From: Pigmentibacter sp. JX0631
Lineage (GTDB): Bacteria; Bdellovibrionota_B; Oligoflexia; Silvanigrellales; Silvanigrellaceae
NCBI RefSeq assembly: GCF_029873255.1
Contig: NZ_CP123622.1
Coordinates: forward strand, 806,501-870,500
Reading direction: 5' to 3'
DNA: 64,000 nucleotides
Shown here: positions 1-64,000 of the stretch, piece by piece
Layout of the letters: each line of letters begins with the position of its first letter
How positions within the stretch are numbered: position 1 is the stretch's first letter
Program-made: the position numbers and the translations under genes
Notes under the pieces: model-generated
What the model was told of the DNA's origin: nothing
What the model saw: the letters and a program-made list of their open reading frames with translations, nothing else
Databases searched by the model: none

Positions 1-30
1 GTTAATGATGACTGGAATCCTTTAAAGTAA
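1..30 (+). CDS. Possible 3' end of an upstream gene
   Basis: The first ten codons read VNDDWNPLK and then TAA at 28-30 in frame 1. This could be the C-terminus of a gene that begins left of the window. Too little sequence remains to identify it, and the assignment of the frame is only the simplest reading. Confidence 0.25.
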   Translation, partial: VNDDWNPLK

Positions 31-88
31 ATAATTTTATTCCTTCACAATTATTTTTACTTTAATAAATATTTAGCGTTTACTTTCC

Positions 89-119
89 GAAAAGTCTTGC
101 AGCAAACTGAGGACTTTTC
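89..119 (+). promoter_or_regulatory. Hairpin abutting the start codon of the first gene
   Basis: GAAAAGTC (89-96) and GACTTTTC (112-119) are perfect 8-bp inverted arms with a 15-nt spacer. The right arm overlaps the end of the Shine-Dalgarno-like GAGGA (108-112) and touches the ATG at 120. Folded in mRNA it would hide the ribosome site, so translational control is plausible. The dyad is seen; the role is inferred. Confidence 0.45.
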
Positions 120-1376
120 ATGAAAATAGACAAATCAAATGAACTCCAAAAGAAGTTAAAAATTATTGTTGTTGAAAGCTCTATTGAACTAAGATCTTTT
201 TATGCAGGGGCTATTAAAAAGAGTGAATTCTTTGAAGTTCAAACTGCAGCAAATCATACAGATGCATTGCAAATTCTTAGTGGTGATTATGATGCTTATC
301 ACTTTATTTTATTTAATTGGCAATCTTCATCAATTCCTATCAGTATTTTTATTCAAAATATTCGCAGAAATTTCAACTATGATCACATTGAATTAATTGC
401 TTTTGCCCAAAATTTAAATGAAGAAGATGCGTTTCTTTTTTCTGAACTAGAAATTCACTATACTATTCCCAAAATTATGAATGGCGCTCAGTTACTTAAA
501 AAGCTAGAAGAAATAAGAAATGACTATCATTTCTTTCACCCTGTGTTAAGAAAAATTAATGAATTAAAGCATTGTATCCATATTGAAGATTTAGAAAAAT
601 GCGAAGAAATTATTAAAGATCCAAAAATTCAACAAAAAATTCTTCACAATCATAAATTTTTATACTTGCATGGTGAAATCCTTATATTACAAAAAAAATA
701 TACGGAAGCGATAAAATTTTTTGAAGATATTTTAAAAGATAGAAGTAGAATAAATCAAATAGAGACTCTGCGTACAATGAGTGCCTTAGGAAAGGCTTAC
801 TGCCTTGCTGGAAAAAACAATGAAGCCTTAATGATTTATGAAAAATTAGAAGCAAAAAGCCCGAGAAACTTAAATCATAAAATCATGGTTGGCGAAGCTT
901 TGCTTGGGTTAGAAGAAACATATAAAGCTGAAGCTAAATTTCATGAAATACTAGATAAAGTACCAAAAGATAAACAAGCATTAACAGGCATGGTAAAATC
1001 AAATTCTATTGCTGGTAAATATGATTTAGCAAGATCTTTTTTTGACCAAATTGAAGGAGATTTTGAAAGTAAATCTTTAGCTAGTTATTTTAATAATCGA
1101 GGCGTACTTTTAATCAAAAAAAACAACTTTAATGAAGCCGTTGCTTTTTATAAAAATGCTTTATATTTTTTCAAAAAACATAGGGGCCTAATAAGTTTTA
1201 ATTTAGGTATGGCTTATTATCGCAATCACAATATTGAAGCTGCAGCAGAGTTTTTTGAAGATGCTATTAAAACATTAGATGATCAACAAATTTCTCAAAA
1301 AGTATTATTAAAAGCTTTTAAAGAAGAAGGAGCTGTGAACTTTATAGCAAAATATAAACTAAAAAAAGTAGGTTAG
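120..1376 (+). CDS. Pseudo-receiver domain protein with TPR repeats
   Basis: A 418-aa soluble protein. Residues about 12-130 follow the response-regulator receiver pattern (KIIVVESS at strand 1, ILFNWQ at strand 3, a lysine near IPKI), but the phosphoacceptor aspartate position is Asn in FNWQ and the acidic pair near the N-terminus is Glu-Ser. It is therefore probably not phosphorylated. From about residue 175 the protein is a row of tetratricopeptide helices (repeated A-x-x-x-[FY] and G-x-x-[FY] patterns). Such receiver-TPR proteins usually act as scaffolds in signalling. No partner kinase lies next to it, and an output domain is absent. The start is ATG after GAGGA. Confidence 0.7.
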   Translation: MKIDKSNELQKKLKIIVVESSIELRSFYAGAIKKSEFFEVQTAANHTDALQILSGDYDAYHFILFNWQSSSIPISIFIQNIRRNFNYDHIELIAFAQNLNEEDAFLFSELEIHYTIPKIMNGAQLLKKLEEIRNDYHFFHPVLRKINELKHCIHIEDLEKCEEIIKDPKIQQKILHNHKFLYLHGEILILQKKYTEAIKFFEDILKDRSRINQIETLRTMSALGKAYCLAGKNNEALMIYEKLEAKSPRNLNHKIMVGEALLGLEETYKAEAKFHEILDKVPKDKQALTGMVKSNSIAGKYDLARSFFDQIEGDFESKSLASYFNNRGVLLIKKNNFNEAVAFYKNALYFFKKHRGLISFNLGMAYYRNHNIEAAAEFFEDAIKTLDDQQISQKVLLKAFKEEGAVNFIAKYKLKKVG

Positions 1377-1417
1377 TTGGTTGTTATAAAATTCAAAATT
1401 TAGTTACAAATACGTTT

Positions 1418-2932
1418 TTACTTACAATCTATCTTAATACTATCATAAAAAGCTTGATAGTATTTATCTTGATATAATAATTTAAAATCACTATTTTGTG
1501 TTATCTTCTCAAAAGAATTATTATAATTAATAAGACAATTTTCATTTTCGATATTGTTATCACATCTATCACTTACAAATTCAAAATTTTCAGGGGTTCC
1601 AATGATTACTACTTCTGCTTTTTCAAATTTATCCAAAAGATACTTAGTTTTAGAATTTGGGAGAAAAGAAAAAGTTTTATGATCTGTGGCAAATATTTGC
1701 GGTTCTTTTTTACAATATTTGTTTATGTAAATAAGAACTTTATCAAAATTTTCTAGTTTATTATTATATTTTAATTTGTAATCTTCCGAGTTCGACGCTC
1801 TATTTATTCTAACAAGTAATATTATAGAAATTAATATTAATAAACCTGAAAAAATATACTCATATTTAGGTATTTTATTTCTAATAAAATTATACATAAC
1901 AAGCATTCCAACAATAGATGCGATATAAAAACCTGGAAGCATCATAGCTGAATTATACCAAAAAAGATTATTTTTATCTGTTGCATTAGATAGAAATAAA
2001 ATCGTTCCAGGAATATGCACGCAAATCCATTGCAGGGGATTAAATATTCCCAAATAAAAAAATGCTTCGTTAAATCCAGTCATCCCTGAATTTATTAAAG
2101 CTTTAATCACTTCAATTGGATGAGTTAAGACATTAAAAATAATTTCAGAACCGGAATTTCCCCAATGCGACCAAAATCTATTAATCCAATAAGCTTTATC
2201 GGCTCTCATGAGTGGCATAAAAACAGTTAAGTTTAAAATTACTACAATTGTACAAAGTATAATCATATAAAGTATATTAAACTTAGTTTTCTTTTCTAAA
2301 GGTATAATATTTTTTGGAATAAAAAGAAGAGATAGTAATTGAAAAGAAAGAAATAAACCCATATCTTCTCTTACACCAAGTGCAAGAATAAGAGGGATAG
2401 AAATTGTTAAAAAAGATCTATTTTCAAGTAACATGGTTAAAGTTAACAAAGAAAACGAAAAATATATAATTTCAAAATGTCCAGCAACAAAATTAGCATT
2501 GATAAATTTATTAGAAAAAAACAAAAGAGATAGAAAAATAGTTGAACTTATTAGAAATAGTTTATTAGTAAATTTACTTAATATTTTTCTATAAATGAAT
2601 GTTAAAAAGTAAATAATTGAAAAACATCCTATTATATTTCCTAAAATAACTGTTAAAAATTGTGATTCAAAAAACTTAAAAAAAGGAACTAGTAGAAATA
2701 ATGTTGGTGTCCAATGTAAAGAAAGATGACTAATATCATACGTATCTACAAAAAATGTTTTTCCTTTTGCAGTATTTGCAAGAAAGTCGGAAATCAGTCC
2801 AAGATCATAAAAATCCATTCTAAAACTTGCACTAATAAAAAAAGTCCAAGGAACAATTATCGATTTAATAGTAAAAAAACAGCAAAAAATGATAAGAATA
2901 TATTTTGGAAAATTAAATTTTGAACCTGTCAT
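1418..2932 (-). CDS. DUF2079-like polytopic membrane protein
   Basis: About 504 aa with roughly ten hydrophobic segments. The N-terminal block with DFYDLGLISDFLANT and HWTPTLFLLVPFF resembles the DUF2079 family, predicted membrane proteins related to GT-C glycosyltransferases (D-x-G-x-x-x and H-x-x-P-x-L-L-L-x-P patterns). The C-terminal 100 residues form a soluble tail. ATG at 2932 is chosen over an upstream start because AAAGGG sits 7 nt before it. It is transcribed alone, facing the end of the TPR gene. Substrate is unknown. Confidence 0.6.
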   Translation of the reverse strand: MTGSKFNFPKYILIIFCCFFTIKSIIVPWTFFISASFRMDFYDLGLISDFLANTAKGKTFFVDTYDISHLSLHWTPTLFLLVPFFKFFESQFLTVILGNIIGCFSIIYFLTFIYRKILSKFTNKLFLISSTIFLSLLFFSNKFINANFVAGHFEIIYFSFSLLTLTMLLENRSFLTISIPLILALGVREDMGLFLSFQLLSLLFIPKNIIPLEKKTKFNILYMIILCTIVVILNLTVFMPLMRADKAYWINRFWSHWGNSGSEIIFNVLTHPIEVIKALINSGMTGFNEAFFYLGIFNPLQWICVHIPGTILFLSNATDKNNLFWYNSAMMLPGFYIASIVGMLVMYNFIRNKIPKYEYIFSGLLILISIILLVRINRASNSEDYKLKYNNKLENFDKVLIYINKYCKKEPQIFATDHKTFSFLPNSKTKYLLDKFEKAEVVIIGTPENFEFVSDRCDNNIENENCLINYNNSFEKITQNSDFKLLYQDKYYQAFYDSIKIDCK

Positions 2933-3101
2933 GAAAAAACCCTTTAAGATCTTCAAAAGCAATAAAAAATGAAAAAAAACATTAAACTATATTAATAATT
3001 TATTCAAATGTTATTAAATAAACTATTATTTTAATATGTTAAAGAATTTATTATAATATTTTAAGACTATTAGTATTTAAAAGATGTAATTAAAATAAAA
3101 T

Positions 3102-4088
3102 CTACACTTCTGGATTGGTTCCTAAAAATGTTTGGACAGGGATACGCCCTTGGCCAAAATCAACTATCACTACGTTTCTTCCACTCTCTTTTGCTTGATA
3201 AAGACATTCATCTGCCCGTTTAACGGCACTTTCTTTTGTATCGTCAACACCCTTAATTAATGTGACCCCAACACTGGTCGTAACTGGAATTCTTGTTCCA
3301 TTAAAAACATATTCATTATTTTGAATAGCCTGCCTAAATTTTTCCGCCGCAACTGCAGCTCCTCGTTCTGAGGTATCAAAAATCAATACAAGCAATTCTT
3401 CGCCACCATATCGCCCCAAAACATCCGAACGTCGACTTTGAGTTTTTAAAATTCTTGCTGTTTCAGCCAAAACAAAATCACCTGCTTGATGACCATAGGT
3501 GTCATTGACAGATTTAAATTTATCCAAATCAAACATAATGACACTTAATTTTGGAATAATATTGTTGTTTTTACAGCGTTCAATTTCTTTATCAATTTGT
3601 TCTTCAAAATATCTTCGAGTATACAAACCAGTCAAAGGATCTGTAATAGATTGAATTGTTTTATCCTTATATTTGGACTGTAAATTTGTTTCTGCGGTAA
3701 CATCACGTAACAAAAGGCAAGCACCAAGCATTTTTCCATCATTTTCATAGTATGGATAACTACTTATAATAAGTGTTAAGTTTTTTCTTTTTGATAAATT
3801 AACAGCAGGTACTTCATCAATTCTTGTTGGTGCATTTGATTCTAATATTTGTTCAATGGCACTTTTTTCACTGCCTGGAATAGTTGTAGAAAGCATTTCT
3901 TTCAAATTATCAATTCTACGAATATCTATCGATCTTAACTCTATAATTTGGCAAAATGCAGCATTGAATTTCAATACCTTTTGTTCTTTATTAATTAAGA
4001 CAAAGGCATCTAGAAAGACTCTAGTAAAATCTCTATGCGCTTCAAACTTTTCAATTAATCTTGAGTCGAGAACGCTTTGATTTTCCAC
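3102..4088 (-). CDS. PAS-GGDEF diguanylate cyclase
   Basis: Makes cyclic di-GMP from two GTP. A PAS-like sensor occupies about residues 20-135, followed by a GGDEF domain to about 315. The active site reads GGEEL, a functional GGEEF-type variant, and an RxxD inhibitory I-site (RRSD) lies five residues before it; DPLTGLYTRR is the usual domain opening. No transmembrane segment is present, so the cue is cytoplasmic. The 5' end overlaps the stop of the upstream STAS gene. GTG at 4088 has GAGG six nt upstream; a TTG at 4100 is an alternative. Translational coupling to the STAS gene is likely. Confidence 0.85.
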   Translation of the reverse strand: MENQSVLDSRLIEKFEAHRDFTRVFLDAFVLINKEQKVLKFNAAFCQIIELRSIDIRRIDNLKEMLSTTIPGSEKSAIEQILESNAPTRIDEVPAVNLSKRKNLTLIISSYPYYENDGKMLGACLLLRDVTAETNLQSKYKDKTIQSITDPLTGLYTRRYFEEQIDKEIERCKNNNIIPKLSVIMFDLDKFKSVNDTYGHQAGDFVLAETARILKTQSRRSDVLGRYGGEELLVLIFDTSERGAAVAAEKFRQAIQNNEYVFNGTRIPVTTSVGVTLIKGVDDTKESAVKRADECLYQAKESGRNVVIVDFGQGRIPVQTFLGTNPEV

Positions 4089-4096
4089 CAGCCACC

Positions 4097-4564
4097 TCAA
4101 CGCATTAAAAATACAAAATATTCATCTTCTAATTCTTCAGTCTGCATGGCGCAGTCATCATTATCACACTTAGGTGCAGGTGGATAAGTCTTTGGAGGTA
4201 ATGAAGCCGTCTCAAAAAGTTTTTTATCCTCTTTGTTGCAAATTTCACATATATAATTGACATAAAAGCTTGATACTGTTGCTTTTCCTAGAAAACTAGG
4301 AATCATATTAATTTGCATAATAATGTCAGTTGTACATTCTGTAAAAGATATTTTTCTTCCCTCTTCTAATGTCCGTAAAAAACTTACCCAAGCCCTAACC
4401 CCAAGAGAGTTAATGCTTTTTACTTGTGCAAAGTTAAAAATGATATTTTTAGCCTCTTTTAATTCGGAAACCAAATTTTTAAAAGCTATTTCAGAGTCTT
4501 CATTTATAACCCCAACAAGACTTACGCTTTTTCCATCATCATTTTGTACGATGGAGTATTCCAC
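4097..4564 (-). CDS. STAS-domain protein with C-terminal cysteine pairs
   Basis: A 155-aa protein. Residues 1-100 fit the STAS/anti-sigma-factor-antagonist fold, with SINSLGVRAWV at the usual phosphoserine loop. After it comes a CEIC pair and a later CDNDDC, a possible zinc ribbon that SpoIIAA-type proteins lack. Start is GTG with GGAGG seven nt upstream. It is the first gene of a two-gene operon with the diguanylate cyclase, so it may tune that enzyme or act in a partner-switching relay. No SpoIIAB-type kinase is adjacent. Confidence 0.65.
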   Translation of the reverse strand: MEYSIVQNDDGKSVSLVGVINEDSEIAFKNLVSELKEAKNIIFNFAQVKSINSLGVRAWVSFLRTLEEGRKISFTECTTDIIMQINMIPSFLGKATVSSFYVNYICEICNKEDKKLFETASLPPKTYPPAPKCDNDDCAMQTEELEDEYFVFLMR

Positions 4565-4689
4565 AGGTCTTCCTCCGCTTTAGTTCGCTAGTAAGTTCTC
4601 GTATGATCTTATCAATTTTTTAAGCTTAGAAGATTTTAAAGAGATTTTCTTGACATTCTAGGCAACGATTACTAAGGAAAGGAGACTAG

Positions 4690-4775
4690 GCTCTTGTGGC
4701 GGAACTGGTAGACGCGCGCGACTCAAAATCGCGTTTCCATCGGAAGTGGGAGTTCGATTCTCCCCGGGAGCACCA
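4690..4775 (+). tRNA. tRNA-Leu(CAA)
   Basis: An 86-nt class II tRNA. The acceptor arm GCTCTTG pairs with CGGGAGC (two G-U), then discriminator A and an encoded CCA. The anticodon stem CGCGA/TCGCG holds loop CTCAAAA, giving anticodon CAA for UUG codons. A long variable arm follows, and the T-arm is GGGAG-TTCGATT-CTCCC. A TTGACA at 4650-4655 lies upstream, but no clear -10 is spaced correctly. Confidence 0.97.
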
Positions 4776-4896
4776 TTCTAAGATTCTTCACTTTTAGAAT
4801 AAACAAATCGTAACTTTATACTAAATTAATCTAATTTAAAATTATTTTATAAATGTTTTTGTTTTTAAAGAATTTAATTTTATTCCTGAAAAAGTT

Positions 4897-5160
4897 TTAT
4901 TTTAATAACCCTAAAGTATACAAAGGAAATTGTTTATGAAATGCAGGATCTAGTACTACAAATGTATCTCTTTTTAATATATTTATTTTTTCAATTAACT
5001 CATCTTTACTCAAATTTTTATTTTGCATTTTAAGGTATAATAAATAGCTTACAGCAACAGGTGTGGCATTTGAATTTGAAGCTAAGTCCGAGGTTGGTAT
5101 TCTTGATCCTATATTATTTATAGAGAATACGACATAAGGAAATTTATTCTTAACCAATAA
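4897..5160 (-). pseudogene. C-terminal (serine) part of the interrupted subtilase-like gene
   Basis: This stretch continues the reading frame of the neighbouring upstream ORF directly after its TAA stop at 5161-5163. It encodes SNSNATPVAVSYLLYL, which fits the subtilase catalytic-serine motif (x-S-x-A-T-P). The only initiation codon near its start is a TTG at 5157 without a ribosome site. The most direct reading is a single gene broken by a nonsense mutation; stop-codon readthrough would be the alternative. Confidence 0.6.
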
Positions 5161-6255
5161 TTATTCATCATTTGGAATATTAATAAAAACATCTGTGCAC
5201 TGTTCAGCTTTTTTATTTGTTTCAATATATTTAGATTCACGAGAACCTAATTTGCTAAAAGAATGATTATATTCACCGACAAACGCTACTCTTATTCTGT
5301 TGTTATTTTTTGTACAATCAGAAAAATAAAAAGGATCATTTTTATTTATATGATATTCAGGATCCGCTGCAGATTGGACTAAAACAGCATTTGTCTCATT
5401 AGCTATTCTATTTAAAAATTTGTCATAATATAACTGCTCAATTTTCAGCTTTAAATTATTCGATACACTCATTCCTAAATAGTAATCTCTTGAAACTCCT
5501 CTTGATAATGAGACAAAATTAATATTATAATCATTAATATTACGAATTAAACTTTCTGCATTGCTATTAAAATATTTAGATATTTTTTCTAACTTCACTT
5601 CTTCTGAGTCATTTGATGTTAATAGTTTTCTCAAAATATCTGTTTTATTACTATAAGCAATTATGAATTGAGAACTAGGACTATTATTTGCTAAATAATT
5701 AAAAATTAAAGACCCATGTAAATTATTTGTCCCATGAATTGAATTACTAAAATAGTTCTTAAATAAACTTTTCGATCTATTTAATAACTCATAAGGAATT
5801 TTTTCATATTTATCATTAGCTAAAGTATCTAATAAAATATTTTTTACTGCTAAAGGTATTTTTAAATCCTCAGTATCTTCTAGAAAATTGCCATTTTCAT
5901 TTTCCCTTAAATTTAATAGAACTCTTTTGCTATAACGGGTAAAAGAAGCTAATCTCATACTATCATCATCAAATATTAAAACTCTCAATCCTTCACTTTC
6001 TGCTTTTGGTTGTGCTTTTGAGGGAAATACAGAAACTTGTTGGCATAGAGTATCAAACTGAGATGTTTTACAACTGCCTTTAATTTGATTTAATTGTTGC
6101 TGAATAAGATTGTTTACTTCAGAACTAAGTGCAGGATTAGGATCTTGCCAAAAATATTCATTTCCTTCAATATTTTTATTTGAAGATTCTGTGTTTTCCT
6201 TTTTCCCACAAGCTCCAAAAACTAACAAACCTATGGCCAAATATTTTTTCTTCAT
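5161..6255 (-). CDS. Subtilase-like exported protein, truncated by in-frame stop
   Basis: About 364 aa starting at ATG 6255. A hydrophobic N-terminus ends at VFGAC, a possible lipoprotein signal. The body shows a degenerate S8/subtilisin layout: VLIFDDDS (about 93-99) at the aspartate strand, HGTNNLHGSLIFNYL (about 174-188) at the histidine helix, and VLVQSAADPE at the oxyanion-loop region. The serine motif lies beyond the TAA at 5161-5163. As read, the product lacks the serine and would be inactive. The family assignment rests on spacing and motif shape, not on strong identity. Confidence 0.5.
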   Translation of the reverse strand: MKKKYLAIGLLVFGACGKKENTESSNKNIEGNEYFWQDPNPALSSEVNNLIQQQLNQIKGSCKTSQFDTLCQQVSVFPSKAQPKAESEGLRVLIFDDDSMRLASFTRYSKRVLLNLRENENGNFLEDTEDLKIPLAVKNILLDTLANDKYEKIPYELLNRSKSLFKNYFSNSIHGTNNLHGSLIFNYLANNSPSSQFIIAYSNKTDILRKLLTSNDSEEVKLEKISKYFNSNAESLIRNINDYNINFVSLSRGVSRDYYLGMSVSNNLKLKIEQLYYDKFLNRIANETNAVLVQSAADPEYHINKNDPFYFSDCTKNNNRIRVAFVGEYNHSFSKLGSRESKYIETNKKAEQCTDVFINIPNDE

Positions 6256-6264
6256 ACAGTTCAC

Positions 6265-7002
6265 TTTACTCTAAAAAATTGTGTGGAACAATTAATAAGC
6301 TATATTCATTTTAAAATATTTTTCTGCTTCTTATAACTGAATTAGTAGAATCTAAAATATACTAAAATAATTACGTCACATATATTTAAAGCACTTTGAA
6401 TATATGCAAGCAAATTATATCAGTTATTTTGTCACTTAAATTCAATTTATGAACTAAAATTTTTATAAAATTAATTTCATGAAAGATTATCCATCTAAAA
6501 AATAGTTATGTAAAAATCTGATTCAATTACGTAAAAATCTTGTTACATTTATTACCATTTTTATTTTAAGTCAACTATCTTTATTTTTAAATTAAAAATA
6601 TGTAAAATGCGCTTACTACATTTTTTTTAGATATATTCAAATTATATTATCAAAGGATTTGAAATCACATTTCAATTACTAATTATATATCCTCTTTTCT
6701 TGAATGTTTTTGATCCACTACCCTTAAAGCTTTCTTTTTTCTATACTAGCAATATATTTTTGCTTCATTGATAGCAAAACTGAAAAAATTTAGAAAATAG
6801 GCGAAACCCAAAAAGCGAAACAATATTTTTTTGGTTGTTCTTTCTAAATTAACAAATTCATTTCGCATTCTAGCTCTTAATTTTATATAATTCACTTAAT
6901 TTTCAATATACTCCTTTTAATCTGTAAAAAATTCTATTAGTTTAGCAGTATTTTAGTTTTACTAATGACTAAGTTTTTTGTATTGAGAAGTAAAGGTGCA
7001 AA
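6265..7002. other. 738-bp AT-rich intergenic region with a 14-bp direct repeat
   Basis: The region separates the divergent subtilase-like and LysR genes and contains no convincing ORF. It holds two copies of TTAYGTAAAAATCT (6506-6519 and 6527-6540), 21 bp apart, about two helical turns, which could be tandem regulator sites. The LysR promoter should lie near its right end. Confidence 0.4.
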
Positions 7003-7860
7003 ATGCTTCCTAATTCTAATGATCTTGAATACTTTCTTGAAGTAACAAAAACTTTAAACATTTCAAAAGCAAGTGAACGGATGGGGGTAGCTCAACCAAC
7101 AATCACACAATCTATCCATAAATTAGAGTCTTTATTAGGAGCTCAACTTCTAATTAGAACTAGGACAGGAGTACATCTAACAAAAATCGGACAAAAAATG
7201 TCCAATCAAGTAGCATTTATTTATGAATATTGGAATTCAATGCGTAGAGAAGTTCAGCATGATTTATATGAATTGCATGGAAAATATACAATCGGCGTAC
7301 ATCCTGCTGTTGGGTATTATACTTTGCCAATTTTTTTCAAAGAAATTTTCTCAAAAGCTCCTAATATAGAAATAGACTTTATCCATGACCGATCAAGAAA
7401 TATTATCGAGGAAATTTTAAATTTTAAAATTGACTTTGGATTTGTAGTAAATCCATTCAAGCATCCAAATTTAATTTTAAAAAAAATATGTGATGATAGT
7501 GTTTGTATTTTTGAAGCAAAAAATACAAGATATAGTGACGTTTTATTTGGAAATTTTGATTTATTACAAACACATTGGATAATTAAACAATTAAAAAGAA
7601 GTAATTTTAAATACAAGCATTTTGTATCTACACCTGACTTATTTGTCATTTATAAAATGGTTTTAAGTGGTGCTGGATACGGTATATTGCCTTCGTTAGT
7701 TGTTAAATCACAAAATAGTAATACTTTGACACTTGCTAATCAAAATTTGCCACAGTATAAAGATCAAATTTTTCTAGCATATAGAAGAGAAACACTAACC
7801 TCTAACTCAGCTAAACTAATTGCTGAAATATGTAAAAATATAGCAATTTCTAATCCATAA
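7003..7860 (+). CDS. LysR-family transcriptional regulator
   Basis: A 285-aa regulator. Residues 1-65 form the winged HTH typical of LysR proteins (LEYFLEVTKTLNISKASERM, then QPTITQSIHKLESLLGAQL), followed by a periplasmic-binding-like effector domain (about 90-280) beginning KYTIGVHPAVGYY. It lies 92 bp upstream of, and on the same strand as, the isonitrile-synthase-like gene, so it probably controls that gene or is co-transcribed with it. The usual divergent arrangement is absent; the gene on the other side is 740 bp away. Confidence 0.85.
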   Translation: MLPNSNDLEYFLEVTKTLNISKASERMGVAQPTITQSIHKLESLLGAQLLIRTRTGVHLTKIGQKMSNQVAFIYEYWNSMRREVQHDLYELHGKYTIGVHPAVGYYTLPIFFKEIFSKAPNIEIDFIHDRSRNIIEEILNFKIDFGFVVNPFKHPNLILKKICDDSVCIFEAKNTRYSDVLFGNFDLLQTHWIIKQLKRSNFKYKHFVSTPDLFVIYKMVLSGAGYGILPSLVVKSQNSNTLTLANQNLPQYKDQIFLAYRRETLTSNSAKLIAEICKNIAISNP

Positions 7861-7952
7861 TTTTCACTTATCTTTCCAATAAATTTATTTTATTTTACTG
7901 AACAGCATTTATTTTTTATCATTCTTTTAAAATAAATATTTTGGAGAAACAT

Positions 7953-8912
7953 ATGGAATATGACACTTATAAGTATTATTTGAATGATTGTTTTATTTGT
8001 GAAAAGATTCTAGAAAAAATATACTCAATTAGAAAAATACCTTATAAGTTAACTAATACTTATGAAAATAAATTGCTCTTAAAAAAATGTATGGATTTTC
8101 ATTTGGACAAAATAAAAAAATTTGTGCAAAAATCCGAACCTATAGAAATGATTATTCCTGCATTTCCTGTAAAATCACCAAATCCACAGAAAACACTTTC
8201 TTGTCATCCAGACTATGCAGAAGTGCTGGCCTTAAAAAAACTTCATGAGTTGTGTTCCTGTATAAAAGAAATATATCCACCTGGCGCAAAAGTTACTATA
8301 TGCTCAGATGGGAGAGTATTTTGTGACATTATTCCTTTTATTGAAGAGAATGTAGCTAGCTACTCTCAAGAAATAATAAAAATAATACAAATTGAAGATT
8401 TCAATAATTTGTCAATATTTAAATTAGATAATTTATTTTCTCACACAGAATATTCAAGAATAAAAGATAAATTTATCAAAGAATTTCCAGATAATGTTGA
8501 ATCTTTGAAAAAGAAAAGATTTTATTCCCCAGATTTTTTTGTGATGTTTAGTGGATTGAATAAATTTATCTTTGAAGACTTATCATATATTTATAAAGAT
8601 AAATCTAAACCTTGGATTAGGAATGAAGCCAAAAACTTAACCTTTCAAATCATTCAAAGAAGCAATACTTGGAGCAAGTTAATTGAAAAATACTTTCCCC
8701 AAGCTTTGCGGCTTTCAATCCATCCGCAATCAGCTATTGCAAAAAAAATTGGGGTTAACCTAGTCGATGCCGACGATCTTTGGAGGACTCCATGGCACTC
8801 AGTATGTTGCTGGAAGGACAATCATTTTTTCTTAACTTCGAAAGAACATGCCGAATTGCTAGGAGCCCATTTAGAAAGAGCCGATGAAAGGTACCCCTAT
8901 TATAGGTTGTAA
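7953..8912 (+). CDS. PvcA/IsnA/Dit1-family isonitrile synthase homologue
   Basis: A 319-aa cytosolic enzyme of the pyoverdine/dityrosine biosynthesis family (DIT1_PvcA). Members such as PvcA and IsnA convert tyrosine or tryptophan to an isonitrile using ribulose-5-phosphate. Family signatures visible: FPVKSPNPQKTLSCHPDYAE (71-90), ICSDGRVFCD (116-125), and a C-terminal block with HPQS, TPWHSVCCW and LGAHLE. ATG at 7953 is used because GGAG sits just before it; a TTG twelve bases upstream overlaps that site. The usual partner, a 2-oxoglutarate oxygenase (PvcB/IsnB), is not adjacent, so the product may be a bare isonitrile. Substrate cannot be read from sequence. Confidence 0.8.
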   Translation: MEYDTYKYYLNDCFICEKILEKIYSIRKIPYKLTNTYENKLLLKKCMDFHLDKIKKFVQKSEPIEMIIPAFPVKSPNPQKTLSCHPDYAEVLALKKLHELCSCIKEIYPPGAKVTICSDGRVFCDIIPFIEENVASYSQEIIKIIQIEDFNNLSIFKLDNLFSHTEYSRIKDKFIKEFPDNVESLKKKRFYSPDFFVMFSGLNKFIFEDLSYIYKDKSKPWIRNEAKNLTFQIIQRSNTWSKLIEKYFPQALRLSIHPQSAIAKKIGVNLVDADDLWRTPWHSVCCWKDNHFFLTSKEHAELLGAHLERADERYPYYRL

Positions 8913-9061
8913 TTTAAGCAGCCCGCAAAGAAGCTTAGTCCTGGAGTTATAAAAGTCCTTGTCAAACGAAAAAAAATGAGGCATGGTTGCAGTTTCTAAG
9001 GACGATCTAGAAAAAGAGAGCCTTATCTTTTTAATTTATTCAATAATTACAAGAGGTTATC

Positions 9062-9208
9062 ATGACTTCACCAACCGACAAAACAAATCGCTGCCGCGAA
9101 GCTAAAAAAGTAAAAATGGGCAAACAAGCTAAAAATAAATTACGTAGAACAGGAACAACTCCAAAGTTGTTTACGCTCAATAAGCCAACTCCAAATGAGC
9201 TTAAGTAA
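9062..9208 (+). CDS. Small basic protein of 48 aa
   Basis: Starts at ATG after AAGAGGTTATC. The product is very lysine/arginine rich, with a core KMGKQAKNKLRRTGTTPKLF. Similar short K/R-rich peptides with a GTTP motif are conserved in deltaproteobacteria-like genomes, as far as I recall, but no function is established to my knowledge. Its place directly before the infC leader and its charge suggest nucleic-acid or ribosome binding; this is inference. Confidence 0.65.
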   Translation: MTSPTDKTNRCREAKKVKMGKQAKNKLRRTGTTPKLFTLNKPTPNELK

Positions 9209-9240
9209 TTTTTCGCTTTGGAAAACTATTTTCATTCATA

Positions 9241-9330
9241 GAGAAGAATTTTCATCCTACTATCGTGCATAAGTTATGAAATTTTGCATGCTTGTAATGA
9301 GAACCATCTTCTCTTTTTTATTTTTTTTTG
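9241..9330 (+). promoter_or_regulatory. infC leader with terminator-like element
   Basis: GAGAAGA (9241-9247) can pair with TCTTCTC (9307-9313), which is followed by a T-rich run to 9329. It sits between the small basic gene and infC. In other bacteria infC operons are controlled through structured leaders, so an attenuator is possible. The loop is long (59 nt) and the fold is unverified. Confidence 0.4.
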
Positions 9331-9417
9331 CAGACATGATAGATTTTGGATGTTATAACCCCAAAACAGAGGTCTTCAATCGATAAAACAACCTTTATTA
9401 AGGAGAATGCACACTAT

Positions 9418-9972
9418 ATGCGTCCAATGGGAAACCAACAATCTCGTACCCCCACCCAAGATGGCCCTAGAATCAATGATAGAATTAAAGCAACAGAAGT
9501 TCGCCTTATTTCCGACACTGGAGAGCAAGTAGGCGTTTTACCCATCCGTGAAGCTCTTTCAAGAGCGGAAGAGTTAGGGCTAGACTTAGTTGAAGTTTCA
9601 CCTGACGCAAAACCACCTGTGTGCCGCTTAATTGACTATGGCAAATTTAAGTATCAGCAAAGCAAGAAAGCTCAAGAAGCCAAGAAAAAACAAGTTGTTA
9701 TTGAAGTTAAAGAAATAAATTTGACTCCTAACACAGAAAGACACGACATAGAAACTAAGCAGAATCATATTAAAAGATGGATTGCCGAAAAAGCACGTGT
9801 CCGGGTTGGAGTTAAGTTTAGAGGACGTGAAATGTCGCACGTAGATCTTGGCTATAAAGCACTCCAAGAACTCATGGCAGGTTTAGAAGATATCGTTGTA
9901 CAAGAATCAGCACCACGTTTAGAAGGCCGTAGACTTGTTGTAACACTTCTACCAAAAAGCGAAAAGGTATGA
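9418..9972 (+). CDS. infC: Translation initiation factor IF-3
   Basis: A 184-aa IF-3. The N-domain begins at GPRINDRIKATEVRLI and carries GLDLVEVSPDAKPPVCRLIDYGKFKY; a lysine-rich linker follows, and the C-domain holds KEINLTPNTERHD and KVKFRGRE-type residues (GVKFRGREMSH). IF-3 binds the 30S subunit, checks initiator codon pairing and prevents 70S association. ATG at 9418 gives a normal length, with AAGGAG twelve nt upstream; a TTG at 9346 would add 24 residues. rpmI and rplT, which normally follow infC, are absent; a phosphoesterase gene overlaps instead. Confidence 0.95.
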   Translation: MRPMGNQQSRTPTQDGPRINDRIKATEVRLISDTGEQVGVLPIREALSRAEELGLDLVEVSPDAKPPVCRLIDYGKFKYQQSKKAQEAKKKQVVIEVKEINLTPNTERHDIETKQNHIKRWIAEKARVRVGVKFRGREMSHVDLGYKALQELMAGLEDIVVQESAPRLEGRRLVVTLLPKSEKV

Positions 9973-11792
9973 CCTCTTCCAATTGTTATCAATTGGCCAT
10001 TTTAGAAACATCAGACTTACACTGTAGTATTCTTCCATATGACTATTATAGTGACAAAAAGTCTGATTTTTTTGGGCTTGCAAAAACAGCAAGTCTCATA
10101 AAAAAATATCGAAAACTTTTCCCGCATTCATTGCTTGTAGATAATGGTGATCTTATACAGGGTAACGCATTATCAGATTACTTAAAACAGTTTAAAGTAA
10201 TTGATAGCAAAACCATTCATCCCATAATAGATGTAATGAATTTTTTAGAATATGATATTGCAACAGTTGGAAATCATGACTTTAATTATGGAATTGAATT
10301 TTTAAAAAAAGTAACCAACCAAGCAAATTTTCCTTATATCAATTCTAATATTTTTTTAAAAAATCCTAAAAATAAAAATTTAAAAGGTGAATCTCTTTTC
10401 CCAAAATCTTTTATCATTGAAAAAAAATTTAATGCTAATGACAAAATAAAAATTGGTTTTTTGGGAATGGCTCCTCCGCAAATTTTAATTTGGGATAAAC
10501 ATGTTTTAGACAATAAAATTATTATTGATGATATAGTAGAAGCAGCAACAAAAACAGCAAAAGAATTAAAAAAATCTGGTGCTGATATAGTTATTGCATT
10601 AGCACACAGCGGAATTCTTCCAGTTAAATACATTAAAAACTCTGAAAATGCAGTTTATAAGTTAAGTAAAATTAAAGAAATTGATGCTATATTTTCAGGA
10701 CATGCGCATAATATTTTTCCAGGCGGAAAAGTTTATGATCAAAAAGAAAAATTTAAAATTGATAATGTTACAGGTAAAATAAATAATAAGCCTGTTGTAA
10801 TGCCTGGAGCTTTAGGAAGTCACTTAGGAGTGATAATCTTTAAACTCGAAAAATTAAAAAAATCATGGAAGATTAAAGAAACCTTCACTGAACTTCCTAA
10901 TGTAAGAAATGTAGAAGAAGACTCAAAAATTGTTTCTTTGGTTGCGAAGCATAACGTTAAAGTTCTCGAATATATTCGAGCTAAAGTAGGGAAAACTCAA
11001 ATTCATTTCCATTCATGGTTTTCTACAATTGAATGTTCTTATGCTTCTCAATTTATTCAAAAAATTGCTATTGAATACGTGAAAAATAAATTAACAGAGA
11101 CAAAATGGAAAAACCTTCCTATAATTTGTTCCTTTGCACCCTTAAATACTGGATCACACGGTTCAGCATATATCAATATATCTAAAGGTGATTTAGCGAT
11201 AAAAGATATCTGTAATTTATATCCTTACGATAATGAAATTAAAGTTTTACTAATTAATAAGACACAAATAAAAGAATGGTTAGAATTTGCTTGCCAGGCA
11301 TTTCAACAAATTAAAAGCAGTGATCTCGATGAAATAAATATTATTAATCCTTTGTTTCCAAGTTTTAATTTTGATTGTATTTACGGTCTAACTTATGAAA
11401 TAGATCTTACACAACCAATTGGAAGTAGAATTATAAACTTACTCTATCAAGGCAAAGAAATAAAAAAATTTCAAAAATTTGCAATTATCACAAATAACTA
11501 TAGAGCAGCAGGTGGTGGTAATTTTCCAAATGTTACAAAATTGAAAATAATTTATGATACCACTAAACTATATCGAGATATTATTATAAATAAAGTAAAA
11601 AACATAAAAGAAATTAATTTTGAGTTAGAACAAAATTGGAAAATAAAACAATTACAATCAACAGTAAAACAAAAAATCTTTTTTGAAAGTTCTCTTGATT
11701 CCATTCCTTTTCACCCTAAATATCTAATTCCTTATACCAAAGATTTAAATAACAAACGAGTGAAGTATCTAGTAGATATGACAAAAATTTGA
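9969..11792 (+). CDS. CpdB-like 2',3'-cyclic-nucleotide phosphodiesterase/5'-nucleotidase
   Basis: A 607-aa member of the 5'-nucleotidase family. The N-terminal metallophosphoesterase shows the two-metal motifs TSDLH, DNGDLIQG, GNHDFNYG, ALAHSG and SGHAHNIF; the C-terminal nucleotidase domain ends with NNYRAAGGGNFP. This pattern and DYY near the start match CpdB, which removes phosphate from 2',3'-cyclic nucleotides and 3'-nucleotides in the periplasm. Unlike CpdB, no signal peptide precedes the catalytic domain, so this copy may be cytoplasmic. Its ATG overlaps the infC stop by four bases, implying coupled translation. Confidence 0.85.
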   Translation: MTSSNCYQLAILETSDLHCSILPYDYYSDKKSDFFGLAKTASLIKKYRKLFPHSLLVDNGDLIQGNALSDYLKQFKVIDSKTIHPIIDVMNFLEYDIATVGNHDFNYGIEFLKKVTNQANFPYINSNIFLKNPKNKNLKGESLFPKSFIIEKKFNANDKIKIGFLGMAPPQILIWDKHVLDNKIIIDDIVEAATKTAKELKKSGADIVIALAHSGILPVKYIKNSENAVYKLSKIKEIDAIFSGHAHNIFPGGKVYDQKEKFKIDNVTGKINNKPVVMPGALGSHLGVIIFKLEKLKKSWKIKETFTELPNVRNVEEDSKIVSLVAKHNVKVLEYIRAKVGKTQIHFHSWFSTIECSYASQFIQKIAIEYVKNKLTETKWKNLPIICSFAPLNTGSHGSAYINISKGDLAIKDICNLYPYDNEIKVLLINKTQIKEWLEFACQAFQQIKSSDLDEINIINPLFPSFNFDCIYGLTYEIDLTQPIGSRIINLLYQGKEIKKFQKFAIITNNYRAAGGGNFPNVTKLKIIYDTTKLYRDIIINKVKNIKEINFELEQNWKIKQLQSTVKQKIFFESSLDSIPFHPKYLIPYTKDLNNKRVKYLVDMTKI

Positions 11793-11943
11793 TTGAATAG
11801 AATTTCCGCAGAATTCCTAAGTTACCTATTTTCTAGCTTTTTCTTGCCAAATAAGATGACAAAAATTTGAATACCAAAAGTTCTTTATAAATATTAATAT
11901 TATTTGAAGATGTAAAAATATTTAACTGAAAGAATTTCAAACT

Positions 11944-13428
11944 ATGTTGAAAAAATTGAGTATCAAACAAAAGATGGTATTTTGGAATATCTTAATTGTT
12001 TTTATTTTTACTATTACTCTTGTTTATTTAGGCAATGAATCTATTGAAAGAATGATGGAAGAAAAAAGAACTCAAATAAGAAACCTTACTGACTCAGCAG
12101 CAAATCTAATTTATAAATATGTAGATCTAACTAAAGAAGGAAAAATATCGAAAGAGGAAGCTGTAAATGCAATAAAGGTTGCATTGAATGCTGCAAGATA
12201 TGATGGAGACAACTATTTTTTCGTTGGCGATGAAGAACGTCGTCAAATTATAAATCCTAAGCGCCCAAAAGATGATGGGGTGGTCCAAAACTCGACGCAA
12301 TATAAAATGTTTGTAGAAATTCTTCAAAGTAAAAAGAAAGGGGAATTCTTAAGTTACTTTACTACAAAACCTGGTTCAGAAGGTGATTTTCCAAAACTAA
12401 CTTACTTGCGAACCATTCCAGAATGGAATTGGTATGTTGGTACAGGAATATACATTGATGATGTAGACAGACAAAAAAGAAAGAATTTTATAGTTGAAGG
12501 GTCTATTTGCCTCATTCTTTCTATTTTGCTTACTGGTGGTGGCTTAATTCTAGCAAATTTTATTACTATCCCTCTATCCAAACTCACTACGATGCTCAAT
12601 CAGTCATCTAATAATATGGAAGAAAAATCACAATATTTAACTTTAATGAGTGAAAACGTAGGAAAATCTTCAAAAGCTCAAGCAAATTCCATTCAAGAAA
12701 CTGCAGCGGCGATTGAAGAAGTAACAAGCATGATTGGCAGAACATCAACACTCACACATAATTCAGAAGAACTATCAAAAACCATTAGTCAGCAGACTGA
12801 AGAAGGTAATCAAGCAGTAAATGATATGGTTTCTTCTATGGCCGCCATTCAAGAAGCAAGTCAAAAACTTTCAGAAATTGAAGAAATTATTATTCAGATT
12901 GAAAACAAAGCTATGGTTATCAATGATATTGTTTCAAAAACAGAACTGTTATCACTGAATGCATCAATAGAATCTGCCAGAGCAGGTGAATATGGGAAAG
13001 GCTTTGCGGTTGTTGCAGAAGAAGTTGGTAATTTAGCAAAAACAAGTGGTAAATCTTCAAATGAAATTAGAGAATTACTAGACAAAAGCAGAGTAAATGT
13101 AAAAAATATTTTAGAATTAACAGTCAGTCGTGTAGCAGAGGGACAAAATAGAACACAAGTTGTGTCAAGTATTTTTAACAAAATAATTCAAGATGTAAAT
13201 GAAATTCAAACACAAATGACACAAATTACTGAAGCTACAAAAGAACAAGAGATAGGTGTAAAACATATTTCTGAAGCCATGTCTAGAATTGATCAATCAG
13301 CTATTAAAAATCAAGAAAGTGCAGATAAATCTATTGAAGCCTCTAAAAGTATTCTTATCTTAAGTGAAGATCTAAAAGACATCACTAAAAAGACTAAAAA
13401 TATCGTATTTGGAGAAAAAATTGCTTAA
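11944..13428 (+). CDS. Methyl-accepting chemotaxis protein with sCache sensor
   Basis: 494 aa. Transmembrane helix at about 11-30, a periplasmic single-Cache domain (about 35-175; NYFFVGDEER, WNWYVGTGIYIDDVD), a second helix at about 183-207, then the coiled-coil signalling domain. The kinase-contact hairpin reads [27 protein letters not shown] (broken here into its usual blocks [26 protein letters not shown]). It senses a small ligand, often a carboxylate for this fold, and drives CheA. The 3' end overlaps the FecR-domain gene. No che genes are in the window. Confidence 0.92.
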   Translation: MLKKLSIKQKMVFWNILIVFIFTITLVYLGNESIERMMEEKRTQIRNLTDSAANLIYKYVDLTKEGKISKEEAVNAIKVALNAARYDGDNYFFVGDEERRQIINPKRPKDDGVVQNSTQYKMFVEILQSKKKGEFLSYFTTKPGSEGDFPKLTYLRTIPEWNWYVGTGIYIDDVDRQKRKNFIVEGSICLILSILLTGGGLILANFITIPLSKLTTMLNQSSNNMEEKSQYLTLMSENVGKSSKAQANSIQETAAAIEEVTSMIGRTSTLTHNSEELSKTISQQTEEGNQAVNDMVSSMAAIQEASQKLSEIEEIIIQIENKAMVINDIVSKTELLSLNASIESARAGEYGKGFAVVAEEVGNLAKTSGKSSNEIRELLDKSRVNVKNILELTVSRVAEGQNRTQVVSSIFNKIIQDVNEIQTQMTQITEATKEQEIGVKHISEAMSRIDQSAIKNQESADKSIEASKSILILSEDLKDITKKTKNIVFGEKIA

Positions 13429-14842
13429 AATAAAATACATAATTATATTTCTTTTTCTTTTGCCAAAAGCTGTTTTAGCCGCAGATGATGATGTCGGAAA
13501 AATTGAAAATGTAATTGGCAAGGCTGAATTTATAGTTGGTAAAGAAACCATGCCAGTAAAAAGAGGCGATTTAATACATCCAACAGATGTCATAAAAACT
13601 GGGGAAAATACAATTGTTAAAATATTATTTTATGATGGTGCAGATATTATTCTTTATGAAAAAACTGAATTAAAAATAAAAGAATATTCTGTTAACTTAG
13701 AAAGTGAGAAAAAAAGTTTAAAAGGTGTCTTTGAAGATATTAAAGGAAAAATTCGTTTTTTTGTTAAACCTGATAAAACAGTACAAAATGATGTAAAATA
13801 TAAAACAAATAATGCAGTAATGGGAATTCGCGGCACTGGCGGATTTATTGTTGCACCTGAAACTGGAGAAACACAACTAGTAGTTACCACGGGAAAAGTT
13901 GAACTTAGTAACCCTAGTCAACCAGATGTTATTCAGGAGGTTAGCGAAAATCAATGGGGTAAAATTATTGGAAATGAACCTCCACCTCCACCAGAACCCG
14001 TAACTCCTGAGCTCATAGAATCATTAAAAGTTGAAATCCCAGAAGGATTTGAAAATCCTCCGCCCTTAGAAAATGAAAATAAAGAAGAGCAACAAGATGA
14101 TAAAAATAAACAACAAGGTAACTTAACACCGCCACCAGTAGTTCCACCCCCAGCAAAAGAAGCTGCTGCAAAAGATAAAAGTGATGATGCTGATGATAGC
14201 GAATACTTTAGAATAGGTCCTACATTTAGTGCTGGTCTTTTTAATTTCTTTTCTTTTGGACTGGAATCAAGACTGTTTCATTTTCTTGGTTTAAGCGCCA
14301 ATATTGGAGGAATACAAAATTTCAATCTAAAAAACTATCCTCAACTCTCTAATAGGATAAATAATAATAACAATAATACCCCAATACAAAGCACACAAGC
14401 TGATATTTCTCACGTAGAAGTTAGAGCAGTAATTTATCCCTTTTTTGGTTCATTCTTTCTTGGTGCTGCATATGGTAACAGAAAAGTAGATGCTAGAATT
14501 GATGCTTGTGAATATATATCAACGTTTGGTGGGACTTGTATTCCATTAAGAGCTTTTTTAAAAATAAATACCACATATGTGACACCTCAGTTTGGCTGGT
14601 TATATGTTAGTAAAAGTGGGTTAACATTAGGTACAGAGATTGGTGTACAAATTCCAGTTCAATCAGGATCAGAGGACTTTAGTGCGCAAGTTCTTTCTCA
14701 AGATCAAAATCAAATTAGTGCTGTTTATAATTCATATGCGTTTTATGATTTTCAAAGACAAGTTAGAGACAACATTGGTGACTATTTCAGAAGTAAAGCA
14801 TTACCATTTTGGAATATTATTAAAATTGGTTGGCTCTTTTAA
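13421..14842 (+). CDS. FecR-domain protein with probable outer-membrane barrel
   Basis: About 473 aa. A signal peptide ends near KAVLA. A FecR/periplasmic domain follows (about 25-165: GKAEFIVGKE, RGDLIHPTDVIKTGEN, KTNNAVMGIRGTGGFIV). Then comes a proline-, glutamate- and lysine-rich linker, and a C-terminal 200 residues with alternating hydrophobic strands resembling an outer-membrane beta-barrel. No FecI sigma factor or TonB receptor is adjacent, so it is not a classical iron-signalling FecR. TTG at 13421 has GGAG six nt upstream and overlaps the chemoreceptor stop by eight bases; TTG 13409 is less likely. Confidence 0.65.
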   Translation: MLKIKYIIIFLFLLPKAVLAADDDVGKIENVIGKAEFIVGKETMPVKRGDLIHPTDVIKTGENTIVKILFYDGADIILYEKTELKIKEYSVNLESEKKSLKGVFEDIKGKIRFFVKPDKTVQNDVKYKTNNAVMGIRGTGGFIVAPETGETQLVVTTGKVELSNPSQPDVIQEVSENQWGKIIGNEPPPPPEPVTPELIESLKVEIPEGFENPPPLENENKEEQQDDKNKQQGNLTPPPVVPPPAKEAAAKDKSDDADDSEYFRIGPTFSAGLFNFFSFGLESRLFHFLGLSANIGGIQNFNLKNYPQLSNRINNNNNNTPIQSTQADISHVEVRAVIYPFFGSFFLGAAYGNRKVDARIDACEYISTFGGTCIPLRAFLKINTTYVTPQFGWLYVSKSGLTLGTEIGVQIPVQSGSEDFSAQVLSQDQNQISAVYNSYAFYDFQRQVRDNIGDYFRSKALPFWNIIKIGWLF

Positions 14843-14849
14843 GAATAAA

Positions 14850-14865
14850 TTTATTTATAAATAAA
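14850..14865. terminator. AT palindrome between convergent genes
   Basis: TTTATTTATAAATAAA is a perfect 16-bp palindrome at the junction of the two convergent genes and covers the last codons of the minus-strand gene. It could help bidirectional termination, but the stem is all A-T and weak. Confidence 0.25.
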
Positions 14866-15594
14866 CTTTAATCCATTAATTTCACTATTAGAATCATCAC
14901 TGTAAGAAACAGATTCTTGTTTATATTTTTGCTGTCCTTTAACATTTTTAAAACCATATTTTGCAAATGTTTGAGGAGAAGGTAATAAGAATTCATAAAA
15001 ACTTCCATCATTCATTCCTTTATCATTTTTAAAACTCAAGTCAAAAAAATCTTGTTTTAAACCTATTTTTGTAAAATAATTATGATCTAAAAGCATGACA
15101 TCGTAAAGAGAATCGGAAAATACGGTATATGAATTCATAACATCTTGGCTTGACATATTCCCTATGCCATCTGGGTAGCGAATAGAAGTGTAATCATTCA
15201 TTGTTTTAATTTTATTTCTAGTTTCTTTATAGAGCGAAATCATATTTCCATGAAATCCAACCCAGCCGTTGCGAATTTCTTTTATATTTCCAGCTGTGAA
15301 TAAGTAATTAGCACAAGACGAAGCGCAATAACCATCAACAATTACATGCAAACGATAGGGTAACAAAAAATTGGCAATTTTTAATGCCTCTTCAGCATCT
15401 CCTCCTTCTGAATTAAGATAAAGCCTTTTATCTGTTCTTTTTATTATATTCAGTAAATTCGTTTTATCTCCTGCAGAAATTTCACCAGAAAACTTAATAG
15501 AAAATTTATCAACTCTAGTCCATTCTCCAGCTAAAACAAAGCTAGGAATACTTGCTAACAAGCCCAAAATTCCAAATTTAACACAGGTCTTCAT
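14851..15594 (-). CDS. Exported ClpP/crotonase-fold serine peptidase-like protein
   Basis: 247 aa with a signal peptide ending SFVLA-GE. The mature part resembles periplasmic ClpP-like proteins (COG3904 type): KRLYLNSEGGDAEEALKIANFL, then VDGYCASSCANYLFTAG with the serine in the SSC nucleophile position, and VGFHGN carrying a candidate catalytic histidine. The two cysteines around the serine may form a disulfide. Substrate is unknown. ATG at 15594 has AAGG eight nt upstream; an upstream TTG would break the signal peptide. Confidence 0.7.
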   Translation of the reverse strand: MKTCVKFGILGLLASIPSFVLAGEWTRVDKFSIKFSGEISAGDKTNLLNIIKRTDKRLYLNSEGGDAEEALKIANFLLPYRLHVIVDGYCASSCANYLFTAGNIKEIRNGWVGFHGNMISLYKETRNKIKTMNDYTSIRYPDGIGNMSSQDVMNSYTVFSDSLYDVMLLDHNYFTKIGLKQDFFDLSFKNDKGMNDGSFYEFLLPSPQTFAKYGFKNVKGQQKYKQESVSYSDDSNSEINGLKFIYK

Positions 15595-15685
15595 TTGTAA
15601 TGCCTTCCATAGCAAAATAAATATTTTTATAAGATTTTAGAAAGAAACAATTATTATTTTCATTTTTTTTAATTTAATGTCAATC

Positions 15686-16228
15686 TTAAAAATAAGCAAT
15701 TTCTGTTTGTGCTAAATTATCTACTAATTTGCTATAAAATTCTGCTTGACATTTAATCATAAATACAGACTTAGGATATTTTTGCAATTCACTCGGTAAC
15801 GGTATAAAACCAAATTTTTCATAATATGCTGGATTAATATCAGAAAATAAGACATATGAAGAATAAATTTTTTGTGCAATGTAAGTTTCAGTTACACCAT
15901 TTAATAACAATCCAGCATAACCTTTTTTTCTTTCAGTTATTTTAGTACAAACAGTTCCAATACCTATAATTTTTTCGTTTGAATTCAGTTGATATTCATA
16001 GCACATTAAAGATGCAACTAATTGCTTATTATGATTTACCAAGACGTAACGAATGCCATGGGGGTATTTTATTGATTCATGACATGCTTGGATATGTTGC
16101 GTTAAAGTTTTTCCTTCACCCCATTCATCAAAACCCATTTCATAAACCTCGGGAAGTTCTTCAGGTCTTGCAATTCTTATTTCAAACTCAGAAAGTTTAA
16201 TAGGTAATAGTAAGATTGGTTGCCGCAT
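15686..16228 (-). CDS. GNAT-family N-acetyltransferase
   Basis: About 180 aa. The GNAT fold is visible: EIRIARPEELPEVYEM at strand 1, VLVNHNKQLVASLMCYEY, GIGTVCTKITERKKGYAGLLL as the acetyl-CoA loop (Q/RxxGxG/A version RKKGYAG), and NPAYYEKFGFIPL at the end. It should transfer an acetyl group to an unknown amine. ATG at 16228 is chosen because AAAGG lies seven nt before it; an earlier in-frame ATG at 16243 has no such site. Monocistronic. Confidence 0.75.
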   Translation of the reverse strand: MRQPILLLPIKLSEFEIRIARPEELPEVYEMGFDEWGEGKTLTQHIQACHESIKYPHGIRYVLVNHNKQLVASLMCYEYQLNSNEKIIGIGTVCTKITERKKGYAGLLLNGVTETYIAQKIYSSYVLFSDINPAYYEKFGFIPLPSELQKYPKSVFMIKCQAEFYSKLVDNLAQTEIAYF

Positions 16229-16307
16229 ACTCAATCCTTTCATTTTACATTAATTAAATTTTTAAGTAGTCTAAAAGTAGTTCATTTTAATTTCGCAAAG
16301 GCTAAAA

Positions 16308-16469
16308 ATGTGTGCCCAATTTCAAGTTGAACAAATAAAATTTAAAAAATCTTTAGCGATATTCTCATTAGAAATAGAAAACATACAATGGAGTGAAAGA
16401 ATCTTACCATATTCACAAGCACCTGTCATTATAGCTAAGAATAAAAATTTTTCTGTAACAGTAAACTAA
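16308..16469 (+). pseudogene. Fragment of an SRAP (YedK/HMCES-like) gene
   Basis: A 53-aa ORF beginning MCAQFQVEQ, with LPYSQAPVIIA about 35 residues in. SRAP peptidases start with a catalytic Cys2 (MCGRF-like) and then have a PSQxxPVI-type strand, so the start and order match. The ORF stops after VTVN, exactly where the next conserved block should begin, and later frames hold only scraps such as LLVPTPLP. I read this as a decayed 5' end of an abasic-site-binding SRAP gene. The match is short. Confidence 0.4.
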
Positions 16470-16590
16470 TGATCTGTTTTCCTTACCGCACTTTACTAGT
16501 TCCTACCCCCCTCCCTTGAACTTCAGCAGGCAAAAGTCTAGTAAAAAAGAATAGCTATAAAATCAAGTAAAAACAAATAGTTAAATAAAT

Positions 16591-16639
16591 ATCCTAGAAA
16601 ATAGGATTTTTATTGTAATATCCTAAAAAATAGGGTATT
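16591..16639 (+). promoter_or_regulatory. Two palindromic operators before the toxin-antitoxin genes
   Basis: ATCCTAGAAAATAGGAT (16591-16607) has perfect 6-bp arms, and AATATCCTA/TAGGGTATT (16617-16639) repeats it with one mismatch. Their centres are 29 bp apart, about three helical turns, and the second lies 22 bp before the toxin start. This is the expected binding site for the adjacent HTH antitoxin in an autoregulated operon. Confidence 0.7.
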
Positions 16640-16661
16640 TTAGATAAGAAAGGAAAATCTC

Positions 16662-17030
16662 ATGGAAAGAGTTTTTGTGTGGTCAGATACATTTACCATT
16701 AAATTATACAAACAATTTTCTAGAAAAGAAGCCGAAGAAATTCAAGGCCGAATTGAAAAGGAACTACGTGAAGATCCAGAAGCAGGTGACTTGATTGAGG
16801 GAACCCACGGTTTAAGGAAACTTAGAGTTTCTGATGGTAACAAGGGAAAAAGTGGGTCGCTTAGAGTTCTATATTTAGATATCAAGATAAAGGAACGAAT
16901 TTATATTATTGCATTTTTTCCAAAGAATGCGAAAGAGAACCTTTCTAAAGAAGAAAAAAATATACTAGCTAGTGTAGTATTAAATATAAAAAAGGAGTGT
17001 GAAAATGAAAAACAAAAAAAGAAAAAATGA
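16662..17030 (+). CDS. RelE/HigB-type toxin
   Basis: 122 aa of the RelE/ParE superfamily, HigB/Gp49-like group: GTHGLRKLRVSDGNKGKSGSLRVLYL, then IYIIAFFPKNAKENLSKEEKN, which is the usual HigB end. Such toxins are ribosome-dependent mRNA endonucleases. The sequence keeps the basic cluster (RKLR, KGKSGSLR) expected for RNA binding. It is the first gene of the pair, the reverse order typical of higBA, and overlaps the antitoxin start by 26 bp. Downstream of two palindromic operators. Confidence 0.85.
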   Translation: MERVFVWSDTFTIKLYKQFSRKEAEEIQGRIEKELREDPEAGDLIEGTHGLRKLRVSDGNKGKSGSLRVLYLDIKIKERIYIIAFFPKNAKENLSKEEKNILASVVLNIKKECENEKQKKKK

Positions 17031-17346
17031 ATATTTTGACGAAATTTTATTGGGCTTAAATGAAGCATTAGAACATGCTAAGGGCAATAAAAAATTAAAA
17101 ACAACTACGGTTAAAATCCATCCTGTGCAAGAAATGACGGCAAAAGAAATTAGTAAATTAAGAGAAAGGCTTTCATTTTCTCAAGCTATTTTTGCAGAAT
17201 TTTTAGGCGTATCTAAAAAAACAGTTGAAGCTTGGGAATACGGCAAGAGTCACCCCAATGGAGCTGCTCTTCGTTTATTAAATTTAATTGATTCAGATCC
17301 TCAATATTTTGAAAATAAAGCTATAAGAAAAATCGAAGTTGCATAA
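17005..17346 (+). CDS. HigA-like XRE-family antitoxin
   Basis: 113 aa. The Xre-type HTH is at about 50-105 (KEISKLRERLSFSQAIFAEF, LGVSKKTVEAWEYGKSHPNG, ALRLLNLI). It should bind the toxin and repress the operon through the palindromes upstream. ATG 17005 has AAAGGAG seven nt upstream; the GTG at 16999 is too close to that site. The N-terminal lysine-rich tail is the likely toxin-contacting part. Confidence 0.85.
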   Translation: MKNKKRKNEYFDEILLGLNEALEHAKGNKKLKTTTVKIHPVQEMTAKEISKLRERLSFSQAIFAEFLGVSKKTVEAWEYGKSHPNGAALRLLNLIDSDPQYFENKAIRKIEVA

Positions 17347-17399
17347 AAATTAAGCTTAAAAATGTTTAGCAATAAAATTCATTCTTTGGTTAATAAATA

Positions 17400-18167
17400 T
17401 TATTTTTCTTTTATAGCAAAAATACATTCTCTTTTACCTGAAAATCCTAACTTAGGAATAATTTTAAAATTGTGTTCTTTTAACTGCTTTTTTAACATTG
17501 ATCGACTTGCATAGGTAGAAAAACAACAGAAATTTAATAAATGATTTTTATGTAAAATATTATTAATAAGATTTATTTCCCATAACTCAGGCGTGCTTTT
17601 CATACTAAATGCATCAAAGAATATTCCATTGACTGATTTTTTTAATATTGTTTCAGACGAAAATTTATTATTCAAAATAAATTTATTATTTTGAATAAGT
17701 TTATTTATATAATTAATAATTTCTTCAAAAGAAACTTTGAAATATTCTGACATTTTAATTAATATATCTTTATAAGCTTGTTCAAATAAAAAGGGGATTT
17801 TCTTTCCTAGAAAAAAATTTTGGAAAAAATAAATTAGATTTTCATTACTTTCAAAGGATTGAATACAAAAATATTCACTATCTAAAATAGATTTTTTCTT
17901 AGCTAATATTTGAGATACTATCATAATTTCTATATAACCTAAACCTAATCCAATAGACAATAAAGATAATTCTTTTTGCTTTTCAAGAAGAACAGAAATA
18001 ACAGGTGAATAAACATATATCGTTTCAGAAAATGCTCCTTGTAAACTATGCATCAATTCAGAGATATTTTCTGACTCCTGTAATGAAATGCTCAAAGAAT
18101 TATCAAAAGTTGTAAAGAAATTTACAGAAAATTCGGTCGAATTTGTAAAATGTGCGATTAATGTCAT
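17400..18167 (-). CDS. MnmC-like tRNA methyltransferase domain protein
   Basis: 255 aa. The SAM-binding motif is LSLLSIGLGLGYIE (68-80), with GIFFDAFSMKSTPELW (181-196), FSTYASRSML (216-225) and GFSGKRECIF (241-250); these are hallmarks of the methyltransferase half of MnmC (DUF752), which methylates 5-aminomethyl-2-thiouridine at the wobble base. The FAD-dependent oxidase half is absent, as in stand-alone versions. The gene starts 19 bp after yejE and may be the last gene of that operon. A clear Shine-Dalgarno is not seen. Confidence 0.7.
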   Translation of the reverse strand: MTLIAHFTNSTEFSVNFFTTFDNSLSISLQESENISELMHSLQGAFSETIYVYSPVISVLLEKQKELSLLSIGLGLGYIEIMIVSQILAKKKSILDSEYFCIQSFESNENLIYFFQNFFLGKKIPFLFEQAYKDILIKMSEYFKVSFEEIINYINKLIQNNKFILNNKFSSETILKKSVNGIFFDAFSMKSTPELWEINLINNILHKNHLLNFCCFSTYASRSMLKKQLKEHNFKIIPKLGFSGKRECIFAIKEK

Positions 18168-18186
18168 ATTTTTATGATACTTTTTA

Positions 18187-19218
18187 TTATGAATTCATTT
18201 TTGGATCAAATGCTTCCCTTAAAGCTTGCCCAATTAAACTAATTGAAACTAAAATACATAAAATTGTTATCACTGGAGAGATTAAAAGCCAAGGAGCATT
18301 TTGAATATTATCTCTCCCTTGAGCCATTAATTCACCTAAACTGGGTGTAGGAGGAGGCAATCCAAATCCTAAATAATCTAAAGCGGCTAATAAAGATACT
18401 CCACCTTCAATTGCAAAAGGACTTAAGGTAATGAGTGGAGTCAAAGAATTAGGTAATATGTGTTTAACTAGTATTTTTAAATTAGAAGATCCTAAAGCTT
18501 TTGCAGCTTCACAAAATTCTCTTGTTTTAATAGTAAGAACAGTAGCTCTTATTTGACTTGCTATTCCCATCCAACCAAAAATTAAAACAAGAAAAAGAAT
18601 AATCCAAAATGATTGGCTTTTTGTTACTGCAGTTACTAATATGACCATAGTAAGCATTGGTATAATTGATGATAATTCTTTTAATCTTTCTAAAATAAAA
18701 TCAAAAGTTCCTAAGAAATAACCTTGCATTGCTCCAATAAACGCACCAATTGTATAAGAAATAAACCAAAGGCTTATTCCAAATCCCAAAGATAATCTGC
18801 TACCATAAAGAAGTCTTGCAAAAATATCTCTGCCTAAATTATCTGTACCTAGCCAATGTTCTTTTGAAGGTTTCGATAAGATTATATCAGTCTGTGCTTC
18901 TGGATTCCAATGTACCAATGGATGGAGTGCCCAATTGTAATTTTTATTTATTCTATCATCTTCTTCAAGTTTTTGATAATCTACAATAAAAGCATCTGCT
19001 AAATTATAATCACTTGGGGTATAATTTATTAAAGCTGGAAAATAAAATTTTATTTCATTCGTTGCAATTATCTTTCTAAGTAAAAATATTGGTTGATCAT
19101 TTGCAATAAAATTAGCAAAAATAGATGATAAAAATATTACACAAAATAAAAACAATCCAAACTTTGCTTTTTTTTGTGAAAAAAAATGTTTAATTTTTCG
19201 GTTTTTATTTTTATTCAT
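18187..19218 (-). CDS. yejE: Peptide ABC transporter permease, YejE type
   Basis: 343 aa inner-membrane permease. One N-terminal helix, an extended periplasmic insert characteristic of YejE (HPLVHWNPEAQTDI...HWLGTDNLGRDIFARLLYG), then five helices with the EAA loop (EFCEAAKALGSSNLKILVKHILPNSLTPLI) that contacts the ATPase. It forms the channel with YejB and imports peptides, including microcin C in enterobacteria. ATG at 19218 is preceded by AAAGG; gap to yejB 13 bp. No yejF ATPase gene follows. Confidence 0.85.
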   Translation of the reverse strand: MNKNKNRKIKHFFSQKKAKFGLFLFCVIFLSSIFANFIANDQPIFLLRKIIATNEIKFYFPALINYTPSDYNLADAFIVDYQKLEEDDRINKNYNWALHPLVHWNPEAQTDIILSKPSKEHWLGTDNLGRDIFARLLYGSRLSLGFGISLWFISYTIGAFIGAMQGYFLGTFDFILERLKELSSIIPMLTMVILVTAVTKSQSFWIILFLVLIFGWMGIASQIRATVLTIKTREFCEAAKALGSSNLKILVKHILPNSLTPLITLSPFAIEGGVSLLAALDYLGFGLPPPTPSLGELMAQGRDNIQNAPWLLISPVITILCILVSISLIGQALREAFDPKMNS

Positions 19219-19231
19219 AACGCCTTTTAGT

Positions 19232-20266
19232 TTAAGAATATTCAATTCTAGGATCAATTAAAAAATATACAACATCATTAAGTATTTGCCCAAATAAAAT
19301 TGCAAGAGATTGTAATACAACAATAGCCATGACGACATTGAAATCTCGAGAAGCTAGCGATTGAAGACTTAAAGTACCAAGCCCTGGTAAACCAAATATA
19401 GGTTCAATAATAATTGAACCTCCTAAAAAACTTCCTAAAATAGCACCGAAACCTACAAGTAAAGGTAACAAAGCATTCCGCAAAGCATGTTTAAAAATTA
19501 CAATATTTTCACTCAATCCTTTAGCTCTCGCTGTTCTAATATAATCGGAACGAATGACTTCAAGCATGCTATTTTTCTGTAAAATGGCAAATATAGTGAA
19601 ATTCCCAATAACTGAAGCTAATACAGGAAGAAACATGTGTTTACATAAGTCAAAAAATTTTCCAAATAAACTTAATTCATCATAGTTATCAGAGTGCCAA
19701 CCACCTAATGGAAAAATAGCTCCAAAAGGTAAAAATCTATCAGTACAAAAAATAAGAAGAAATATTACTGCGAAGACTAGTGTAGGTATACTGTAAGATA
19801 TAAATAGCAAAAAAGTGGAAAGAGAATCAAATTTACTGCCATCTTTTAATGCCATTAATACACCAAGTGGAATTGCTATAAAATATGTTAAAAAAAACCC
19901 GGGTATCCCAAAAGAAAGCGAAATAGGCAATCGTTCAATGATTTGCTGCATTGCAGGTTCTCTTGTAGTAATAGAATCTCCAAAATTTAAAGTTAAAATA
20001 TTTTTTATCCAAATTCCATACCTTGTTAAAACAGGTTTATCTAGTCCATATTGTATTTCTAATTCTTTTGTAAGTTTTTTAATTTCTTCTGGTCCTAAAT
20101 TTCCAGATTTTGTTCCACCACCTTCACCACCCAGCCCTCTTATTCGAGCTAAAGCTTCTTGAACTGGACCACCAGGTAAATAGTTTTGGATACAAAAATA
20201 AGTAAACGTCATTAAAAAAAACATAGGAATAATTGCTAAAAATCGTCTTATAAAATATTTTTGCAT
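19232..20266 (-). CDS. yejB: Peptide ABC transporter permease, YejB type
   Basis: 344 aa, six predicted helices. YejB-specific features are the PGGPVQEALARIRG stretch with the following GGEGGG insert, then the EAA loop DYIRTARAKGLSENIVIFKHALRNALLP and the DPRIEY end. It pairs with YejE in an importer of small peptides. It lies nine bases after the binding-protein gene in a three- to four-gene operon. Confidence 0.88.
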   Translation of the reverse strand: MQKYFIRRFLAIIPMFFLMTFTYFCIQNYLPGGPVQEALARIRGLGGEGGGTKSGNLGPEEIKKLTKELEIQYGLDKPVLTRYGIWIKNILTLNFGDSITTREPAMQQIIERLPISLSFGIPGFFLTYFIAIPLGVLMALKDGSKFDSLSTFLLFISYSIPTLVFAVIFLLIFCTDRFLPFGAIFPLGGWHSDNYDELSLFGKFFDLCKHMFLPVLASVIGNFTIFAILQKNSMLEVIRSDYIRTARAKGLSENIVIFKHALRNALLPLLVGFGAILGSFLGGSIIIEPIFGLPGLGTLSLQSLASRDFNVVMAIVVLQSLAILFGQILNDVVYFLIDPRIEYS

Positions 20267-20275
20267 AACTACCTA

Positions 20276-21982
20276 TTACTTGATTAAGTAAAATAAATCG
20301 CTTGCTGCCCCAGATTCATAATTAGCGATCCAACGTGCTGAGTATATTTTACTATTCAAACCTTCTAAAACAAAATTAACTTCTGCTATAAAAGTATAAG
20401 GTTGATCATTGTAAATAATTCTATTAATCTCTTGCATTATTTTTTGTCTTTTCGTTGTATTAAATTCGATATTTGCTTTTTTAATTAATTCGTCTACTTT
20501 TGGATTACTATAACTTACAAAGTTTGAACCCTCATTTTTTTCTGAATCTGAATCCCATATTTGTTTTGCATTAGGAAACAATGAACCTGTCCATGCTAAA
20601 ATAACAGCTTCAAACTTTCTTTTATTAATTAAATCAAGAAAAGTATTCCACTCATAAGATCTTATATTAACTTTAATTCCTACCGATTTAAAATTTTCTT
20701 TAACAATTTCTGCAATTTTTTGCCGTGTTGTATTGTTACTATTTATATCTAAATTAAATTCAAATTTTTCAATTTTCCCATTTGTATTTCTGGACAAAAC
20801 ACCAGATCCATCATTTTTCCATCCTGCCTCTTTTAATAATACTATTGCTTTTTCTTTATTATATGCGAGTAGATGTTCTTTACTTCTTAATTCTGGTGCT
20901 GAATTTTCAGTAAATGATCCGAAAGGAGATGTACTTTGAGTGTATAGATTAAAAAAAACTTTCTCAAGAATTTTATTGTAATCAACTAAATAACCAAGAG
21001 CAGTTCTAGTTTTTACATCACTAAATAATGAATTTTTTAAATTCCACGCTATAAAATTATATGGTTTTGGAAATTTATTTTTTACTTTTAAAGACCAAAT
21101 AGATTTTTCATTTTGTTTCGTACCAAACTTATTTTTATCAATATTTGTAACTTTATTGTGCCATTGTTCCGCAGTAAATGAAATTTGATCAACATCACCT
21201 TTCAAAAATTTTTCATAGGTAAGATTAGGATCTGGAATTATATCTAAAATAATTTCATCTGGATTAAATCTGTTTTTAAAATGGGGTAAATCTTTTGCCC
21301 ACCAATTTTTATTTCTTTTAAAAATAATTTTTTGCGAACGAAGAAACTTATCAAAAATATAAGCAGCATTCCCAATTGGATTCATAATTCCTTTATCTAA
21401 ATTAAAATCTTTTGTATTTTCAAATTGTTTTTTCTGAATTGGTGTAAAAGAAGCTAAAACGTTAAAAGTATCAAATTTAGGTTCAGCAATGGAAAATATA
21501 AAATTTTGTTTATCTATTATTTTTAAAGTGACACCTTCAAAAAAAGATCTTAATGCTGCTGCATGAGTTTTAGTATCCATTAAAGTATCAAATGTAAATT
21601 TAACATCATCTGTTGTTACGGGGTTTCCATCTTGCCATTTAGCATTTTCATAAAGTGAAAAAGTGTAATTTTTTTTGTCTGCAGAAACTTTAAAGTCTTT
21701 TGCAAGATTAGGAATAAACTCCAAATTTTCAGGATCAATACTAAACAACGAAAGCCAAAGATATCCTTCCACAACTGAAGAAGCTGTATCATCGCTGAGT
21801 AGTGGATTCATTACTTTAGGGTCACTGCTAATAGGAAAATGTAAAACCCCTCCTTTTTTAGCCGCTGGCATTGTCTCATAATAATTAGTCTTTTTGTGAT
21901 AAGAATATTCAGTTGTGGGGCACACAGATAGACAAATAAAAATATTGAACAGTAGAGATAAAATAAAGGTAATTAATCTCAT
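20276..21982 (-). CDS. yejA: Peptide ABC transporter substrate-binding protein (YejA-like)
   Basis: About 568 aa, family 5 periplasmic binding protein. A hydrophobic signal region (LITFILSLLFNIFICLSVC) leads the protein, then GGVLHFPISSDPKVMNPLL and WQDGNPVTTDDVKFTFDTLMD, the standard SBP_bac_5 opening. It captures peptides and hands them to YejB/YejE. ATG 21982 follows GGGAG at nine nt. The C after ICLSV could be a lipobox, although the pattern is not perfect. First gene of the operon. Confidence 0.82.
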   Translation of the reverse strand: MRLITFILSLLFNIFICLSVCPTTEYSYHKKTNYYETMPAAKKGGVLHFPISSDPKVMNPLLSDDTASSVVEGYLWLSLFSIDPENLEFIPNLAKDFKVSADKKNYTFSLYENAKWQDGNPVTTDDVKFTFDTLMDTKTHAAALRSFFEGVTLKIIDKQNFIFSIAEPKFDTFNVLASFTPIQKKQFENTKDFNLDKGIMNPIGNAAYIFDKFLRSQKIIFKRNKNWWAKDLPHFKNRFNPDEIILDIIPDPNLTYEKFLKGDVDQISFTAEQWHNKVTNIDKNKFGTKQNEKSIWSLKVKNKFPKPYNFIAWNLKNSLFSDVKTRTALGYLVDYNKILEKVFFNLYTQSTSPFGSFTENSAPELRSKEHLLAYNKEKAIVLLKEAGWKNDGSGVLSRNTNGKIEKFEFNLDINSNNTTRQKIAEIVKENFKSVGIKVNIRSYEWNTFLDLINKRKFEAVILAWTGSLFPNAKQIWDSDSEKNEGSNFVSYSNPKVDELIKKANIEFNTTKRQKIMQEINRIIYNDQPYTFIAEVNFVLEGLNSKIYSARWIANYESGAASDLFYLIK

Positions 21983-22069
21983 GGAATAGATCTCCCAATA
22001 CAAATATTTTAAAACTATGATCAACAATATTTTTTCTTTCTCTATTTTGTCTTAAATTTTGATATAAAA

Positions 22070-22101
22070 AAAGAGACTTAAACCAAAATTTAAGTCTCTT
22101 T
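22070..22101 (-). terminator. Strong intrinsic terminator of the LytM gene
   Basis: A 13-bp perfect stem (22070-22082 with 22089-22101) and a 6-nt loop, followed on the minus strand by seven T residues. It lies 24 bp after the stop of the LytM lipoprotein gene and separates it from the yej operon. Confidence 0.9.
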
Positions 22102-22124
22102 CAAGAATTTGCAGGAATAAGAGT

Positions 22125-23006
22125 TTAGTTGCGCTTAACCTTGCTATTTTCATTTGAATTTAACGCATAATTGGATTTATTTTGATAATAAGCCAATTGG
22201 GTTGAAAGAGCAGGCGTTTTCATTCCTAATTTCTTTTGCCCATTTTCATTAGGCGGAAGATACGTAATTGGATTATAAGCTACACCAGAAACTCGAGTTT
22301 CAAAATGTAAATTTGCTCCCGTTACAAAACCAGTTCTTCCAACAAAACCTATTACTTGATCCCTACGGACAAATTGTCCATTTCGAACAATATATTTTAC
22401 CATATGTGCATAAAGGGTTTCGTGTTCGCTATCATGTCCAATGATGACAGATTCGCCATAACCGCGTTTATTCCCAGCAAATAGTACAATACCATCGGCT
22501 GATGCATGAATAGCAGTTCCCTCAGGAGCACTGACATCAATACCAGCATGCATACGAGTTGTATTTACAACTTTTGATTTTGCTTTTTTTGTCTTTTTGA
22601 CTCTTTTAGACAGACTTCTCATGCCAAAAGCACTCGAAAAAGTTCCTACAGTTGGCCAAATAAGTTCCCCAAATTTCCCAGACATAGCGTCTTTTGAAAA
22701 AAGGGTAGAATCATTTAAATGTTCATCATCTATCTCTGAAAAATCTTCATCATTCTTTACTATATTATTGAGATGGTCTTGTTGTGCTCCACTAAAACCA
22801 AAAAAGTTTCGTTCAGCCATTTCCTGACGATGAATAAAGGCAGGATCTAACACAACAGTTTCTTTTAATTCAGCTGCTGAACCTTTTAAAACTAAGTTTT
22901 GATTTGAAGGATTAGAGCGAGAATTAAGACATCCCGTTAAGGCAATAGTAAGAGGAATGAAGACTGCAAAAGACAATTTTTTCTTTAATCTTTCCAATTT
23001 CAACAT
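22125..23006 (-). CDS. M23/LytM-domain lipoprotein
   Basis: 293 aa. A lipoprotein signal ends at LTGC (Cys26). The LytM domain covers about 150-260: HAGID supplies zinc ligands His153 and Asp157, YAHM gives His201, and NLHFE gives His234. The usual HxH pair is NxH here (Asn232), so one catalytic histidine is missing. It may be a weak endopeptidase or, like NlpD/EnvC, an activator of amidases at the division site. A long acidic linker (70-110) precedes the domain. A strong terminator follows. Confidence 0.82.
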   Translation of the reverse strand: MLKLERLKKKLSFAVFIPLTIALTGCLNSRSNPSNQNLVLKGSAAELKETVVLDPAFIHRQEMAERNFFGFSGAQQDHLNNIVKNDEDFSEIDDEHLNDSTLFSKDAMSGKFGELIWPTVGTFSSAFGMRSLSKRVKKTKKAKSKVVNTTRMHAGIDVSAPEGTAIHASADGIVLFAGNKRGYGESVIIGHDSEHETLYAHMVKYIVRNGQFVRRDQVIGFVGRTGFVTGANLHFETRVSGVAYNPITYLPPNENGQKKLGMKTPALSTQLAYYQNKSNYALNSNENSKVKRN

Positions 23007-23123
23007 TCATCTCTCTCCAAGGTTTAAGAAGCGGTCTTGACAGTATATTAAATATATCACTTTTTCAAGCTGCCTAAAATTTGGGACTAGGTTTCAGTCT
23101 ATCGCATTTTAAAATTGGAAAAT

Positions 23124-23741
23124 TTAATAACCTGTCAAAATCATGACCTTTTGTACACTTTCTAACATCATTTCTCTGGTAGGCATTTCTAGTCGTTGCA
23201 AGACTTCACCTTGATTCCCAATCACCCAAACACTTGGAATTTTAGGGTTTTTTAAAGCATCTAATAAATTCCTAGAGGCAAATTCATTTAAAAATTGAGG
23301 ATTGTATTTTTTCCTCCAAATATTTACTGCTTCTAAGGAGTCATTTGAAAAAAGACCTATCACCCCAACATTTCTTTGAGAAAAAGTTTTAAAATTTTTA
23401 TTTATAATATCAGTAATTTCTGCAGATCTTGGATTCCAGGTAGCAAGTATTAATACGTACCAAAAATGCATTTTTGCTACGTTTATTTCTGCTTCACCTT
23501 CTACTGTGGGTTCTTTTGCATAGGATATGGTCGGAAACTCCATATGTCTAGGCAATGGAGGAATATATACTGGAGTCTGAGGGGAGCTGCCAGTATTAGG
23601 AGTATTACTTGAAGGAGGTGGTGTTTTTTTATCATCTGCAGCATAAATGCTGAGTGGTATGAGCAAGAATCTTATTAAACATGTTTTTAGAATGAATTTA
23701 AAATATTGGATTAAATAGTTAAAAATTTTTTGAAGAATCAT
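23124..23741 (-). CDS. Exported thioredoxin-fold protein lacking CxxC
   Basis: 205 aa with an N-terminal hydrophobic segment ending YAADD, a proline-rich linker, and a TlpA/thioredoxin-like domain: HFWYVLILATWNPRSAEI sits where TlpA proteins have ATWCPPC, and IPSVWVIGNQGEVLQRL carries the cis-proline loop. Both cysteines are replaced (WNPRS), so redox activity is unlikely and a binding or chaperone role is more plausible. ATG 23741 has AGGAGG a few nt upstream. Divergent from the RelA/SpoT-like gene. Confidence 0.65.
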   Translation of the reverse strand: MILQKIFNYLIQYFKFILKTCLIRFLLIPLSIYAADDKKTPPPSSNTPNTGSSPQTPVYIPPLPRHMEFPTISYAKEPTVEGEAEINVAKMHFWYVLILATWNPRSAEITDIINKNFKTFSQRNVGVIGLFSNDSLEAVNIWRKKYNPQFLNEFASRNLLDALKNPKIPSVWVIGNQGEVLQRLEMPTREMMLESVQKVMILTGY

Positions 23742-23790
23742 TTGCCCCTCCTTTCTTTTTTCAAAAAATACTGCCAAATATAGAATAACC

Positions 23791-23821
23791 ATTCTAGACA
23801 TCGAGTTGTAACGTCTAGAAT
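23791..23821. promoter_or_regulatory. Dyad between divergent genes
   Basis: ATTCTAGAC and GTCTAGAAT are perfect 9-bp inverted arms separated by 13 nt, centred in the 102-bp gap between the divergent thioredoxin-fold and RelA/SpoT-like genes. Position and symmetry suggest an operator serving both promoters. Confidence 0.5.
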
Positions 23822-23843
23822 TTGTCGTTTTGGAGGATGTTGC

Positions 23844-25127
23844 TTGAAAGAGATCCAAAATCAACTTGCAAATAAAGGCTTAACTGAGAATTATTTATCT
23901 TCCATCAATTCTCCATGGAATATTCCTTGGCAAGAATTTGAGGTTATTCTTGGGATAAAAAATTCCTATTCCCAACGCAATTTAAATTTTCAAACCATAG
24001 CACAAGCTGAAGTCTTTTTAAAAAATTGTGGTTTTGATCTATCAAATCAATTACATGTAAAACAATTTGAACAGTTTTTTGGAGAATCTATTTTTTTCAT
24101 CCGCCACGTTTTATTTACTGAACAAGAGCGAGAAAAACTTGTTTTGCCTTCACAAATTATTCATATTAATAATCCATGTGAATTATTAATTAATGCAAGC
24201 TCTTTTGATCCAAGAAAAAGATACCTTCGTCTTTGGTGTTGTTCCATTTTAAAAGTAATGTATGCCATTTCTAATTTGCAATATAGTGGTAGACTCCATA
24301 TTATTGATGATGCACGCGAGCAAATATTTAAAAGAATTAAGAATATTCTTCAACCTTCCCATCACACCTCTCATTCTGAACCCATTGTCTGTCAATTTAA
24401 AAATGCGGTAATTCATTTAAATAAAGTTGAATGGAAAGAGGCAAAAACAAGAACAAGCATCGTTTTAAAATTATTGCACAAGCCTGATAGTATTGTTGAT
24501 GAAGTTTTTGATTATTTAGGAGTTCGTTTTGTAGTCCAAAATTCAAACGAAATTCCTTTATTATTAAAACTATTAATTGAATCAGATATCATCATACCTC
24601 ATCAAGTTGTATCAATTCGAACGCGCAACTCTTTGCTCAATATACGGAATCCGAAAAAAATAATTAGTTTTTTAAAAGATTTAAATTCCTGTGGTACTTT
24701 AACTGATCATGAATTTGAAACGATGTGTAAAAATATGTCTTGGTCATCGCAAGCAAATGATGAAAATAACAAACGCTCCAATACTTTTAGTAGCCAACAT
24801 TACCGTTCTCTTCAATTTACAGTAAGACATTTAGTCAGAACCCCAAATCCTGCATACCTTGTGCTAGAATCTATGACAAATCAATTAAGAAGGTATACTG
24901 GAATTTTAAGGCAAGAACCCTGGATGGAGAGTGTTATACCACAATATTTTGCTCATTATTTTCCTATTGAAATACAAATGATGGATCAAGAAAGCTATGA
25001 AATGGCTAAGTTTGGTCCTGCTTCACATGAGCAATATAAAGCTAGCCAGTTAAAAGCCGTAAGAGAAAGAGTATTAAGCAACTTGTTAACTTTTAGCTCT
25101 GAAAAATTAACGACACAAGATATTTAG
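23844..25127 (+). CDS. TIGR04552-like protein with RelA/SpoT-type core
   Basis: 427 aa soluble protein. Residues about 195-235 read WKEAKTRTSIVLKLL, then DEVFDYLGVRFV, which resembles the RelA/SpoT nucleotidyltransferase core (R-x-K-x-x-x-S-I-x-x-K with D-x-x-G-x-R). The whole resembles the uncharacterised TIGR04552 family of deltaproteobacteria, recalled from memory. Whether it makes (p)ppGpp or another nucleotide is unknown. TTG 23844 follows GGAGG by seven nt. It is 16 bp upstream of the giant oxidoreductase gene and probably co-transcribed. Confidence 0.6.
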   Translation: MKEIQNQLANKGLTENYLSSINSPWNIPWQEFEVILGIKNSYSQRNLNFQTIAQAEVFLKNCGFDLSNQLHVKQFEQFFGESIFFIRHVLFTEQEREKLVLPSQIIHINNPCELLINASSFDPRKRYLRLWCCSILKVMYAISNLQYSGRLHIIDDAREQIFKRIKNILQPSHHTSHSEPIVCQFKNAVIHLNKVEWKEAKTRTSIVLKLLHKPDSIVDEVFDYLGVRFVVQNSNEIPLLLKLLIESDIIIPHQVVSIRTRNSLLNIRNPKKIISFLKDLNSCGTLTDHEFETMCKNMSWSSQANDENNKRSNTFSSQHYRSLQFTVRHLVRTPNPAYLVLESMTNQLRRYTGILRQEPWMESVIPQYFAHYFPIEIQMMDQESYEMAKFGPASHEQYKASQLKAVRERVLSNLLTFSSEKLTTQDI

Positions 25128-25143
25128 CAAAGGATTACTAAAC

Positions 25144-28100
25144 ATGAACACAGCAGAACTTGATAACTGGCTTGATATAGCTGGATTAATGCCTCCTTTA
25201 CCAAGTGAAGCTGCTACAAAATTTAAAGAAAAATTAGGAATAAATATTTCTAATTCGCACACATTTCTTCCAAATATCTTAACTCGTAGAGAGTTTGATA
25301 ATGAAGTTTTGCCAATCTTAAAAGAAACCCTACCAAAAGAAATGGTTGAGTTTATAAATAATAGAGTAGAAAAGACTTTTGAACTGCGTAACAAATTAAA
25401 GACATTAAAAAATAGAATAGTAGAAATTGTCGGAGAAGGAAATTTTTCTGCTCTTTGGTTAGATAGAGAAGCTTTTTCAGCTGATAGTATGGAACATAGA
25501 GCACTTATGACTGAAGCGGTTGTTCATATTTATTCTAGTAAAGCTTTACAAGAGATTGTTACTTTATTTAGTAAACATGATGTTCCAATGATTCCGTATG
25601 GTGAAGGAGGTGGCTACAATATGGGAGTCACTCCTATGGCTCCTGCTGTTACTATCAGTGTCAGAGGAATTGATCATATTTCTGAAATTAAACCTAGCCG
25701 AAAAGATAATGGAAAATATGAAATATCAGTTGGAGCTGGTGTACCTTTTAAAGATTTAGTCCAATACTTATCCAAACGTGATTATGTTTTGCGCTGCGAT
25801 CCGAACACTCCAAGAGCCGCAACAGGAGGAATTGCTGCAACAGGCAGTAATGGTGGCAGAAAAGCTTTTGAAGTGATCTTAAGTGGTAGAGCCGTTACGC
25901 ATGAAGGTTTAGCTGTACTTTTTGCTACCAATGAACATGAATCTAACTGCATTAATAATGAACCATTTTTACTCGCAAGAAAATTTTTTAGTATCGATGA
26001 TGTAGCTTTATTTGAAAAAACACTCGATGAAGTAAAAAAGAAAAAAAGAATAGCCTGTCCAACACCTAATGCGCAAGGAATTGTTGTTCCCTTACAAGGC
26101 ATGAAAGCGAACGCAAATATGCTTGCGCAGGCCGCTTCTAATAATAAAATACTTGTTGACACAATGGCTGATTTACCTCCCTTGCCTATTTCTGCATTTG
26201 TTGGAGCAGAAGGTACTACTGGATTTATCTATGAAGTAACTTTTGAAATAGAAAAACCTCTTGCATGGCTGCAGGCTTCACGCTGGCACTTTACTAGCGT
26301 TGACGCTGCTATGGCAGCGACAAGAGAAATCAAAAAATTAATTAAAGAAAATCAACCTGAATACTTTGAATTTATTTCGGGACAAAGTATTCGCCGTTAC
26401 TTAATTCAAGATTTTCCTTCCGTTTTTAGTAAAGAAACAGAAGCTGTTATTATTCTTGCAGTAGAAGGTGAAACAGAAAATAAATGCCAAGAAAAACACT
26501 CTTTAAATGAAGAAACAATATACCAAGCTTTAACAAATTTAAATTACAATAAATCAGAAGTTATTACAAAATTAGAAAAAACAAACATTCTTAATCAAAG
26601 TAAAAATATTGAAGAATTTGAAGTATTAAGAAAACCACGAGAGGAATTACCCAAAAAACTTCGCACTAAATGTAAAACAGATATGGAAATTCGTACGGAA
26701 TATTTGGGCGAAGTATTAAAAATAGTTGAGAAAACATCACCTAGAAGTATGTCAGAGAACAAGCAAGATGTCTTATTTGGACATTTAACGCCAAATCATA
26801 CTGCAATTATTCACTGGAATATTGGTGGTTTTGATCTTTATGATGAAGAACAAGCTGATATAGCATGGGATTATTTAGAAAATGTAATTGGCAAAGCACA
26901 AAGTCTTGCTCCTAGTAACGATAAAAATGGAAGTGCTCGTTTCACTGGAGAACATGGAGTTGCTGGAAAAGCTCCGTTCTTATGGCTAAATTATATTCCG
27001 CCCGAAGATTTTTTAAGAATGTGCAAAGTTAAAGATTTATTAGATCCAAAAGGTCTTTATAATCCAGATACTTTATTTTTAAGAACAAGCCACGCAAGGG
27101 CTTTACGTGCAAGATTATTAAATACAAGTGCGCATTTTATAAAAAATTCATTAGAAAAAGCTAAGGAATTGAAAATAAGTAACAAAGACGAGTTAGAATT
27201 TGAAGAACAATTATTAATAGCTGAAAACTTTGCTGTTACTGAAGGTCAGAAATGCACGCGTTGCAATAGTTGTAAAGTTTGTCCTGTTATAGATGCTGAA
27301 CATGAACTTGAAAGAGAAAAGAAACGAAATTCAAAAAATTCTGTTTTACCAAGTAAACGAAATATTCTTATGTTTATGGAAAAAATAACTCACATAAGAA
27401 GAACAGCTGAACAAAGTAACGATCCCCATTTAGTGAATAAAATTTTTCAAACAACATCCTTGATGATGAAAGAAAGCGCTGAATTACTTAAAAAATGTTT
27501 TTACTGTAGACGCTGCGATAAAGCTTGCCCTGTTGATATAGAAATTCACCCACTCATGCGAGCCTATCAAACCATGGGCAAACTTCCATCGATGGGATCT
27601 AAACTGTGGGGTTTTTTATATGAACGTTTAATGGGTGAAGATATTTTTAAATCAGCCACATATCGTATAATTGCTTTTTTTACTTTATTAGGAGCTCCAT
27701 TTCTTACATTTTTAAGAAAAATAAAAATAATTCCGGATTGGATAAAAACATATACAGTACCACCTACTTTATCTTTAGCGCATTATCATGCCCATGAACA
27801 TGGAATTAAAATTCAACCGACAGATAACTTTGTTCTTATTAAAAATGATCAAAGTAATGAAAATTTCATAGCACAAAGTACCCATCAACCCAATAAAGTT
27901 TTTATTCGTTATCGTGGCTGCATGGATACATTTGGTAATCCGGCAGCAACTGAAGGTGTCGATGAATATTTTAAAAATATCTTAAACGCTCGAATTGTCG
28001 ACCTTGAAAAAAAGATGTGTTGTGGATTTCCTTTTGAAGCAGATGGCTTACATGAACGTGCTAAACAAGCGCAAATAATGAGTCTAATAGAAATTGCCAA

Positions 28101-28716
28101 ATGCATTTCTCGTCTCGTCCTTGAATGTCGCTCAGCCATGCAAGAAATTCCAAAATTTATTTTATTTTCTAATTGCCCTACTTGTTGTGAAGCCATTAAA
28201 GAAATGCGCAATTTATTAAAAAATGAAGCTACTACTGAATATGTTCGTTTAAAAGCAAATATCACAGAAGACTTTGATATGCGTTTAATAGATTTTGAAA
28301 CAATGGATACTGCTGAATTGGCAATGTCAATAATAAAGAAAATACCAGAATTTCAAGAAGCTAAAAAAGCAAAAAAAACAGTCGGCCTTAAAGTACCATG
28401 TCATAACACAAAATCAGCAACAGCTGCTCAATTAGAATTGCTTAACTTATATTTTACTGGCGTTGCTGCCTATGATAGATGTTGTGGATTATCAGGTACT
28501 GGTCGCTTAAAACATCCAAAAATTGGAACTAAAATTTCTGAAAAATTATTCGAACAGATACGAGAAGAACCAGCAGAAATTGTTGTTAGTGGCTGTCCTA
28601 GTTGTAGAGATGGTGTGAAAATGCAAAAAGAAATTCTTGCTGCAAAAAAAGATGAAATTGCTAATTTTGAAGTTTCAGGAATTTTTCAAGAAATAATGAA
28701 GACAGTGAAATCTTAA
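25144..28716 (+). CDS. Giant FAD-linked/Fe-S oxidoreductase (GlcD-GlpC-like fusion)
   Basis: 1190 aa. Residues about 120-660 form a GlcD/D-lactate dehydrogenase-type unit (FAD_binding_4: GAGVPFKDLVQYL, RAATGGIAATGSNGGR, plus FAD oxidase C-terminal domain). Then two ferredoxin motifs, CTRCNSCKVCP (about 703) and CFYCRRCDKACP (about 785), and two CCG domains (CCGFPF about 958, CPTCCEA; CHNTKS, CCGLSG about 1112, CPSCRDG) of heterodisulfide-reductase/GlpC type. It should oxidise a 2-hydroxyacid and pass electrons to quinone or cytochrome. A 60-residue lysine/glutamate-rich insert lies at about 440-520. Co-transcribed with the upstream gene. Confidence 0.85.
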   Translation: MNTAELDNWLDIAGLMPPLPSEAATKFKEKLGINISNSHTFLPNILTRREFDNEVLPILKETLPKEMVEFINNRVEKTFELRNKLKTLKNRIVEIVGEGNFSALWLDREAFSADSMEHRALMTEAVVHIYSSKALQEIVTLFSKHDVPMIPYGEGGGYNMGVTPMAPAVTISVRGIDHISEIKPSRKDNGKYEISVGAGVPFKDLVQYLSKRDYVLRCDPNTPRAATGGIAATGSNGGRKAFEVILSGRAVTHEGLAVLFATNEHESNCINNEPFLLARKFFSIDDVALFEKTLDEVKKKKRIACPTPNAQGIVVPLQGMKANANMLAQAASNNKILVDTMADLPPLPISAFVGAEGTTGFIYEVTFEIEKPLAWLQASRWHFTSVDAAMAATREIKKLIKENQPEYFEFISGQSIRRYLIQDFPSVFSKETEAVIILAVEGETENKCQEKHSLNEETIYQALTNLNYNKSEVITKLEKTNILNQSKNIEEFEVLRKPREELPKKLRTKCKTDMEIRTEYLGEVLKIVEKTSPRSMSENKQDVLFGHLTPNHTAIIHWNIGGFDLYDEEQADIAWDYLENVIGKAQSLAPSNDKNGSARFTGEHGVAGKAPFLWLNYIPPEDFLRMCKVKDLLDPKGLYNPDTLFLRTSHARALRARLLNTSAHFIKNSLEKAKELKISNKDELEFEEQLLIAENFAVTEGQKCTRCNSCKVCPVIDAEHELEREKKRNSKNSVLPSKRNILMFMEKITHIRRTAEQSNDPHLVNKIFQTTSLMMKESAELLKKCFYCRRCDKACPVDIEIHPLMRAYQTMGKLPSMGSKLWGFLYERLMGEDIFKSATYRIIAFFTLLGAPFLTFLRKIKIIPDWIKTYTVPPTLSLAHYHAHEHGIKIQPTDNFVLIKNDQSNENFIAQSTHQPNKVFIRYRGCMDTFGNPAATEGVDEYFKNILNARIVDLEKKMCCGFPFEADGLHERAKQAQIMSLIEIAKCISRLVLECRSAMQEIPKFILFSNCPTCCEAIKEMRNLLKNEATTEYVRLKANITEDFDMRLIDFETMDTAELAMSIIKKIPEFQEAKKAKKTVGLKVPCHNTKSATAAQLELLNLYFTGVAAYDRCCGLSGTGRLKHPKIGTKISEKLFEQIREEPAEIVVSGCPSCRDGVKMQKEILAAKKDEIANFEVSGIFQEIMKTVKS

Positions 28717-28725
28717 GCTACAGCA

Positions 28726-29967
28726 TTATGTACTAATTGAAATTTGATTTTTTAAAGCTGCTTCCTTTAAATTAGAAGATAAATTTTTATATTTATAAGA
28801 AAAATAAAAACTTAATAGGAAAAATAAAAAAAGTAAATTAGTGCTATAGAACATTAAATTTTTTATTTCTTTTATATCATTCATAAATGAAATAAAAAGC
28901 CCAGAAAAAGGAACTGAAATTTGATTAATAGCAAGTAAACAGCCAGTTATCTTTCCTAGCATAGAAACTTCTACTAAAGTTTTTCTTAAAATTCTTGCAA
29001 ATAGAGAATTAACTAATGTAAATGCAATAATTAAACCATAAAAAATTACGAATGAGGAAAATCCAGTTGTAAAAACACAAATATATGACGATACAATTAT
29101 ACCAAATGCCCCAATTATGGAAAAATAAAATACTCTTTTTTCATCAATAAAATGGGAAGTAATTATCATTGATAGTGCACCAAAACTTCCAGCAACAATG
29201 TTTAACAGCCCAAATTCAGCATCGGATTTAAGATATAACAGTTTTACTAAGGGAGCTCCTGCTGCTTCAACAATACTGATAATAAAATTTATAAGACTTG
29301 CTTGCAATGCAAAGAAAAGTAGGATTGGAAATTTTTTAAAAACTAGTAATGTATTTTTAAAGCTAGTTAAGAATGATTCATGATTTTGTTTCTTTTTAAG
29401 TTTATTAGGGTCATCCTGCCATTTTTGATTTAATGTATTCACTAAATTGTATAAGTAAAAAATAGGAACAATTAATAAAAAATATTTTATAGGTAAATAA
29501 GTAATTAAAAAAATTGCAAATGCAGGGCCCACTAACATAGAAACTTGATCACACATATTTAAATAAGATACTACTTTTGTATATCTTTTTAATTCAATAT
29601 TTTTCATAAGTAACACATCAGCCGCTATTGCTGTTTGTGACGTTCCTAATGAACTTATTGCACCTAAAATACCAATTACAACTGCTATACTATAATGAGT
29701 TGTGGATAAAATTATAAAAGCTATAAAGCAAGCAATAATTTTCAGTAAATCAATAGAAATCAAAGATTTTTTAGATCCAAATTTATCGGTTAAATATCCA
29801 CCAAAAGGGAGAAACAAAACGCGCGGCAACCATTCAATAAAATAGGCCAGCCCTGCTGCAGAAATATTATTTGTAGTGTTAAACACAATCAATGGCAAAG
29901 CAAATAACAAAATATGATCTGCTACAAAAACTAGAAATATACTAAAAATAAATTTAATTTCTTTCAA
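28726..29967 (-). CDS. MFS exporter near the YcaO locus
   Basis: 413 aa, twelve predicted helices. The MFS loop 2-3 motif is GGYLTDKFGSKK and the layout resembles drug/siderophore exporters. Start is TTG at 29967 with GAGG six nt upstream. It lies 351 bp downstream of, and on the same strand as, the 47-aa peptide gene, so it is a candidate exporter or immunity pump for a modified product; that link is inference from position only. Confidence 0.85.
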   Translation of the reverse strand: MKEIKFIFSIFLVFVADHILLFALPLIVFNTTNNISAAGLAYFIEWLPRVLFLPFGGYLTDKFGSKKSLISIDLLKIIACFIAFIILSTTHYSIAVVIGILGAISSLGTSQTAIAADVLLMKNIELKRYTKVVSYLNMCDQVSMLVGPAFAIFLITYLPIKYFLLIVPIFYLYNLVNTLNQKWQDDPNKLKKKQNHESFLTSFKNTLLVFKKFPILLFFALQASLINFIISIVEAAGAPLVKLLYLKSDAEFGLLNIVAGSFGALSMIITSHFIDEKRVFYFSIIGAFGIIVSSYICVFTTGFSSFVIFYGLIIAFTLVNSLFARILRKTLVEVSMLGKITGCLLAINQISVPFSGLFISFMNDIKEIKNLMFYSTNLLFLFFLLSFYFSYKYKNLSSNLKEAALKNQISIST

Positions 29968-30318
29968 CTTAAACCTCTCTTTTATGGTTTAATGTTACTT
30001 TATATTTTATTCCTGAAAAAAATGTTATCCTTAATTTTTTAAAATTTAAAAAAAAAGATATTAATTTAGAATTTTACTTTTTACTAAATAGAATTTATTT
30101 ATTTCATAAAATTATAGAATTATTTAAAAAATAATTTACTATCACTCAATTTATTTTTTAGAACCTATGAAATATATTTTAATATACTAATTAGAATATC
30201 ATATTTCAAAATTTTACATCTAATTTACAAAATAAAAAAATTGGAAAGAAAGTAAAACATTTAGTAATGAATTTTACTCTCCCTCCATATAAATTTAAAA
30301 GAAAAAAAAGTAATGAAT
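29968..30318. other. 351-bp intergenic AT-rich stretch
   Basis: No convincing ORF on either strand. Its right end holds a near copy (30262-30279) of the sequence at the 3' end of the peptide gene (30309-30325): AGTAATGAATTT(T)ACTCT. The MFS gene promoter probably lies at its left end. Confidence 0.4.
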
Positions 30319-30323
30319 TTACT
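30302..30323 (-). terminator. Hairpin plus T run after the peptide gene
   Basis: On the minus strand the stop codon is part of a small hairpin GTAA-ATTCA-TTAC followed directly by eight T residues and then CTTTT. It resembles a weak intrinsic terminator and could reduce read-through into the MFS gene. Confidence 0.4.
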
Positions 30324-30462
30324 CTTTATCTTCTGATGTAGTTTCTGAATTTGCTTCAGAACATATACCAAGTTCTTTTAATTTATCAAGTGTTTTAACT
30401 TTAACAAAAGTATCACCTTCTTCATTTACAGATTTATGCGGATTATATCTGATAATTCCCAT
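30319..30462 (-). CDS. 47-aa peptide, candidate RiPP precursor
   Basis: ATG 30462 is preceded by AGGAG at eight nt, so it is a real translation start; the frame extends further upstream without a start site. The product begins MGIIRYNPHK, has a central helix-prone LDKLKELG and ends with an acidic Ser/Thr/Glu tail after the only cysteine, Cys34 (GICSEANSETTSE). It is divergent to the PhyH-YcaO gene, 97 bp away. Small size, position and a Cys/Ser/Thr-containing C-terminal half suit a leader-core precursor, but no family match is recognised. It could instead be a small regulator. Confidence 0.6.
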   Translation of the reverse strand: MGIIRYNPHKSVNEEGDTFVKVKTLDKLKELGICSEANSETTSEDKE

Positions 30463-30490
30463 GTTAATTTCTCCTAAAAAAATTATTACA

Positions 30491-30524
30491 TTGGCTTCAA
30501 GAAAAGCCAAAATTATTGTATACT
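30491..30524. promoter_or_regulatory. Dyad and promoter between peptide and YcaO genes
   Basis: TTGGCTT (30491-30497) and AAGCCAA (30504-30510) are 7-bp perfect inverted arms. A good -10, TATACT (30519-30524), serves the rightward gene, with TTCAAG 17 bp upstream as a weak -35 that falls inside the dyad. A repressor bound here would block that promoter and sit between the divergent genes. Confidence 0.5.
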
Positions 30525-30559
30525 ATTTTTTCTAAGAATAAAAATAAAATGGAGTAAAA

Positions 30560-32572
30560 ATGTTTAAAGAAAATGGATTTTTAATTGAAGAAAATTTATT
30601 TTTTCAAAATAAATGTGATGAAATTGTTGAAAATATGAAAACTTATTTAAAAGAAAAATATAGCAATATGTCTGTCCTATTTCATGCAGATTTAATTGTT
30701 CCAGAAATTTCAGAAATGTTGCACGATCATAAATTAACAACTATAATTAATGAAGTAATGCAAAATACATCAATTCTAGTTTCTTCGGGATATTATGCAA
30801 AAGGCTCAGAGACTAGTACTCATTATGAATCAATAAGACTTTCTAGCTTACCCAGTAATAAACTTATTGGAGTTTGGATTGCCCTAGATGATATATTACC
30901 TACTAATGGCCCATTTTTTTATTTTCCAAAATCCCATATTAAAAATTATTTAATGTTGCATGAAAGAATAAATATTTACAATAAAGAAAAAGAAAGTGTA
31001 AATAATTTTATTGACTCTCAAATTGAAGAAGATATTTCTGATTTTAATCTGAAAGATAAAATTAGGAAAATATTTTTAGCGAAGAAAGGGGATGTATTTA
31101 TTTCTGATGGCAATTTATTGCATGGAGGTCATCAAATATTTAATTATAAATTGGAAAGACCTTCACTTGTTGGCTACTATTTGCCAAAAAACGAAAATAA
31201 ATATTTTTATCCAGATTACTTGGACACAAAAAAAGAACGAACTTCAGCTTCACCTAGAGAAGATATAACTCCATTTGCTATATTTAAAAACAAAAATAAA
31301 AATGAAGCTCAAACACTAACTCCTGAAAGAGTATTTTCAACCGAAAATGCTATTGAAAATGTTTACAATTTCCTCAAAAAAAATAATTTTAAATTAGAAC
31401 TCAATTCTGTTGGTAATGATATAGTCTCCTATGAATCAATTCTTTACCATGATAAATACAAAGTAATTGAAGGATATGGTAAAGGACTTACTCAAAAACA
31501 ATCTATGGCAAGTTCTTTATTTGAAGCTATAGAACATATTATTTGTCGGGGAGATTTAATGGATACTTCAAATACCATTAATGTCTCTATTGAGGATGCT
31601 TTAAAAAACTATAATTGTTTTCCACTTAACACTTTAGAGAAAAATATTAAAAATAAACAACCCATTCTTTGGGATATTTTTGATGGAATAAATACAAGTG
31701 AGAAATTGATTGTACCAAGTTTTATTGTAGATTCATCAGGCGGTAGTCGCTCAATGCAAAGTAATTACCCTTATCATGAATTAGAAGGAGCTTACTCAAA
31801 CTCAGGTACTGCAACAGGTTCAACTTTTGATGAAGCGCTTTTACATTCTCTTAACGAGTTAATTGAGCGCGATGCTCATTCTCTTCTACTACTTGAAACT
31901 TTTTGCAGAAAAGTTCCAAAAAATTTAAGAATTATAGATAAAAAAACGATACCTGAGCAACAACTAGATCTCTTGATGAGATGTGAAGATGAAATTGGTG
32001 CAGAAATAAAATTGCTAAACATAACAACAAATTTAAATATTCCATGTATATTATCTTTTTCTGAGAATATGGGGTTATTACAATACCCATTTATTGGATG
32101 CGGCTGCTCTCCAAGTGCAACTTATGCTTTAGAAAGATCTATATTAGAAACAGTGCAAACATATCATGCTTACATTAGAAACCCAGAAGAATATGTAAAT
32201 TATATAAAAAATTCTGAAAATCAATTTAAAGAATTTCCTAAACTAAAAGAATGCGTAAAAGAAAAATATCATGAAATTATTAAAAAAGGATATTTTACAA
32301 CATCAAATTTCAGAGAATTAAATGATTTATCCAAAAATTTATTTAATATTACTGAAAATATTAATGACTTTTCAGTTAATCATTTATTAAAAAATATTAT
32401 CCAAATATTAAGCAATAATAAAATGAATGTATATGTTAAAACACTTTTTCATAATGAAATTCATAATTTATTTTGTGTAAAGAGTATAGTTAGAGAACTT
32501 GAAATTTTTAATCTTGTTACTTCAGGTCTTTTTCCACTACCAGGAGTTAGAGGTGAGTTAGCACTAAATTAA
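30560..32572 (+). CDS. PhyH-type 2-oxoglutarate oxygenase fused to YcaO
   Basis: 670 aa. Residues 1-215 look like a phytanoyl-CoA-dioxygenase-type Fe(II)/2-oxoglutarate oxygenase: HYE (His88, Glu90), LLHGG (His188) and Arg200 fit the iron- and 2-oxoglutarate-binding positions, with Glu in place of the usual Asp. Residues about 255-670 are a YcaO domain with the ATP/Mg motif SLFEAIE (319-325), NELIERD (432-438) and ERSILETVQ. YcaO enzymes use ATP to cyclise or thioamidate peptide backbones. No E1-like/ocin-ThiF, dehydrogenase or TfuA partner is adjacent. The C-terminus, PLPGVRGEL, lacks the multi-proline tail of azoline synthetases. Start ATG after GGAG. Confidence 0.85.
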   Translation: MFKENGFLIEENLFFQNKCDEIVENMKTYLKEKYSNMSVLFHADLIVPEISEMLHDHKLTTIINEVMQNTSILVSSGYYAKGSETSTHYESIRLSSLPSNKLIGVWIALDDILPTNGPFFYFPKSHIKNYLMLHERINIYNKEKESVNNFIDSQIEEDISDFNLKDKIRKIFLAKKGDVFISDGNLLHGGHQIFNYKLERPSLVGYYLPKNENKYFYPDYLDTKKERTSASPREDITPFAIFKNKNKNEAQTLTPERVFSTENAIENVYNFLKKNNFKLELNSVGNDIVSYESILYHDKYKVIEGYGKGLTQKQSMASSLFEAIEHIICRGDLMDTSNTINVSIEDALKNYNCFPLNTLEKNIKNKQPILWDIFDGINTSEKLIVPSFIVDSSGGSRSMQSNYPYHELEGAYSNSGTATGSTFDEALLHSLNELIERDAHSLLLLETFCRKVPKNLRIIDKKTIPEQQLDLLMRCEDEIGAEIKLLNITTNLNIPCILSFSENMGLLQYPFIGCGCSPSATYALERSILETVQTYHAYIRNPEEYVNYIKNSENQFKEFPKLKECVKEKYHEIIKKGYFTTSNFRELNDLSKNLFNITENINDFSVNHLLKNIIQILSNNKMNVYVKTLFHNEIHNLFCVKSIVRELEIFNLVTSGLFPLPGVRGELALN

Positions 32573-32612
32573 ACATTAGATATTTGATAAATAAGCCAAA
32601 AAAATTAACAAA

Positions 32613-33038
32613 TTATTTTGGCTTCACTTTTTCTTTAACTGCTATTGAGGAATCAGATTTTTCAAGTTTTTCTAATTTTAATTTTCCATCAATTTCATTG
32701 ACAACAAGTGCTATGGACTCACCCCAATCGGTTTTAAATGCGTCAAACTCTGCTGGAAGTTTAGTTTTATTTTTTGCCTGACATTTCCAAGATCCAGCAT
32801 TAAGCCATAATCCATCATTATAATAATTATCGCCCCAATCAAAATTTTCGGTTTTACTAGGAGCAATTGATTTTGTTGACATTGAAATTTGCATTTCTGA
32901 ATCTGCTAATTCACATTTTAAAGCTATATTTTCTTTCGCATTATTCTTAATATTCCATTTAGTAGAAAATTCTGATGAAAAAGCAGAAGATTGAATGGCT
33001 AATAATCCGATACATGAAAAAGTTAACAGTAATTTCAT
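32613..33038 (-). CDS. Secreted protein of unknown function
   Basis: 141 aa with a signal peptide (MKLLLTFSCIGLLAIQSSAFS). The mature part is small, with WNIKNNAKENIALKCEL and GSWKCQAKNKTK, giving two cysteines that could form one disulfide, and a beta-rich look. It ends lysine-rich. I recognise no family. ATG has AAAGGAG upstream. It is the last minus-strand gene after the SPFH operon, with a 39-bp gap, but its own start site suggests separate translation. Confidence 0.6.
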   Translation of the reverse strand: MKLLLTFSCIGLLAIQSSAFSSEFSTKWNIKNNAKENIALKCELADSEMQISMSTKSIAPSKTENFDWGDNYYNDGLWLNAGSWKCQAKNKTKLPAEFDAFKTDWGESIALVVNEIDGKLKLEKLEKSDSSIAVKEKVKPK

Positions 33039-33077
33039 TGAAAAGCTCCTTTAAATTCAGAAGAAAAACCCTCTAAG

Positions 33078-34022
33078 CTAGCAATTGGATAAATGTTGCA
33101 AATTTGAGGGTGAGAGTTCAGAAACTTTGGGACCATTGACATATGTATTATCATCAAACGATGTGACCATTGTCATTGCCGAATCTATTGAAGTCAATTC
33201 TGAAGTGTCAAAACCTTGAAAAACAATGCTTCTATGCGGTTTTTGAAGAGACAATTGATATAGTTTTTTATATCCTTCAAAAATTTCTCGATTTCTAACT
33301 AAATTTTGGTAGGCTTCGCTTACACTTAAACTATATTGACCTTTAGCTTCAGCAACTAATTCAGAAATTTTTTCCGCAGTTTGTGCTTCAAGTAGCTGGA
33401 CAGCTAATTTTCCGTTTTCTTCTATGTCGGCTTTAGTTTTTTCTAATTGCGCTGAAACCGTATCAAATAATTGTTTAGAAACTTCTGTAAGTAAACTTAT
33501 TCTACTTAAAAAAGCTGTTTCTAAATGAATTCCCCATTTTTCTAATCTATTTTTAATTTCTTTTTTTAATATATTGTTAACTAAATCTCTATTTTCCAAG
33601 ACGTATTTAAATTCAAAAGTTCCTAAAATTGTAGTTGTCATACTAATAACCGTACTATGCATAAATTTTTCTACATTTTCAATTTGAAAAGCAGCCATAG
33701 TAGGGGAAAATATTTTAAATTCATAAAATAAATCAACAATTATTGTAGTACCTCTTTGATCATTAACATGAATTTCTTCAATACATCTAAAGTCTTTTTT
33801 CAAAGAAACTGTAATAAATTTTACCCAGGGAAATATTTTATCAAATTGAAAATGTAACCCTGGCTTTTCAATTACTTTAATAAATTTCCCAAATTTGCAT
33901 AGTAATATTTGAGTTTCATTTTCAACTTGAAGAGTGATATTTCTAAAAATAAAAACAATAAATGGTATAACTAAACAACCAGCTATAATTCCTATTACAT
34001 AGTTTAATGAATTTATATTCAT
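33078..34022 (-). CDS. SPFH/band-7 membrane protein (second of pair)
   Basis: 314 aa. An N-terminal membrane helix (about 8-28) precedes a band-7 domain (ENETQILLCKFGKFIKVIEKPGLHF, then KFIMHSTVIS-like segment) and a long alanine/glutamate-rich coiled coil (about 190-240). Such HflC/flotillin-like proteins form ring assemblies that organise membrane proteins. It overlaps the upstream SPFH gene by four bases and is therefore a likely hetero-oligomer partner. Third gene of an operon led by the SulP-carbonic anhydrase. Confidence 0.8.
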   Translation of the reverse strand: MNINSLNYVIGIIAGCLVIPFIVFIFRNITLQVENETQILLCKFGKFIKVIEKPGLHFQFDKIFPWVKFITVSLKKDFRCIEEIHVNDQRGTTIIVDLFYEFKIFSPTMAAFQIENVEKFMHSTVISMTTTILGTFEFKYVLENRDLVNNILKKEIKNRLEKWGIHLETAFLSRISLLTEVSKQLFDTVSAQLEKTKADIEENGKLAVQLLEAQTAEKISELVAEAKGQYSLSVSEAYQNLVRNREIFEGYKKLYQLSLQKPHRSIVFQGFDTSELTSIDSAMTMVTSFDDNTYVNGPKVSELSPSNLQHLSNC

Positions 34023-34903
34023 TTTAACCTCTTTACGTAAGATAATTTTGCTTCAGAATATACTTCGATTTCTCTTCTTTGGATATATTCTTGAAGAGTT
34101 CCTACATCACTTAACTTTTCAAGAATTTTTGCTTGAGTTAAAATTTCTGCTTTCACAGATTTTGCTTTAGACTTTGCAATTTCAATCCCTTTTTTCGCTG
34201 CAAGCAATTTCTGCTCACATTCTGCTTCTTTTAAAGCAAAGTTTTTTTCAGCTTCCGTTTGAGCATGAATGACAGCATTTAATGCTTGAGCAAGTTCTTC
34301 TGGAGGTAATATGTCGATAATATCGATTCCTTCAAATTGAAACCCATAATGTTCCCGAAATTTATCACTGCACAACTCATTTATTTGTAAATTTAATTTA
34401 CTTCGTTCAGTTCTTAAAATTGCATATGATCCTTTTATTAATTGCTTATCTTTATCAGATGATAACATTTTCCCATTACTAAATTTACCAATTTCTTGGT
34501 GCATTAACCCATTAAAAAAATTTTTTATATGCTCTTTGGGTTTCTCCATAGAAAATAGAATTGAGTAAATATTATTTAGCAAAGGAGTGTATCTTAGTTT
34601 TGCTTCTATTTTTAAAAGAGTTCCGTCTGTCGTCATAAGCATTGTTGCTGTTTCAGACATTGTTAAATCTAAAATTTGTTCCTTAATTGAAATTTTCTTT
34701 ACTTTTTCCCAAGGAAATTTAAAATGAAGTCCTGAGTTATAAATTTTTAAGTTAAAATTTGAAGTATCATTTGATTTTGCTTTTCCAAAAGAAATAATAG
34801 TAGCTATATGACCTTCTTGAACCTGAAAAAAAATCTTTCTTAATGTAAAAATTAGATAAACTAAAAACCCTAAAATAAAACCTAAAAAAATTTGCTCAAT
34901 CAT
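34019..34903 (-). CDS. SPFH/band-7 membrane protein (first of pair)
   Basis: 294 aa. N-terminal helix (about 5-22), band-7 domain (EGHIATIISFGKA, NSGLHFKFPWEKVKKISIKEQILDL) and a coiled-coil tail (EAECEQKLLAAKKGIEIAKSKAKS). The paired, overlapping arrangement is like HflK/HflC, but no FtsH gene is present. It begins 12 bp after the SulP-carbonic anhydrase gene, which suggests a scaffold for that transporter. Confidence 0.8.
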   Translation of the reverse strand: MIEQIFLGFILGFLVYLIFTLRKIFFQVQEGHIATIISFGKAKSNDTSNFNLKIYNSGLHFKFPWEKVKKISIKEQILDLTMSETATMLMTTDGTLLKIEAKLRYTPLLNNIYSILFSMEKPKEHIKNFFNGLMHQEIGKFSNGKMLSSDKDKQLIKGSYAILRTERSKLNLQINELCSDKFREHYGFQFEGIDIIDILPPEELAQALNAVIHAQTEAEKNFALKEAECEQKLLAAKKGIEIAKSKAKSVKAEILTQAKILEKLSDVGTLQEYIQRREIEVYSEAKLSYVKRLK

Positions 34904-34915
34904 TAATTACTCCAT

Positions 34916-36973
34916 TTAAAATTTATCACTTTGTAAATTTAATTTTGAACCTATATTTAGTAAATTTGTTTTGGAATCTGAAAATGTTGTATTGTGTTTT
35001 TTATACGCCTTTACTAGTCCTTTATTTACTTCAACAACATCATCATTAAAATGCAAATGAGCATCAGTCACTAATGGAAGTAACTCAACTTTATCAATAG
35101 AATCTATCACACTTCCGTGAGGGACATATTTTCCAGAAGGTATTTCGACACCAACTACGATTGCGCCTATTCCAATGTAACAATGAGAACCAATAATAGA
35201 ATCATGGACTATAGCTTGAAATCCAATAAATGAATTGTTTCCAATGTAACAAGGTCCATGAACAAGAGCTTGGTGAGCAACAGAAACGTTTTCACCTATA
35301 TAAACAGCCCAATCATCTTCACCAACTGTTACCCATTTTTCTTTTAAAGCATGTATCACTACACCATCTTGGATATTAGAATAATTTCCAATATAAAAAG
35401 GCGTGCCTTCATCTGCTCGAATAGAACTTTCTGCGGCAATATGTACTTGTTCCCCTAAAATTACTTTACCTATAATAGAAGCTTTATGATGAACGAATGA
35501 TGAAGCAGCAAAAGAAGCTTTATCACGAATTTGTTCAAACCAACTATTTTTTTCTTTTTCGAGATTAATATGTTTCTTTTTTAAAAGATTTTCTTTTTTA
35601 TCAATTGTATCTATAAGTGCTCTGATTTTTTTTGATTTTGCTTGTTTATTTTTATCCGCTAATTTCTCATCAGTAGTTGTTTTCTCAAAAAGACGATTTA
35701 AAAAGTAAATGCATATACCTAAAAATAATCCAAGCATTAAATGTCCAGTAGTTGTTCCGATAGCCGTTACTAAAAAAGACAATGCTTGGAATTTACTTTC
35801 CTTCATTAAATGAAAAAGACTTTTAAATTCAACTAAACGAAAACCTACGACGCATAGTAAACCAGACAAAGCTGCCAATGGAATTGCTTCCATAATTTGA
35901 CTAAAATAAAGGATTGAAGCAATTAGTAAAATTGCATGCAAAAATGCTGACAATCTTGTTTTCGCTCCGCTTTGAACATTCACAGTTGAACGAACTATCA
36001 CACCAGAAACAGGCATGCCGCCAACTAAACCAGAACCTAAATTCCCAATTCCCTGCCCTAATAATTCTAAATTTGAATTATGTGGTTTTTTAAAATTAGT
36101 CATTCTATCTATTGCTTGCGCTGACAATAATGATTCAACTGAGGCTAAAAAAGCTAAAGGAATTGTTGCAAAAAATAAATTTAATAGTTTATCAGAAGCC
36201 ACCCAAGGAAAACTAGGAAAAGGAAGAGAATTTGGAATTGCACCAACTCTCTCTATACTCCAATTCAAATGTGCAGATAGGGCAGTGACAATTACAATTG
36301 CAATAAAAGAGGCTGGTAGTCTTTTAAATGATTTACAAGCAATAACAAGGAATGCAACAAATAATCCACAAATCACTGCAAACCATGAAACTTCATGCAG
36401 CCATCTATAATCATCAAAGCTTTTAAGAATGTGCAGAATGGAATAGTCAAAACCAAATAACTGAGGAATTTGTGAATCTAGTAATTTAATTCCAACACCA
36501 GTTGTAAAACCAGCTAACACAGCTTCAGGGACAAATTTAATAAATTTTCCAGCTGAAATAAAACTTAAAAGAATTTGAAAGCAGCCAATAAGTAAACAGG
36601 AAAAGCAAACACCTATTGGCCCATAATCTTTTGTGATTGCCAATACCATTACATTTAAAGCCGCAGCTGGACCTGTAACTTGTAAACGAGCTCCGCCAAA
36701 TATTGCAGCGAGCCCCCCGCCAATTGCTCCAGCTAACAAACCGGAACTAGCAGGAAGTCCACAAGCAACGGCAAGGGCAATATTAAGCGGTAATGCAACT
36801 GAAGCGACTGTAATTGCGGAAAGAGCATCTTGTAAAAGAGATTTTCCTTGTAAAACTCCAAGCCAATCTTTACTTAGTTCTACCGCAAATTCTTTAAAAT
36901 TATTACCATTAATATTTTTTGAATTCTTTAATTTACTATTATCTGATAAATCAAAAATATTTGTTACTTTCAT
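34916..36973 (-). CDS. SulP anion transporter fused to gamma-carbonic anhydrase
   Basis: 685 aa. Residues 30-430 are a SulP/SLC26 transporter (PLNIALAVACGLPASSGLLAG, GPAAALNVMV, GQGIGNLGSGLVGG). A charged linker (430-490) replaces the usual STAS entry, and residues about 495-640 form a left-handed beta-helix of gamma-carbonic-anhydrase type. By alignment to Cam the zinc ligands are His541, His567 and His572; Arg519, Asp521 and Glu522 are kept, while the Glu84 proton-shuttle position is Lys544. A bicarbonate transporter coupled to CO2/HCO3 conversion is the natural reading. Heads an operon with two SPFH genes. Confidence 0.85.
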   Translation of the reverse strand: MKVTNIFDLSDNSKLKNSKNINGNNFKEFAVELSKDWLGVLQGKSLLQDALSAITVASVALPLNIALAVACGLPASSGLLAGAIGGGLAAIFGGARLQVTGPAAALNVMVLAITKDYGPIGVCFSCLLIGCFQILLSFISAGKFIKFVPEAVLAGFTTGVGIKLLDSQIPQLFGFDYSILHILKSFDDYRWLHEVSWFAVICGLFVAFLVIACKSFKRLPASFIAIVIVTALSAHLNWSIERVGAIPNSLPFPSFPWVASDKLLNLFFATIPLAFLASVESLLSAQAIDRMTNFKKPHNSNLELLGQGIGNLGSGLVGGMPVSGVIVRSTVNVQSGAKTRLSAFLHAILLIASILYFSQIMEAIPLAALSGLLCVVGFRLVEFKSLFHLMKESKFQALSFLVTAIGTTTGHLMLGLFLGICIYFLNRLFEKTTTDEKLADKNKQAKSKKIRALIDTIDKKENLLKKKHINLEKEKNSWFEQIRDKASFAASSFVHHKASIIGKVILGEQVHIAAESSIRADEGTPFYIGNYSNIQDGVVIHALKEKWVTVGEDDWAVYIGENVSVAHQALVHGPCYIGNNSFIGFQAIVHDSIIGSHCYIGIGAIVVGVEIPSGKYVPHGSVIDSIDKVELLPLVTDAHLHFNDDVVEVNKGLVKAYKKHNTTFSDSKTNLLNIGSKLNLQSDKF

Positions 36974-37013
36974 TCTCTACCTTCTTATTTGAAAATATAA
37001 AAAATGAATTTTT

Positions 37014-37436
37014 TTATCTCTTAATTAAATTTGAACACCATCTATTATCCCAACAAAGTTTCATATTATTTTCATTTAGTTTTATATTAAAGTTTACTAT
37101 TTCACGCAAGTGAGTCATTTTTACTGCTAGACTTATTGAATATCCTTGTGAATCTTTTGTAAATGATTTAACTTCATATTTTCCTATGACCTGAGCATCA
37201 GTTCTGCTAGAAGATTTAGTACAATGATAGTCATCATAATATTCTAAGTATGATTCTACTCTATTGTTATCTTTAAAAACATAATTATAAGTCCCTTGAA
37301 ATAAACCATCCCCATAACTACTACAACTTGTGCCTCGCCAATCAGTATTATCTAATAGAGAAGAAACAGTAGGAAGTGAAAAAGAATTTTGCTGCAAACA
37401 GACTAGAGTACTAGCGAGAAATATTTTTTTTAGCAT
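37014..37436 (-). CDS. Secreted protein of unknown function
   Basis: 140 aa with a signal peptide (KKIFLASTLVCLQQNSFS). Mature part contains TDWRGTSCSSYGDGLFQGTYNYVFKDNN and four cysteines in all (two pairs), reminiscent of small lipocalin-like or META-type secreted proteins, though no family is recognised. ATG follows GAGGTAG. It precedes the SulP gene on the same strand by 40 bp and could be the first gene of that operon. Confidence 0.6.
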   Translation of the reverse strand: MLKKIFLASTLVCLQQNSFSLPTVSSLLDNTDWRGTSCSSYGDGLFQGTYNYVFKDNNRVESYLEYYDDYHCTKSSSRTDAQVIGKYEVKSFTKDSQGYSISLAVKMTHLREIVNFNIKLNENNMKLCWDNRWCSNLIKR

Positions 37437-37644
37437 TTTCTACCTCATTTAAATATATTATTATATGTTAATGTAATAATAATTTTTAAATTTAAAAATG
37501 CAAGTTATTTTTATTGCAAAACTATTTTATATTTTTAAAGATAAATTAAAAATACATAAAGCAACTTTATTGATTCAAAAAAAAATTTACTTGATAAATT
37601 ATTTTTTTTGAATAATAATAGGCGAAAACTTAAAGGAACAAATT

Positions 37645-38298
37645 ATGAAAAACCTGATGCCTGGATTAAGGAAATTTACCGAAAATGTATTCCCAGAACA
37701 AAAAGATCTTTTTGAAACTTTGTCGCAAGGGCAAAAACCACATACGTTGCTAATTACATGTTCAGATTCCAGAATTGATCCTAATTTATTGACACAAACC
37801 CAACCTGGAGAACTATTTGTAATACGCAATGCGGGAAATATTATACCTCCTTATGGAGCTTCAGGCGGAGGAGAAGAAGCCTCGATAGAATTTGCAATTG
37901 ATGGCTTAAAGATTAGCAATATCGTAATTTGCGGACACTCTCACTGCGGCGCCATGGCAGCACTCATGGATAAAGTTGATTTAGATAGCCTTCCTTCTGT
38001 AAAACATTGGCTAAGACATGCACAAACAACCAAAAAAAGAGTATTAGCATGCAGCAAGAATAATGATTTTAATTTAATGGATGTAATTGAAGAAAATATA
38101 TTGACTCAAACTGATAATCTAAAAACACATCCATCTGTATCATGCGCTCTAAGACAAAATAAAATTAGACTTTATGGTTGGGTATATCAATTTGAAACTG
38201 GTGAAGTAATGATATATGATCACATGCAGAAAAGTTTTGTAAAATCTGTCGCAGTAAAGGAAGAGGTTCTAAATGAACCAAGTCGATTTGAATTATGA
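37645..38298 (+). CDS. Beta-class carbonic anhydrase
   Basis: 217 aa. Zinc ligands are visible: Cys39 in TCSDSR with the Asp41-Arg43 dyad, His98 and Cys101 in CGHSHCGAM. Interconverts CO2 and bicarbonate in the cytoplasm. AAAGGA precedes the ATG. The 3' end overlaps the bestrophin gene by 26 bp, so translation is coupled, and the divergent SulP-gamma-carbonic-anhydrase operon lies 650 bp away. I infer a joint role in bicarbonate supply or pH control. Confidence 0.95.
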   Translation: MKNLMPGLRKFTENVFPEQKDLFETLSQGQKPHTLLITCSDSRIDPNLLTQTQPGELFVIRNAGNIIPPYGASGGGEEASIEFAIDGLKISNIVICGHSHCGAMAALMDKVDLDSLPSVKHWLRHAQTTKKRVLACSKNNDFNLMDVIEENILTQTDNLKTHPSVSCALRQNKIRLYGWVYQFETGEVMIYDHMQKSFVKSVAVKEEVLNEPSRFEL

Positions 38299-39169
38299 AA
38301 AGTATTACTTCATAAATCAACATGAAAAAAAATCATTTTTTAGAACTGCTGTAACATGGAATGGTTCTGTTACACCAGTTGTAATTCATAGAGTCCTTTT
38401 CTTTATGTTGTATGCATATATTGCTAGTTCGCTCGAAAAAATTTACCCCATATCAACTTTTCCTATAAGCCCATTCCAATACACTGGTTTTGCACTTGGA
38501 GTGCTTTTAGTTTTAAGACTTAATGCTGGACTAGAGCGCTGGTGGGAAGCTAGAAAATTATGGGGAAACATTGTTAATCAATCAAGAAATTTGTCGATAA
38601 TGGTAAAAGTTCATTGTAAAAATGATGAAGAAAAAAAGAAAATATTAAAATACCTTGCAGCTTGGCCGTACGTGATCATGAATAGTTTAAGGAATGACTT
38701 CAGCACAACTAAAATAAATAAGTTTTTAACTCAAGATGATTTAGAACAAATGAATAATCATCCTCATAAACCAACATTTATTGCTATTAAGTTAGATGAA
38801 TTATTTCAAAAATATTTATGCTCTGAAATAAATTCATACGTATTTCATCTTTTACAAAATGAACGTTTATTATTACTTAATTCAGTTGGCGCATGTGAAA
38901 GAATTGCATCGACACCAATTCCATTTGTTTTGGCAATTAAAATAAGAAGATTTATATTAATGTTTATTATATTGTTACCTTTTTGTATGAATGACAAGAC
39001 AAATATTTATTCCGCAATTATTGTTGGTCTCGTTTCATACCCTCTACTTTCGTTAGATGAAATAGGGGTACATTTGCAAAATCCTTTTTCATTGAAAAGT
39101 TTGAGTTGTCTTCCATTAGAAAATATTTGTGATAAAATTAGTGCAAATATTTCGGAAAATAGTTTTTGA
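38273..39169 (+). CDS. Bestrophin-family anion channel
   Basis: 298 aa, four predicted helices. The family signature is WNGSVTPVVIHRVLFFMLYA and LRLNAGLERWWEARKLWGNIVNQSRNL, then RFILMFIILLPF. Bacterial bestrophins form pentameric channels; some relatives carry chloride or bicarbonate. Overlap with the carbonic anhydrase gene points to bicarbonate as a likely ion here. The ATG lies after GAGG within the last codons of the anhydrase gene. Confidence 0.88.
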   Translation: MNQVDLNYEKYYFINQHEKKSFFRTAVTWNGSVTPVVIHRVLFFMLYAYIASSLEKIYPISTFPISPFQYTGFALGVLLVLRLNAGLERWWEARKLWGNIVNQSRNLSIMVKVHCKNDEEKKKILKYLAAWPYVIMNSLRNDFSTTKINKFLTQDDLEQMNNHPHKPTFIAIKLDELFQKYLCSEINSYVFHLLQNERLLLLNSVGACERIASTPIPFVLAIKIRRFILMFIILLPFCMNDKTNIYSAIIVGLVSYPLLSLDEIGVHLQNPFSLKSLSCLPLENICDKISANISENSF

Positions 39170-39246
39170 CTTTTCCAAAAATACCTTAGTGTCTAGTTTC
39201 TTACTTTTTTTATAAAAATATTTAAAAATTTCAGTAGGAATATTGT

Positions 39247-39533
39247 ATGCGAAAAGACAGTATATTTGATATACCCAAAAATCTACCAATTCCCCATTAA
39301 GCACAATAAAAAATAAAGTTGTTGTGTTTTGTTACCCTAGAACGGGAAAACCAGAAGAAGAAGCACCTCTTGGTTGGGATCAAATTCCTGGTGCAAGGGG
39401 GTGTACTCCGCAGCTTTGTGGTATTAACAGCAAAGAGAATTTATTCGAAAAATTTGGAGTGACAGTCTTTGGACTAAGAATGCATCTAAAAAATTATATC
39501 ATTAATTTTTTAGATGCATTCTTATTTTATTAA
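39247..39533 (+). pseudogene. Decayed peroxiredoxin gene
   Basis: Two pieces of a Bcp/AhpC-like peroxiredoxin lie in different frames: MRKDSIFDIPKNLPIP from 39247, then, after a stop and an apparent deletion, STIKNKVVVFCYPRTGKPEE (from about 39303) running to GARGCTPQLCG with the peroxidatic cysteine and FGVTVFGL. The thioredoxin-fold second half is gone; the frame runs into a large hairpin. The gene is therefore inactive. It follows the bestrophin gene but belongs to no recognisable operon. Confidence 0.75.
39475..39524. terminator. 22-bp perfect stem-loop
   Basis: Arms 39475-39496 and 39503-39524 are fully complementary over 22 bp, with a 6-nt loop tatcat, followed by TTTTATT. It starts exactly where peroxiredoxin homology ends. 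It can work as a terminator in either direction; its length is larger than usual, so a mobile-element end is another possibility. Confidence 0.7.
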
Positions 39534-39626
39534 ATATGAAATTAAAAAACAATGCTTTAAAAAAACTCATAATAATGAAATAATTTAATGGAATTTTTTT
39601 TATTTACTTTTGCAAAATAGGAAATT

Positions 39627-39995
39627 ATGAAAACCAAAAGACCGTTGCTTACTTTAAAAATGAATGTTGAAGACTTTTTGAATTACTATTGGCTAAAAGA
39701 AGAGTTAAGAATTTTTTGTCGAAAAAATAAGCTCCCAACTTCTGGTTCTAAAGAACAATTACAAAAACAAATAGCTCACTTCTTAAAAACAGGGAAAATA
39801 CTTGCTAGTGAAGTAGTTACTAAAAAATCAATAATTAAAGATAGTGATGGGAATATTACATTGCAAACTTTAGTTAAAAATTTTAGAAATGATTCTAAAA
39901 CGAGAATTTTTTTTATCCAACAAATAGGGAAAAATTTTCATTTCAATGAGTATTTAAGAGAATTTGCAAAAAAAAAATTTAGAAAAAAATTCTAA
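39627..39995 (+). pseudogene. SAP/DUF6434 N-terminal part, frameshifted from the next ORF
   Basis: 122 aa. SAP motif at about 20-55 (LKEELRIFCRKNKLPTSGSKEQLQKQI), the DNA-binding fold of SAP proteins, then the start of DUF6434 (RNDSKTRIFFIQQIGKNFHFNEYLREF). The frame ends at TAA after a run of ten A at 39967-39976. Removing one A joins this reading frame to the next ORF, which continues the DUF6434 domain, so the two are one gene split by a homopolymer frameshift. ATG lacks a strong ribosome site. Confidence 0.7.
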
Positions 39996-41094
39996 ATTAA
40001 CCTATGCAGATTTAGTAAAAGGCTGGAAGCAAAGTGAAGAATTAAAAAAAGAGAAAAGCTATAAAAGTAAAATTGGGTCACAGTTTGAGTATATGGCATT
40101 TATTCGAGATTTTTTTGCTTTTGAAAAGAACAAATCACAAAAAGAAGCTATTGCCGCTTGGAATTCAATAAAGTTATTGCCAGGAAAAAGAACTTATAAA
40201 AATTATTTAAAAAATATTAAACATAAAGAAAAATCACTATCAATAAAAAACAATTTATTACCAGATCCTACGGCTGTGCGAGTGGCATTATGGCGTGCTT
40301 TACATGTTTTAAAAGATTTACCTCCTTATATCTTTAAAGACAAAATTGCTTTAAAACTAATCAATCCAGAAATAAATTGGCAATCAAGACCTGATATGCA
40401 TTTAGAAAATACAAAGGGTTTTAGAGCAAGTATCGTAGCTCGAAGCCGTTTTATTGAGGACATTGTTATTCAAAAAATAAAATTTGGAATGAAACAATAT
40501 CTCATTTTTGGAGCAGGGTTAGATACTTTTGTTCAACGTCACCCTGAATTGGAAAATAAAGTAGCAATTTTTGAAATTGATATAAAAGAAACTCAAGAAT
40601 GGAAAATTTCACGCTTAAAAGCTTTAAAATACACTAAACCTAAAAATTTGAATTATATTTCAGTTGATTTATCAGGAAAAATATCTTGGTATGAAAAATT
40701 AATAAAATCTAAATTTGATTTTAAATCCCCATCAATAACAGCAATTGCTGGAGTTTCATTATATCTTTCCAAAGAAGAAAATTTACAATTGTTAGTGCAA
40801 TTTGCAAAATTCCCTCAAGGATCAATAGTAATTATTAGTTTTATTTTGCCGATAGAACTACTAGAAGAAAAAGATAAAAATAACTTTAAACAGGTAATAT
40901 TGCGCGCAAAACAAGCAGGTACACCTTTTCTCAGTTTCTTCTCACCGCAAGAGCTGTTAACTTATGCTAAAAATGCAGGATTTAAAAAAGTAACGCACGT
41001 AGGAAAAAAAGATATCATTAATTTATATTTTAAAAATCGAAAAGACGATTTTCTTCCCAGCAGTGGAGAAGAATATATTATAGCTTGTACATGA
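39964..41094 (+). CDS. DUF6434 tail fused to LCM-type SAM methyltransferase
   Basis: 376 aa as read from a TTG. Residues 10-80 (LTYADLVKGWKQ, GSQFEYMAFIRDFF, AIAAWNSIKLLPG) complete the DUF6434 domain of the upstream ORF. From about residue 95 comes a leucine-carboxyl-methyltransferase-like (TIGR00027) enzyme: TAVRVALWRALHVLKDLPP, RPDM, ASIVARSRFIEDIV, the SAM loop YLIFGAGLDTF, FEIDIKETQEWK, and GTPFLSFFSPQELL. Its methyl acceptor is unknown. In frame with the SAP part the product would be a SAP-DUF6434-methyltransferase fusion. Confidence 0.75.
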   Translation: MQKKNLEKNSKLTYADLVKGWKQSEELKKEKSYKSKIGSQFEYMAFIRDFFAFEKNKSQKEAIAAWNSIKLLPGKRTYKNYLKNIKHKEKSLSIKNNLLPDPTAVRVALWRALHVLKDLPPYIFKDKIALKLINPEINWQSRPDMHLENTKGFRASIVARSRFIEDIVIQKIKFGMKQYLIFGAGLDTFVQRHPELENKVAIFEIDIKETQEWKISRLKALKYTKPKNLNYISVDLSGKISWYEKLIKSKFDFKSPSITAIAGVSLYLSKEENLQLLVQFAKFPQGSIVIISFILPIELLEEKDKNNFKQVILRAKQAGTPFLSFFSPQELLTYAKNAGFKKVTHVGKKDIINLYFKNRKDDFLPSSGEEYIIACT

Positions 41095-41129
41095 AACTCT
41101 CTGCTCATTGAAAATAGAATAGAGTTTCA
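41092..41129. repeat. 9-bp dyad between convergent genes
   Basis: TGAAACTCT (41092-41100) pairs with AGAGTTTCA (41121-41129) around a 20-nt loop in the gap between two convergent genes. It lacks a T tract in either direction, so only weak terminator function is likely. Confidence 0.3.
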
Positions 41130-41143
41130 CATAAAACCCTGAA

Positions 41144-41557
41144 CTAATCTTTACCTGGGTAAGTTTGAAATTTAGGTAATTTTTCAAAGTGATCCAGCCA
41201 AGAAACTCTTTCTTTTACCATAACTTGAGAATCAGGAGGATTGGCACTTAAATCATCTAATGTGCCAGAATGAATATCAATTAAGCCAGGAAGCATAATT
41301 TCATTCCGATAAAATAACCCTGTACCACAGGCTCCACAAAAGTAACGTTGCGCATTCTTAGAAGAAGAATACGCAATAGGATTTCCGGTAATTTTAATTT
41401 GTTCATTTTTAAAAGCAATCCATCCTACCATTGGAGCGCCTGACCAACGTCGACAATCAGTACAGTGGCACAAGGAGTGATAAACTTCTTTTCCTTCAGC
41501 AATATATGAAATTGCTCCACAATGACATTGTCCGCGCCGTTGATGTATTGAACTCAT
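41144..41557 (-). CDS. GFA-family (CENP-V/GFA) zinc protein
   Basis: About 137 aa. Family pattern: GQCHCGAISY, CHCTDCRRWSGAPMVGW and FCGACGTGLFYRN provide two zinc sites of the glutathione-dependent formaldehyde-activating-like fold. Real substrate is usually unknown; S-hydroxymethylglutathione formation has been claimed for relatives. The ATG at 41557 is spaced nine nt after AAAGG; an ATG two codons earlier is possible. It stands alone. Confidence 0.85.
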   Translation of the reverse strand: MSSIHQRRGQCHCGAISYIAEGKEVYHSLCHCTDCRRWSGAPMVGWIAFKNEQIKITGNPIAYSSSKNAQRYFCGACGTGLFYRNEIMLPGLIDIHSGTLDDLSANPPDSQVMVKERVSWLDHFEKLPKFQTYPGKD

Positions 41558-41779
41558 TTCCATTATCCTTTCAAAACAAAATAACAATAAAGCAATGAAG
41601 TTTACTATAAAAAGAGTAAGACTTCAATCAATTGTTTTTCAAATTTTACAAAATTTATCTTCTCATCTAAAAAATTTATATTTGTATTTAATATTTTAAA
41701 AAAATAAAAAAATATTTTTACTTGACTCCACTATAATAATAAATCATTTTTTCTTTTTGCAGTAAGGAGTTTAAAACCA

Positions 41780-43222
41780 ATGCAAGCAACAAAAATTATA
41801 AGTAGATTCTGTTACTTAATTATTACATTAATTTTTATTCTCCCAATCTTTCCAAATAATAAATATATATTAAATAATGCTCAAATAATTACTAGTGAAA
41901 ACAATTTTATTCCTTTTCTGGGGTATATTGAAATTAATAATGACATTATTGAAAATGTCCAACAAGGACTATATAAAAATGAAACTCAAAATATTAATGT
42001 AATTAATTGTAACCAAAAATATGTAGTTCCTGGATTTATAGATACACATACACATACTGAAAGTATTCCAGGAATGACTTCTCAACAAAAACTAAGTAAA
42101 TTAAATAAAGATATTGTAAAAAATTATTATGTTCAACTTCCAAAAAGTTATTTGTATTTTGGATATACCACAATTCTTGATTTATCGCTTGGAAATAAAA
42201 AAGGAGTTGAAGAATTTAATTCAAATATTTTCCATCCGCAATTATTAATAAGTGGTGGGCCTATGGCAGAAAAAGGAGGATATCCTTTACACTTTCTAAA
42301 AAGTGATCATTCATTTCATTCTATTGACAGCAATGCAAAAAATTACAAAACTCAAATAAATACCGCTATTAGCAATATTATTAGTAATAATGGAGTTATA
42401 TTGAAATTGTACTATGAAAAAGGTTTTGAAAAAAATGAATCGTTACCTAACCTTTCAGAAAAAAGTTTCATTTATAGCATAGATCAAGCCCATAAGAATA
42501 AAATTTCAGTTATTGTTCATGCTAATTCACTTGAAGCATATAATGAAACAATAGAATTAAATCATGATGGATATGCCCACGGTCTTTGGAGATGGGGAAA
42601 TCTAAATTACAATCCAAAAGAGCTCCCTCCTGAAGTTAAAAATATTCTAAATAAACTTATTACTTACAAAATAGCTTATCAACCAACTACACAAGTTATG
42701 CACGGAATATTGTCACTTTATGATCATAATTTTTTAGAACAAGAAGACGTTCGAAAAATAATTCCAAAAAAATTACTGGACTGGCTAAAAAATGAAAAAA
42801 ATCAGATCGTCGCAAACGAAATAAAATCAGGTATAACTAAAGAACAGGCTCTTGAAGTTTTTAATAAGGGACAACAAGCATTAAATTATTTAGCAAAACG
42901 CAATGCATTTTTACTATTTGGTAGCGATACTCCGTCTGCCGCAATTCATACAAATTTACCAGGATACAATGGATATTTAGAAATGCTTAATTGGTCAAAA
43001 GCTGGAGTCACAAATTCTCAGATATTAAAAGCAGCAACTATTGATAACGCTAAATTTCTTAATCTTGATGAAAAAATAGGCTCAATTGCAAAAAATAAGA
43101 CCGCAAATTTACTCCTTCTTGATAAAAATCCACTCGATAAAATTGAACATGTAAATTCTATTCAAAAAATTATTTTAAATGGAAAAATTATTGCAAGAGA
43201 TGAATTAATTTCCAACCTTTAA
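41780..43222 (+). CDS. Exported amidohydrolase
   Basis: 480 aa. A hydrophobic N-terminus (YLIITLIFILPIF) suggests export or membrane anchoring. The metal-dependent amidohydrolase barrel shows DTHTHTE (HxH), VIVHANS, DGYAHG and FGSDTPSA, in the order of imidazolonepropionase-like and prolidase-like members, with the C-terminal LLLLDKNPLDKIEHVNSIQKIILNG typical of the fold. Substrate not determined; a peptide or cyclic amide is likely. ATG after AAGGAG. Confidence 0.82.
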   Translation: MQATKIISRFCYLIITLIFILPIFPNNKYILNNAQIITSENNFIPFLGYIEINNDIIENVQQGLYKNETQNINVINCNQKYVVPGFIDTHTHTESIPGMTSQQKLSKLNKDIVKNYYVQLPKSYLYFGYTTILDLSLGNKKGVEEFNSNIFHPQLLISGGPMAEKGGYPLHFLKSDHSFHSIDSNAKNYKTQINTAISNIISNNGVILKLYYEKGFEKNESLPNLSEKSFIYSIDQAHKNKISVIVHANSLEAYNETIELNHDGYAHGLWRWGNLNYNPKELPPEVKNILNKLITYKIAYQPTTQVMHGILSLYDHNFLEQEDVRKIIPKKLLDWLKNEKNQIVANEIKSGITKEQALEVFNKGQQALNYLAKRNAFLLFGSDTPSAAIHTNLPGYNGYLEMLNWSKAGVTNSQILKAATIDNAKFLNLDEKIGSIAKNKTANLLLLDKNPLDKIEHVNSIQKIILNGKIIARDELISNL

Positions 43223-43507
43223 ATGTTGAAAATTTTTATTTTAAATTTTGCAAAAAAAATTTACAAGTTTTTATTTTTCAGAATTTTTAATTATTTTTGA
43301 AAACTGCTCATGCAGTAAAATTTATAAAAGGCAAATAGCTTTCTTTTATCACAATGATTCTTAAAAACTATACTTTGAATAATTCCATTTAATATTGGAA
43401 AAATTGAATAAGTCAAAGGAATGGCGATTTTTTTTAATTGCTAGAAAACAAATATGCAATTAATTTTTTATTTCGTGTTCACCTAATACTTAACAAGGAG
43501 AATTTAT

Positions 43508-43960
43508 ATGTCTTACAAAAGTATGAAGTTAATTAAAGTTGCTATTGCATGTACTATATTGCCATTATCTTTCGCAGCAAGTGCTTTTTCCATCAGAGGT
43601 TTAAATGATAAATGCCTCGATGTGCGCTTTTCAGGCACAGCTAATGGAACACCTGTTCAACTATGGGATTGTAATGGATCAGCAGCCCAAGAATGGTACT
43701 TCGATAGAGGCCGTGTTATAGGTATAGGTGGAAAATGTTTAGATGTTCAATATGGAATTCCATATAATGGAACACCAATTCATTTATGGGATTGTAATAA
43801 TACTCCTGCTCAAAATTGGGGTTTTATTAACAACTTTTTCCAAGGCCTTGGTGGCAGATGTCTCGATGTTCGCGGCGCAAATCCTGCTAATGGAACTCCA
43901 GTTCAAATTTGGGACTGTGTTGATCAGCCACAACAAAAATGGCGTTTAGTTACTAATTAA
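43508..43960 (+). CDS. Secreted ricin-type beta-trefoil lectin
   Basis: 150 aa. A signal peptide ends at SFAASA-FS. The mature protein is one R-type trefoil with three repeats, each KCLDV/RCLDV...NGTPVQLWDC...QxW: AAQEWYF, PAQNWGF and PQQKWRL. All three subdomains keep the Asp and QxW residues of sugar binding. It should be released and bind galactose-type glycans. No toxin or enzyme domain is attached. SD AAGGAG is strong, and the 285 bp upstream hold no other gene. Confidence 0.92.
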   Translation: MSYKSMKLIKVAIACTILPLSFAASAFSIRGLNDKCLDVRFSGTANGTPVQLWDCNGSAAQEWYFDRGRVIGIGGKCLDVQYGIPYNGTPIHLWDCNNTPAQNWGFINNFFQGLGGRCLDVRGANPANGTPVQIWDCVDQPQQKWRLVTN

Positions 43961-44069
43961 TACGAATTAAAATATAGATCTTTCCTTATCAATCACATTA
44001 AGTAAATATAAAATTTTGATCCAGAAGAAATTATAATTAGAAAAAATAATATCATTTAAAATAAATTAG

Positions 44070-44564
44070 TCATAAAGGAATAGTTATAGTTCTTGGTAAT
44101 TTATCACTATTTTGCCACCAACCAATATTTGAAAAACGTAAATAATTATCTTCATTATCATTTTTGAAATATTCTAAACGCGCTTGAATTGTTGGATCAA
44201 CTAACATTTTTTTATTTGCACATATTGTTCCCATATCTTTTCCATTTATTTTTATTGTTAAACCCCATCCGTGTGGATAATCTACACCAAAAAAAGTTAT
44301 TAAAGAACAAGGCTGTTCAGTATCATAAAATGAAATTCTAAAGTTGTTAAAAGATATAGCTTCATTATCTTGAATGTGTGTTTTCTTTTTAGCCTCTAAA
44401 ATTAAGACTGCAAAAGAGGGGACAATTGAAGAAATATCATACGTATGATTATAAATTAAATCTTGTTTTGTTTGGTTTATAAATTCAACTTTAAAAATTG
44501 CAAAAGCATTGCAAAAAAATAGTGAAGAATAAAAGAAACAGAAAAATATTAAACAGCGTTTCAT
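44070..44564 (-). CDS. Secreted protein of unknown function
   Basis: 164 aa with a signal peptide (MKRCLIFFCFFYSSLFFCNAFA). The mature part, about 142 residues, is beta-rich, with two cysteines (EQPCSL and GTICANK) that may form a disulfide. I recognise no family. ATG follows AGGAG. It faces the lectin gene tail to tail, with 109 bp between the stops. Confidence 0.6.
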   Translation of the reverse strand: MKRCLIFFCFFYSSLFFCNAFAIFKVEFINQTKQDLIYNHTYDISSIVPSFAVLILEAKKKTHIQDNEAISFNNFRISFYDTEQPCSLITFFGVDYPHGWGLTIKINGKDMGTICANKKMLVDPTIQARLEYFKNDNEDNYLRFSNIGWWQNSDKLPRTITIPL

Positions 44565-44922
44565 TTTAATACTCCTATTAATTCCCTAAATGTTTATTTT
44601 TGAATTTTTTCTTCAATCTCATCATAAAAATCAACCTGTATTTAGCTAATATCGAAAAAGAAAAAAAAGATAAATAAAACAAAATAAATTTAGTAATATT
44701 CATTTATTTAGTAGACCTTAAAAAATTAATTTATTCTAGATTAAAAAACAGAATGAAAAAAAGATAAAATTATGCTTAATAGTACATTTAAATTTTATTT
44801 TTAGCAAGAATATTAAGAAATAAATTAATTTTTTTCTTCTGATTCAACCATAACCAAGAATAAAAAAAGTTTACTTTATATTTAAAGCTGAAGTAATTTT
44901 TGTATTAAGTAATAATATAATC
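44565..44922. other. 358-bp AT-rich intergenic stretch
   Basis: Between the secreted-protein gene and the pckA stop. I see no ORF, RNA gene or strong dyad; only A/T-rich runs. The promoter of the minus-strand secreted-protein gene should be at its left end. Confidence 0.4.
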
Positions 44923-46491
44923 TTATAATTGCGGACCTACTTGAGCAATTAAAGAACTGCCTTTTATTTTTTTGAAATTATCGATAAACATTTGTGCTAT
45001 TTTCTTTCTTGAAAGATCGTAAGCTTCTTTATCTTTCCAAGTATTTCTAGGATCCAATATTTCACTTGGAACATTACTTACATTGACTGGAATTTTTAAA
45101 TTAAAGACTTCAAAGTTTTTAAAAGATTCATCCTTCAACGTTCCTGCATGAATAGAATCAAGTATAGCTCTTGTGTGTTTTAAAGAAATACGTTCTCCGG
45201 AACCATAACCTCCACCAGTCCATCCTGTATTAATAAGCCAAGTTTTTACTTTTGGAAAAGTTTTTAGTTTTTCATCAAGTAATTCGGCATATTTTTGTGG
45301 AGAGCATACCATAAAAGGTGCGCCAAAACATGCTGAGAATGTTGCTGAAGGCTCTTTTACTCCAACTTCTGTTCCTGAAATTTTCGCTGTATAGCCACTC
45401 ATAAAATAATAAAGTGCCTGTTCTGAAGTTAATAAACTTACCGGCGGAAAAACTCCAAAAGCATCGCATGTTAAAAAGATTATATTATTTGCATGGCTAG
45501 TTACACATGGTACCTTAGAATTTTGTATATAATCAATTTTATATGAAGCCCTAGTATTTTCTGTGATAGTTAAATCATTATAATCAGCTAATCTAGTTTT
45601 GGGATCCAAAATAACATTTTCTAAAAGACTTCCAAAACGAATTGCTTGAAAAATATCTGGTTCTTTTTCCATGGAAAGGTGATCACATTTAGCGTAACAA
45701 CCACCCTCAATATTAAAAATTCCTTGATCACTCCAACAATGCTCATCATCACCTATTAATTTTCTTTTTGGATCCGCTGATAGAGTTGTTTTTCCTGTAC
45801 CTGATAAACCTAGTAAAATACTTACATCTCCTTGCTCACCTTCAGTTACTGAACAATGCATAGATAAAATATTTTTTTGTGGCATTAAATAATTCATAAT
45901 ACTAAAAATACCTTTTTTCATTTCACCAGCATATTCAGTACCAAGAATTACTATTTCTTTTACTTCTAAATTAAGACAAATACTTGTTTTAGATGTTACT
46001 TCAGGTATATCTTCATCAGCGCTTTCAGCTCCAGCATTATAAATTATGCAGTCAGGTTGACCAAAATTTTCTAATTCAGATTTAGTTGGTAAAATAAACA
46101 TATTTGAAACAAATAAAGCATGATATGGTCTTGAACAAATTACTCTTACCTTTAATTGACATGATTTGTCCCAACCAGCAAAGACATCAAAAACATAAAG
46201 GCGAGGTTGGACTTTAAAATATTCGATTGCTTTTTGTTTATTTGCGTTAAAGCCTTCTTCAGAAATTGGAATATTTACATCACCCCAATTAACATGAGCT
46301 TCACTTTCAGGATGTCTTACAATACGTTTATCTTTTGGACTTCTCCCTGTCTTTTCACCAGATCTGGCAGATAATGCTCCCGAAGATGTGATTATCGAAC
46401 CTATCTCATATTTTATTGCGTGTTCATATAATTCAGCAGGTAGTAAATTATGAAAAATTTCTGCATTTTTAATTCCATATTCGTTTAGCAT
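44923..46491 (-). CDS. pckA: ATP-dependent phosphoenolpyruvate carboxykinase
   Basis: 522 aa from ATG 46491 (AAGG eight nt upstream); a longer ATG at 46533 has no ribosome site. Converts oxaloacetate and ATP to phosphoenolpyruvate, the first gluconeogenic step. Motifs: RSGEKTGRSPKDK, the kinase-1a P-loop GLSGTGKTTLSADP, IGDDEHCWSD (kinase-2 metal ligands) and TGWTGGGYGSGERI. Length is normal for the bacterial ATP-type enzyme. Monocistronic. Confidence 0.97.
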   Translation of the reverse strand: MLNEYGIKNAEIFHNLLPAELYEHAIKYEIGSIITSSGALSARSGEKTGRSPKDKRIVRHPESEAHVNWGDVNIPISEEGFNANKQKAIEYFKVQPRLYVFDVFAGWDKSCQLKVRVICSRPYHALFVSNMFILPTKSELENFGQPDCIIYNAGAESADEDIPEVTSKTSICLNLEVKEIVILGTEYAGEMKKGIFSIMNYLMPQKNILSMHCSVTEGEQGDVSILLGLSGTGKTTLSADPKRKLIGDDEHCWSDQGIFNIEGGCYAKCDHLSMEKEPDIFQAIRFGSLLENVILDPKTRLADYNDLTITENTRASYKIDYIQNSKVPCVTSHANNIIFLTCDAFGVFPPVSLLTSEQALYYFMSGYTAKISGTEVGVKEPSATFSACFGAPFMVCSPQKYAELLDEKLKTFPKVKTWLINTGWTGGGYGSGERISLKHTRAILDSIHAGTLKDESFKNFEVFNLKIPVNVSNVPSEILDPRNTWKDKEAYDLSRKKIAQMFIDNFKKIKGSSLIAQVGPQL

Positions 46492-46773
46492 AAAAATATC
46501 CTTCGCAAAAAATGAATGAATTGGGCTTTTCATAATTTATGATACTAATGAACACCCTGAAGTTAGTAATTGTTAATTAACTATTTTTGTGTTGTTTATT
46601 TTAAATTTAAAAATTTTTATTTTTTAAATTAATCCTCTAAAATATAAAAACAGTTCAATAGTTAAAAGTACAATAGGAATAAATTAGAACCACTTGAATT
46701 GCATGTCAAGACGAGCTTAAAATTGAATGATAAATTTAAATTATTTGTTAAAAAATAAAATTCTTTTTGTTGA

Positions 46774-47091
46774 TTATAACGAATTTATATATTTAGCTAT
46801 AGCTTCTTTTTGTTCTGCAGTTAATGTTGCTCTATAGTCAGGCATAACATCTTTTTTACCACCATTTAAAATATCAATAATTTGCTTGTCACTATATTTT
46901 TTAAAAGGTTGTATTTTTTTCGATAAATTACTTCCAACAGGTCCATCACCTGCTCCTGAAGCACCATGGCACATTACACAATGTTGGTTATATAACCCTT
47001 TGCCTTGAGTAACCAATTGCTCATTTTTATCAGCATAAACATTAAAATCTATTGTCATGAATAAAATAAAAATTAATTTTAGCGCTTTCAT
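46774..47091 (-). CDS. Small periplasmic c-type cytochrome
   Basis: 105 aa. Signal peptide (LKLIFILFMTIDFNVYA), then one heme site CVMCH and a distal methionine in VMPDY: class I cytochrome c of the CccA type. Carries electrons in the periplasm. ATG 47091 follows GAGG by six nt. It lies 38 bp after fusA on the same strand but has an unrelated role, so co-transcription is uncertain. Confidence 0.9.
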   Translation of the reverse strand: MKALKLIFILFMTIDFNVYADKNEQLVTQGKGLYNQHCVMCHGASGAGDGPVGSNLSKKIQPFKKYSDKQIIDILNGGKKDVMPDYRATLTAEQKEAIAKYINSL

Positions 47092-47129
47092 AAAAATCCT
47101 CATGTATGAGTGCCTTAAAAACCTTTATT

Positions 47130-49205
47130 TTAGATAATACCTAAAATTTTATCTTGCAGATTCTTTGGCAGAACTTCATAATGTGAAAAATGCATAGAAC
47201 TACTCGCTCTTCCTTGCGATAAAGAACGAATATCAGTCTCATAACCAAATAAACAAGATAAAGGAATATTTGCATGCACTACTTGTAAATGTCCCCTGGT
47301 ATCGAGTCCAGCAACATGTCCTCGTCTACTATTGATATCTGAAACAATAGTACCACTATAGTCGGGTGGAACGACAACTTCAACTTTCATAATAGGTTCC
47401 ATCATGACAGGTTTTGCTGCACTTAGTGCCGTTCTTAAAGCGTTGCTTGCTGCAACTTTATAAACCACATCATCAATAGCTTGCGAATCAAAAGAATAGT
47501 CTGTTACTTTAACTTTTAAATTAACTAGTGGATAACCACATAAAGTACCACTCCCAACAGAACCATTGAGAGCTTCTTTAATAGCAGCCACAATATTCGT
47601 TGGAACCATAGATTTTGCAGGAACTTCAATTTCTACATTTCTTTTTTCATTATTTGGTTCAATTTCTAAAGAAACTTTAGCTGAAAATGTTTTATTAGAT
47701 AATGTTCTGCTGAAAGAATCGCTTGCTTTTGCAGGAATAGAAATACATTCACGATAAGATACCTGTGGATTACCAACATTTGCATTAACTTTAAATTCAC
47801 GTAACAAACGATCTGCTATAATTTGTAAGTGCAGTTCTCCCATTCCAGAAATAAGAACTTGCCCAGTTTCTTCGCTTGTAGAAACTTTTAGTGAAGGATC
47901 TTCTTGAGCTAATTTATTTAAACTTTGTTGTAATTTATCTAAATCACCACTACTTTTTGGCTCAATTGCAAGAGAAATAACTGGATCAGGAAACTTCATA
48001 GACTCATAGGCAATAGGGGCATTCACATCGCATAATGTGTCTCCGGTAGTTGCAAATTTTAAGCCTACTACAGCGACAATTTCTCCCGCTGAAGCAACTT
48101 GTAATTCTTCTCTATCGTTTGCATGCATGCGAAGTATTTTAGTTACACGTTCTTTTTTATTTTTTAAAGTATTTAAAACGGCATCACCAGTTTTAATTGA
48201 ACCAGAATAAATACGCATAAAAAATAATGCCCCAACAAATGGATCGCTCATTATTTTAAATACTATTCCTGAAAAAGATTCATCTTCTTGTGAAAGGCGT
48301 TTCCCACTTTTTACCACTCCTTCAATTTCAACTCCTTCCACTGGAGGTAAATCTAAAGGAGATGGTAAATAGTCTATTACGGCATCTAGTAAAGGCTGAA
48401 TTCCTTTATTTCTAAAAGAAGAACCCATAAAAATTGGTACAATTTTTAAATCTATAACAGCTTTTCTTAAAGCGCTTTTAATTTGCTCTGCAGTTACTTT
48501 TGCGTCAGCTAATACGGCCTCAGCCAATTCATCATCAAAATCAGCCAGATTTTCCACTAAAACTTGGCGATATAAAAGAGCATCGTCTTTTAAATTAGCA
48601 GGAATTTCTTGAATAACTGGTTGAGTATCTTTATCGTCAGAGCGCCAAATATAAGCCTGCAGAGAAATAAGATCAACAACTCCTGTAAAGCTACTTTCTG
48701 CCCCAATTGCAATTTGTGCAAAAGCAACATTTGTATTTAATTTTTCTTTCATAGATTGAATGCACATTTCAGGATCTGCACCCACTTTATCCATTTTATT
48801 TAGAAAAGCGACTCTAGGTACTTTGTAACGATCAGCCTGTCTCCAAACCGTTTCTGACTGTGGTTCTACCCCATTAGCGGCATCAAATACCGCAACAGCA
48901 CCATCAAGCACTCGCAAAGAACGTTCCACTTCAACAGTAAAATCAACATGGCCAGGAGTATCAATTAAATTGATTCGATGATCTTTCCAAAAGGTAGTTG
49001 TTGCTGCAGAAGTAATGGTGATTCCACGCTCCTGTTCTTGCACCATCCAATCCATTGTTGCTGTACCTTCGTGTACTTCCCCTAATTTATGGCTACGCCC
49101 AGTGTAATACAAAATTCGCTCAGAAGTAGTTGTTTTTCCTGCATCGATATGTGCCATGATACCAATATTGCGATATTTTCTTAATTCTAGATTACTATTA
49201 GACAT
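47130..49205 (-). CDS. fusA: Translation elongation factor G
   Basis: 691 aa. GTPase motifs AHIDAGKTT (P-loop), [11 protein letters not shown] (switch I), DTPGH and NKMDKVGA are present, then domains II-V ([35 protein letters not shown]). It drives ribosomal translocation. The gene stands apart from the str operon, so it may be a second copy (fusA2-like); the rest of the genome is not visible. A short dyad, GGGAT-agcg-ATCC, lies about 45 bp upstream. Confidence 0.95.
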
Positions 49206-49535
49206 AATTAAGTTCTTTCAACAATGTAATATAATTGAGAAATTCAAAGGGGATAGCGATCCTCTATGCATGATTAGGTATACAATTTATCTTTAAAAAT
49301 CAACAACTGATGCAGTTACATGAACTATCAATCATTGTAGAGGTAGTTAAAAGTAGCTTTAATTCTTGAAAAGAAAGAAATTATATTAAAGGTATTTGTT
49401 AGTAAAATTCTCTTTAAGCGAATAATTAGGAACAAAATTTTTTTGACACCAAGCATATTTTATAAATCTAGTTAATACTGATCAATAATAGCCCATGTTA
49501 AAATATAATTTAAGCTAACAATCAGGAGAATAAAA
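49206..49535. other. 330-bp intergenic region upstream of fusA and a secreted protein
   Basis: Holds the divergent promoters of fusA and the next gene. TTGACA at 49443-49448 faces rightward, with a poor -10 18 bp later. GGGATAGCGATCC near 49247 is a short dyad on the fusA side. No ORF or RNA gene is evident. Confidence 0.4.
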
Positions 49536-49886
49536 ATGCGCCACACAAATTTACTTTTTATCAAAATATTATTTGTTTTTATTGCACTCATAACATGTCA
49601 ATTCAGTTACGCAGGAACCTGCACCATTCATGTAACTCGTGAGGCTTGCCCAGGAATGGAAAAAGACAGCTATGCAAAATGTGGTGGAAAACCTAGTTGT
49701 GATGAAACGAAAAAAACAGGCAGCGCAGATGCATGTGCAAAAGCAGCTTTAGAAGCTTGTGATAACGTTGCAGCAAGGCAAAAACAAACAAAAACAAAGA
49801 AAATTACAGCCGATTTTGATGGCGCTCCTGTTGAGGGAGGGAAGAATTTTTGTGATCCAAGTCGCCCCGACTTTAATAAGTGCTAA
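49536..49886 (+). CDS. Small secreted cysteine-rich protein
   Basis: 116 aa with a signal peptide (LLFIKILFVFIALITCQFSYA). The mature part holds eight cysteines (CTIHVTREACPG, KCGGKPSCDE, ACAKAALEACDN, FCDPSRPDFNKC), which would give several disulfides, and a lysine-rich segment. Family unknown. SD AGGAG precedes ATG. It is 39 bp upstream of a chemoreceptor gene on the same strand. Confidence 0.65.
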   Translation: MRHTNLLFIKILFVFIALITCQFSYAGTCTIHVTREACPGMEKDSYAKCGGKPSCDETKKTGSADACAKAALEACDNVAARQKQTKTKKITADFDGAPVEGGKNFCDPSRPDFNKC

Positions 49887-49925
49887 AGTTTAGGTTTAGA
49901 TTATTAAAAATCAAACTGGAAATTT

Positions 49926-51428
49926 ATGAAAATATTAAATAAACTTTCCTTAAAAGCAAAATTAAACCTCCTAAATGGTACTTTAGCTCTATTTTTATTA
50001 CTTGTAAGCGCTGTTGCCCAATTTGGAATTCATTCAAGTAATTTAATAATTGAACAACTTTCTTCTAATGAATCTTCTCATTGGTTAAATCAATCCTTAA
50101 TTGTAAAATCAGATATTCAAGTCGCAGTGCGAGTGGCATTTGAACCTTATGCTGAAGGAAAAGCTGTTGCTGCTGGTCCTATAAAAGATGCTAATGATTC
50201 TATAAAAACATTTGAACAAAATTTAGATAAATTTGCTGCTGAAAGTAAATTTACCCCTGAAGAAAGTACTAAATTTAACAAATTAAAAGACCAATGGAAA
50301 ACCATTAAAGAAAGTTTGACTGTAATTTTAAAAAATATGCAAGAAGGTAAGTTAAAACGAGAAGAAATTAATGCACTGATAATAAAAACCGAAGATGCTT
50401 TTTTAAATGTAAATGATATTTTAAGTGAAATATTAGCAGGAAACAGAAAAAAAACTTTAGAACTCCATACTACTGCTCAATTAAAAGAAAAAATTTATTT
50501 CGCAGGACTTTTAACACTACTTATTTTAACAATAACTATTTCTGTTATTAGCTTTGTTTTTACAATAAGATTAAATAGAAGCTTTAAAAAACTAAGTACA
50601 GATCTTTTTAGTAGATCAAAAGAAATAACAACTGTTGTTAGCTCGCTAAAAGAAAGTTCAGATTCTCTTAATTCTGCAATTAACGAACAGTCCCATTCAA
50701 TCCATGATACAACCGCAGCAATAAATCAAATGAATTCAACAGTTAATAATACAACTTTAAATACAAGAGAATTATTTGATGTTTCTAAAAGTTCATTAGA
50801 AAGAGCAGATAGTGGCAAATTAATTATGTCAAATTTAGTTACAGCAATGGAAGCAATTCATAAATCTAACGAACAATTACAAGAGATAAGCCAAATAATA
50901 ACTCAAATAAATACAAAAACAGCAGTAATAAATGACATAGTCTCTAAAACAGAATTATTATCCCTCAATGCTTCTATTGAATCTGCGCGCGCAGGTGAGC
51001 AAGGAAAAGGCTTTGCAGTTGTTGCTGAAGAAGTAGGTAATTTGGCGAAAATTAGCGGTAAATCATCAAAAGAAATCCAAGATTTAATCTCAAAAAGCGA
51101 AGAACAGGTTTCAAAAATAATAGAACAAACTAAAAAAAGAGTTGATGATGTAAAAGAAGTAACAAATAATGCACAAAAATCATTTGAAGATATTTCAGAA
51201 AATATTTCCTCGCTTTCGAATTTTATCGAAAAAATTACTATGGCTACTCAAGAACAAGAAATAGGAATTAAACAAGTTTCTAGTGCTATGGAAAATATAG
51301 AGCGTTCCACTTCAAATATTCAGAAATCTATTGGGGTAACAAGTAATTGTTCAGAAAATTTAGTAGAACAAGGAAATAAATTAGAATTTGCATCAAAAGA
51401 TATAGATAAATTAATCAGCGGTTACTGA
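49926..51428 (+). CDS. Methyl-accepting chemotaxis protein, 4HB-type
   Basis: 500 aa. TM1 at about 12-32, a helical periplasmic domain of four-helix-bundle type (about 35-185), TM2 at about 190-212, then the signalling coiled coil with [11 protein letters not shown] and [15 protein letters not shown] at the tip. It is a paralogue of the Cache receptor at 11.9 kb in its cytoplasmic half, sharing the same short signalling arm. The stop lies seven bases inside the end of the convergent SCO gene. Confidence 0.9.
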
Positions 51429-52162
51429 TTACTTAAAATAGAAACATATTTACCATTCTGTTCTTTATACTTGCTAAATTTAGTCATAATTTTTTCAATA
51501 AATGAACCTAACTCACCAGAACTAGTTTCAATAATTGCTTGTTTTATTTCTTTTGGCTCATAAACTATCCCATATAAGTAGCGATAAAAAGTTCCATCTT
51601 TTTTTATAAAAAATAAAGCTGCTGCATGGGAATACTCACCAGTTCTAGGCTCATATTCATAATAAAAATTTAATTGTTTAGTTAGCTTTTTAATAGATTC
51701 TTCATCAGCCACTAAAAAGTCCCATTTAGCAGACTCCTGGCCAGTCTTAGGTACCCAGACTTTGTGTTTTTCAGCAGCAATATCAACATTATCTTTTGGA
51801 TCAAAACTAACTGTTGCTATTCTAAAACCATCTCCTATTTTCCAACCAAGTTTTTTTAGTGAGTCTGCTAAATTAACAAATTGCAAGGCACACATGGTTG
51901 TGCATTTATAATAATTTAATGTAATAATTAAAACTTTTTCGTTCTGCAACAAATCGTTTAAAGAAACAATATTTCCTAATTGATTTTTAAATTTTAAAGA
52001 TAAATCTACTTTTGTGTTTAATTTCTCATAAATTTCTCCTTGTTTTTCTTGCTTTATCGTTTCTGCATAACTCCTATGATGGAATGCTATTAAGATAATT
52101 CCAAGCAAAACGAGATATATTATACTTTTTCTTTTTTGCTGAAGATATTTTTTTTGGGCCAT
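51422..52162 (-). CDS. SCO1/SenC-family copper protein
   Basis: 246 aa. A membrane anchor at about 15-32, then a thioredoxin-like SCO domain with the copper motif [10 protein letters not shown] (CxxxC) and the distal histidine in [10 protein letters not shown]. It helps insert copper into the CuA site of cytochrome oxidase or reduce its cysteines. ATG 52162 follows AGAGGA. No oxidase genes are in the window. Divergent from proC. Confidence 0.9.
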
Positions 52163-52261
52163 ACAAGATTTCCTCTTTTAAAGAGTTTAACAGATGATAA
52201 ATCGTTGCTCTTCACAGTTGATACCATTAGAATCGAATTTGTTATAATAGGAGGAGCTACT

Positions 52262-53146
52262 TTGAGCAAAATTCTTTCAGGAAAAATTGTTGTAATTGGT
52301 TTTGGAAATATAGGCAAAGCTCTTGTAAGGGGGCTACAAATCACAGGCCATGAAGTCGAAATATATGTTTGTGATAGGGGAGAACTGCCCGCGCATGAAG
52401 AATTTCCCGAAGGACTAGATTTTAACAAAATTACATATTTAAATTATGATAGTATCCCTAATTTAAAAAATAGTTTATTTCTAAATGAAAATGATACTAT
52501 TATTTTATCTGTTAAACCACAAAATTTTATTGAAGCCATTGAACGTTGGAAATCAGTGTTTTTAAATAACCAAAATTTTCCGTTAGTCATTTCAGTTCTC
52601 GCGGGAACACCTACAGAAGTTATCCATAAATACTTTTCTGAAGATTGCCCCGTTGTTCGAAGCATGCCAAATATTGCTGCAACTATTGATTGTTCTGCAA
52701 CCGTAATAAGTGCTAGTAAAAAAACTCCAAAACATTTTTTAGAGCGAGCAAAAATTATTTTTGATGCAGTAGGAAAAACTTGGATCACTAATGAAGATCA
52801 ACTTGATGCCGTCACAGGGTTAAGTGGTAGTGGTCCAGCTTACATTTACATGGTGATTGAAGCCATGGCAGATGGTGGTGTTAAAATGGGATTATCTCGT
52901 CAACTTTCCATAGAACTTGCCACCCAAACTGTATTAGGTGCTGCAAAACTCGTTCAAGAAACAAAAATACATCCTGCTGTTTTGCGCGACCAAGTGACTA
53001 CACCTGGCGGAACTACAATTAGCGCTATTCATGAATTGGAAAAATTTGGCTTAAGACCCATGCTCATTTCAGCTGTTGTAACCGCCTCAGAACGTAGTGC
53101 TGCATTAGCTAAACTAGTAGAAACAAAAATAAAAGAGCAAGTTTAA
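52262..53146 (+). CDS. proC: Pyrroline-5-carboxylate reductase
   Basis: 294 aa. Reduces pyrroline-5-carboxylate to proline with NAD(P)H. Rossmann motif VVIGFGNIGKALVRG, then SVKPQNF, RSMPNIAA and the ProC signature LDAVTGLSGSGPAYIY with GGTTISAIHELE near the end. TTG 52262 is chosen because GGAGG lies seven nt before it and homology starts just after; the frame upstream, to 52136, overlaps the SCO gene and is not conserved-looking. Confidence 0.95.
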   Translation: MSKILSGKIVVIGFGNIGKALVRGLQITGHEVEIYVCDRGELPAHEEFPEGLDFNKITYLNYDSIPNLKNSLFLNENDTIILSVKPQNFIEAIERWKSVFLNNQNFPLVISVLAGTPTEVIHKYFSEDCPVVRSMPNIAATIDCSATVISASKKTPKHFLERAKIIFDAVGKTWITNEDQLDAVTGLSGSGPAYIYMVIEAMADGGVKMGLSRQLSIELATQTVLGAAKLVQETKIHPAVLRDQVTTPGGTTISAIHELEKFGLRPMLISAVVTASERSAALAKLVETKIKEQV

Positions 53147-53338
53147 AATAAAAGTAAAATTGTTCTTTTCCACTCTTTTATCTCAAACAAAATATTGACT
53201 AAAATTTTTTCTCTAAGAAAAAATAGATAAATATTTTTCTTTCCTTTAAACCCTGAAATTACGATATAGCATAAGCCTACAATGGGTTTGTGCTTTAAGG
53301 CTTATTTTCATTTTAGCAACTTAGGGAGAAGTCTTATA

Positions 53339-54583
53339 ATGAATATTCTTGTTATCAATAGTGGAAGTTCTTCCCTTAAATTTCAAATAATTGAAACAGA
53401 CCAAGCTCTTATAGATAGTTCAACAGACAAAATTAAACTCAAAGGCTTAATAGATAGAATTGGTACGCAAGCTCTTGCAAAAATTTCAGTTCCAAATGGC
53501 ATTGAAATTAAAGAGTCCGTTGCAATACGCGATCACTCTGCAGCATTAGATTATATTTTTAAAAAGATTACTTCTGGCACCCTTAATTTAGATGGAATTT
53601 TTTCTTTAACAGATATTCATGCGATAGGGCACAGAGTTGTTCACGGCGGTGAAAAATTTTCTAAATCTGTTTTAGTAGATAAAACTGTCCTAAAAAGTAT
53701 AGAAGACTGTATTGATTTAGCACCTCTTCACAATCCAGCTAACCTAAAAGGAATTCAAGCAACTTTAGCATTATTCGGTGAAAAAGTTCCCCATGCTGTT
53801 GTATTTGATACTGCCTTTCACTCAACTATTCCCGAAGTAAACTATCTTTACGCATTACCATATCAATATTATCGTCGGTACCGTATTCGGAAGTATGGTT
53901 TCCATGGATTGTCACACCGCTATGTAAGTTATCATTATCGCAAAAAAGTGGGTATTGAACGAGATAAAGTAAATATTATTACTGTGCATTTAGGAAACGG
54001 ATGTTCAATATGTTCTATTAAAGAGGGAAAATCCTTTAATACATCCATGGGTTTCACGCCATTAGCTGGCTTAATTATGGGAACAAGAGCGGGAGATATC
54101 GACGCATCAATTCCTGAATATCTTGCACATAAAGAAGGAATTACCTTATCAGATATAGATATTCTTTTAAATAAAGCATCAGGTTTACTAGGAATTTCTG
54201 GTTTAACAAATGACATGCGTGAACTGCTTGATGAAGAAAGAGAACATCATGATAGACGTGCTACTTTAGCTATAGATATGTTTACTATGCGCATAAAACA
54301 TTATTTAGGAGCATATTTAGCTGAAATGGGCGGCGCAGATGCTATTATTTTCACGGGCGGAATAGGTGAAAACTCATCTGAAGTTCGGAGAAGAATTTGT
54401 GAAGGCCTGCAGTTTTTAGGGATTGAATTAAACGAGCAAGCAAATAAAGAAAAATGTTTGGGAGTTGAAGGAGATATTTCTGCCCCAAATAGTAAAGTAA
54501 AAGCTTGGGTTATTCCAACCAATGAAGAATTAATGATCGCTCGCGATACTTTTCGCTGCGTAAATGGTTTGCCTGCATTTTAA
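53339..54583 (+). CDS. ackA: Acetate kinase
   Basis: 414 aa. Motifs: VINSGSSSLKFQ, HRVVHGGEKF, FDTAFHST, YRIRKYGFHGLSHRYVS and FTGGIGENS. Interconverts acetyl phosphate and acetate with ADP/ATP. ATG 53339 follows AGGGAG. Together with pta, 700 bp away on the opposite strand, it forms the acetate overflow/activation route; the two are not an operon because a secreted-protein gene lies between. Confidence 0.97.
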   Translation: MNILVINSGSSSLKFQIIETDQALIDSSTDKIKLKGLIDRIGTQALAKISVPNGIEIKESVAIRDHSAALDYIFKKITSGTLNLDGIFSLTDIHAIGHRVVHGGEKFSKSVLVDKTVLKSIEDCIDLAPLHNPANLKGIQATLALFGEKVPHAVVFDTAFHSTIPEVNYLYALPYQYYRRYRIRKYGFHGLSHRYVSYHYRKKVGIERDKVNIITVHLGNGCSICSIKEGKSFNTSMGFTPLAGLIMGTRAGDIDASIPEYLAHKEGITLSDIDILLNKASGLLGISGLTNDMRELLDEEREHHDRRATLAIDMFTMRIKHYLGAYLAEMGGADAIIFTGGIGENSSEVRRRICEGLQFLGIELNEQANKEKCLGVEGDISAPNSKVKAWVIPTNEELMIARDTFRCVNGLPAF

Positions 54584-54732
54584 AAGTTTCTAAATATTTT
54601 TGCTTTCAGACATTTATTTTGCTAACTTAATTAATGTCTTTGATATTCCCTGAAGCCCTCTTTTAGTACAATTTGTTTAATATAAAACTAGTACAATTTT
54701 TATTTTTTAGAATAACTCAATTGAGGTGTTTT

Positions 54733-55302
54733 ATGAAACAGAATATTCATTTTGTCCTCAAAAATATTTTAATTTTAACGCTTTTTTTCTCTACTAAATT
54801 ATATGCTAACAATATTAATTTTTATTTAAATAGTAAAATAGCAAATAACTTTGTTGATTTAAAAAAAAATGTTGAATCTGCATGTATTTTTGAAAGCCCT
54901 TATAATAAAAAGTGCATGTCATATTCCACTTTATTTAATGAATATTTTATTAGCAGGGGAAACTTTTCTGTTGAGTATAACAATTTAAACTCAGGCAGTG
55001 CAACTACAGTGGTTATTTGTCACATAACAAAAAATAAACTTAAATATGTAACAAATCCTTTTTCTATAGACAAAAATTTTTTAGATTATACTGAAAATTT
55101 TGAATACCAATTTAATATTAAATTTAATTGGTTTGTTGATAAAAATGTATTAAAAAATAAGAAATATTTTTTTATTACTAATCAAAAGTTACAAATAGAA
55201 TTTATAACAGAGCCGAACAGCATTAATCAGCAAATAGATCAAACTTGTTTGAAAAAAATTTTTCAAGAAATACTCAACTTAAATGCTGTTCCCTTAACTT
55301 AG
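54733..55302 (+). CDS. Secreted protein of unknown function
   Basis: 189 aa with a signal peptide (NILILTLFFSTKLYA). The mature part is asparagine/lysine/phenylalanine rich, with four cysteines (ACIF, KKCMS, VICH, TCLK). No family is recognised. ATG 54733 has GAGG seven nt upstream; the longer frame upstream lacks a site. Its end overlaps the convergent pta gene by nine bases. Confidence 0.55.
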   Translation: MKQNIHFVLKNILILTLFFSTKLYANNINFYLNSKIANNFVDLKKNVESACIFESPYNKKCMSYSTLFNEYFISRGNFSVEYNNLNSGSATTVVICHITKNKLKYVTNPFSIDKNFLDYTENFEYQFNIKFNWFVDKNVLKNKKYFFITNQKLQIEFITEPNSINQQIDQTCLKKIFQEILNLNAVPLT

Positions 55303-56235
55303 AGCTAAAGTAAGAGCTGCAACATGCGCAATATCTTCAGCAGAGGCACCTCTGGATAAGTCAGAAAAAGGTTTTGCTGCGCCTAATAAAATAGGCCCCC
55401 AAGCTTCTGCACCACCAATTCTTTGAGTTATTTTATAGCCAATATTTCCTGCATCAAGATCGGGAAAAATAAAGACATTCGTTTTACCTTGCGCTTTTCC
55501 TTGTGGATTTTTTCTTTGCGCCACACTTGGAACACAAGCGGTATCAAACTGAACTTCTCCATCAGCAATGATATTTGGATATTTTTCAGTAAATATTTTA
55601 AAAGCATTTCTAACTTTTTCAACATCAGGATGTTCAGCACTGCCAACTGTAGAAAAACTTAAAAAAGAAACATGCGGTGTTTGACCACTCCAGAAAGCAT
55701 ATGCCTCTTGTCCAAGATAAGCTATATCAACCAACTCTCCACTTGATGGTTGTGGTATTACTCCACAATCTGCAAATAACACCAATCCTTCACCACCTGG
55801 AGTAGGTTTCGGCAAAGCCAATAAAAATGCACTTGTTATAATTTTAGTTTGTGGTTTTAACCCCACAGTACTTAATGCGGCACGAATCACATGCGCTGTG
55901 GAATTTACACATCCAGAAACAACAGCATCCACTTCACCTAAATGAAGTTTAGCTCCTCCTTCAAAAGTTGTATCTCCGATAAGGGGCAGAATTTTATCAG
56001 ATAATGGCTTCCCCTTTTTTTCAGCAATTTTTTGCATAATATCCAAAGTTTTCTGCTTATTTTTTTCAGCTTCTTGGCTGTTACCTAAATAAGTTTTTAT
56101 ATTTAATTCTTTTTTTAATATTTCTGCTGCTTTAATAACCCTTTCATCATTTCCTTCAGGCAGAGAAATTGTTTTTCCTTTAGCACGCATAAAAATATTG
56201 TCTCTAGCACCACTAGATAAAGTTTGAAACAACAT
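55294..56235 (-). CDS. pta: Phosphate acetyltransferase
   Basis: 313 aa, the catalytic PTA_PTB domain only, without the N-terminal DRTGG/P-loop regions of the long E. coli form. Motifs: GNDERVIKAAEIL, DAVVSGCVNSTAHVIRAAL, FADCGVIPQPS, FDTACVPSVAQRK and FPDLDAGNIGYKI. Interconverts acetyl-CoA and acetyl phosphate. AAAGGA precedes the ATG. Pairs with ackA. Confidence 0.95.
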   Translation of the reverse strand: MLFQTLSSGARDNIFMRAKGKTISLPEGNDERVIKAAEILKKELNIKTYLGNSQEAEKNKQKTLDIMQKIAEKKGKPLSDKILPLIGDTTFEGGAKLHLGEVDAVVSGCVNSTAHVIRAALSTVGLKPQTKIITSAFLLALPKPTPGGEGLVLFADCGVIPQPSSGELVDIAYLGQEAYAFWSGQTPHVSFLSFSTVGSAEHPDVEKVRNAFKIFTEKYPNIIADGEVQFDTACVPSVAQRKNPQGKAQGKTNVFIFPDLDAGNIGYKITQRIGGAEAWGPILLGAAKPFSDLSRGASAEDIAHVAALTLALS

Positions 56236-56400
56236 GTGTAATTCCTTTCATTAATAATTTTGTAAGTTTATCAAAATAAACAAATCTTATAAAAATACCT
56301 TTAACGGAGCTACTATACCACAGCATTTTATTATTCTAAAAAATTTAGCTTTCTAATTGAATTATGTTAAGCTTTCTTATCTACTATCAAAGGATAAGAC

Positions 56401-57099
56401 ATGAGACATTTCTCACTTTTAGTAATAATAATTCTGCTTATTACATGGAAGACAGAAACATTTGCAAAAGTACTTATAATCAATACGCAAGATTGGCCTC
56501 CTTATCAAACCACTGAGAACGAGCAAGTAAAAGGAAGTGCAACCGAAACTTTAAAATGCGTCCTGAAAAAAATGAAAATAGATTATTCAATAAAGGTTTT
56601 GCCCTGGAAATTAGCCCAAGATCAAGTCAAAGATAATAAAGCAGATGCCTTTTATTCTGCAGGAATAACCTCGGAAAGAAATTCATATGCTATACCTACA
56701 GAAAAAATAGCCAATTATAAATGGATTTGGGTGTTAAATAAAAATTCTAATTTAGATCCTTTAAATCCAGAGTTTTTAAAGACAGCAACAGTAGCAGCTA
56801 AATTTGGTACTGGACCAGAATTTTATTTATATGAAAAAAATTATAAAGTTATCGCTTCTCCTAAAGAACTTATACAATTATTTGAAATGTTACATGCAAA
56901 ACGTTTTGATGCTTTTCTTACACCAGAAGAACCTACCCAAGAAGTTTTTAATAAAAAACTAGTAGAAAAAGACAATTTTAAATTTGTTTTTCACTCGAAT
57001 AATGCATTAGTGTTTTATTTTTCAAAAAAATATGTAAAAAATAATCCAAACATTATTAAACAATTCAATTTAGCTTTGAAAAATTGTCCAGTAATTTGA
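56401..57099 (+). CDS. Periplasmic solute-binding protein, family 3
   Basis: 232 aa. Signal peptide (SLLVIIILLITWKTETFA), then INTQDWPPYQTTENEQVKGSATETLKCVLKKMKIDY, the standard opening of SBP_bac_3, and FYSAGITSERNSYA. It binds amino-acid-like ligands. There are no ABC permease or ATPase genes beside it, so it may be a stand-alone sensor or transport component. ATG follows AAAGGA. Convergent with the HATPase gene. Confidence 0.8.
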   Translation: MRHFSLLVIIILLITWKTETFAKVLIINTQDWPPYQTTENEQVKGSATETLKCVLKKMKIDYSIKVLPWKLAQDQVKDNKADAFYSAGITSERNSYAIPTEKIANYKWIWVLNKNSNLDPLNPEFLKTATVAAKFGTGPEFYLYEKNYKVIASPKELIQLFEMLHAKRFDAFLTPEEPTQEVFNKKLVEKDNFKFVFHSNNALVFYFSKKYVKNNPNIIKQFNLALKNCPVI

Positions 57100-57102
57100 A
57101 AT

Positions 57103-58059
57103 TTATTTATCTACATGAAATATATCTAGTACTTTTGGTGCTTGATTTTTTGCTCTTTTCTTTTTTGATAAACAAATAACAACACCTACATCAGTTACTT
57201 TACCTTTCGAAATAAAAACTGATAATATATTTGCCCTTTGTAAAATCATATACATACCAAGACCAGCACTGACATCGCGATCATTTAATTGGTGAGATTC
57301 TTGTGTACCTGTTTTAAAAATAAATTTAACATATTTTGACATTATTTGTGGATTCAATCTACCAAAGTTATCTCTGACTGAAATAGCGAGATCTTTTCCA
57401 TTAAATCCCCATTCTAAAATAACTTTTTCATTGTCATCTAAATCTACTGGAATAGTTCTAGGCTGTTTTTCATGCTTTGGATTGGCATCCCAAATTGCAT
57501 TCATTAAAAGCTCTTCTTGAATTTCTACTGCATATTGAGCAAAAGTAGGACTTTGTTGTCCAATTAAAGGCTCTAACATTTCAAAGAATTTTTCCATTTC
57601 TTCTGCTAGCTTGTTTCTTTCTTTTGAACTTCTGACATCATACGTTTTAATAATAGGAAGTTGAATACCATTACCAGCATCGCTTGCTATTCCATCCATT
57701 TGAATTAACGCACGCACTCCCATAATTTGACTGCTATCTGTACTTTTTAATCCTTTTTTAATAGCAAATTGTCTAGTTAATGCCTGATTTACTCTTTCAA
57801 CTAAAAAATCGTTTTCGTTATAAACAACATAATGATTAAAGCCATCAATATCCGATAAGCCCTTAAAATCAGGAATTTTAACTACGTTTGCAATCAACAT
57901 ATTGACCGCATTTTGTGACTTGTTTGTATGCACATCAGTCAAATAGATTTCACAATCTTTATCGTCTGTTGCCAGTACGTAGTCTTTTTCCACCATTTCC
58001 TTAAGAGATTGCTTAATGCCTTCATCCGAAACATCAAGAAATACTTTAAAATTCTCCAA
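57103..58059 (-). CDS. Histidine-kinase-like ATPase-domain protein
   Basis: 318 aa. The N-terminal 110 residues resemble a receiver-like or unknown domain; from about 170 an HATPase_c fold appears: EIQEELLMNAIWDANP (N-box), LAISVRDNFGRLN (G1-type DxFGxL), VSAGLGMYMILQRAN (G2). There is no phosphoacceptor histidine, so it resembles anti-sigma/RsbW-type kinases. TTG 58059 follows GAGGAG at seven nt; the ATG at 58080 has no ribosome site. Last in a run of three minus-strand genes. Confidence 0.65.
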   Translation of the reverse strand: MENFKVFLDVSDEGIKQSLKEMVEKDYVLATDDKDCEIYLTDVHTNKSQNAVNMLIANVVKIPDFKGLSDIDGFNHYVVYNENDFLVERVNQALTRQFAIKKGLKSTDSSQIMGVRALIQMDGIASDAGNGIQLPIIKTYDVRSSKERNKLAEEMEKFFEMLEPLIGQQSPTFAQYAVEIQEELLMNAIWDANPKHEKQPRTIPVDLDDNEKVILEWGFNGKDLAISVRDNFGRLNPQIMSKYVKFIFKTGTQESHQLNDRDVSAGLGMYMILQRANILSVFISKGKVTDVGVVICLSKKKRAKNQAPKVLDIFHVDK

Positions 58060-58162
58060 GGGGCTCTCCTCATTTAACATATAGCTCGTTCATATTTCGA
58101 TTCTATCTAAAATTTCTTGAGTTTTAAGGTGTCAAAATAAGAGGGAGAGAAAAAAGGGTAAA

Positions 58163-59533
58163 TCAAGCAATTTTTTTCAGAATCACCCCAAAGAAGCCGT
58201 CTAGATCATCCGGATTGCCGGAATAGATAAGTAATTCATTTTCACGGGTCACATACTTCTTATAAAAGTCATGAATTCTTTCAGATGGGTTTATTTTTTC
58301 AAAGTCAGGATGTTTTTCTAGAAATTGGTTAATTTGCTGTGTTGTTTCCTCTATTTCAAAACTGCAAACGATATAGATAAGCTCTCCGCCCACCACTACA
58401 TTTTTTGCCAATCCATCAAGAAGTCTGGCTTGTTCGATGGCACAATTTTGAATATCACTCAGCGTTCTTAACCATTTGATTTCCGGATGCCTGCGAATGA
58501 CTCCCATCGCAGAACAAGGAGCATCTAGCAAAATTTTATTAAATTTTTTGCCAATACATTGTTCAACAGCATCGCCATGCAAAATTTGCGCACCCTCTAA
58601 ACCAACTCGAGTAAAATTCTCGCGGAGAATTTTTAACCGTTTTTGCGCAAAATCACACACTGTTAAATTTTCTGGTTGTAACCCTGAATCCCACAAGTAA
58701 ATAGATTTTCCTCCAGGTGCGGCACAAGCATCTAGGCACAAGTCGGTTGGAGACGGTTGCACTAAGCAAGTAGCTAATTGTGCTGCTTCATCCTGAACAA
58801 TATAGCAACCTTTTTTAAAGGCTTCACAATCGTTAAATTTAGGTAACGTTTCAATCCTTAAAGTTCCAGGCAGCGGTCGCCAAGAGCTTTCAATGGATTG
58901 AGTTTTTAACAAATATGTAGCTAAATCCTTTTCGGAATTTGGCAATTCATTTCGAGTAATTTGGCGTAAACTATTTTTAGGTATTCGATTATTATTTGAC
59001 AATAAATATTCAAATCTTTCTAAAGTGAGTTGTTTGTACCAACGCTCAACCATCCATTGAGGAAAAGAATGATGCATGGAATAATATTCAACTGCTTGCG
59101 TTACTTTATCTGGTTTAGGAAAGTATTCAGATTTTTTTGCTACTCTTCTTAAAATTGCATTTACTAAAGATGCAGCATTTGGCACACCCACCTGCTTTAT
59201 AGCTTCAACAGTTTCAGATACAGCTGCTCTTTCCGGAACCCTATCCATATAATAAATTTGATATGTACCTATTCTTAAAGCATTTGCTACTCTTGGATCT
59301 AAACTGGAAAACGATCTGTCTAACATGTGAGACATAATCCAATCCATTTTTGCAAGCCAACGTAACGAACCAAAAACCATTTCATAAATAAAAGCTTTAT
59401 CGAGGGGGCGTAAATTAGGATGACTCGCAAACAGTTTTTCCAAAGCAACATCTGAATGGATATTACGGGTTAAAACGTGTGTTAAAGCATCAATGGCAAT
59501 TGCCCTTGTCAGGGAGCCAGAGCGGGTTGACAT
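58163..59533 (-). CDS. rsmB: 16S rRNA m5C967 methyltransferase
   Basis: 456 aa. An N-terminal NusB-like helical domain (about 5-135) precedes the methyltransferase with LCLDACAAPGGKSIYL (SAM site), KILLDAPCSAMGVIRRHPEIKW (motif IV, catalytic cysteine in APC) and IYIVCSFEIEET (second cysteine). It methylates C967 of 16S rRNA. ATG 59533 follows GGAG by eight nt; a longer start is unlikely. The LapB-like gene ends 41 bp upstream, so they may share an operon. Confidence 0.93.
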   Translation of the reverse strand: MSTRSGSLTRAIAIDALTHVLTRNIHSDVALEKLFASHPNLRPLDKAFIYEMVFGSLRWLAKMDWIMSHMLDRSFSSLDPRVANALRIGTYQIYYMDRVPERAAVSETVEAIKQVGVPNAASLVNAILRRVAKKSEYFPKPDKVTQAVEYYSMHHSFPQWMVERWYKQLTLERFEYLLSNNNRIPKNSLRQITRNELPNSEKDLATYLLKTQSIESSWRPLPGTLRIETLPKFNDCEAFKKGCYIVQDEAAQLATCLVQPSPTDLCLDACAAPGGKSIYLWDSGLQPENLTVCDFAQKRLKILRENFTRVGLEGAQILHGDAVEQCIGKKFNKILLDAPCSAMGVIRRHPEIKWLRTLSDIQNCAIEQARLLDGLAKNVVVGGELIYIVCSFEIEETTQQINQFLEKHPDFEKINPSERIHDFYKKYVTRENELLIYSGNPDDLDGFFGVILKKIA

Positions 59534-59574
59534 AGTTAAAACTCCAAAAAATTTCTTTGAATTCAAATTCTTGC

Positions 59575-60879
59575 CTATGAATGTTCAAAGTTTGGCAATA
59601 TAATTGGTTTAAGAGTTTCTTCAGTGTTGCATTGCAAACACTTCCAGGCAAATGAAGAAAAAAAAGCACCACATCTCGCACAACTATGTGAAAGATATCC
59701 TATTTTTGCAGCTTCACTGAGTTGGACAATGGAAGCTAAATACCCTTTATTTTCTCCTAGAATTGCAAGCACATCATCCAAATACTTGCTTTTTTGAAAC
59801 TCAGGTGACTTCTCTAACAGAAGAGTGGCATGAAAGATAGATGCCCAAAGGAATTTTTGCGCATTAATTTCTAATTTATCCTTCTGTAAGACAGATTTAA
59901 ATTCATTTTGCACTATTACATAACTCGGTATTACCTCTTTTTCTTGACTCATTTTTAAAATAATTTCAGCCAAATATTTAGCAACTGCAGCTGGAGAGAT
60001 CTTTGAACTTTTATAAATTTCATTTAACGCTTCCAAAACTGCCGCAAATGCCATCCATTTCGTCTTCATATCTGCAGATGAGTTCGACCAAAAATCTTGG
60101 GTTGTTGCCTGCCACAACAAAATCATAGCGCGCGCAGAATGTCCATTCCATCTTAAAGCAGTTCTAGCCAAATCAATGGTTTTTTCTATTTTATCTTTTT
60201 CAGGTAACTGAACTTCAGCAATTTTTGAAATAGCATGAGCAATCTGTAACCTTACTTTATTATCAGATTGAATGCGAACAGAATTTAAAATACCTAATAA
60301 TTTATCAGGCAAATGACCTAAAGTACAAACATGTAAAAGGTGCTCAAACACTTGGAAATTATTTGTATCTCTTTTGTATAATTCATACGCAGTATCGAAT
60401 GCTCGAAGATATAAGCCTAGTGAAGCGTATACTTGTGATAATTCAAAAAGAGCCCTATTCGTTTCTTGTTTTGAAACTGATTCGTTTGTTAAAATTTCGA
60501 TATAAATATTTATTGCCTCTTTTGAATTTCCAATTTGAAAAAAATTACGGGCTAACACAAATGCTTCTGATATTTTTATAAGTCTTTTTAATTGTTGATA
60601 AATAAGATGTACTTCGGAATTTAGAAATTCATCACTTGGAAAGGAACCACTTTCATGTAAAATTTTAAGTTTTGGGTGCAAATTTGGAGTAATTTTTTGT
60701 TCATTAGAAGCATAATGCGAAATTTTCCGAAAACGCCTCCTAAATGTTCGCCATAATGACGGAAAAAGAATACCAAAGACAATACCAACCGAAAGACCTG
60801 CGGCAAGAAAAAAACTCGCTTCAAAAGTATCCCACATAGGTAAGCCATCATTAACCGTTGTGGTAAATTGTCTAGCCAC
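59575..60879 (-). CDS. LapB-like TPR protein with C-terminal zinc ribbon
   Basis: 434 aa. An N-terminal membrane helix (about 23-43), basic RRRFRK linker, then TPR-like helical repeats, and a C-terminal CARCG...CLQC pair resembling the rubredoxin-type zinc ribbon of LapB (YciM). LapB recruits FtsH to control LpxC and lipopolysaccharide levels; this layout matches, though sequence identity cannot be measured here. Start is GTG 60879 with GGAG seven nt upstream. Confidence 0.65.
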   Translation of the reverse strand: MARQFTTTVNDGLPMWDTFEASFFLAAGLSVGIVFGILFPSLWRTFRRRFRKISHYASNEQKITPNLHPKLKILHESGSFPSDEFLNSEVHLIYQQLKRLIKISEAFVLARNFFQIGNSKEAINIYIEILTNESVSKQETNRALFELSQVYASLGLYLRAFDTAYELYKRDTNNFQVFEHLLHVCTLGHLPDKLLGILNSVRIQSDNKVRLQIAHAISKIAEVQLPEKDKIEKTIDLARTALRWNGHSARAMILLWQATTQDFWSNSSADMKTKWMAFAAVLEALNEIYKSSKISPAAVAKYLAEIILKMSQEKEVIPSYVIVQNEFKSVLQKDKLEINAQKFLWASIFHATLLLEKSPEFQKSKYLDDVLAILGENKGYLASIVQLSEAAKIGYLSHSCARCGAFFSSFAWKCLQCNTEETLKPIILPNFEHS

Positions 60880-61071
60880 TTATATTCTCCTATATTGAGA
60901 TTTAAAAAAGTCTAGCATATGCTTCTCTCTTTGTCGTCCCTAGTATTGACCAATCTGTTAAATATTAAGGAACAGATTTTTGCAATCACCTTTTTAAGAA
61001 GAAAAATTTAAAAGATTAATTTCTGAGAATTTGCTAAATAAGAAAAAGATAGACTTTTACGGGGGGTCTGC

Positions 61072-61917
61072 ATGACCGAAATGATTTCAAAACAAAATCG
61101 AATTATTATAGCTATTCCAGCGCGCTTAGGCTCAACTCGATTACCAGGGAAACCTCTTTTAAAAATAGGTAATTCAAGTATAATTTCTTTAGTCGCGCAA
61201 AAAGCAAATCAATTAGCAATAAAAATTCAAAATGAATTAAATATTCCAACAGAATTGATTGTCGCAACAGACGATCAAAAAATTTATACAGAAGTAAACC
61301 AATTAAATATAAAAGTTGTAATGACAGATTCAAACTTGAAAAATGGAACTGAAAGAGTTTTCGTTGCAGTTCAAAGTATAAATGAAAAAATGCATTTAAA
61401 CTCAGATGATTTAATCATTAACATACAAGGAGATGAGCCTTTCTTTTCTGTTAATGATATTTTTGAGCTGACAAAACAAATGCTAATTAATGACTCAACA
61501 CCAATGGGAACAATGGCGTTTAAAAGAAATGAACTGGAGTTGTTTTTTAGCAGTTCTGTTGTCAAAGTTGTGAAAGATAAAAATTCAAATGCCCTTTACT
61601 TTTCTAGAGCACCCATTCCTTTTCCTAAGGATTTGCTAGGAGCAACTGGGTCTGATTGGCTAAATAAAATACCTCAACTAAAAAGTAATTCTTTTATTTT
61701 CTATCATCATGTGGGGGTCTATGCTTTTCGTTACTTTGCACTAAAAAAATTTGCTACCGAATTAACAACGAGTGCTTTGGAAGCGGATGAAAGTTTAGAA
61801 CAACTGAGAGCGATGGATGCTGGCTGGAAAATATTAGTTACAGATTGCCAACACCCACCATTTGGTATTGATACTCCTGAAGATCTAAGAAAAGCACAAA
61901 ATTATGAAAAAAAATAA
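61072..61917 (+). CDS. kdsB: 3-deoxy-manno-octulosonate cytidylyltransferase (CMP-Kdo synthetase)
   Basis: 281 aa. Motifs: AIPARLGSTRLPGKPLLKI, VATDDQKI, INIQGDEPF, YFSRAPIPF and YHHVGVYAFRYFAL. Activates Kdo with CTP for lipopolysaccharide. It is somewhat longer than the 250-aa norm because of internal insertions (LNIPTELIV, SDWLNKIPQLKSNS). ATG follows GGGGGG. Its last codons overlap the start of the metalloprotease gene. It confirms a lipopolysaccharide-making outer membrane. Confidence 0.95.
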   Translation: MTEMISKQNRIIIAIPARLGSTRLPGKPLLKIGNSSIISLVAQKANQLAIKIQNELNIPTELIVATDDQKIYTEVNQLNIKVVMTDSNLKNGTERVFVAVQSINEKMHLNSDDLIINIQGDEPFFSVNDIFELTKQMLINDSTPMGTMAFKRNELELFFSSSVVKVVKDKNSNALYFSRAPIPFPKDLLGATGSDWLNKIPQLKSNSFIFYHHVGVYAFRYFALKKFATELTTSALEADESLEQLRAMDAGWKILVTDCQHPPFGIDTPEDLRKAQNYEKK

Positions 61918-64000
61918 TTTTTATTGCATTAAATTTATATACTCAATGATTCTATTTCTATTCATTACATATAATAATACAATTTTTTCCGTTCCACTTA
62001 GTTTCTTACAAAATAATGGAACAAATATGAAAGAAGCCGAGTGGCAAACATTAGAATCAAATAATTTTATTATTTATTTTCCTAAAGAAGCAAAAGACAT
62101 TGCAAGTTACTCTATTCAATCTTTAGAAAAAAGTTATCCTTATTTGTCTTTTTTAATGGGAACAAAATTAGATAATAATTCTCTTATAAATTTAAATAGA
62201 AATAAAGACAATACCTTATTCTCTAAATTTTCAAAAATACCTTTTATAATTGGAAACCAATATGATGGAGCAGGTTTTGCAAATCCCGTTACTTTAAATA
62301 TAGAAGCACAAATTTTACATAATCGAACTTCTTCTTTTTTTCAGCATGAATTAGTTCATAGACTTATGTACGAACACAACGATTTATCTGTAGGCCCAAT
62401 TGGCAGGCTTTTCAGTTTAGCAATGATGCCTACATGGTGGATTGAAGGATTAGCAGAATATTTAACAAATAGTGTTGGAGAACATAATGCTATTAACGTT
62501 CTTAAAACTATGGCATTACAACAGCATTGGCCTTCATGGGAGAGACTACATTCACTTTATAAAGCAGATGATGATACTAATTTAAGAGGATATGTTATTT
62601 CTGGATATTTTTTAGGATATATTTTCTCAAAAGTAAAAAATAAAGATCTCTATCAAATACATCAAGAAATATCCCATCAAACTGTAATACCGCCATTTTA
62701 TAATGCAGTTGATAGTTGGTTAAAAGAAAATTTAGGAAAAACTGCTGAAGAATTATATGTTGATTTTAAAGGAGAACAAGAAAAATATTGGAAAAATAAA
62801 ACTACAAATTTACCAAACTTTGTGTCTCAAGAAAATCTAAAAAATAAAATTGGACAAAAATATATTTTTCCTTTAATTAATATCGATAACAAAACTTACT
62901 TTTCTAAACTTACATCCAATAAATCTCCTTATAGTAGCGCTTTATTTTCTCAAGAGCATGATGGAAAAGAGAAAAGAATTCCAGTCAATTTTTTTGGTTC
63001 CAGCATATTTGCTACTAATAATTCTAACCCTTTAGAATTAGTTACTTCAACAATAGATTATTATTCTAATGGAAAGATTGGACATAACATTCAAGTAGTA
63101 TCTAACATAGAAAATATATCGAACACTAGTAAAAGTAATTACACAGCTAAAACCGTTAGTTTATCAACAGAACAAAGTGCATTTTTTATAGATTCAATAA
63201 CAGCAATTGAAAACAAAAAATACATAATATCTGGAGTATCTAATGGCAATACGGAACTTAAAATACTTAATTTAGAAAAAGATCAAATTGATTTTATAGA
63301 AAAATTTAATTTTCCCAAAAATATAAAAGTTTTATATAGTGTAAATAATACAGAATGCTTTTACTATATTTTAGATTCTGATGAAAATTTAACTTCCTTA
63401 AAGAAACAATGCATCAGCAACAATAAAATATTACCAGCAACAGAAATTATTCCTGAAAAAAAATTCATTATAAAAGATGCTTATGTCAGAAATTCAAATT
63501 CAATAATTTTAAAAGTTGTATGGAATGACATTTTTGCTATTATTGATTTTAATCCTGTAAATAAAAGTTATTCTTTTTTATTTGCATTCTCCGAATGGAT
63601 AGAAAATATTTCACCCGCAGCAAGTGATCCAGAAAATAGTATGACATTTTGGTACTATAATAAAGGAGAATATTTTTTACTAAGTAAAAATTTAAATGAA
63701 ATAAAAGAAAATTATTTTCATCACTTTAAGAAAAATGAAATTGTAGAAAATGATAAAAACTTTTATTCAGAATATATTCCTCCATATAAAAAAATATTTA
63801 AAAACAATATAAAATTATTTTCTCCAGAAGATATCAAAACTATTTCCCAAACAGAAAATGAACAAAATAATCATGATCATCAGCTAAAAGAAAAAGAAGC
63901 TTTTTATGATTCAAGATTTTTGTTCGCTTATCCATATGGATTACCTGATTTTTTAGGAGGCCCTAGTATAGGTTTATTTTCTATTCCATTAATGGATCAA
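61904..64000 (+). CDS. Secreted HExxH metalloprotease with barrel-like tail (partial)
   Basis: 699 codons are open to the right edge, so the gene is incomplete. It opens with MKKNNFYCIKFIYSMILFLF, a signal peptide, then FFQHELVHRLMYEHN with the zinc motif HELVH and WWIEGLAEYL, which supplies the third ligand Glu, as in peptidase MA/gluzincin relatives. A long beta-rich region (about 300-650) follows, and the last visible residues, PYGLPDFLGGPSIG, resemble the beginning of a surface-antigen (BamA-like) barrel. ATG 61904 overlaps kdsB by 14 bases. Confidence 0.75.
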   Translation, partial: MKKNNFYCIKFIYSMILFLFITYNNTIFSVPLSFLQNNGTNMKEAEWQTLESNNFIIYFPKEAKDIASYSIQSLEKSYPYLSFLMGTKLDNNSLINLNRNKDNTLFSKFSKIPFIIGNQYDGAGFANPVTLNIEAQILHNRTSSFFQHELVHRLMYEHNDLSVGPIGRLFSLAMMPTWWIEGLAEYLTNSVGEHNAINVLKTMALQQHWPSWERLHSLYKADDDTNLRGYVISGYFLGYIFSKVKNKDLYQIHQEISHQTVIPPFYNAVDSWLKENLGKTAEELYVDFKGEQEKYWKNKTTNLPNFVSQENLKNKIGQKYIFPLINIDNKTYFSKLTSNKSPYSSALFSQEHDGKEKRIPVNFFGSSIFATNNSNPLELVTSTIDYYSNGKIGHNIQVVSNIENISNTSKSNYTAKTVSLSTEQSAFFIDSITAIENKKYIISGVSNGNTELKILNLEKDQIDFIEKFNFPKNIKVLYSVNNTECFYYILDSDENLTSLKKQCISNNKILPATEIIPEKKFIIKDAYVRNSNSIILKVVWNDIFAIIDFNPVNKSYSFLFAFSEWIENISPAASDPENSMTFWYYNKGEYFLLSKNLNEIKENYFHHFKKNEIVENDKNFYSEYIPPYKKIFKNNIKLFSPEDIKTISQTENEQNNHDHQLKEKEAFYDSRFLFAYPYGLPDFLGGPSIGLFSIPLMDQ

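Follow-up and report, generated by a model that had tools for sequence, protein, structure and literature searches.

What does an enzyme do that carries an oxygenase and a YcaO domain on one chain, and does the small peptide encoded beside it belong to the same system? This question is raised by a locus in the 64-kb window (the whole stretch of Pigmentibacter DNA analyzed here), where the gene for a 670-residue PhyH-YcaO fusion enzyme (30560..32572, plus strand) lies next to a divergent gene for a 47-residue peptide (30319..30462, minus strand). The initial annotation had proposed that the two make a new class of RiPP.

The domain architecture proposed there is borne out. The fusion matches both PF05721 (PhyH; 46.8 bits, E = 5.8e-12, residues 18-192; Pfam cut-off 22 bits) and PF02624 (YcaO; 115 bits, E = 5.9e-33, residues 307-647; cut-off 25.7 bits), and it is collinear over its full length with a paralog and that paralog's ortholog (44-45% identity), which score 38.7 and 39.8 bits against PF05721. 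The oxygenase domain occupies residues 1-215 (30560..31204, plus strand) and the YcaO domain residues 256-670 (31325..32569, plus strand); the linker between them (residues 216-255; 31205..31324, plus strand) is the least conserved part, with 30-33% per-domain identity between paralogs. Among solved structures the PhyH half matches PHYHD1, and the YcaO half matches MJ1094 best, along with LynD, TruD and MusD. A single-sequence AlphaFold2 model of the fusion reached a pLDDT of 31 and gave no usable structure.

The initial annotation had singled out His88, Glu90, His188 and Arg200. When the oxygenase domain is aligned with 17 PhyH-only relatives, these four positions read H/D/H/R in every one of the relatives. 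The window fusion reads H/E/H/R, and the replacement of Asp by Glu at position 90 is of a kind tolerated in some 2-oxoglutarate oxygenases. Judging by these residues, normal iron binding should be open to the window enzyme. The paralog and its ortholog read F/D/H/R, with Phe in place of the first iron-binding His, a ligand thought essential. A complete iron triad with the 2-oxoglutarate-binding Arg is thus present in one of the three fusions, the window copy only, and the idea that oxygenase chemistry defines the class has to be given up. Although the first His has been lost, the domain is still under purifying selection (omega between the fusion orthologs 0.22 for PhyH, 0.15 for YcaO and 0.18 overall), so the simplest inference is that in these two copies it has a binding or structural role.

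The YcaO domain retains its ATP/Mg-binding residues, which together with the PF02624 match place it in the YcaO superfamily, just as the PF05721 match places the N-terminal domain in the PhyH oxygenase family. The motifs SLFEAIE and NELIERD do hold invariant YcaO residues, as had been claimed: E322, E433, E436 and R437 are unchanged across an alignment of 19 YcaO sequences, as are K308 and E530, and all of these, together with E325 and Q533, are found in all three fusions. In a YcaO tree the domain falls outside the fused-cyclodehydratase group, a placement that is weakly supported.

The paralog came to light as a second YcaO match in the same genome: it is a fusion of the same architecture (L011:8604-10613), 45% identical to the window copy. 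Of seven congeners searched, one (G002) carries its ortholog, 80% identical to it (L012:8241-10250). A divergent peptide gene stands in the same layout beside all three fusions; because two of the three cassettes are orthologs, they amount to about two independent observations. In the window, the peptide MGIIRYNPHKSVNEEGDTFVKVKTLDKLKELGICSEANSETTSEDKE is preceded by a good ribosome site (AGGAG), and its start is separated from that of the fusion by a divergent intergenic region of 97 bp (30463..30559) holding both start regions. This region also contains a hairpin, TTGGCTTCAAGAAAAGCCAA (30491-30510; terminator-like scan, fold z = -2.2), which is not seen at the paralog loci; it could be an operator or fall within the 5' end of the peptide mRNA. 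The paralog and ortholog peptides, 44 residues each, have the form MG[RQ]NHLEEFRGLGLKN[DG]TETSFT[VI]ETIEKLKELGFE... and share with the window peptide a T-(I/L)-(E/D)-KLKELG block; all three begin Met-Gly. The peptide is therefore kept beside homologous fusions at three of three loci, and a conserved short precursor gene next to a modifying enzyme is the arrangement of a RiPP system. The two findings that the initial annotation had named as fatal to its proposal, an N-terminal domain other than PhyH and a peptide not conserved beside related fusions, were thus looked for, and both checks favored the proposal.

How specific is this association? A profile built from the two paralog-locus peptides alone ranked the window peptide, at its expected place, first among the 1115 ORFs of the 64-kb window (E = 0.004; next-best ORF, E = 0.99). 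A family-wide profile, searched against 14 family genomes, returned exactly three peptides, in the two genomes that hold the fusion, and nothing above background in the 12 fusion-less genomes (all other matches E >= 0.04). Because this second profile was built from all three peptides, their own E-values in it are not independent, and the evidence for conservation is the absence elsewhere together with the two-peptide profile. Scans of Pfam and NCBIfam found no described family that covers the peptide, and NCBIfam and RiPP precursor HMMs matched none of the three at any E-value up to 10; the family is narrow. Substitutions between the orthologs show that the peptide gene, like the fusion gene, is coding and constrained: the peptides differ by 12 synonymous and 7 nonsynonymous changes (Nei-Gojobori omega 0.10), and in the conserved block (alignment columns 19-36) the counts are 9 and 1.

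The initial annotation had also placed an MFS exporter in the unit. This gene (28726..29967, minus strand; PF07690, E = 1.4e-21) lies 351 bp beyond the peptide stop, and strong hairpins, a probable terminator (30240..30330, minus strand; -25.0 kcal/mol, z = -4.96), lie just past the peptide gene, so placed that the peptide transcript probably ends before the MFS gene. Equivalent hairpins follow both paralog-locus peptides (z = -5.0 and -5.7), there is no MFS or other exporter gene at either of those two cassettes, and the MFS ortholog in G002 (91% identity) stands without peptide or fusion. For these three reasons we leave the MFS gene out of the unit and reject it as a dedicated exporter.

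The cassette is gained or lost as a unit and has a patchy distribution in the genus (two of eight genomes). The paralog loci are flanked by ORFs that by eye look like nrdR, ribE, pth and rplY and by an unannotated 545-residue ORF, and the paralog cassette itself sits between the 545-residue ORF and pth. With no cassette between them, these two genes are separated by 47 bp in G006 and by 156 bp in G007. In G004 the same spot (L056:2572-3745) holds a different frame of 145 codons, by eye a lectin-like secreted protein, so the spot takes up varied cargo. The window encodes a small secreted protein (43508-43960, plus strand; 150 residues), by eye of the beta-trefoil (QxW repeat) lectin type. The G002 site that matches the window cassette (L054:2750-14430) is occupied by other DNA, about 11 kb long, in which incomplete copies of two gene ends, those of the MFS gene and of a 1190-residue gene, are signs of recombination.

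Beyond these cases the fusion was not found. About 940 sampled genomes from several phyla yielded PhyH-only and YcaO-only proteins and no other full-length fusion, the last of these whole-genome searches being run at E <= 1e-12. In plasmids the matches were to YcaO alone, and in phages there were none; genomic and viral contig collections gave no fusion, a weak negative because the automatic patterns used were poor. No YcaO was seen in the neighborhoods of PhyH-only relatives in another phylum, and defense-system models gave no meaningful match. Two other YcaO genes have short ORFs at their side. On a Streptomyces plasmid, a 53-residue Met-Gly peptide (L016:5629-5790, plus strand) lies upstream of a YcaO with a SagB-type dehydrogenase; we rejected it as a relative of the window peptide, there being no significant similarity. 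In G002, a 30-residue ORF, MGLGSCNSCVVIHKPNVKAPTSRTKNKVQK (L013:10068-10160, minus strand), lies upstream of a lone YcaO gene in the same orientation (L013:8742-10043, minus strand); it has a good ribosome site and a Met-Gly start and is another candidate precursor.

Can a YcaO enzyme act in such a setting? The initial annotation had stressed that no E1-like or TfuA partner is present, and none was found among the nearby window proteins scanned: neither the E1-like or Ocin-ThiF partner that marks TOMM/linear azole systems nor the TfuA-domain partner that marks thioamidated RiPPs. The general need for such a partner was overstated, however. In bottromycin, standalone YcaOs form the macroamidine and the thiazoline (PMC7136475; PMC5103208), and in streptamidine a standalone YcaO forms an amidine (PMC8442711), so that a missing partner does not stand in the way of the mechanism proposed below.

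Comparison with known systems leaves this one apart from each. Like the present cassette, bottromycin combines YcaOs without an E1 or TfuA partner (BtmE and BtmF) with a short Met-Gly precursor, whose N-terminal core and C-terminal follower resemble the C-terminal recognition part that we propose here. It has no oxygenase fusion, however, and its radical-SAM methyltransferases, amidohydrolase and P450 were not seen beside our cassette. We rejected homology of the peptide itself to the bottromycin precursor, since 1103-1304 of 2000 shuffles scored as high against a bottromycin reference sequence and there was no NCBIfam match (the bottromycin model is NF033414; PMC8442711). Streptamidine shares the standalone YcaO, the short precursor and an amidine chemistry that is possible without a Cys-rich core, but ami clusters encode a hydrolase, a dehydrogenase and ABC and iron transporters, occur in Actinobacteria and Firmicutes and lack a fusion (PMC8442711). 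In thioamitides a YcaO and a PhyH-family oxygenase work on the same RiPP, TsaJ (pfam05721) beta-hydroxylating a histidine of thiostreptamide S4 (PMC8153245); there, however, the oxygenase is a separate late-tailoring enzyme and TfuA is present, whereas here both domains lie on one polypeptide and no TfuA was seen nearby. The C-D fused cyclodehydratases LynD and TruD (E1-YcaO) are also fusion proteins with YcaO as their C-terminal domain, but their N-terminal domain is E1-like, where the window fusion has PhyH.

We favor the reading, at a rough probability of 0.6, that the cassette is a two-gene RiPP-type unit in which a precursor of 44-47 residues and a single fused modifying enzyme are encoded divergently; that it yields a YcaO-dependent RiPP is likely. 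The enzyme would recognize the T-(I/L)-(E/D)-KLKELG block of the peptide, and its YcaO domain, working without an E1 or TfuA partner, would use ATP to activate a backbone amide, which would then form a ring or an amidine with loss of water. In the window copy, with its full H-E-H/R set, the PhyH domain would hydroxylate the same peptide; in the other two, where the first His is missing, it would serve as a substrate-binding module. That the peptide is the substrate, what reaction it undergoes and where its core lies are all points that we infer.

On the last point we have a weak preference for an N-terminal core running from Gly2, with a follower for recognition on its C-terminal side. The suggestion comes from the Met-Gly start of all three peptides and from residues 1-16, which are nearly fixed between orthologs and unrelated between paralogs, a pattern that comes from two independent cases only. 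Since the N-terminal regions of the paralog-locus peptides have no Ser, Thr or Cys, azolines could not form there, and an amidine or other chemistry must be assumed. Against an N-terminal core stands the tail of the window peptide, CSEANSETTSEDKE, in which heterocyclizable residues abound past the conserved block (one Cys, three Ser, two Thr). Such a tail would fit the usual leader-core order: the conserved helix would be the end of the leader, and the tail a core that receives a thiazoline and oxazolines. A structure model of the peptide (mean pLDDT 68) suggests a helix at residues 25-31 (LDKLKEL), a weak hint only. The paralog-locus tails (EMDDDTESK and EIDDESESK), however, are very acidic, with two Ser/Thr only, and the tail is the least conserved part of the peptide between orthologs (3 nonsynonymous changes and 1 synonymous in 8 codons), whereas the N-terminal part is kept. 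We regard a C-terminal core as possible, if the less probable arrangement; as this is a question within the two-gene RiPP reading, its probability overlaps with the one given above.

It is unlikely, by our assessment, that the peptide acts instead as a small partner or a regulator of the enzyme, whose target would then be a cellular protein or a small molecule. YcaO proteins do act outside natural-product pathways, as in E. coli YcaO and the thioamidation of archaeal McrA, and MJ1094, the solved structure that the YcaO half matches best, would suit such a role. So would the peptide's own terminator-like hairpin and the lack of a protease or exporter common to the three loci, a lack that also counts against the RiPP reading. 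The unrelated N-terminal halves of the paralog peptides, on the other hand, look like differing products, and the patchiness of the cassette in the genus is unlike that of a housekeeping modification. That the peptide is a spurious ORF, paired with the enzyme by coincidence, would accord with the shortness of the match between the window and paralog peptides (E = 0.003-0.007 in locus searches), but is very improbable given the conserved position, the ribosome site, the downstream hairpin, the omega value and the exact co-occurrence with the fusion.

The two-gene RiPP reading can be taken further, to a new minimal class. Its PhyH domain would stand in for the usual E1/TfuA/RRE partner, and recognition of the peptide and activation of its backbone would fall to a single polypeptide. 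In one lineage, where the first His is lost and omega is 0.22, the oxygenase fold would have been kept as a binding module, and in the other as an active hydroxylase. We consider this a doubtful extension, put forward tentatively.

Full-text searches, whose coverage ended at subscription papers, found no description of a PhyH-YcaO fusion and just two papers that mention YcaO together with phytanoyl-CoA dioxygenase, and what is new here is the fusion architecture and the peptide family rather than the class of chemistry. If the peptide is the substrate, the cassette would be a compact two-gene YcaO system, with an oxygenase and backbone activation in one chain. It would then reveal how a YcaO domain operates when E1 and TfuA are missing, and whether the role of peptide-binding partner can fall to an oxygenase fold. 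With one paralog that has a complete iron site and one that does not, catalysis and binding are directly separable.

Follow-up and report, generated by a model that had tools for sequence, protein, structure and literature searches.

A SulP-gamma-carbonic anhydrase fusion accompanied by two SPFH genes in Silvanigrellaceae, Bdellovibrionota, and Myxococcota, a candidate CO2/bicarbonate transport cassette

The window analyzed here, a stretch of 64,000 nucleotides from the single 3.65-Mb contig that makes up the genome of Pigmentibacter sp. JX0631, contains two divergently oriented groups of genes related to CO2 and bicarbonate (Table 1). In the first, a SulP transporter and a gamma-carbonic anhydrase are encoded in one ORF, followed on its 3' side at short spacing by two SPFH genes, SPFH-A and then SPFH-B, which overlap by 4 bases. 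The second consists of a beta-carbonic anhydrase gene that overlaps a bestrophin-type channel gene by 26 bases. A preliminary description of this locus had named these genes, the SulP-anhydrase fusion, and the two anhydrase classes, and ORF calls with Pfam/NCBIfam matches bear it out in each respect: the fusion ORF holds both a Sulfate_transp and a gamma-carbonic anhydrase domain, and the divergent anhydrase is of the Pro_CA beta type. A second beta-carbonic anhydrase is encoded elsewhere in the genome. Two small ORFs that were absent from that description flank the cassette. One lies 40 bases upstream of the fusion on the same strand, with homologues adjoining the cassette in G002, G006, and G007, and homologues of the other adjoin the cassette in five relatives. 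Neither has a match in Pfam or NCBIfam, and their signal peptides were assigned by eye; both are genus-level accessory genes. The neighbor survey found no conserved cassette genes beyond these two and no other carbon-fixation genes linked to the cassette. A role in phage defense was dropped, as PADLOC returned no match.

Table 1. Features of the locus, in window coordinates
Feature	Position	Strand	Description
Small putatively secreted protein	32613..33038	-	141 aa; downstream of SPFH-B
SPFH-B	33078..34022	-	314 aa; N-terminal TM helix, SPFH domain, coiled coil; Band_7 62 bits
SPFH-A	34019..34903	-	294 aa; N-terminal TM helix, SPFH domain, coiled coil; Band_7 59 bits
SulP-gamma-carbonic anhydrase fusion	34916..36973	-	685 aa, one ORF
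Small putatively secreted protein	37014..37436	-	140 aa; between fusion and divergent promoter region
Beta-carbonic anhydrase	37645..38298	+	Pro_CA 157 bits, 4.3e-46
Bestrophin-type channel	38273..39169	+	Bestrophin_2 219 bits, 9.9e-65

The fusion is laid out as a SulP transmembrane domain (residues ~44 to 430), a disordered linker (~440 to 483), and a gamma-carbonic anhydrase domain (~486 to 660). Its transporter part matches Sulfate_transp (PF00916) over residues 46 to 403 with 208 bits (1.9e-61; cut-off, 23 bits), and the AlphaFold2 model of the whole chain has a mean pLDDT of 77, with values below 50 in the linker. According to Foldseek, the transmembrane domain is most similar to BicA (6ki1; TMt 0.85), with SLC26Dg and prestin also retrieved, and BicA is the best PDB sequence match of the SulP part as well. 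BicA contains a STAS domain and a sodium site with an Asp. In contrast, Pfam, NCBIfam, and the model all give no STAS domain in the fusion, where the gamma-carbonic anhydrase occupies the C terminus, and Glu280 aligns with the sodium-site Asp of BicA. This replacement makes BicA-type coupling doubtful. The fusion scores 175 bits with the NCBIfam BicA model, whose cut-off is 880, and its top NCBIfam score is to DauA, a C4-dicarboxylate transporter (215.8 bits); no NCBIfam equivalog cut-off is reached by the SulP part. SulP proteins transport many different anions. Because the fold is BicA-like but Glu280 is present and the scores fall below the equivalog cut-offs, bicarbonate is a likely, not proven, substrate.

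The fused enzyme domain scores 193 bits with the CcmM model and 172 bits with the Cam-type model, has the left-handed beta-helix fold, superimposes on Cam (1qrm) with an rmsd of 1.2 in Foldseek, and is 41% identical to Cam-type structures. The Zn ligands H541, H567, and H572 are invariant across the aligned fusions, as are the further Cam site residues R519, D521, E522, N533, Q535, D536, and N643. By its sequence, then, the domain is a Cam/CcmM-type gamma-carbonic anhydrase with intact ligands and predicted activity. It differs from Cam and CcmM in being membrane tethered, in lacking the carboxysome repeats of CcmM, and in its proton shuttle: where Cam has Glu84, the fusions have an invariant lysine (Lys544) and the aligned CcmM chain has Gln. 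Due to this replacement, the rate or pH profile may differ from that of Cam.

Carbonic anhydrases fused to or neighboring SulP proteins were described by Felce and Saier (2004), and bicarbonate transport was proposed for them, as cited in PMC6458275; in the Acidithiobacillus clade (sulP-can2), STAS is absent as well. Those systems share with ours an anhydrase located on or next to SulP, whereas the cassette has a gamma-class enzyme and is invariably accompanied by two SPFH genes. The earlier fusions reportedly carry mainly beta-class anhydrases, and Can2 of Acidithiobacillus is presumably a beta-type enzyme. STAS is absent from some other known SulP proteins too. An unfused gamma-carbonic anhydrase adjoins SulP in Thiobacillus-type bacteria, which supports reading the present arrangement as a CO2/bicarbonate metabolon.

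The order of the three cassette genes is conserved well outside the genus. Among at least 34 distinct fusions found, 34 of 34 are followed by SPFH-A and SPFH-B in the same order and on the same strand, and this repetition places the gene order far beyond chance. The carriers belong to Silvanigrellaceae/Oligoflexia, Bdellovibrionota, and Myxococcota; the closest named relative among the matches listed is Fluviispira multicolorata (65% on the fusion). A scan of the genome collection yielded at least 16 fusion loci in Bdellovibrionota, Oligoflexia, and Myxococcota (13 of them new), all with SPFH-A and then SPFH-B, and whole-genome searches added nine fusions. All 12 fusion genomes of the class have the three genes together, and the SPFH pair is present at none of the 64 fusion-less loci among the matches listed, which are mostly lone gamma-carbonic anhydrase genes. 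In the reverse direction, 630 genomes (58 + 282 + 290) were searched for this SPFH-B subfamily, which was present in 27/27 fusion genomes and in three other genomes. G035 and G404 encode a SulP stub joined to an SPFH remnant, through either a deletion or an assembly error, and a fragment at a contig end in G317 is the only member of the cassette SPFH subfamily among the 630 genomes that lacks any trace of SulP. Within the class, co-occurrence of the fusion and SPFH-B has a Fisher p of 1.5e-11. The SPFH pair is an obligate partner of the fusion.

Four loci (L060, L061 [= G069], G186, and G220) contain a different SulP but keep the gamma-carbonic anhydrase and both SPFH genes. The L060 transporter is 26 to 29% identical to the usual type, whereas its gamma-carbonic anhydrase is 63 to 74% identical to the others and its SPFH proteins mostly 36 to 57%; G186 and G220 were assigned to the second SulP type by profile scores. 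One Myxococcales MAG (G067) contains both types, at L058 and L060, and a second-type SulP without an anhydrase occurs in the same phylum (L195 and L196). Since SulP differs in these four loci and the rest is kept, sequence comparison identifies the anhydrase and the SPFH pair as the constant core and the transporter as the exchangeable part.

Two SulP types with the same anhydrase and SPFH module are also what would be expected if SulP imported some other anion, such as sulfate, dicarboxylate, or chloride, while the anhydrase supplied bicarbonate solely as the counter-ion, from respiratory CO2. The heterotrophy of the carriers, the higher score for DauA than for BicA, Glu280 in place of the sodium-site Asp, and Cl-/HCO3- exchange in SLC26 relatives are all consistent with such an exchanger. 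However, the best matches in both fold and PDB sequence are to BicA, even though they fall below the equivalog cut-offs, and we consider exchange of this kind rather unlikely.

The SPFH proteins were named but not built on in the preliminary description, yet they are the most informative part of the locus. Both have Band_7 (PF01145) matches of 59 to 62 bits and score only 35 to 42 bits with the NCBIfam HflK/HflC models, against cut-offs of 134 to 159. The single-chain model of SPFH-B (pLDDT 81) consists of a TM helix, an SPFH domain, and a long coiled coil, and its best Foldseek match is human stomatin (9z7u; E = 1.5e-15), with prohibitin also close; matches of the SPFH proteins to the HflC and QmcA structures are weak. 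In the tree, SPFH-A and SPFH-B form two supported clades (100/100 for SPFH-B) apart from Escherichia coli HflK, HflC, and QmcA, and these scores and trees rule out a canonical HflKC identity, though branches are long. Adjacent SPFH genes also occur as a stand-alone, fusion-free pair elsewhere in the same phyla. As SPFH-A and SPFH-B each group, on long branches, with the corresponding member of this pair, they were probably recruited as a unit.

The N termini of SPFH-A and SPFH-B mostly lack positive charge, and Lys/Arg residues follow directly after the TM helix in most of them, whereas the N termini of E. coli HflC and HflK are positively charged. This pattern predicts an N-out/C-in topology, opposite to that of HflK/HflC, that would put the SPFH domains in the cytoplasm and therefore on the side of the anhydrase.

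SPFH proteins are also active in proteostasis and lipid organization, and the pair could act as an adaptor in quality control or proteolysis of the fusion, as HflK/HflC do with FtsH, and not as part of a transport compartment. The weak model scores and structure matches noted above fit such an adaptor, and HflKC-FtsH is the best-known bacterial SPFH function (PMC12005517). In HflK/HflC-FtsH and QmcA/YbbJ, bacterial SPFH proteins form assemblies around a membrane protein, and HflKC is likewise a two-gene pair. Against an adaptor, the cassette proteins fall in separate clades and score far too low for the HflK/HflC cut-offs, the neighborhood of the cassette contains no recurring protease or NfeD gene, and the predicted topology is the reverse of that of HflKC. 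A general adaptor would also not be expected to pair one-to-one with a single transporter, and we regard an adaptor function as unlikely.

From the proximity of five genes within 6 kb, the preliminary description had assigned a single function, related to bicarbonate, to the whole locus. For each half taken alone, a CO2/bicarbonate theme has good support, but the shared function does not follow from proximity. The cassette is conserved across three phyla without the beta-carbonic anhydrase and bestrophin genes, which form a conserved unit of their own: the anhydrase lies directly upstream of the bestrophin in 10 of the 12 class loci with enough flank, one broken (G006). The halves adjoin each other only in two sister species, the one in the window and its nearest relative G002 (fusion 93% identical), where they are likewise divergent. 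This comes close to the observation that the preliminary description itself had named as refuting its reading, halves that never co-occur in relatives. In the class, 10 further genomes carry the cassette without the other unit as its neighbor; in G004 the two units are ~460 kb apart, and in G006 the beta-carbonic anhydrase is broken while the cassette is intact. Within the class, the bestrophin pair occurs in 9/13 carriers of the cassette or its remnants (G035 counted) but in only 6/43 other genomes; this suggests that the units share genomes more than expected (Fisher p = 3e-4, kinship ignored), whereas no clear genome-level link appears outside the class. Despite this sharing and the adjacency in two species, a single function for all five genes is very improbable, and one island with one function was dropped on the neighborhood evidence. 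The beta-carbonic anhydrase and bestrophin are a second, independent CO2/bicarbonate unit.

For the three-gene cassette, we lean, by a little, toward a CO2/bicarbonate transport metabolon in which an SPFH corral surrounds the fusion. SulP would move bicarbonate across the inner membrane or exchange it for another anion, in a direction that we can only infer. The gamma-carbonic anhydrase, held by the flexible linker at the cytoplasmic C terminus where STAS usually sits, would convert CO2 to bicarbonate and back right where the transporter opens. As SulP proteins usually form dimers and gamma-carbonic anhydrases trimers, the fusion may assemble into higher-order clusters, which the SPFH proteins could organize. 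SPFH-A and SPFH-B would assemble into a heteromeric ring or dome at the membrane, on its cytoplasmic side, and thereby stabilize or tune the fusion.

This corral is proposed by analogy, and the models are of single chains. Stomatin physically binds the anion exchanger AE1, and stomatin-deficient erythrocyte ghosts have a 47% lower bicarbonate permeability (PMC5383999); a dome of 16 stomatins encloses AQP1 or UT-B (PMC12407830). By analogy, the SPFH pair would corral the SulP-anhydrase fusion, probably by fencing in or doming over its anhydrase domain on the cytoplasmic side. In both systems an SPFH oligomer (predicted here) would act on a transporter in the membrane, and the red-cell partners include a bicarbonate exchanger. 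The erythrocyte genes are unlinked, and stomatin is a homo-oligomer acting on an SLC4 protein, whereas here two SPFH genes and a SulP lie in one cluster. Tentatively, and with less than even confidence, we further propose a membrane nanocompartment: the SPFH-A/B dome, on the cytoplasmic face, would enclose the fusion and confine the interconversion of CO2 and bicarbonate to a small space next to the transporter opening. It would be an operon-encoded counterpart of the red-cell set and a module able to take up one type of SulP transporter or another.

Feeding of a carboxysome or RuBisCO is considered a less likely use. The RuBisCO large subunit has no match in 16/24 carriers; matches in seven Silvanigrellaceae and in G059 are weak (42 to 100 bits) and look by eye to be of the RuBisCO-like-protein type, the one in G059 being partial. 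Because the carriers are without evident RuBisCO, the cassette more likely serves to supply carboxylases, control pH, or exchange anions than to fix carbon, and these heterotrophs probably use the bicarbonate for housekeeping carboxylases and pH buffering.

Within the literature searched, which covered few subscription papers, we found no report combining SulP, anhydrase, and SPFH and none of a bacterial bestrophin-anhydrase operon. The SulP-anhydrase fusion and the SPFH corral are each known on their own, and their combination is apparently new in bacteria, in a layout that recalls the red-cell set of transporter, anhydrase, and stomatin. While the partners of stomatin in animals are hard to pin down, here the SPFH client is known beforehand, in 34/34 cases, and the idea that SPFH proteins enclose a transporter can be put to the test in a bacterium, using three genes. 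The cassette also widens the concept of the SulP-anhydrase to the gamma class and would give heterotrophs a CO2/bicarbonate device that resembles the parts of carbon-concentrating systems, without a carboxysome or evident RuBisCO.

Adjacent pairs of SPFH genes occur without the cassette (the SulP-gamma-carbonic anhydrase [gamma-CA] fusion gene followed by SPFH-A and SPFH-B) at nine loci (L179, L182, and L220-L226), all in genomes from cassette-carrying phyla. These stand-alone pairs are sister to the cassette SPFH pair, and their scores fall far below the HflK/HflC cutoff. In Thiobacillus-type bacteria, a SulP gene adjoins an unfused gamma-CA gene (L062-L070, L075, L077, L081, L107, and L114); many of these loci have an additional SulP close by, and SPFH genes are absent from them. 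An open frame from Methanosarcinales that matches the fusion model is perhaps a tandem gamma-CA (see the table).

Features at loci in the compared genomes and in the window
Locus	Genome	Coordinates	Feature
L124	Methanosarcinales	7815-9125	437-aa open frame at contig end; 322 bits against fusion model
L044	G035	8670-9830	SulP piece continuous with SPFH remnant; anhydrase absent
L227	G404	7835-8883	SulP piece continuous with SPFH remnant; anhydrase absent
L129	G006	~1199-1523	Beta-CA with stops and lost pieces, upstream of intact bestrophin
L168	G000	C1:2465180-2465905	RuBisCO_large match
Window	JX0631	30560-32572 (+)	ORF with N-terminal phytanoyl-CoA dioxygenase-like domain (PhyH) and YcaO cyclodehydratase domain

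The SulP-SPFH joins in genomes G035 and G404 reflect either cassette deletion or assembly collapse. Genome G006, which has the broken beta-CA, carries an intact cassette at another site, and a Myxococcales MAG (G067) contains two cassettes (L058 and L060), each with a different SulP type.

Weak RuBisCO_large matches (42 to 61 bits) were found at L168 and in six further Silvanigrellaceae genomes, and this RuBisCO-like protein is probably of the type IV, or methionine-salvage, kind. The carriers are heterotrophs. The combination of PhyH and YcaO within a single ORF, as in the window, is uncommon; this ORF may have a role in peptide modification.
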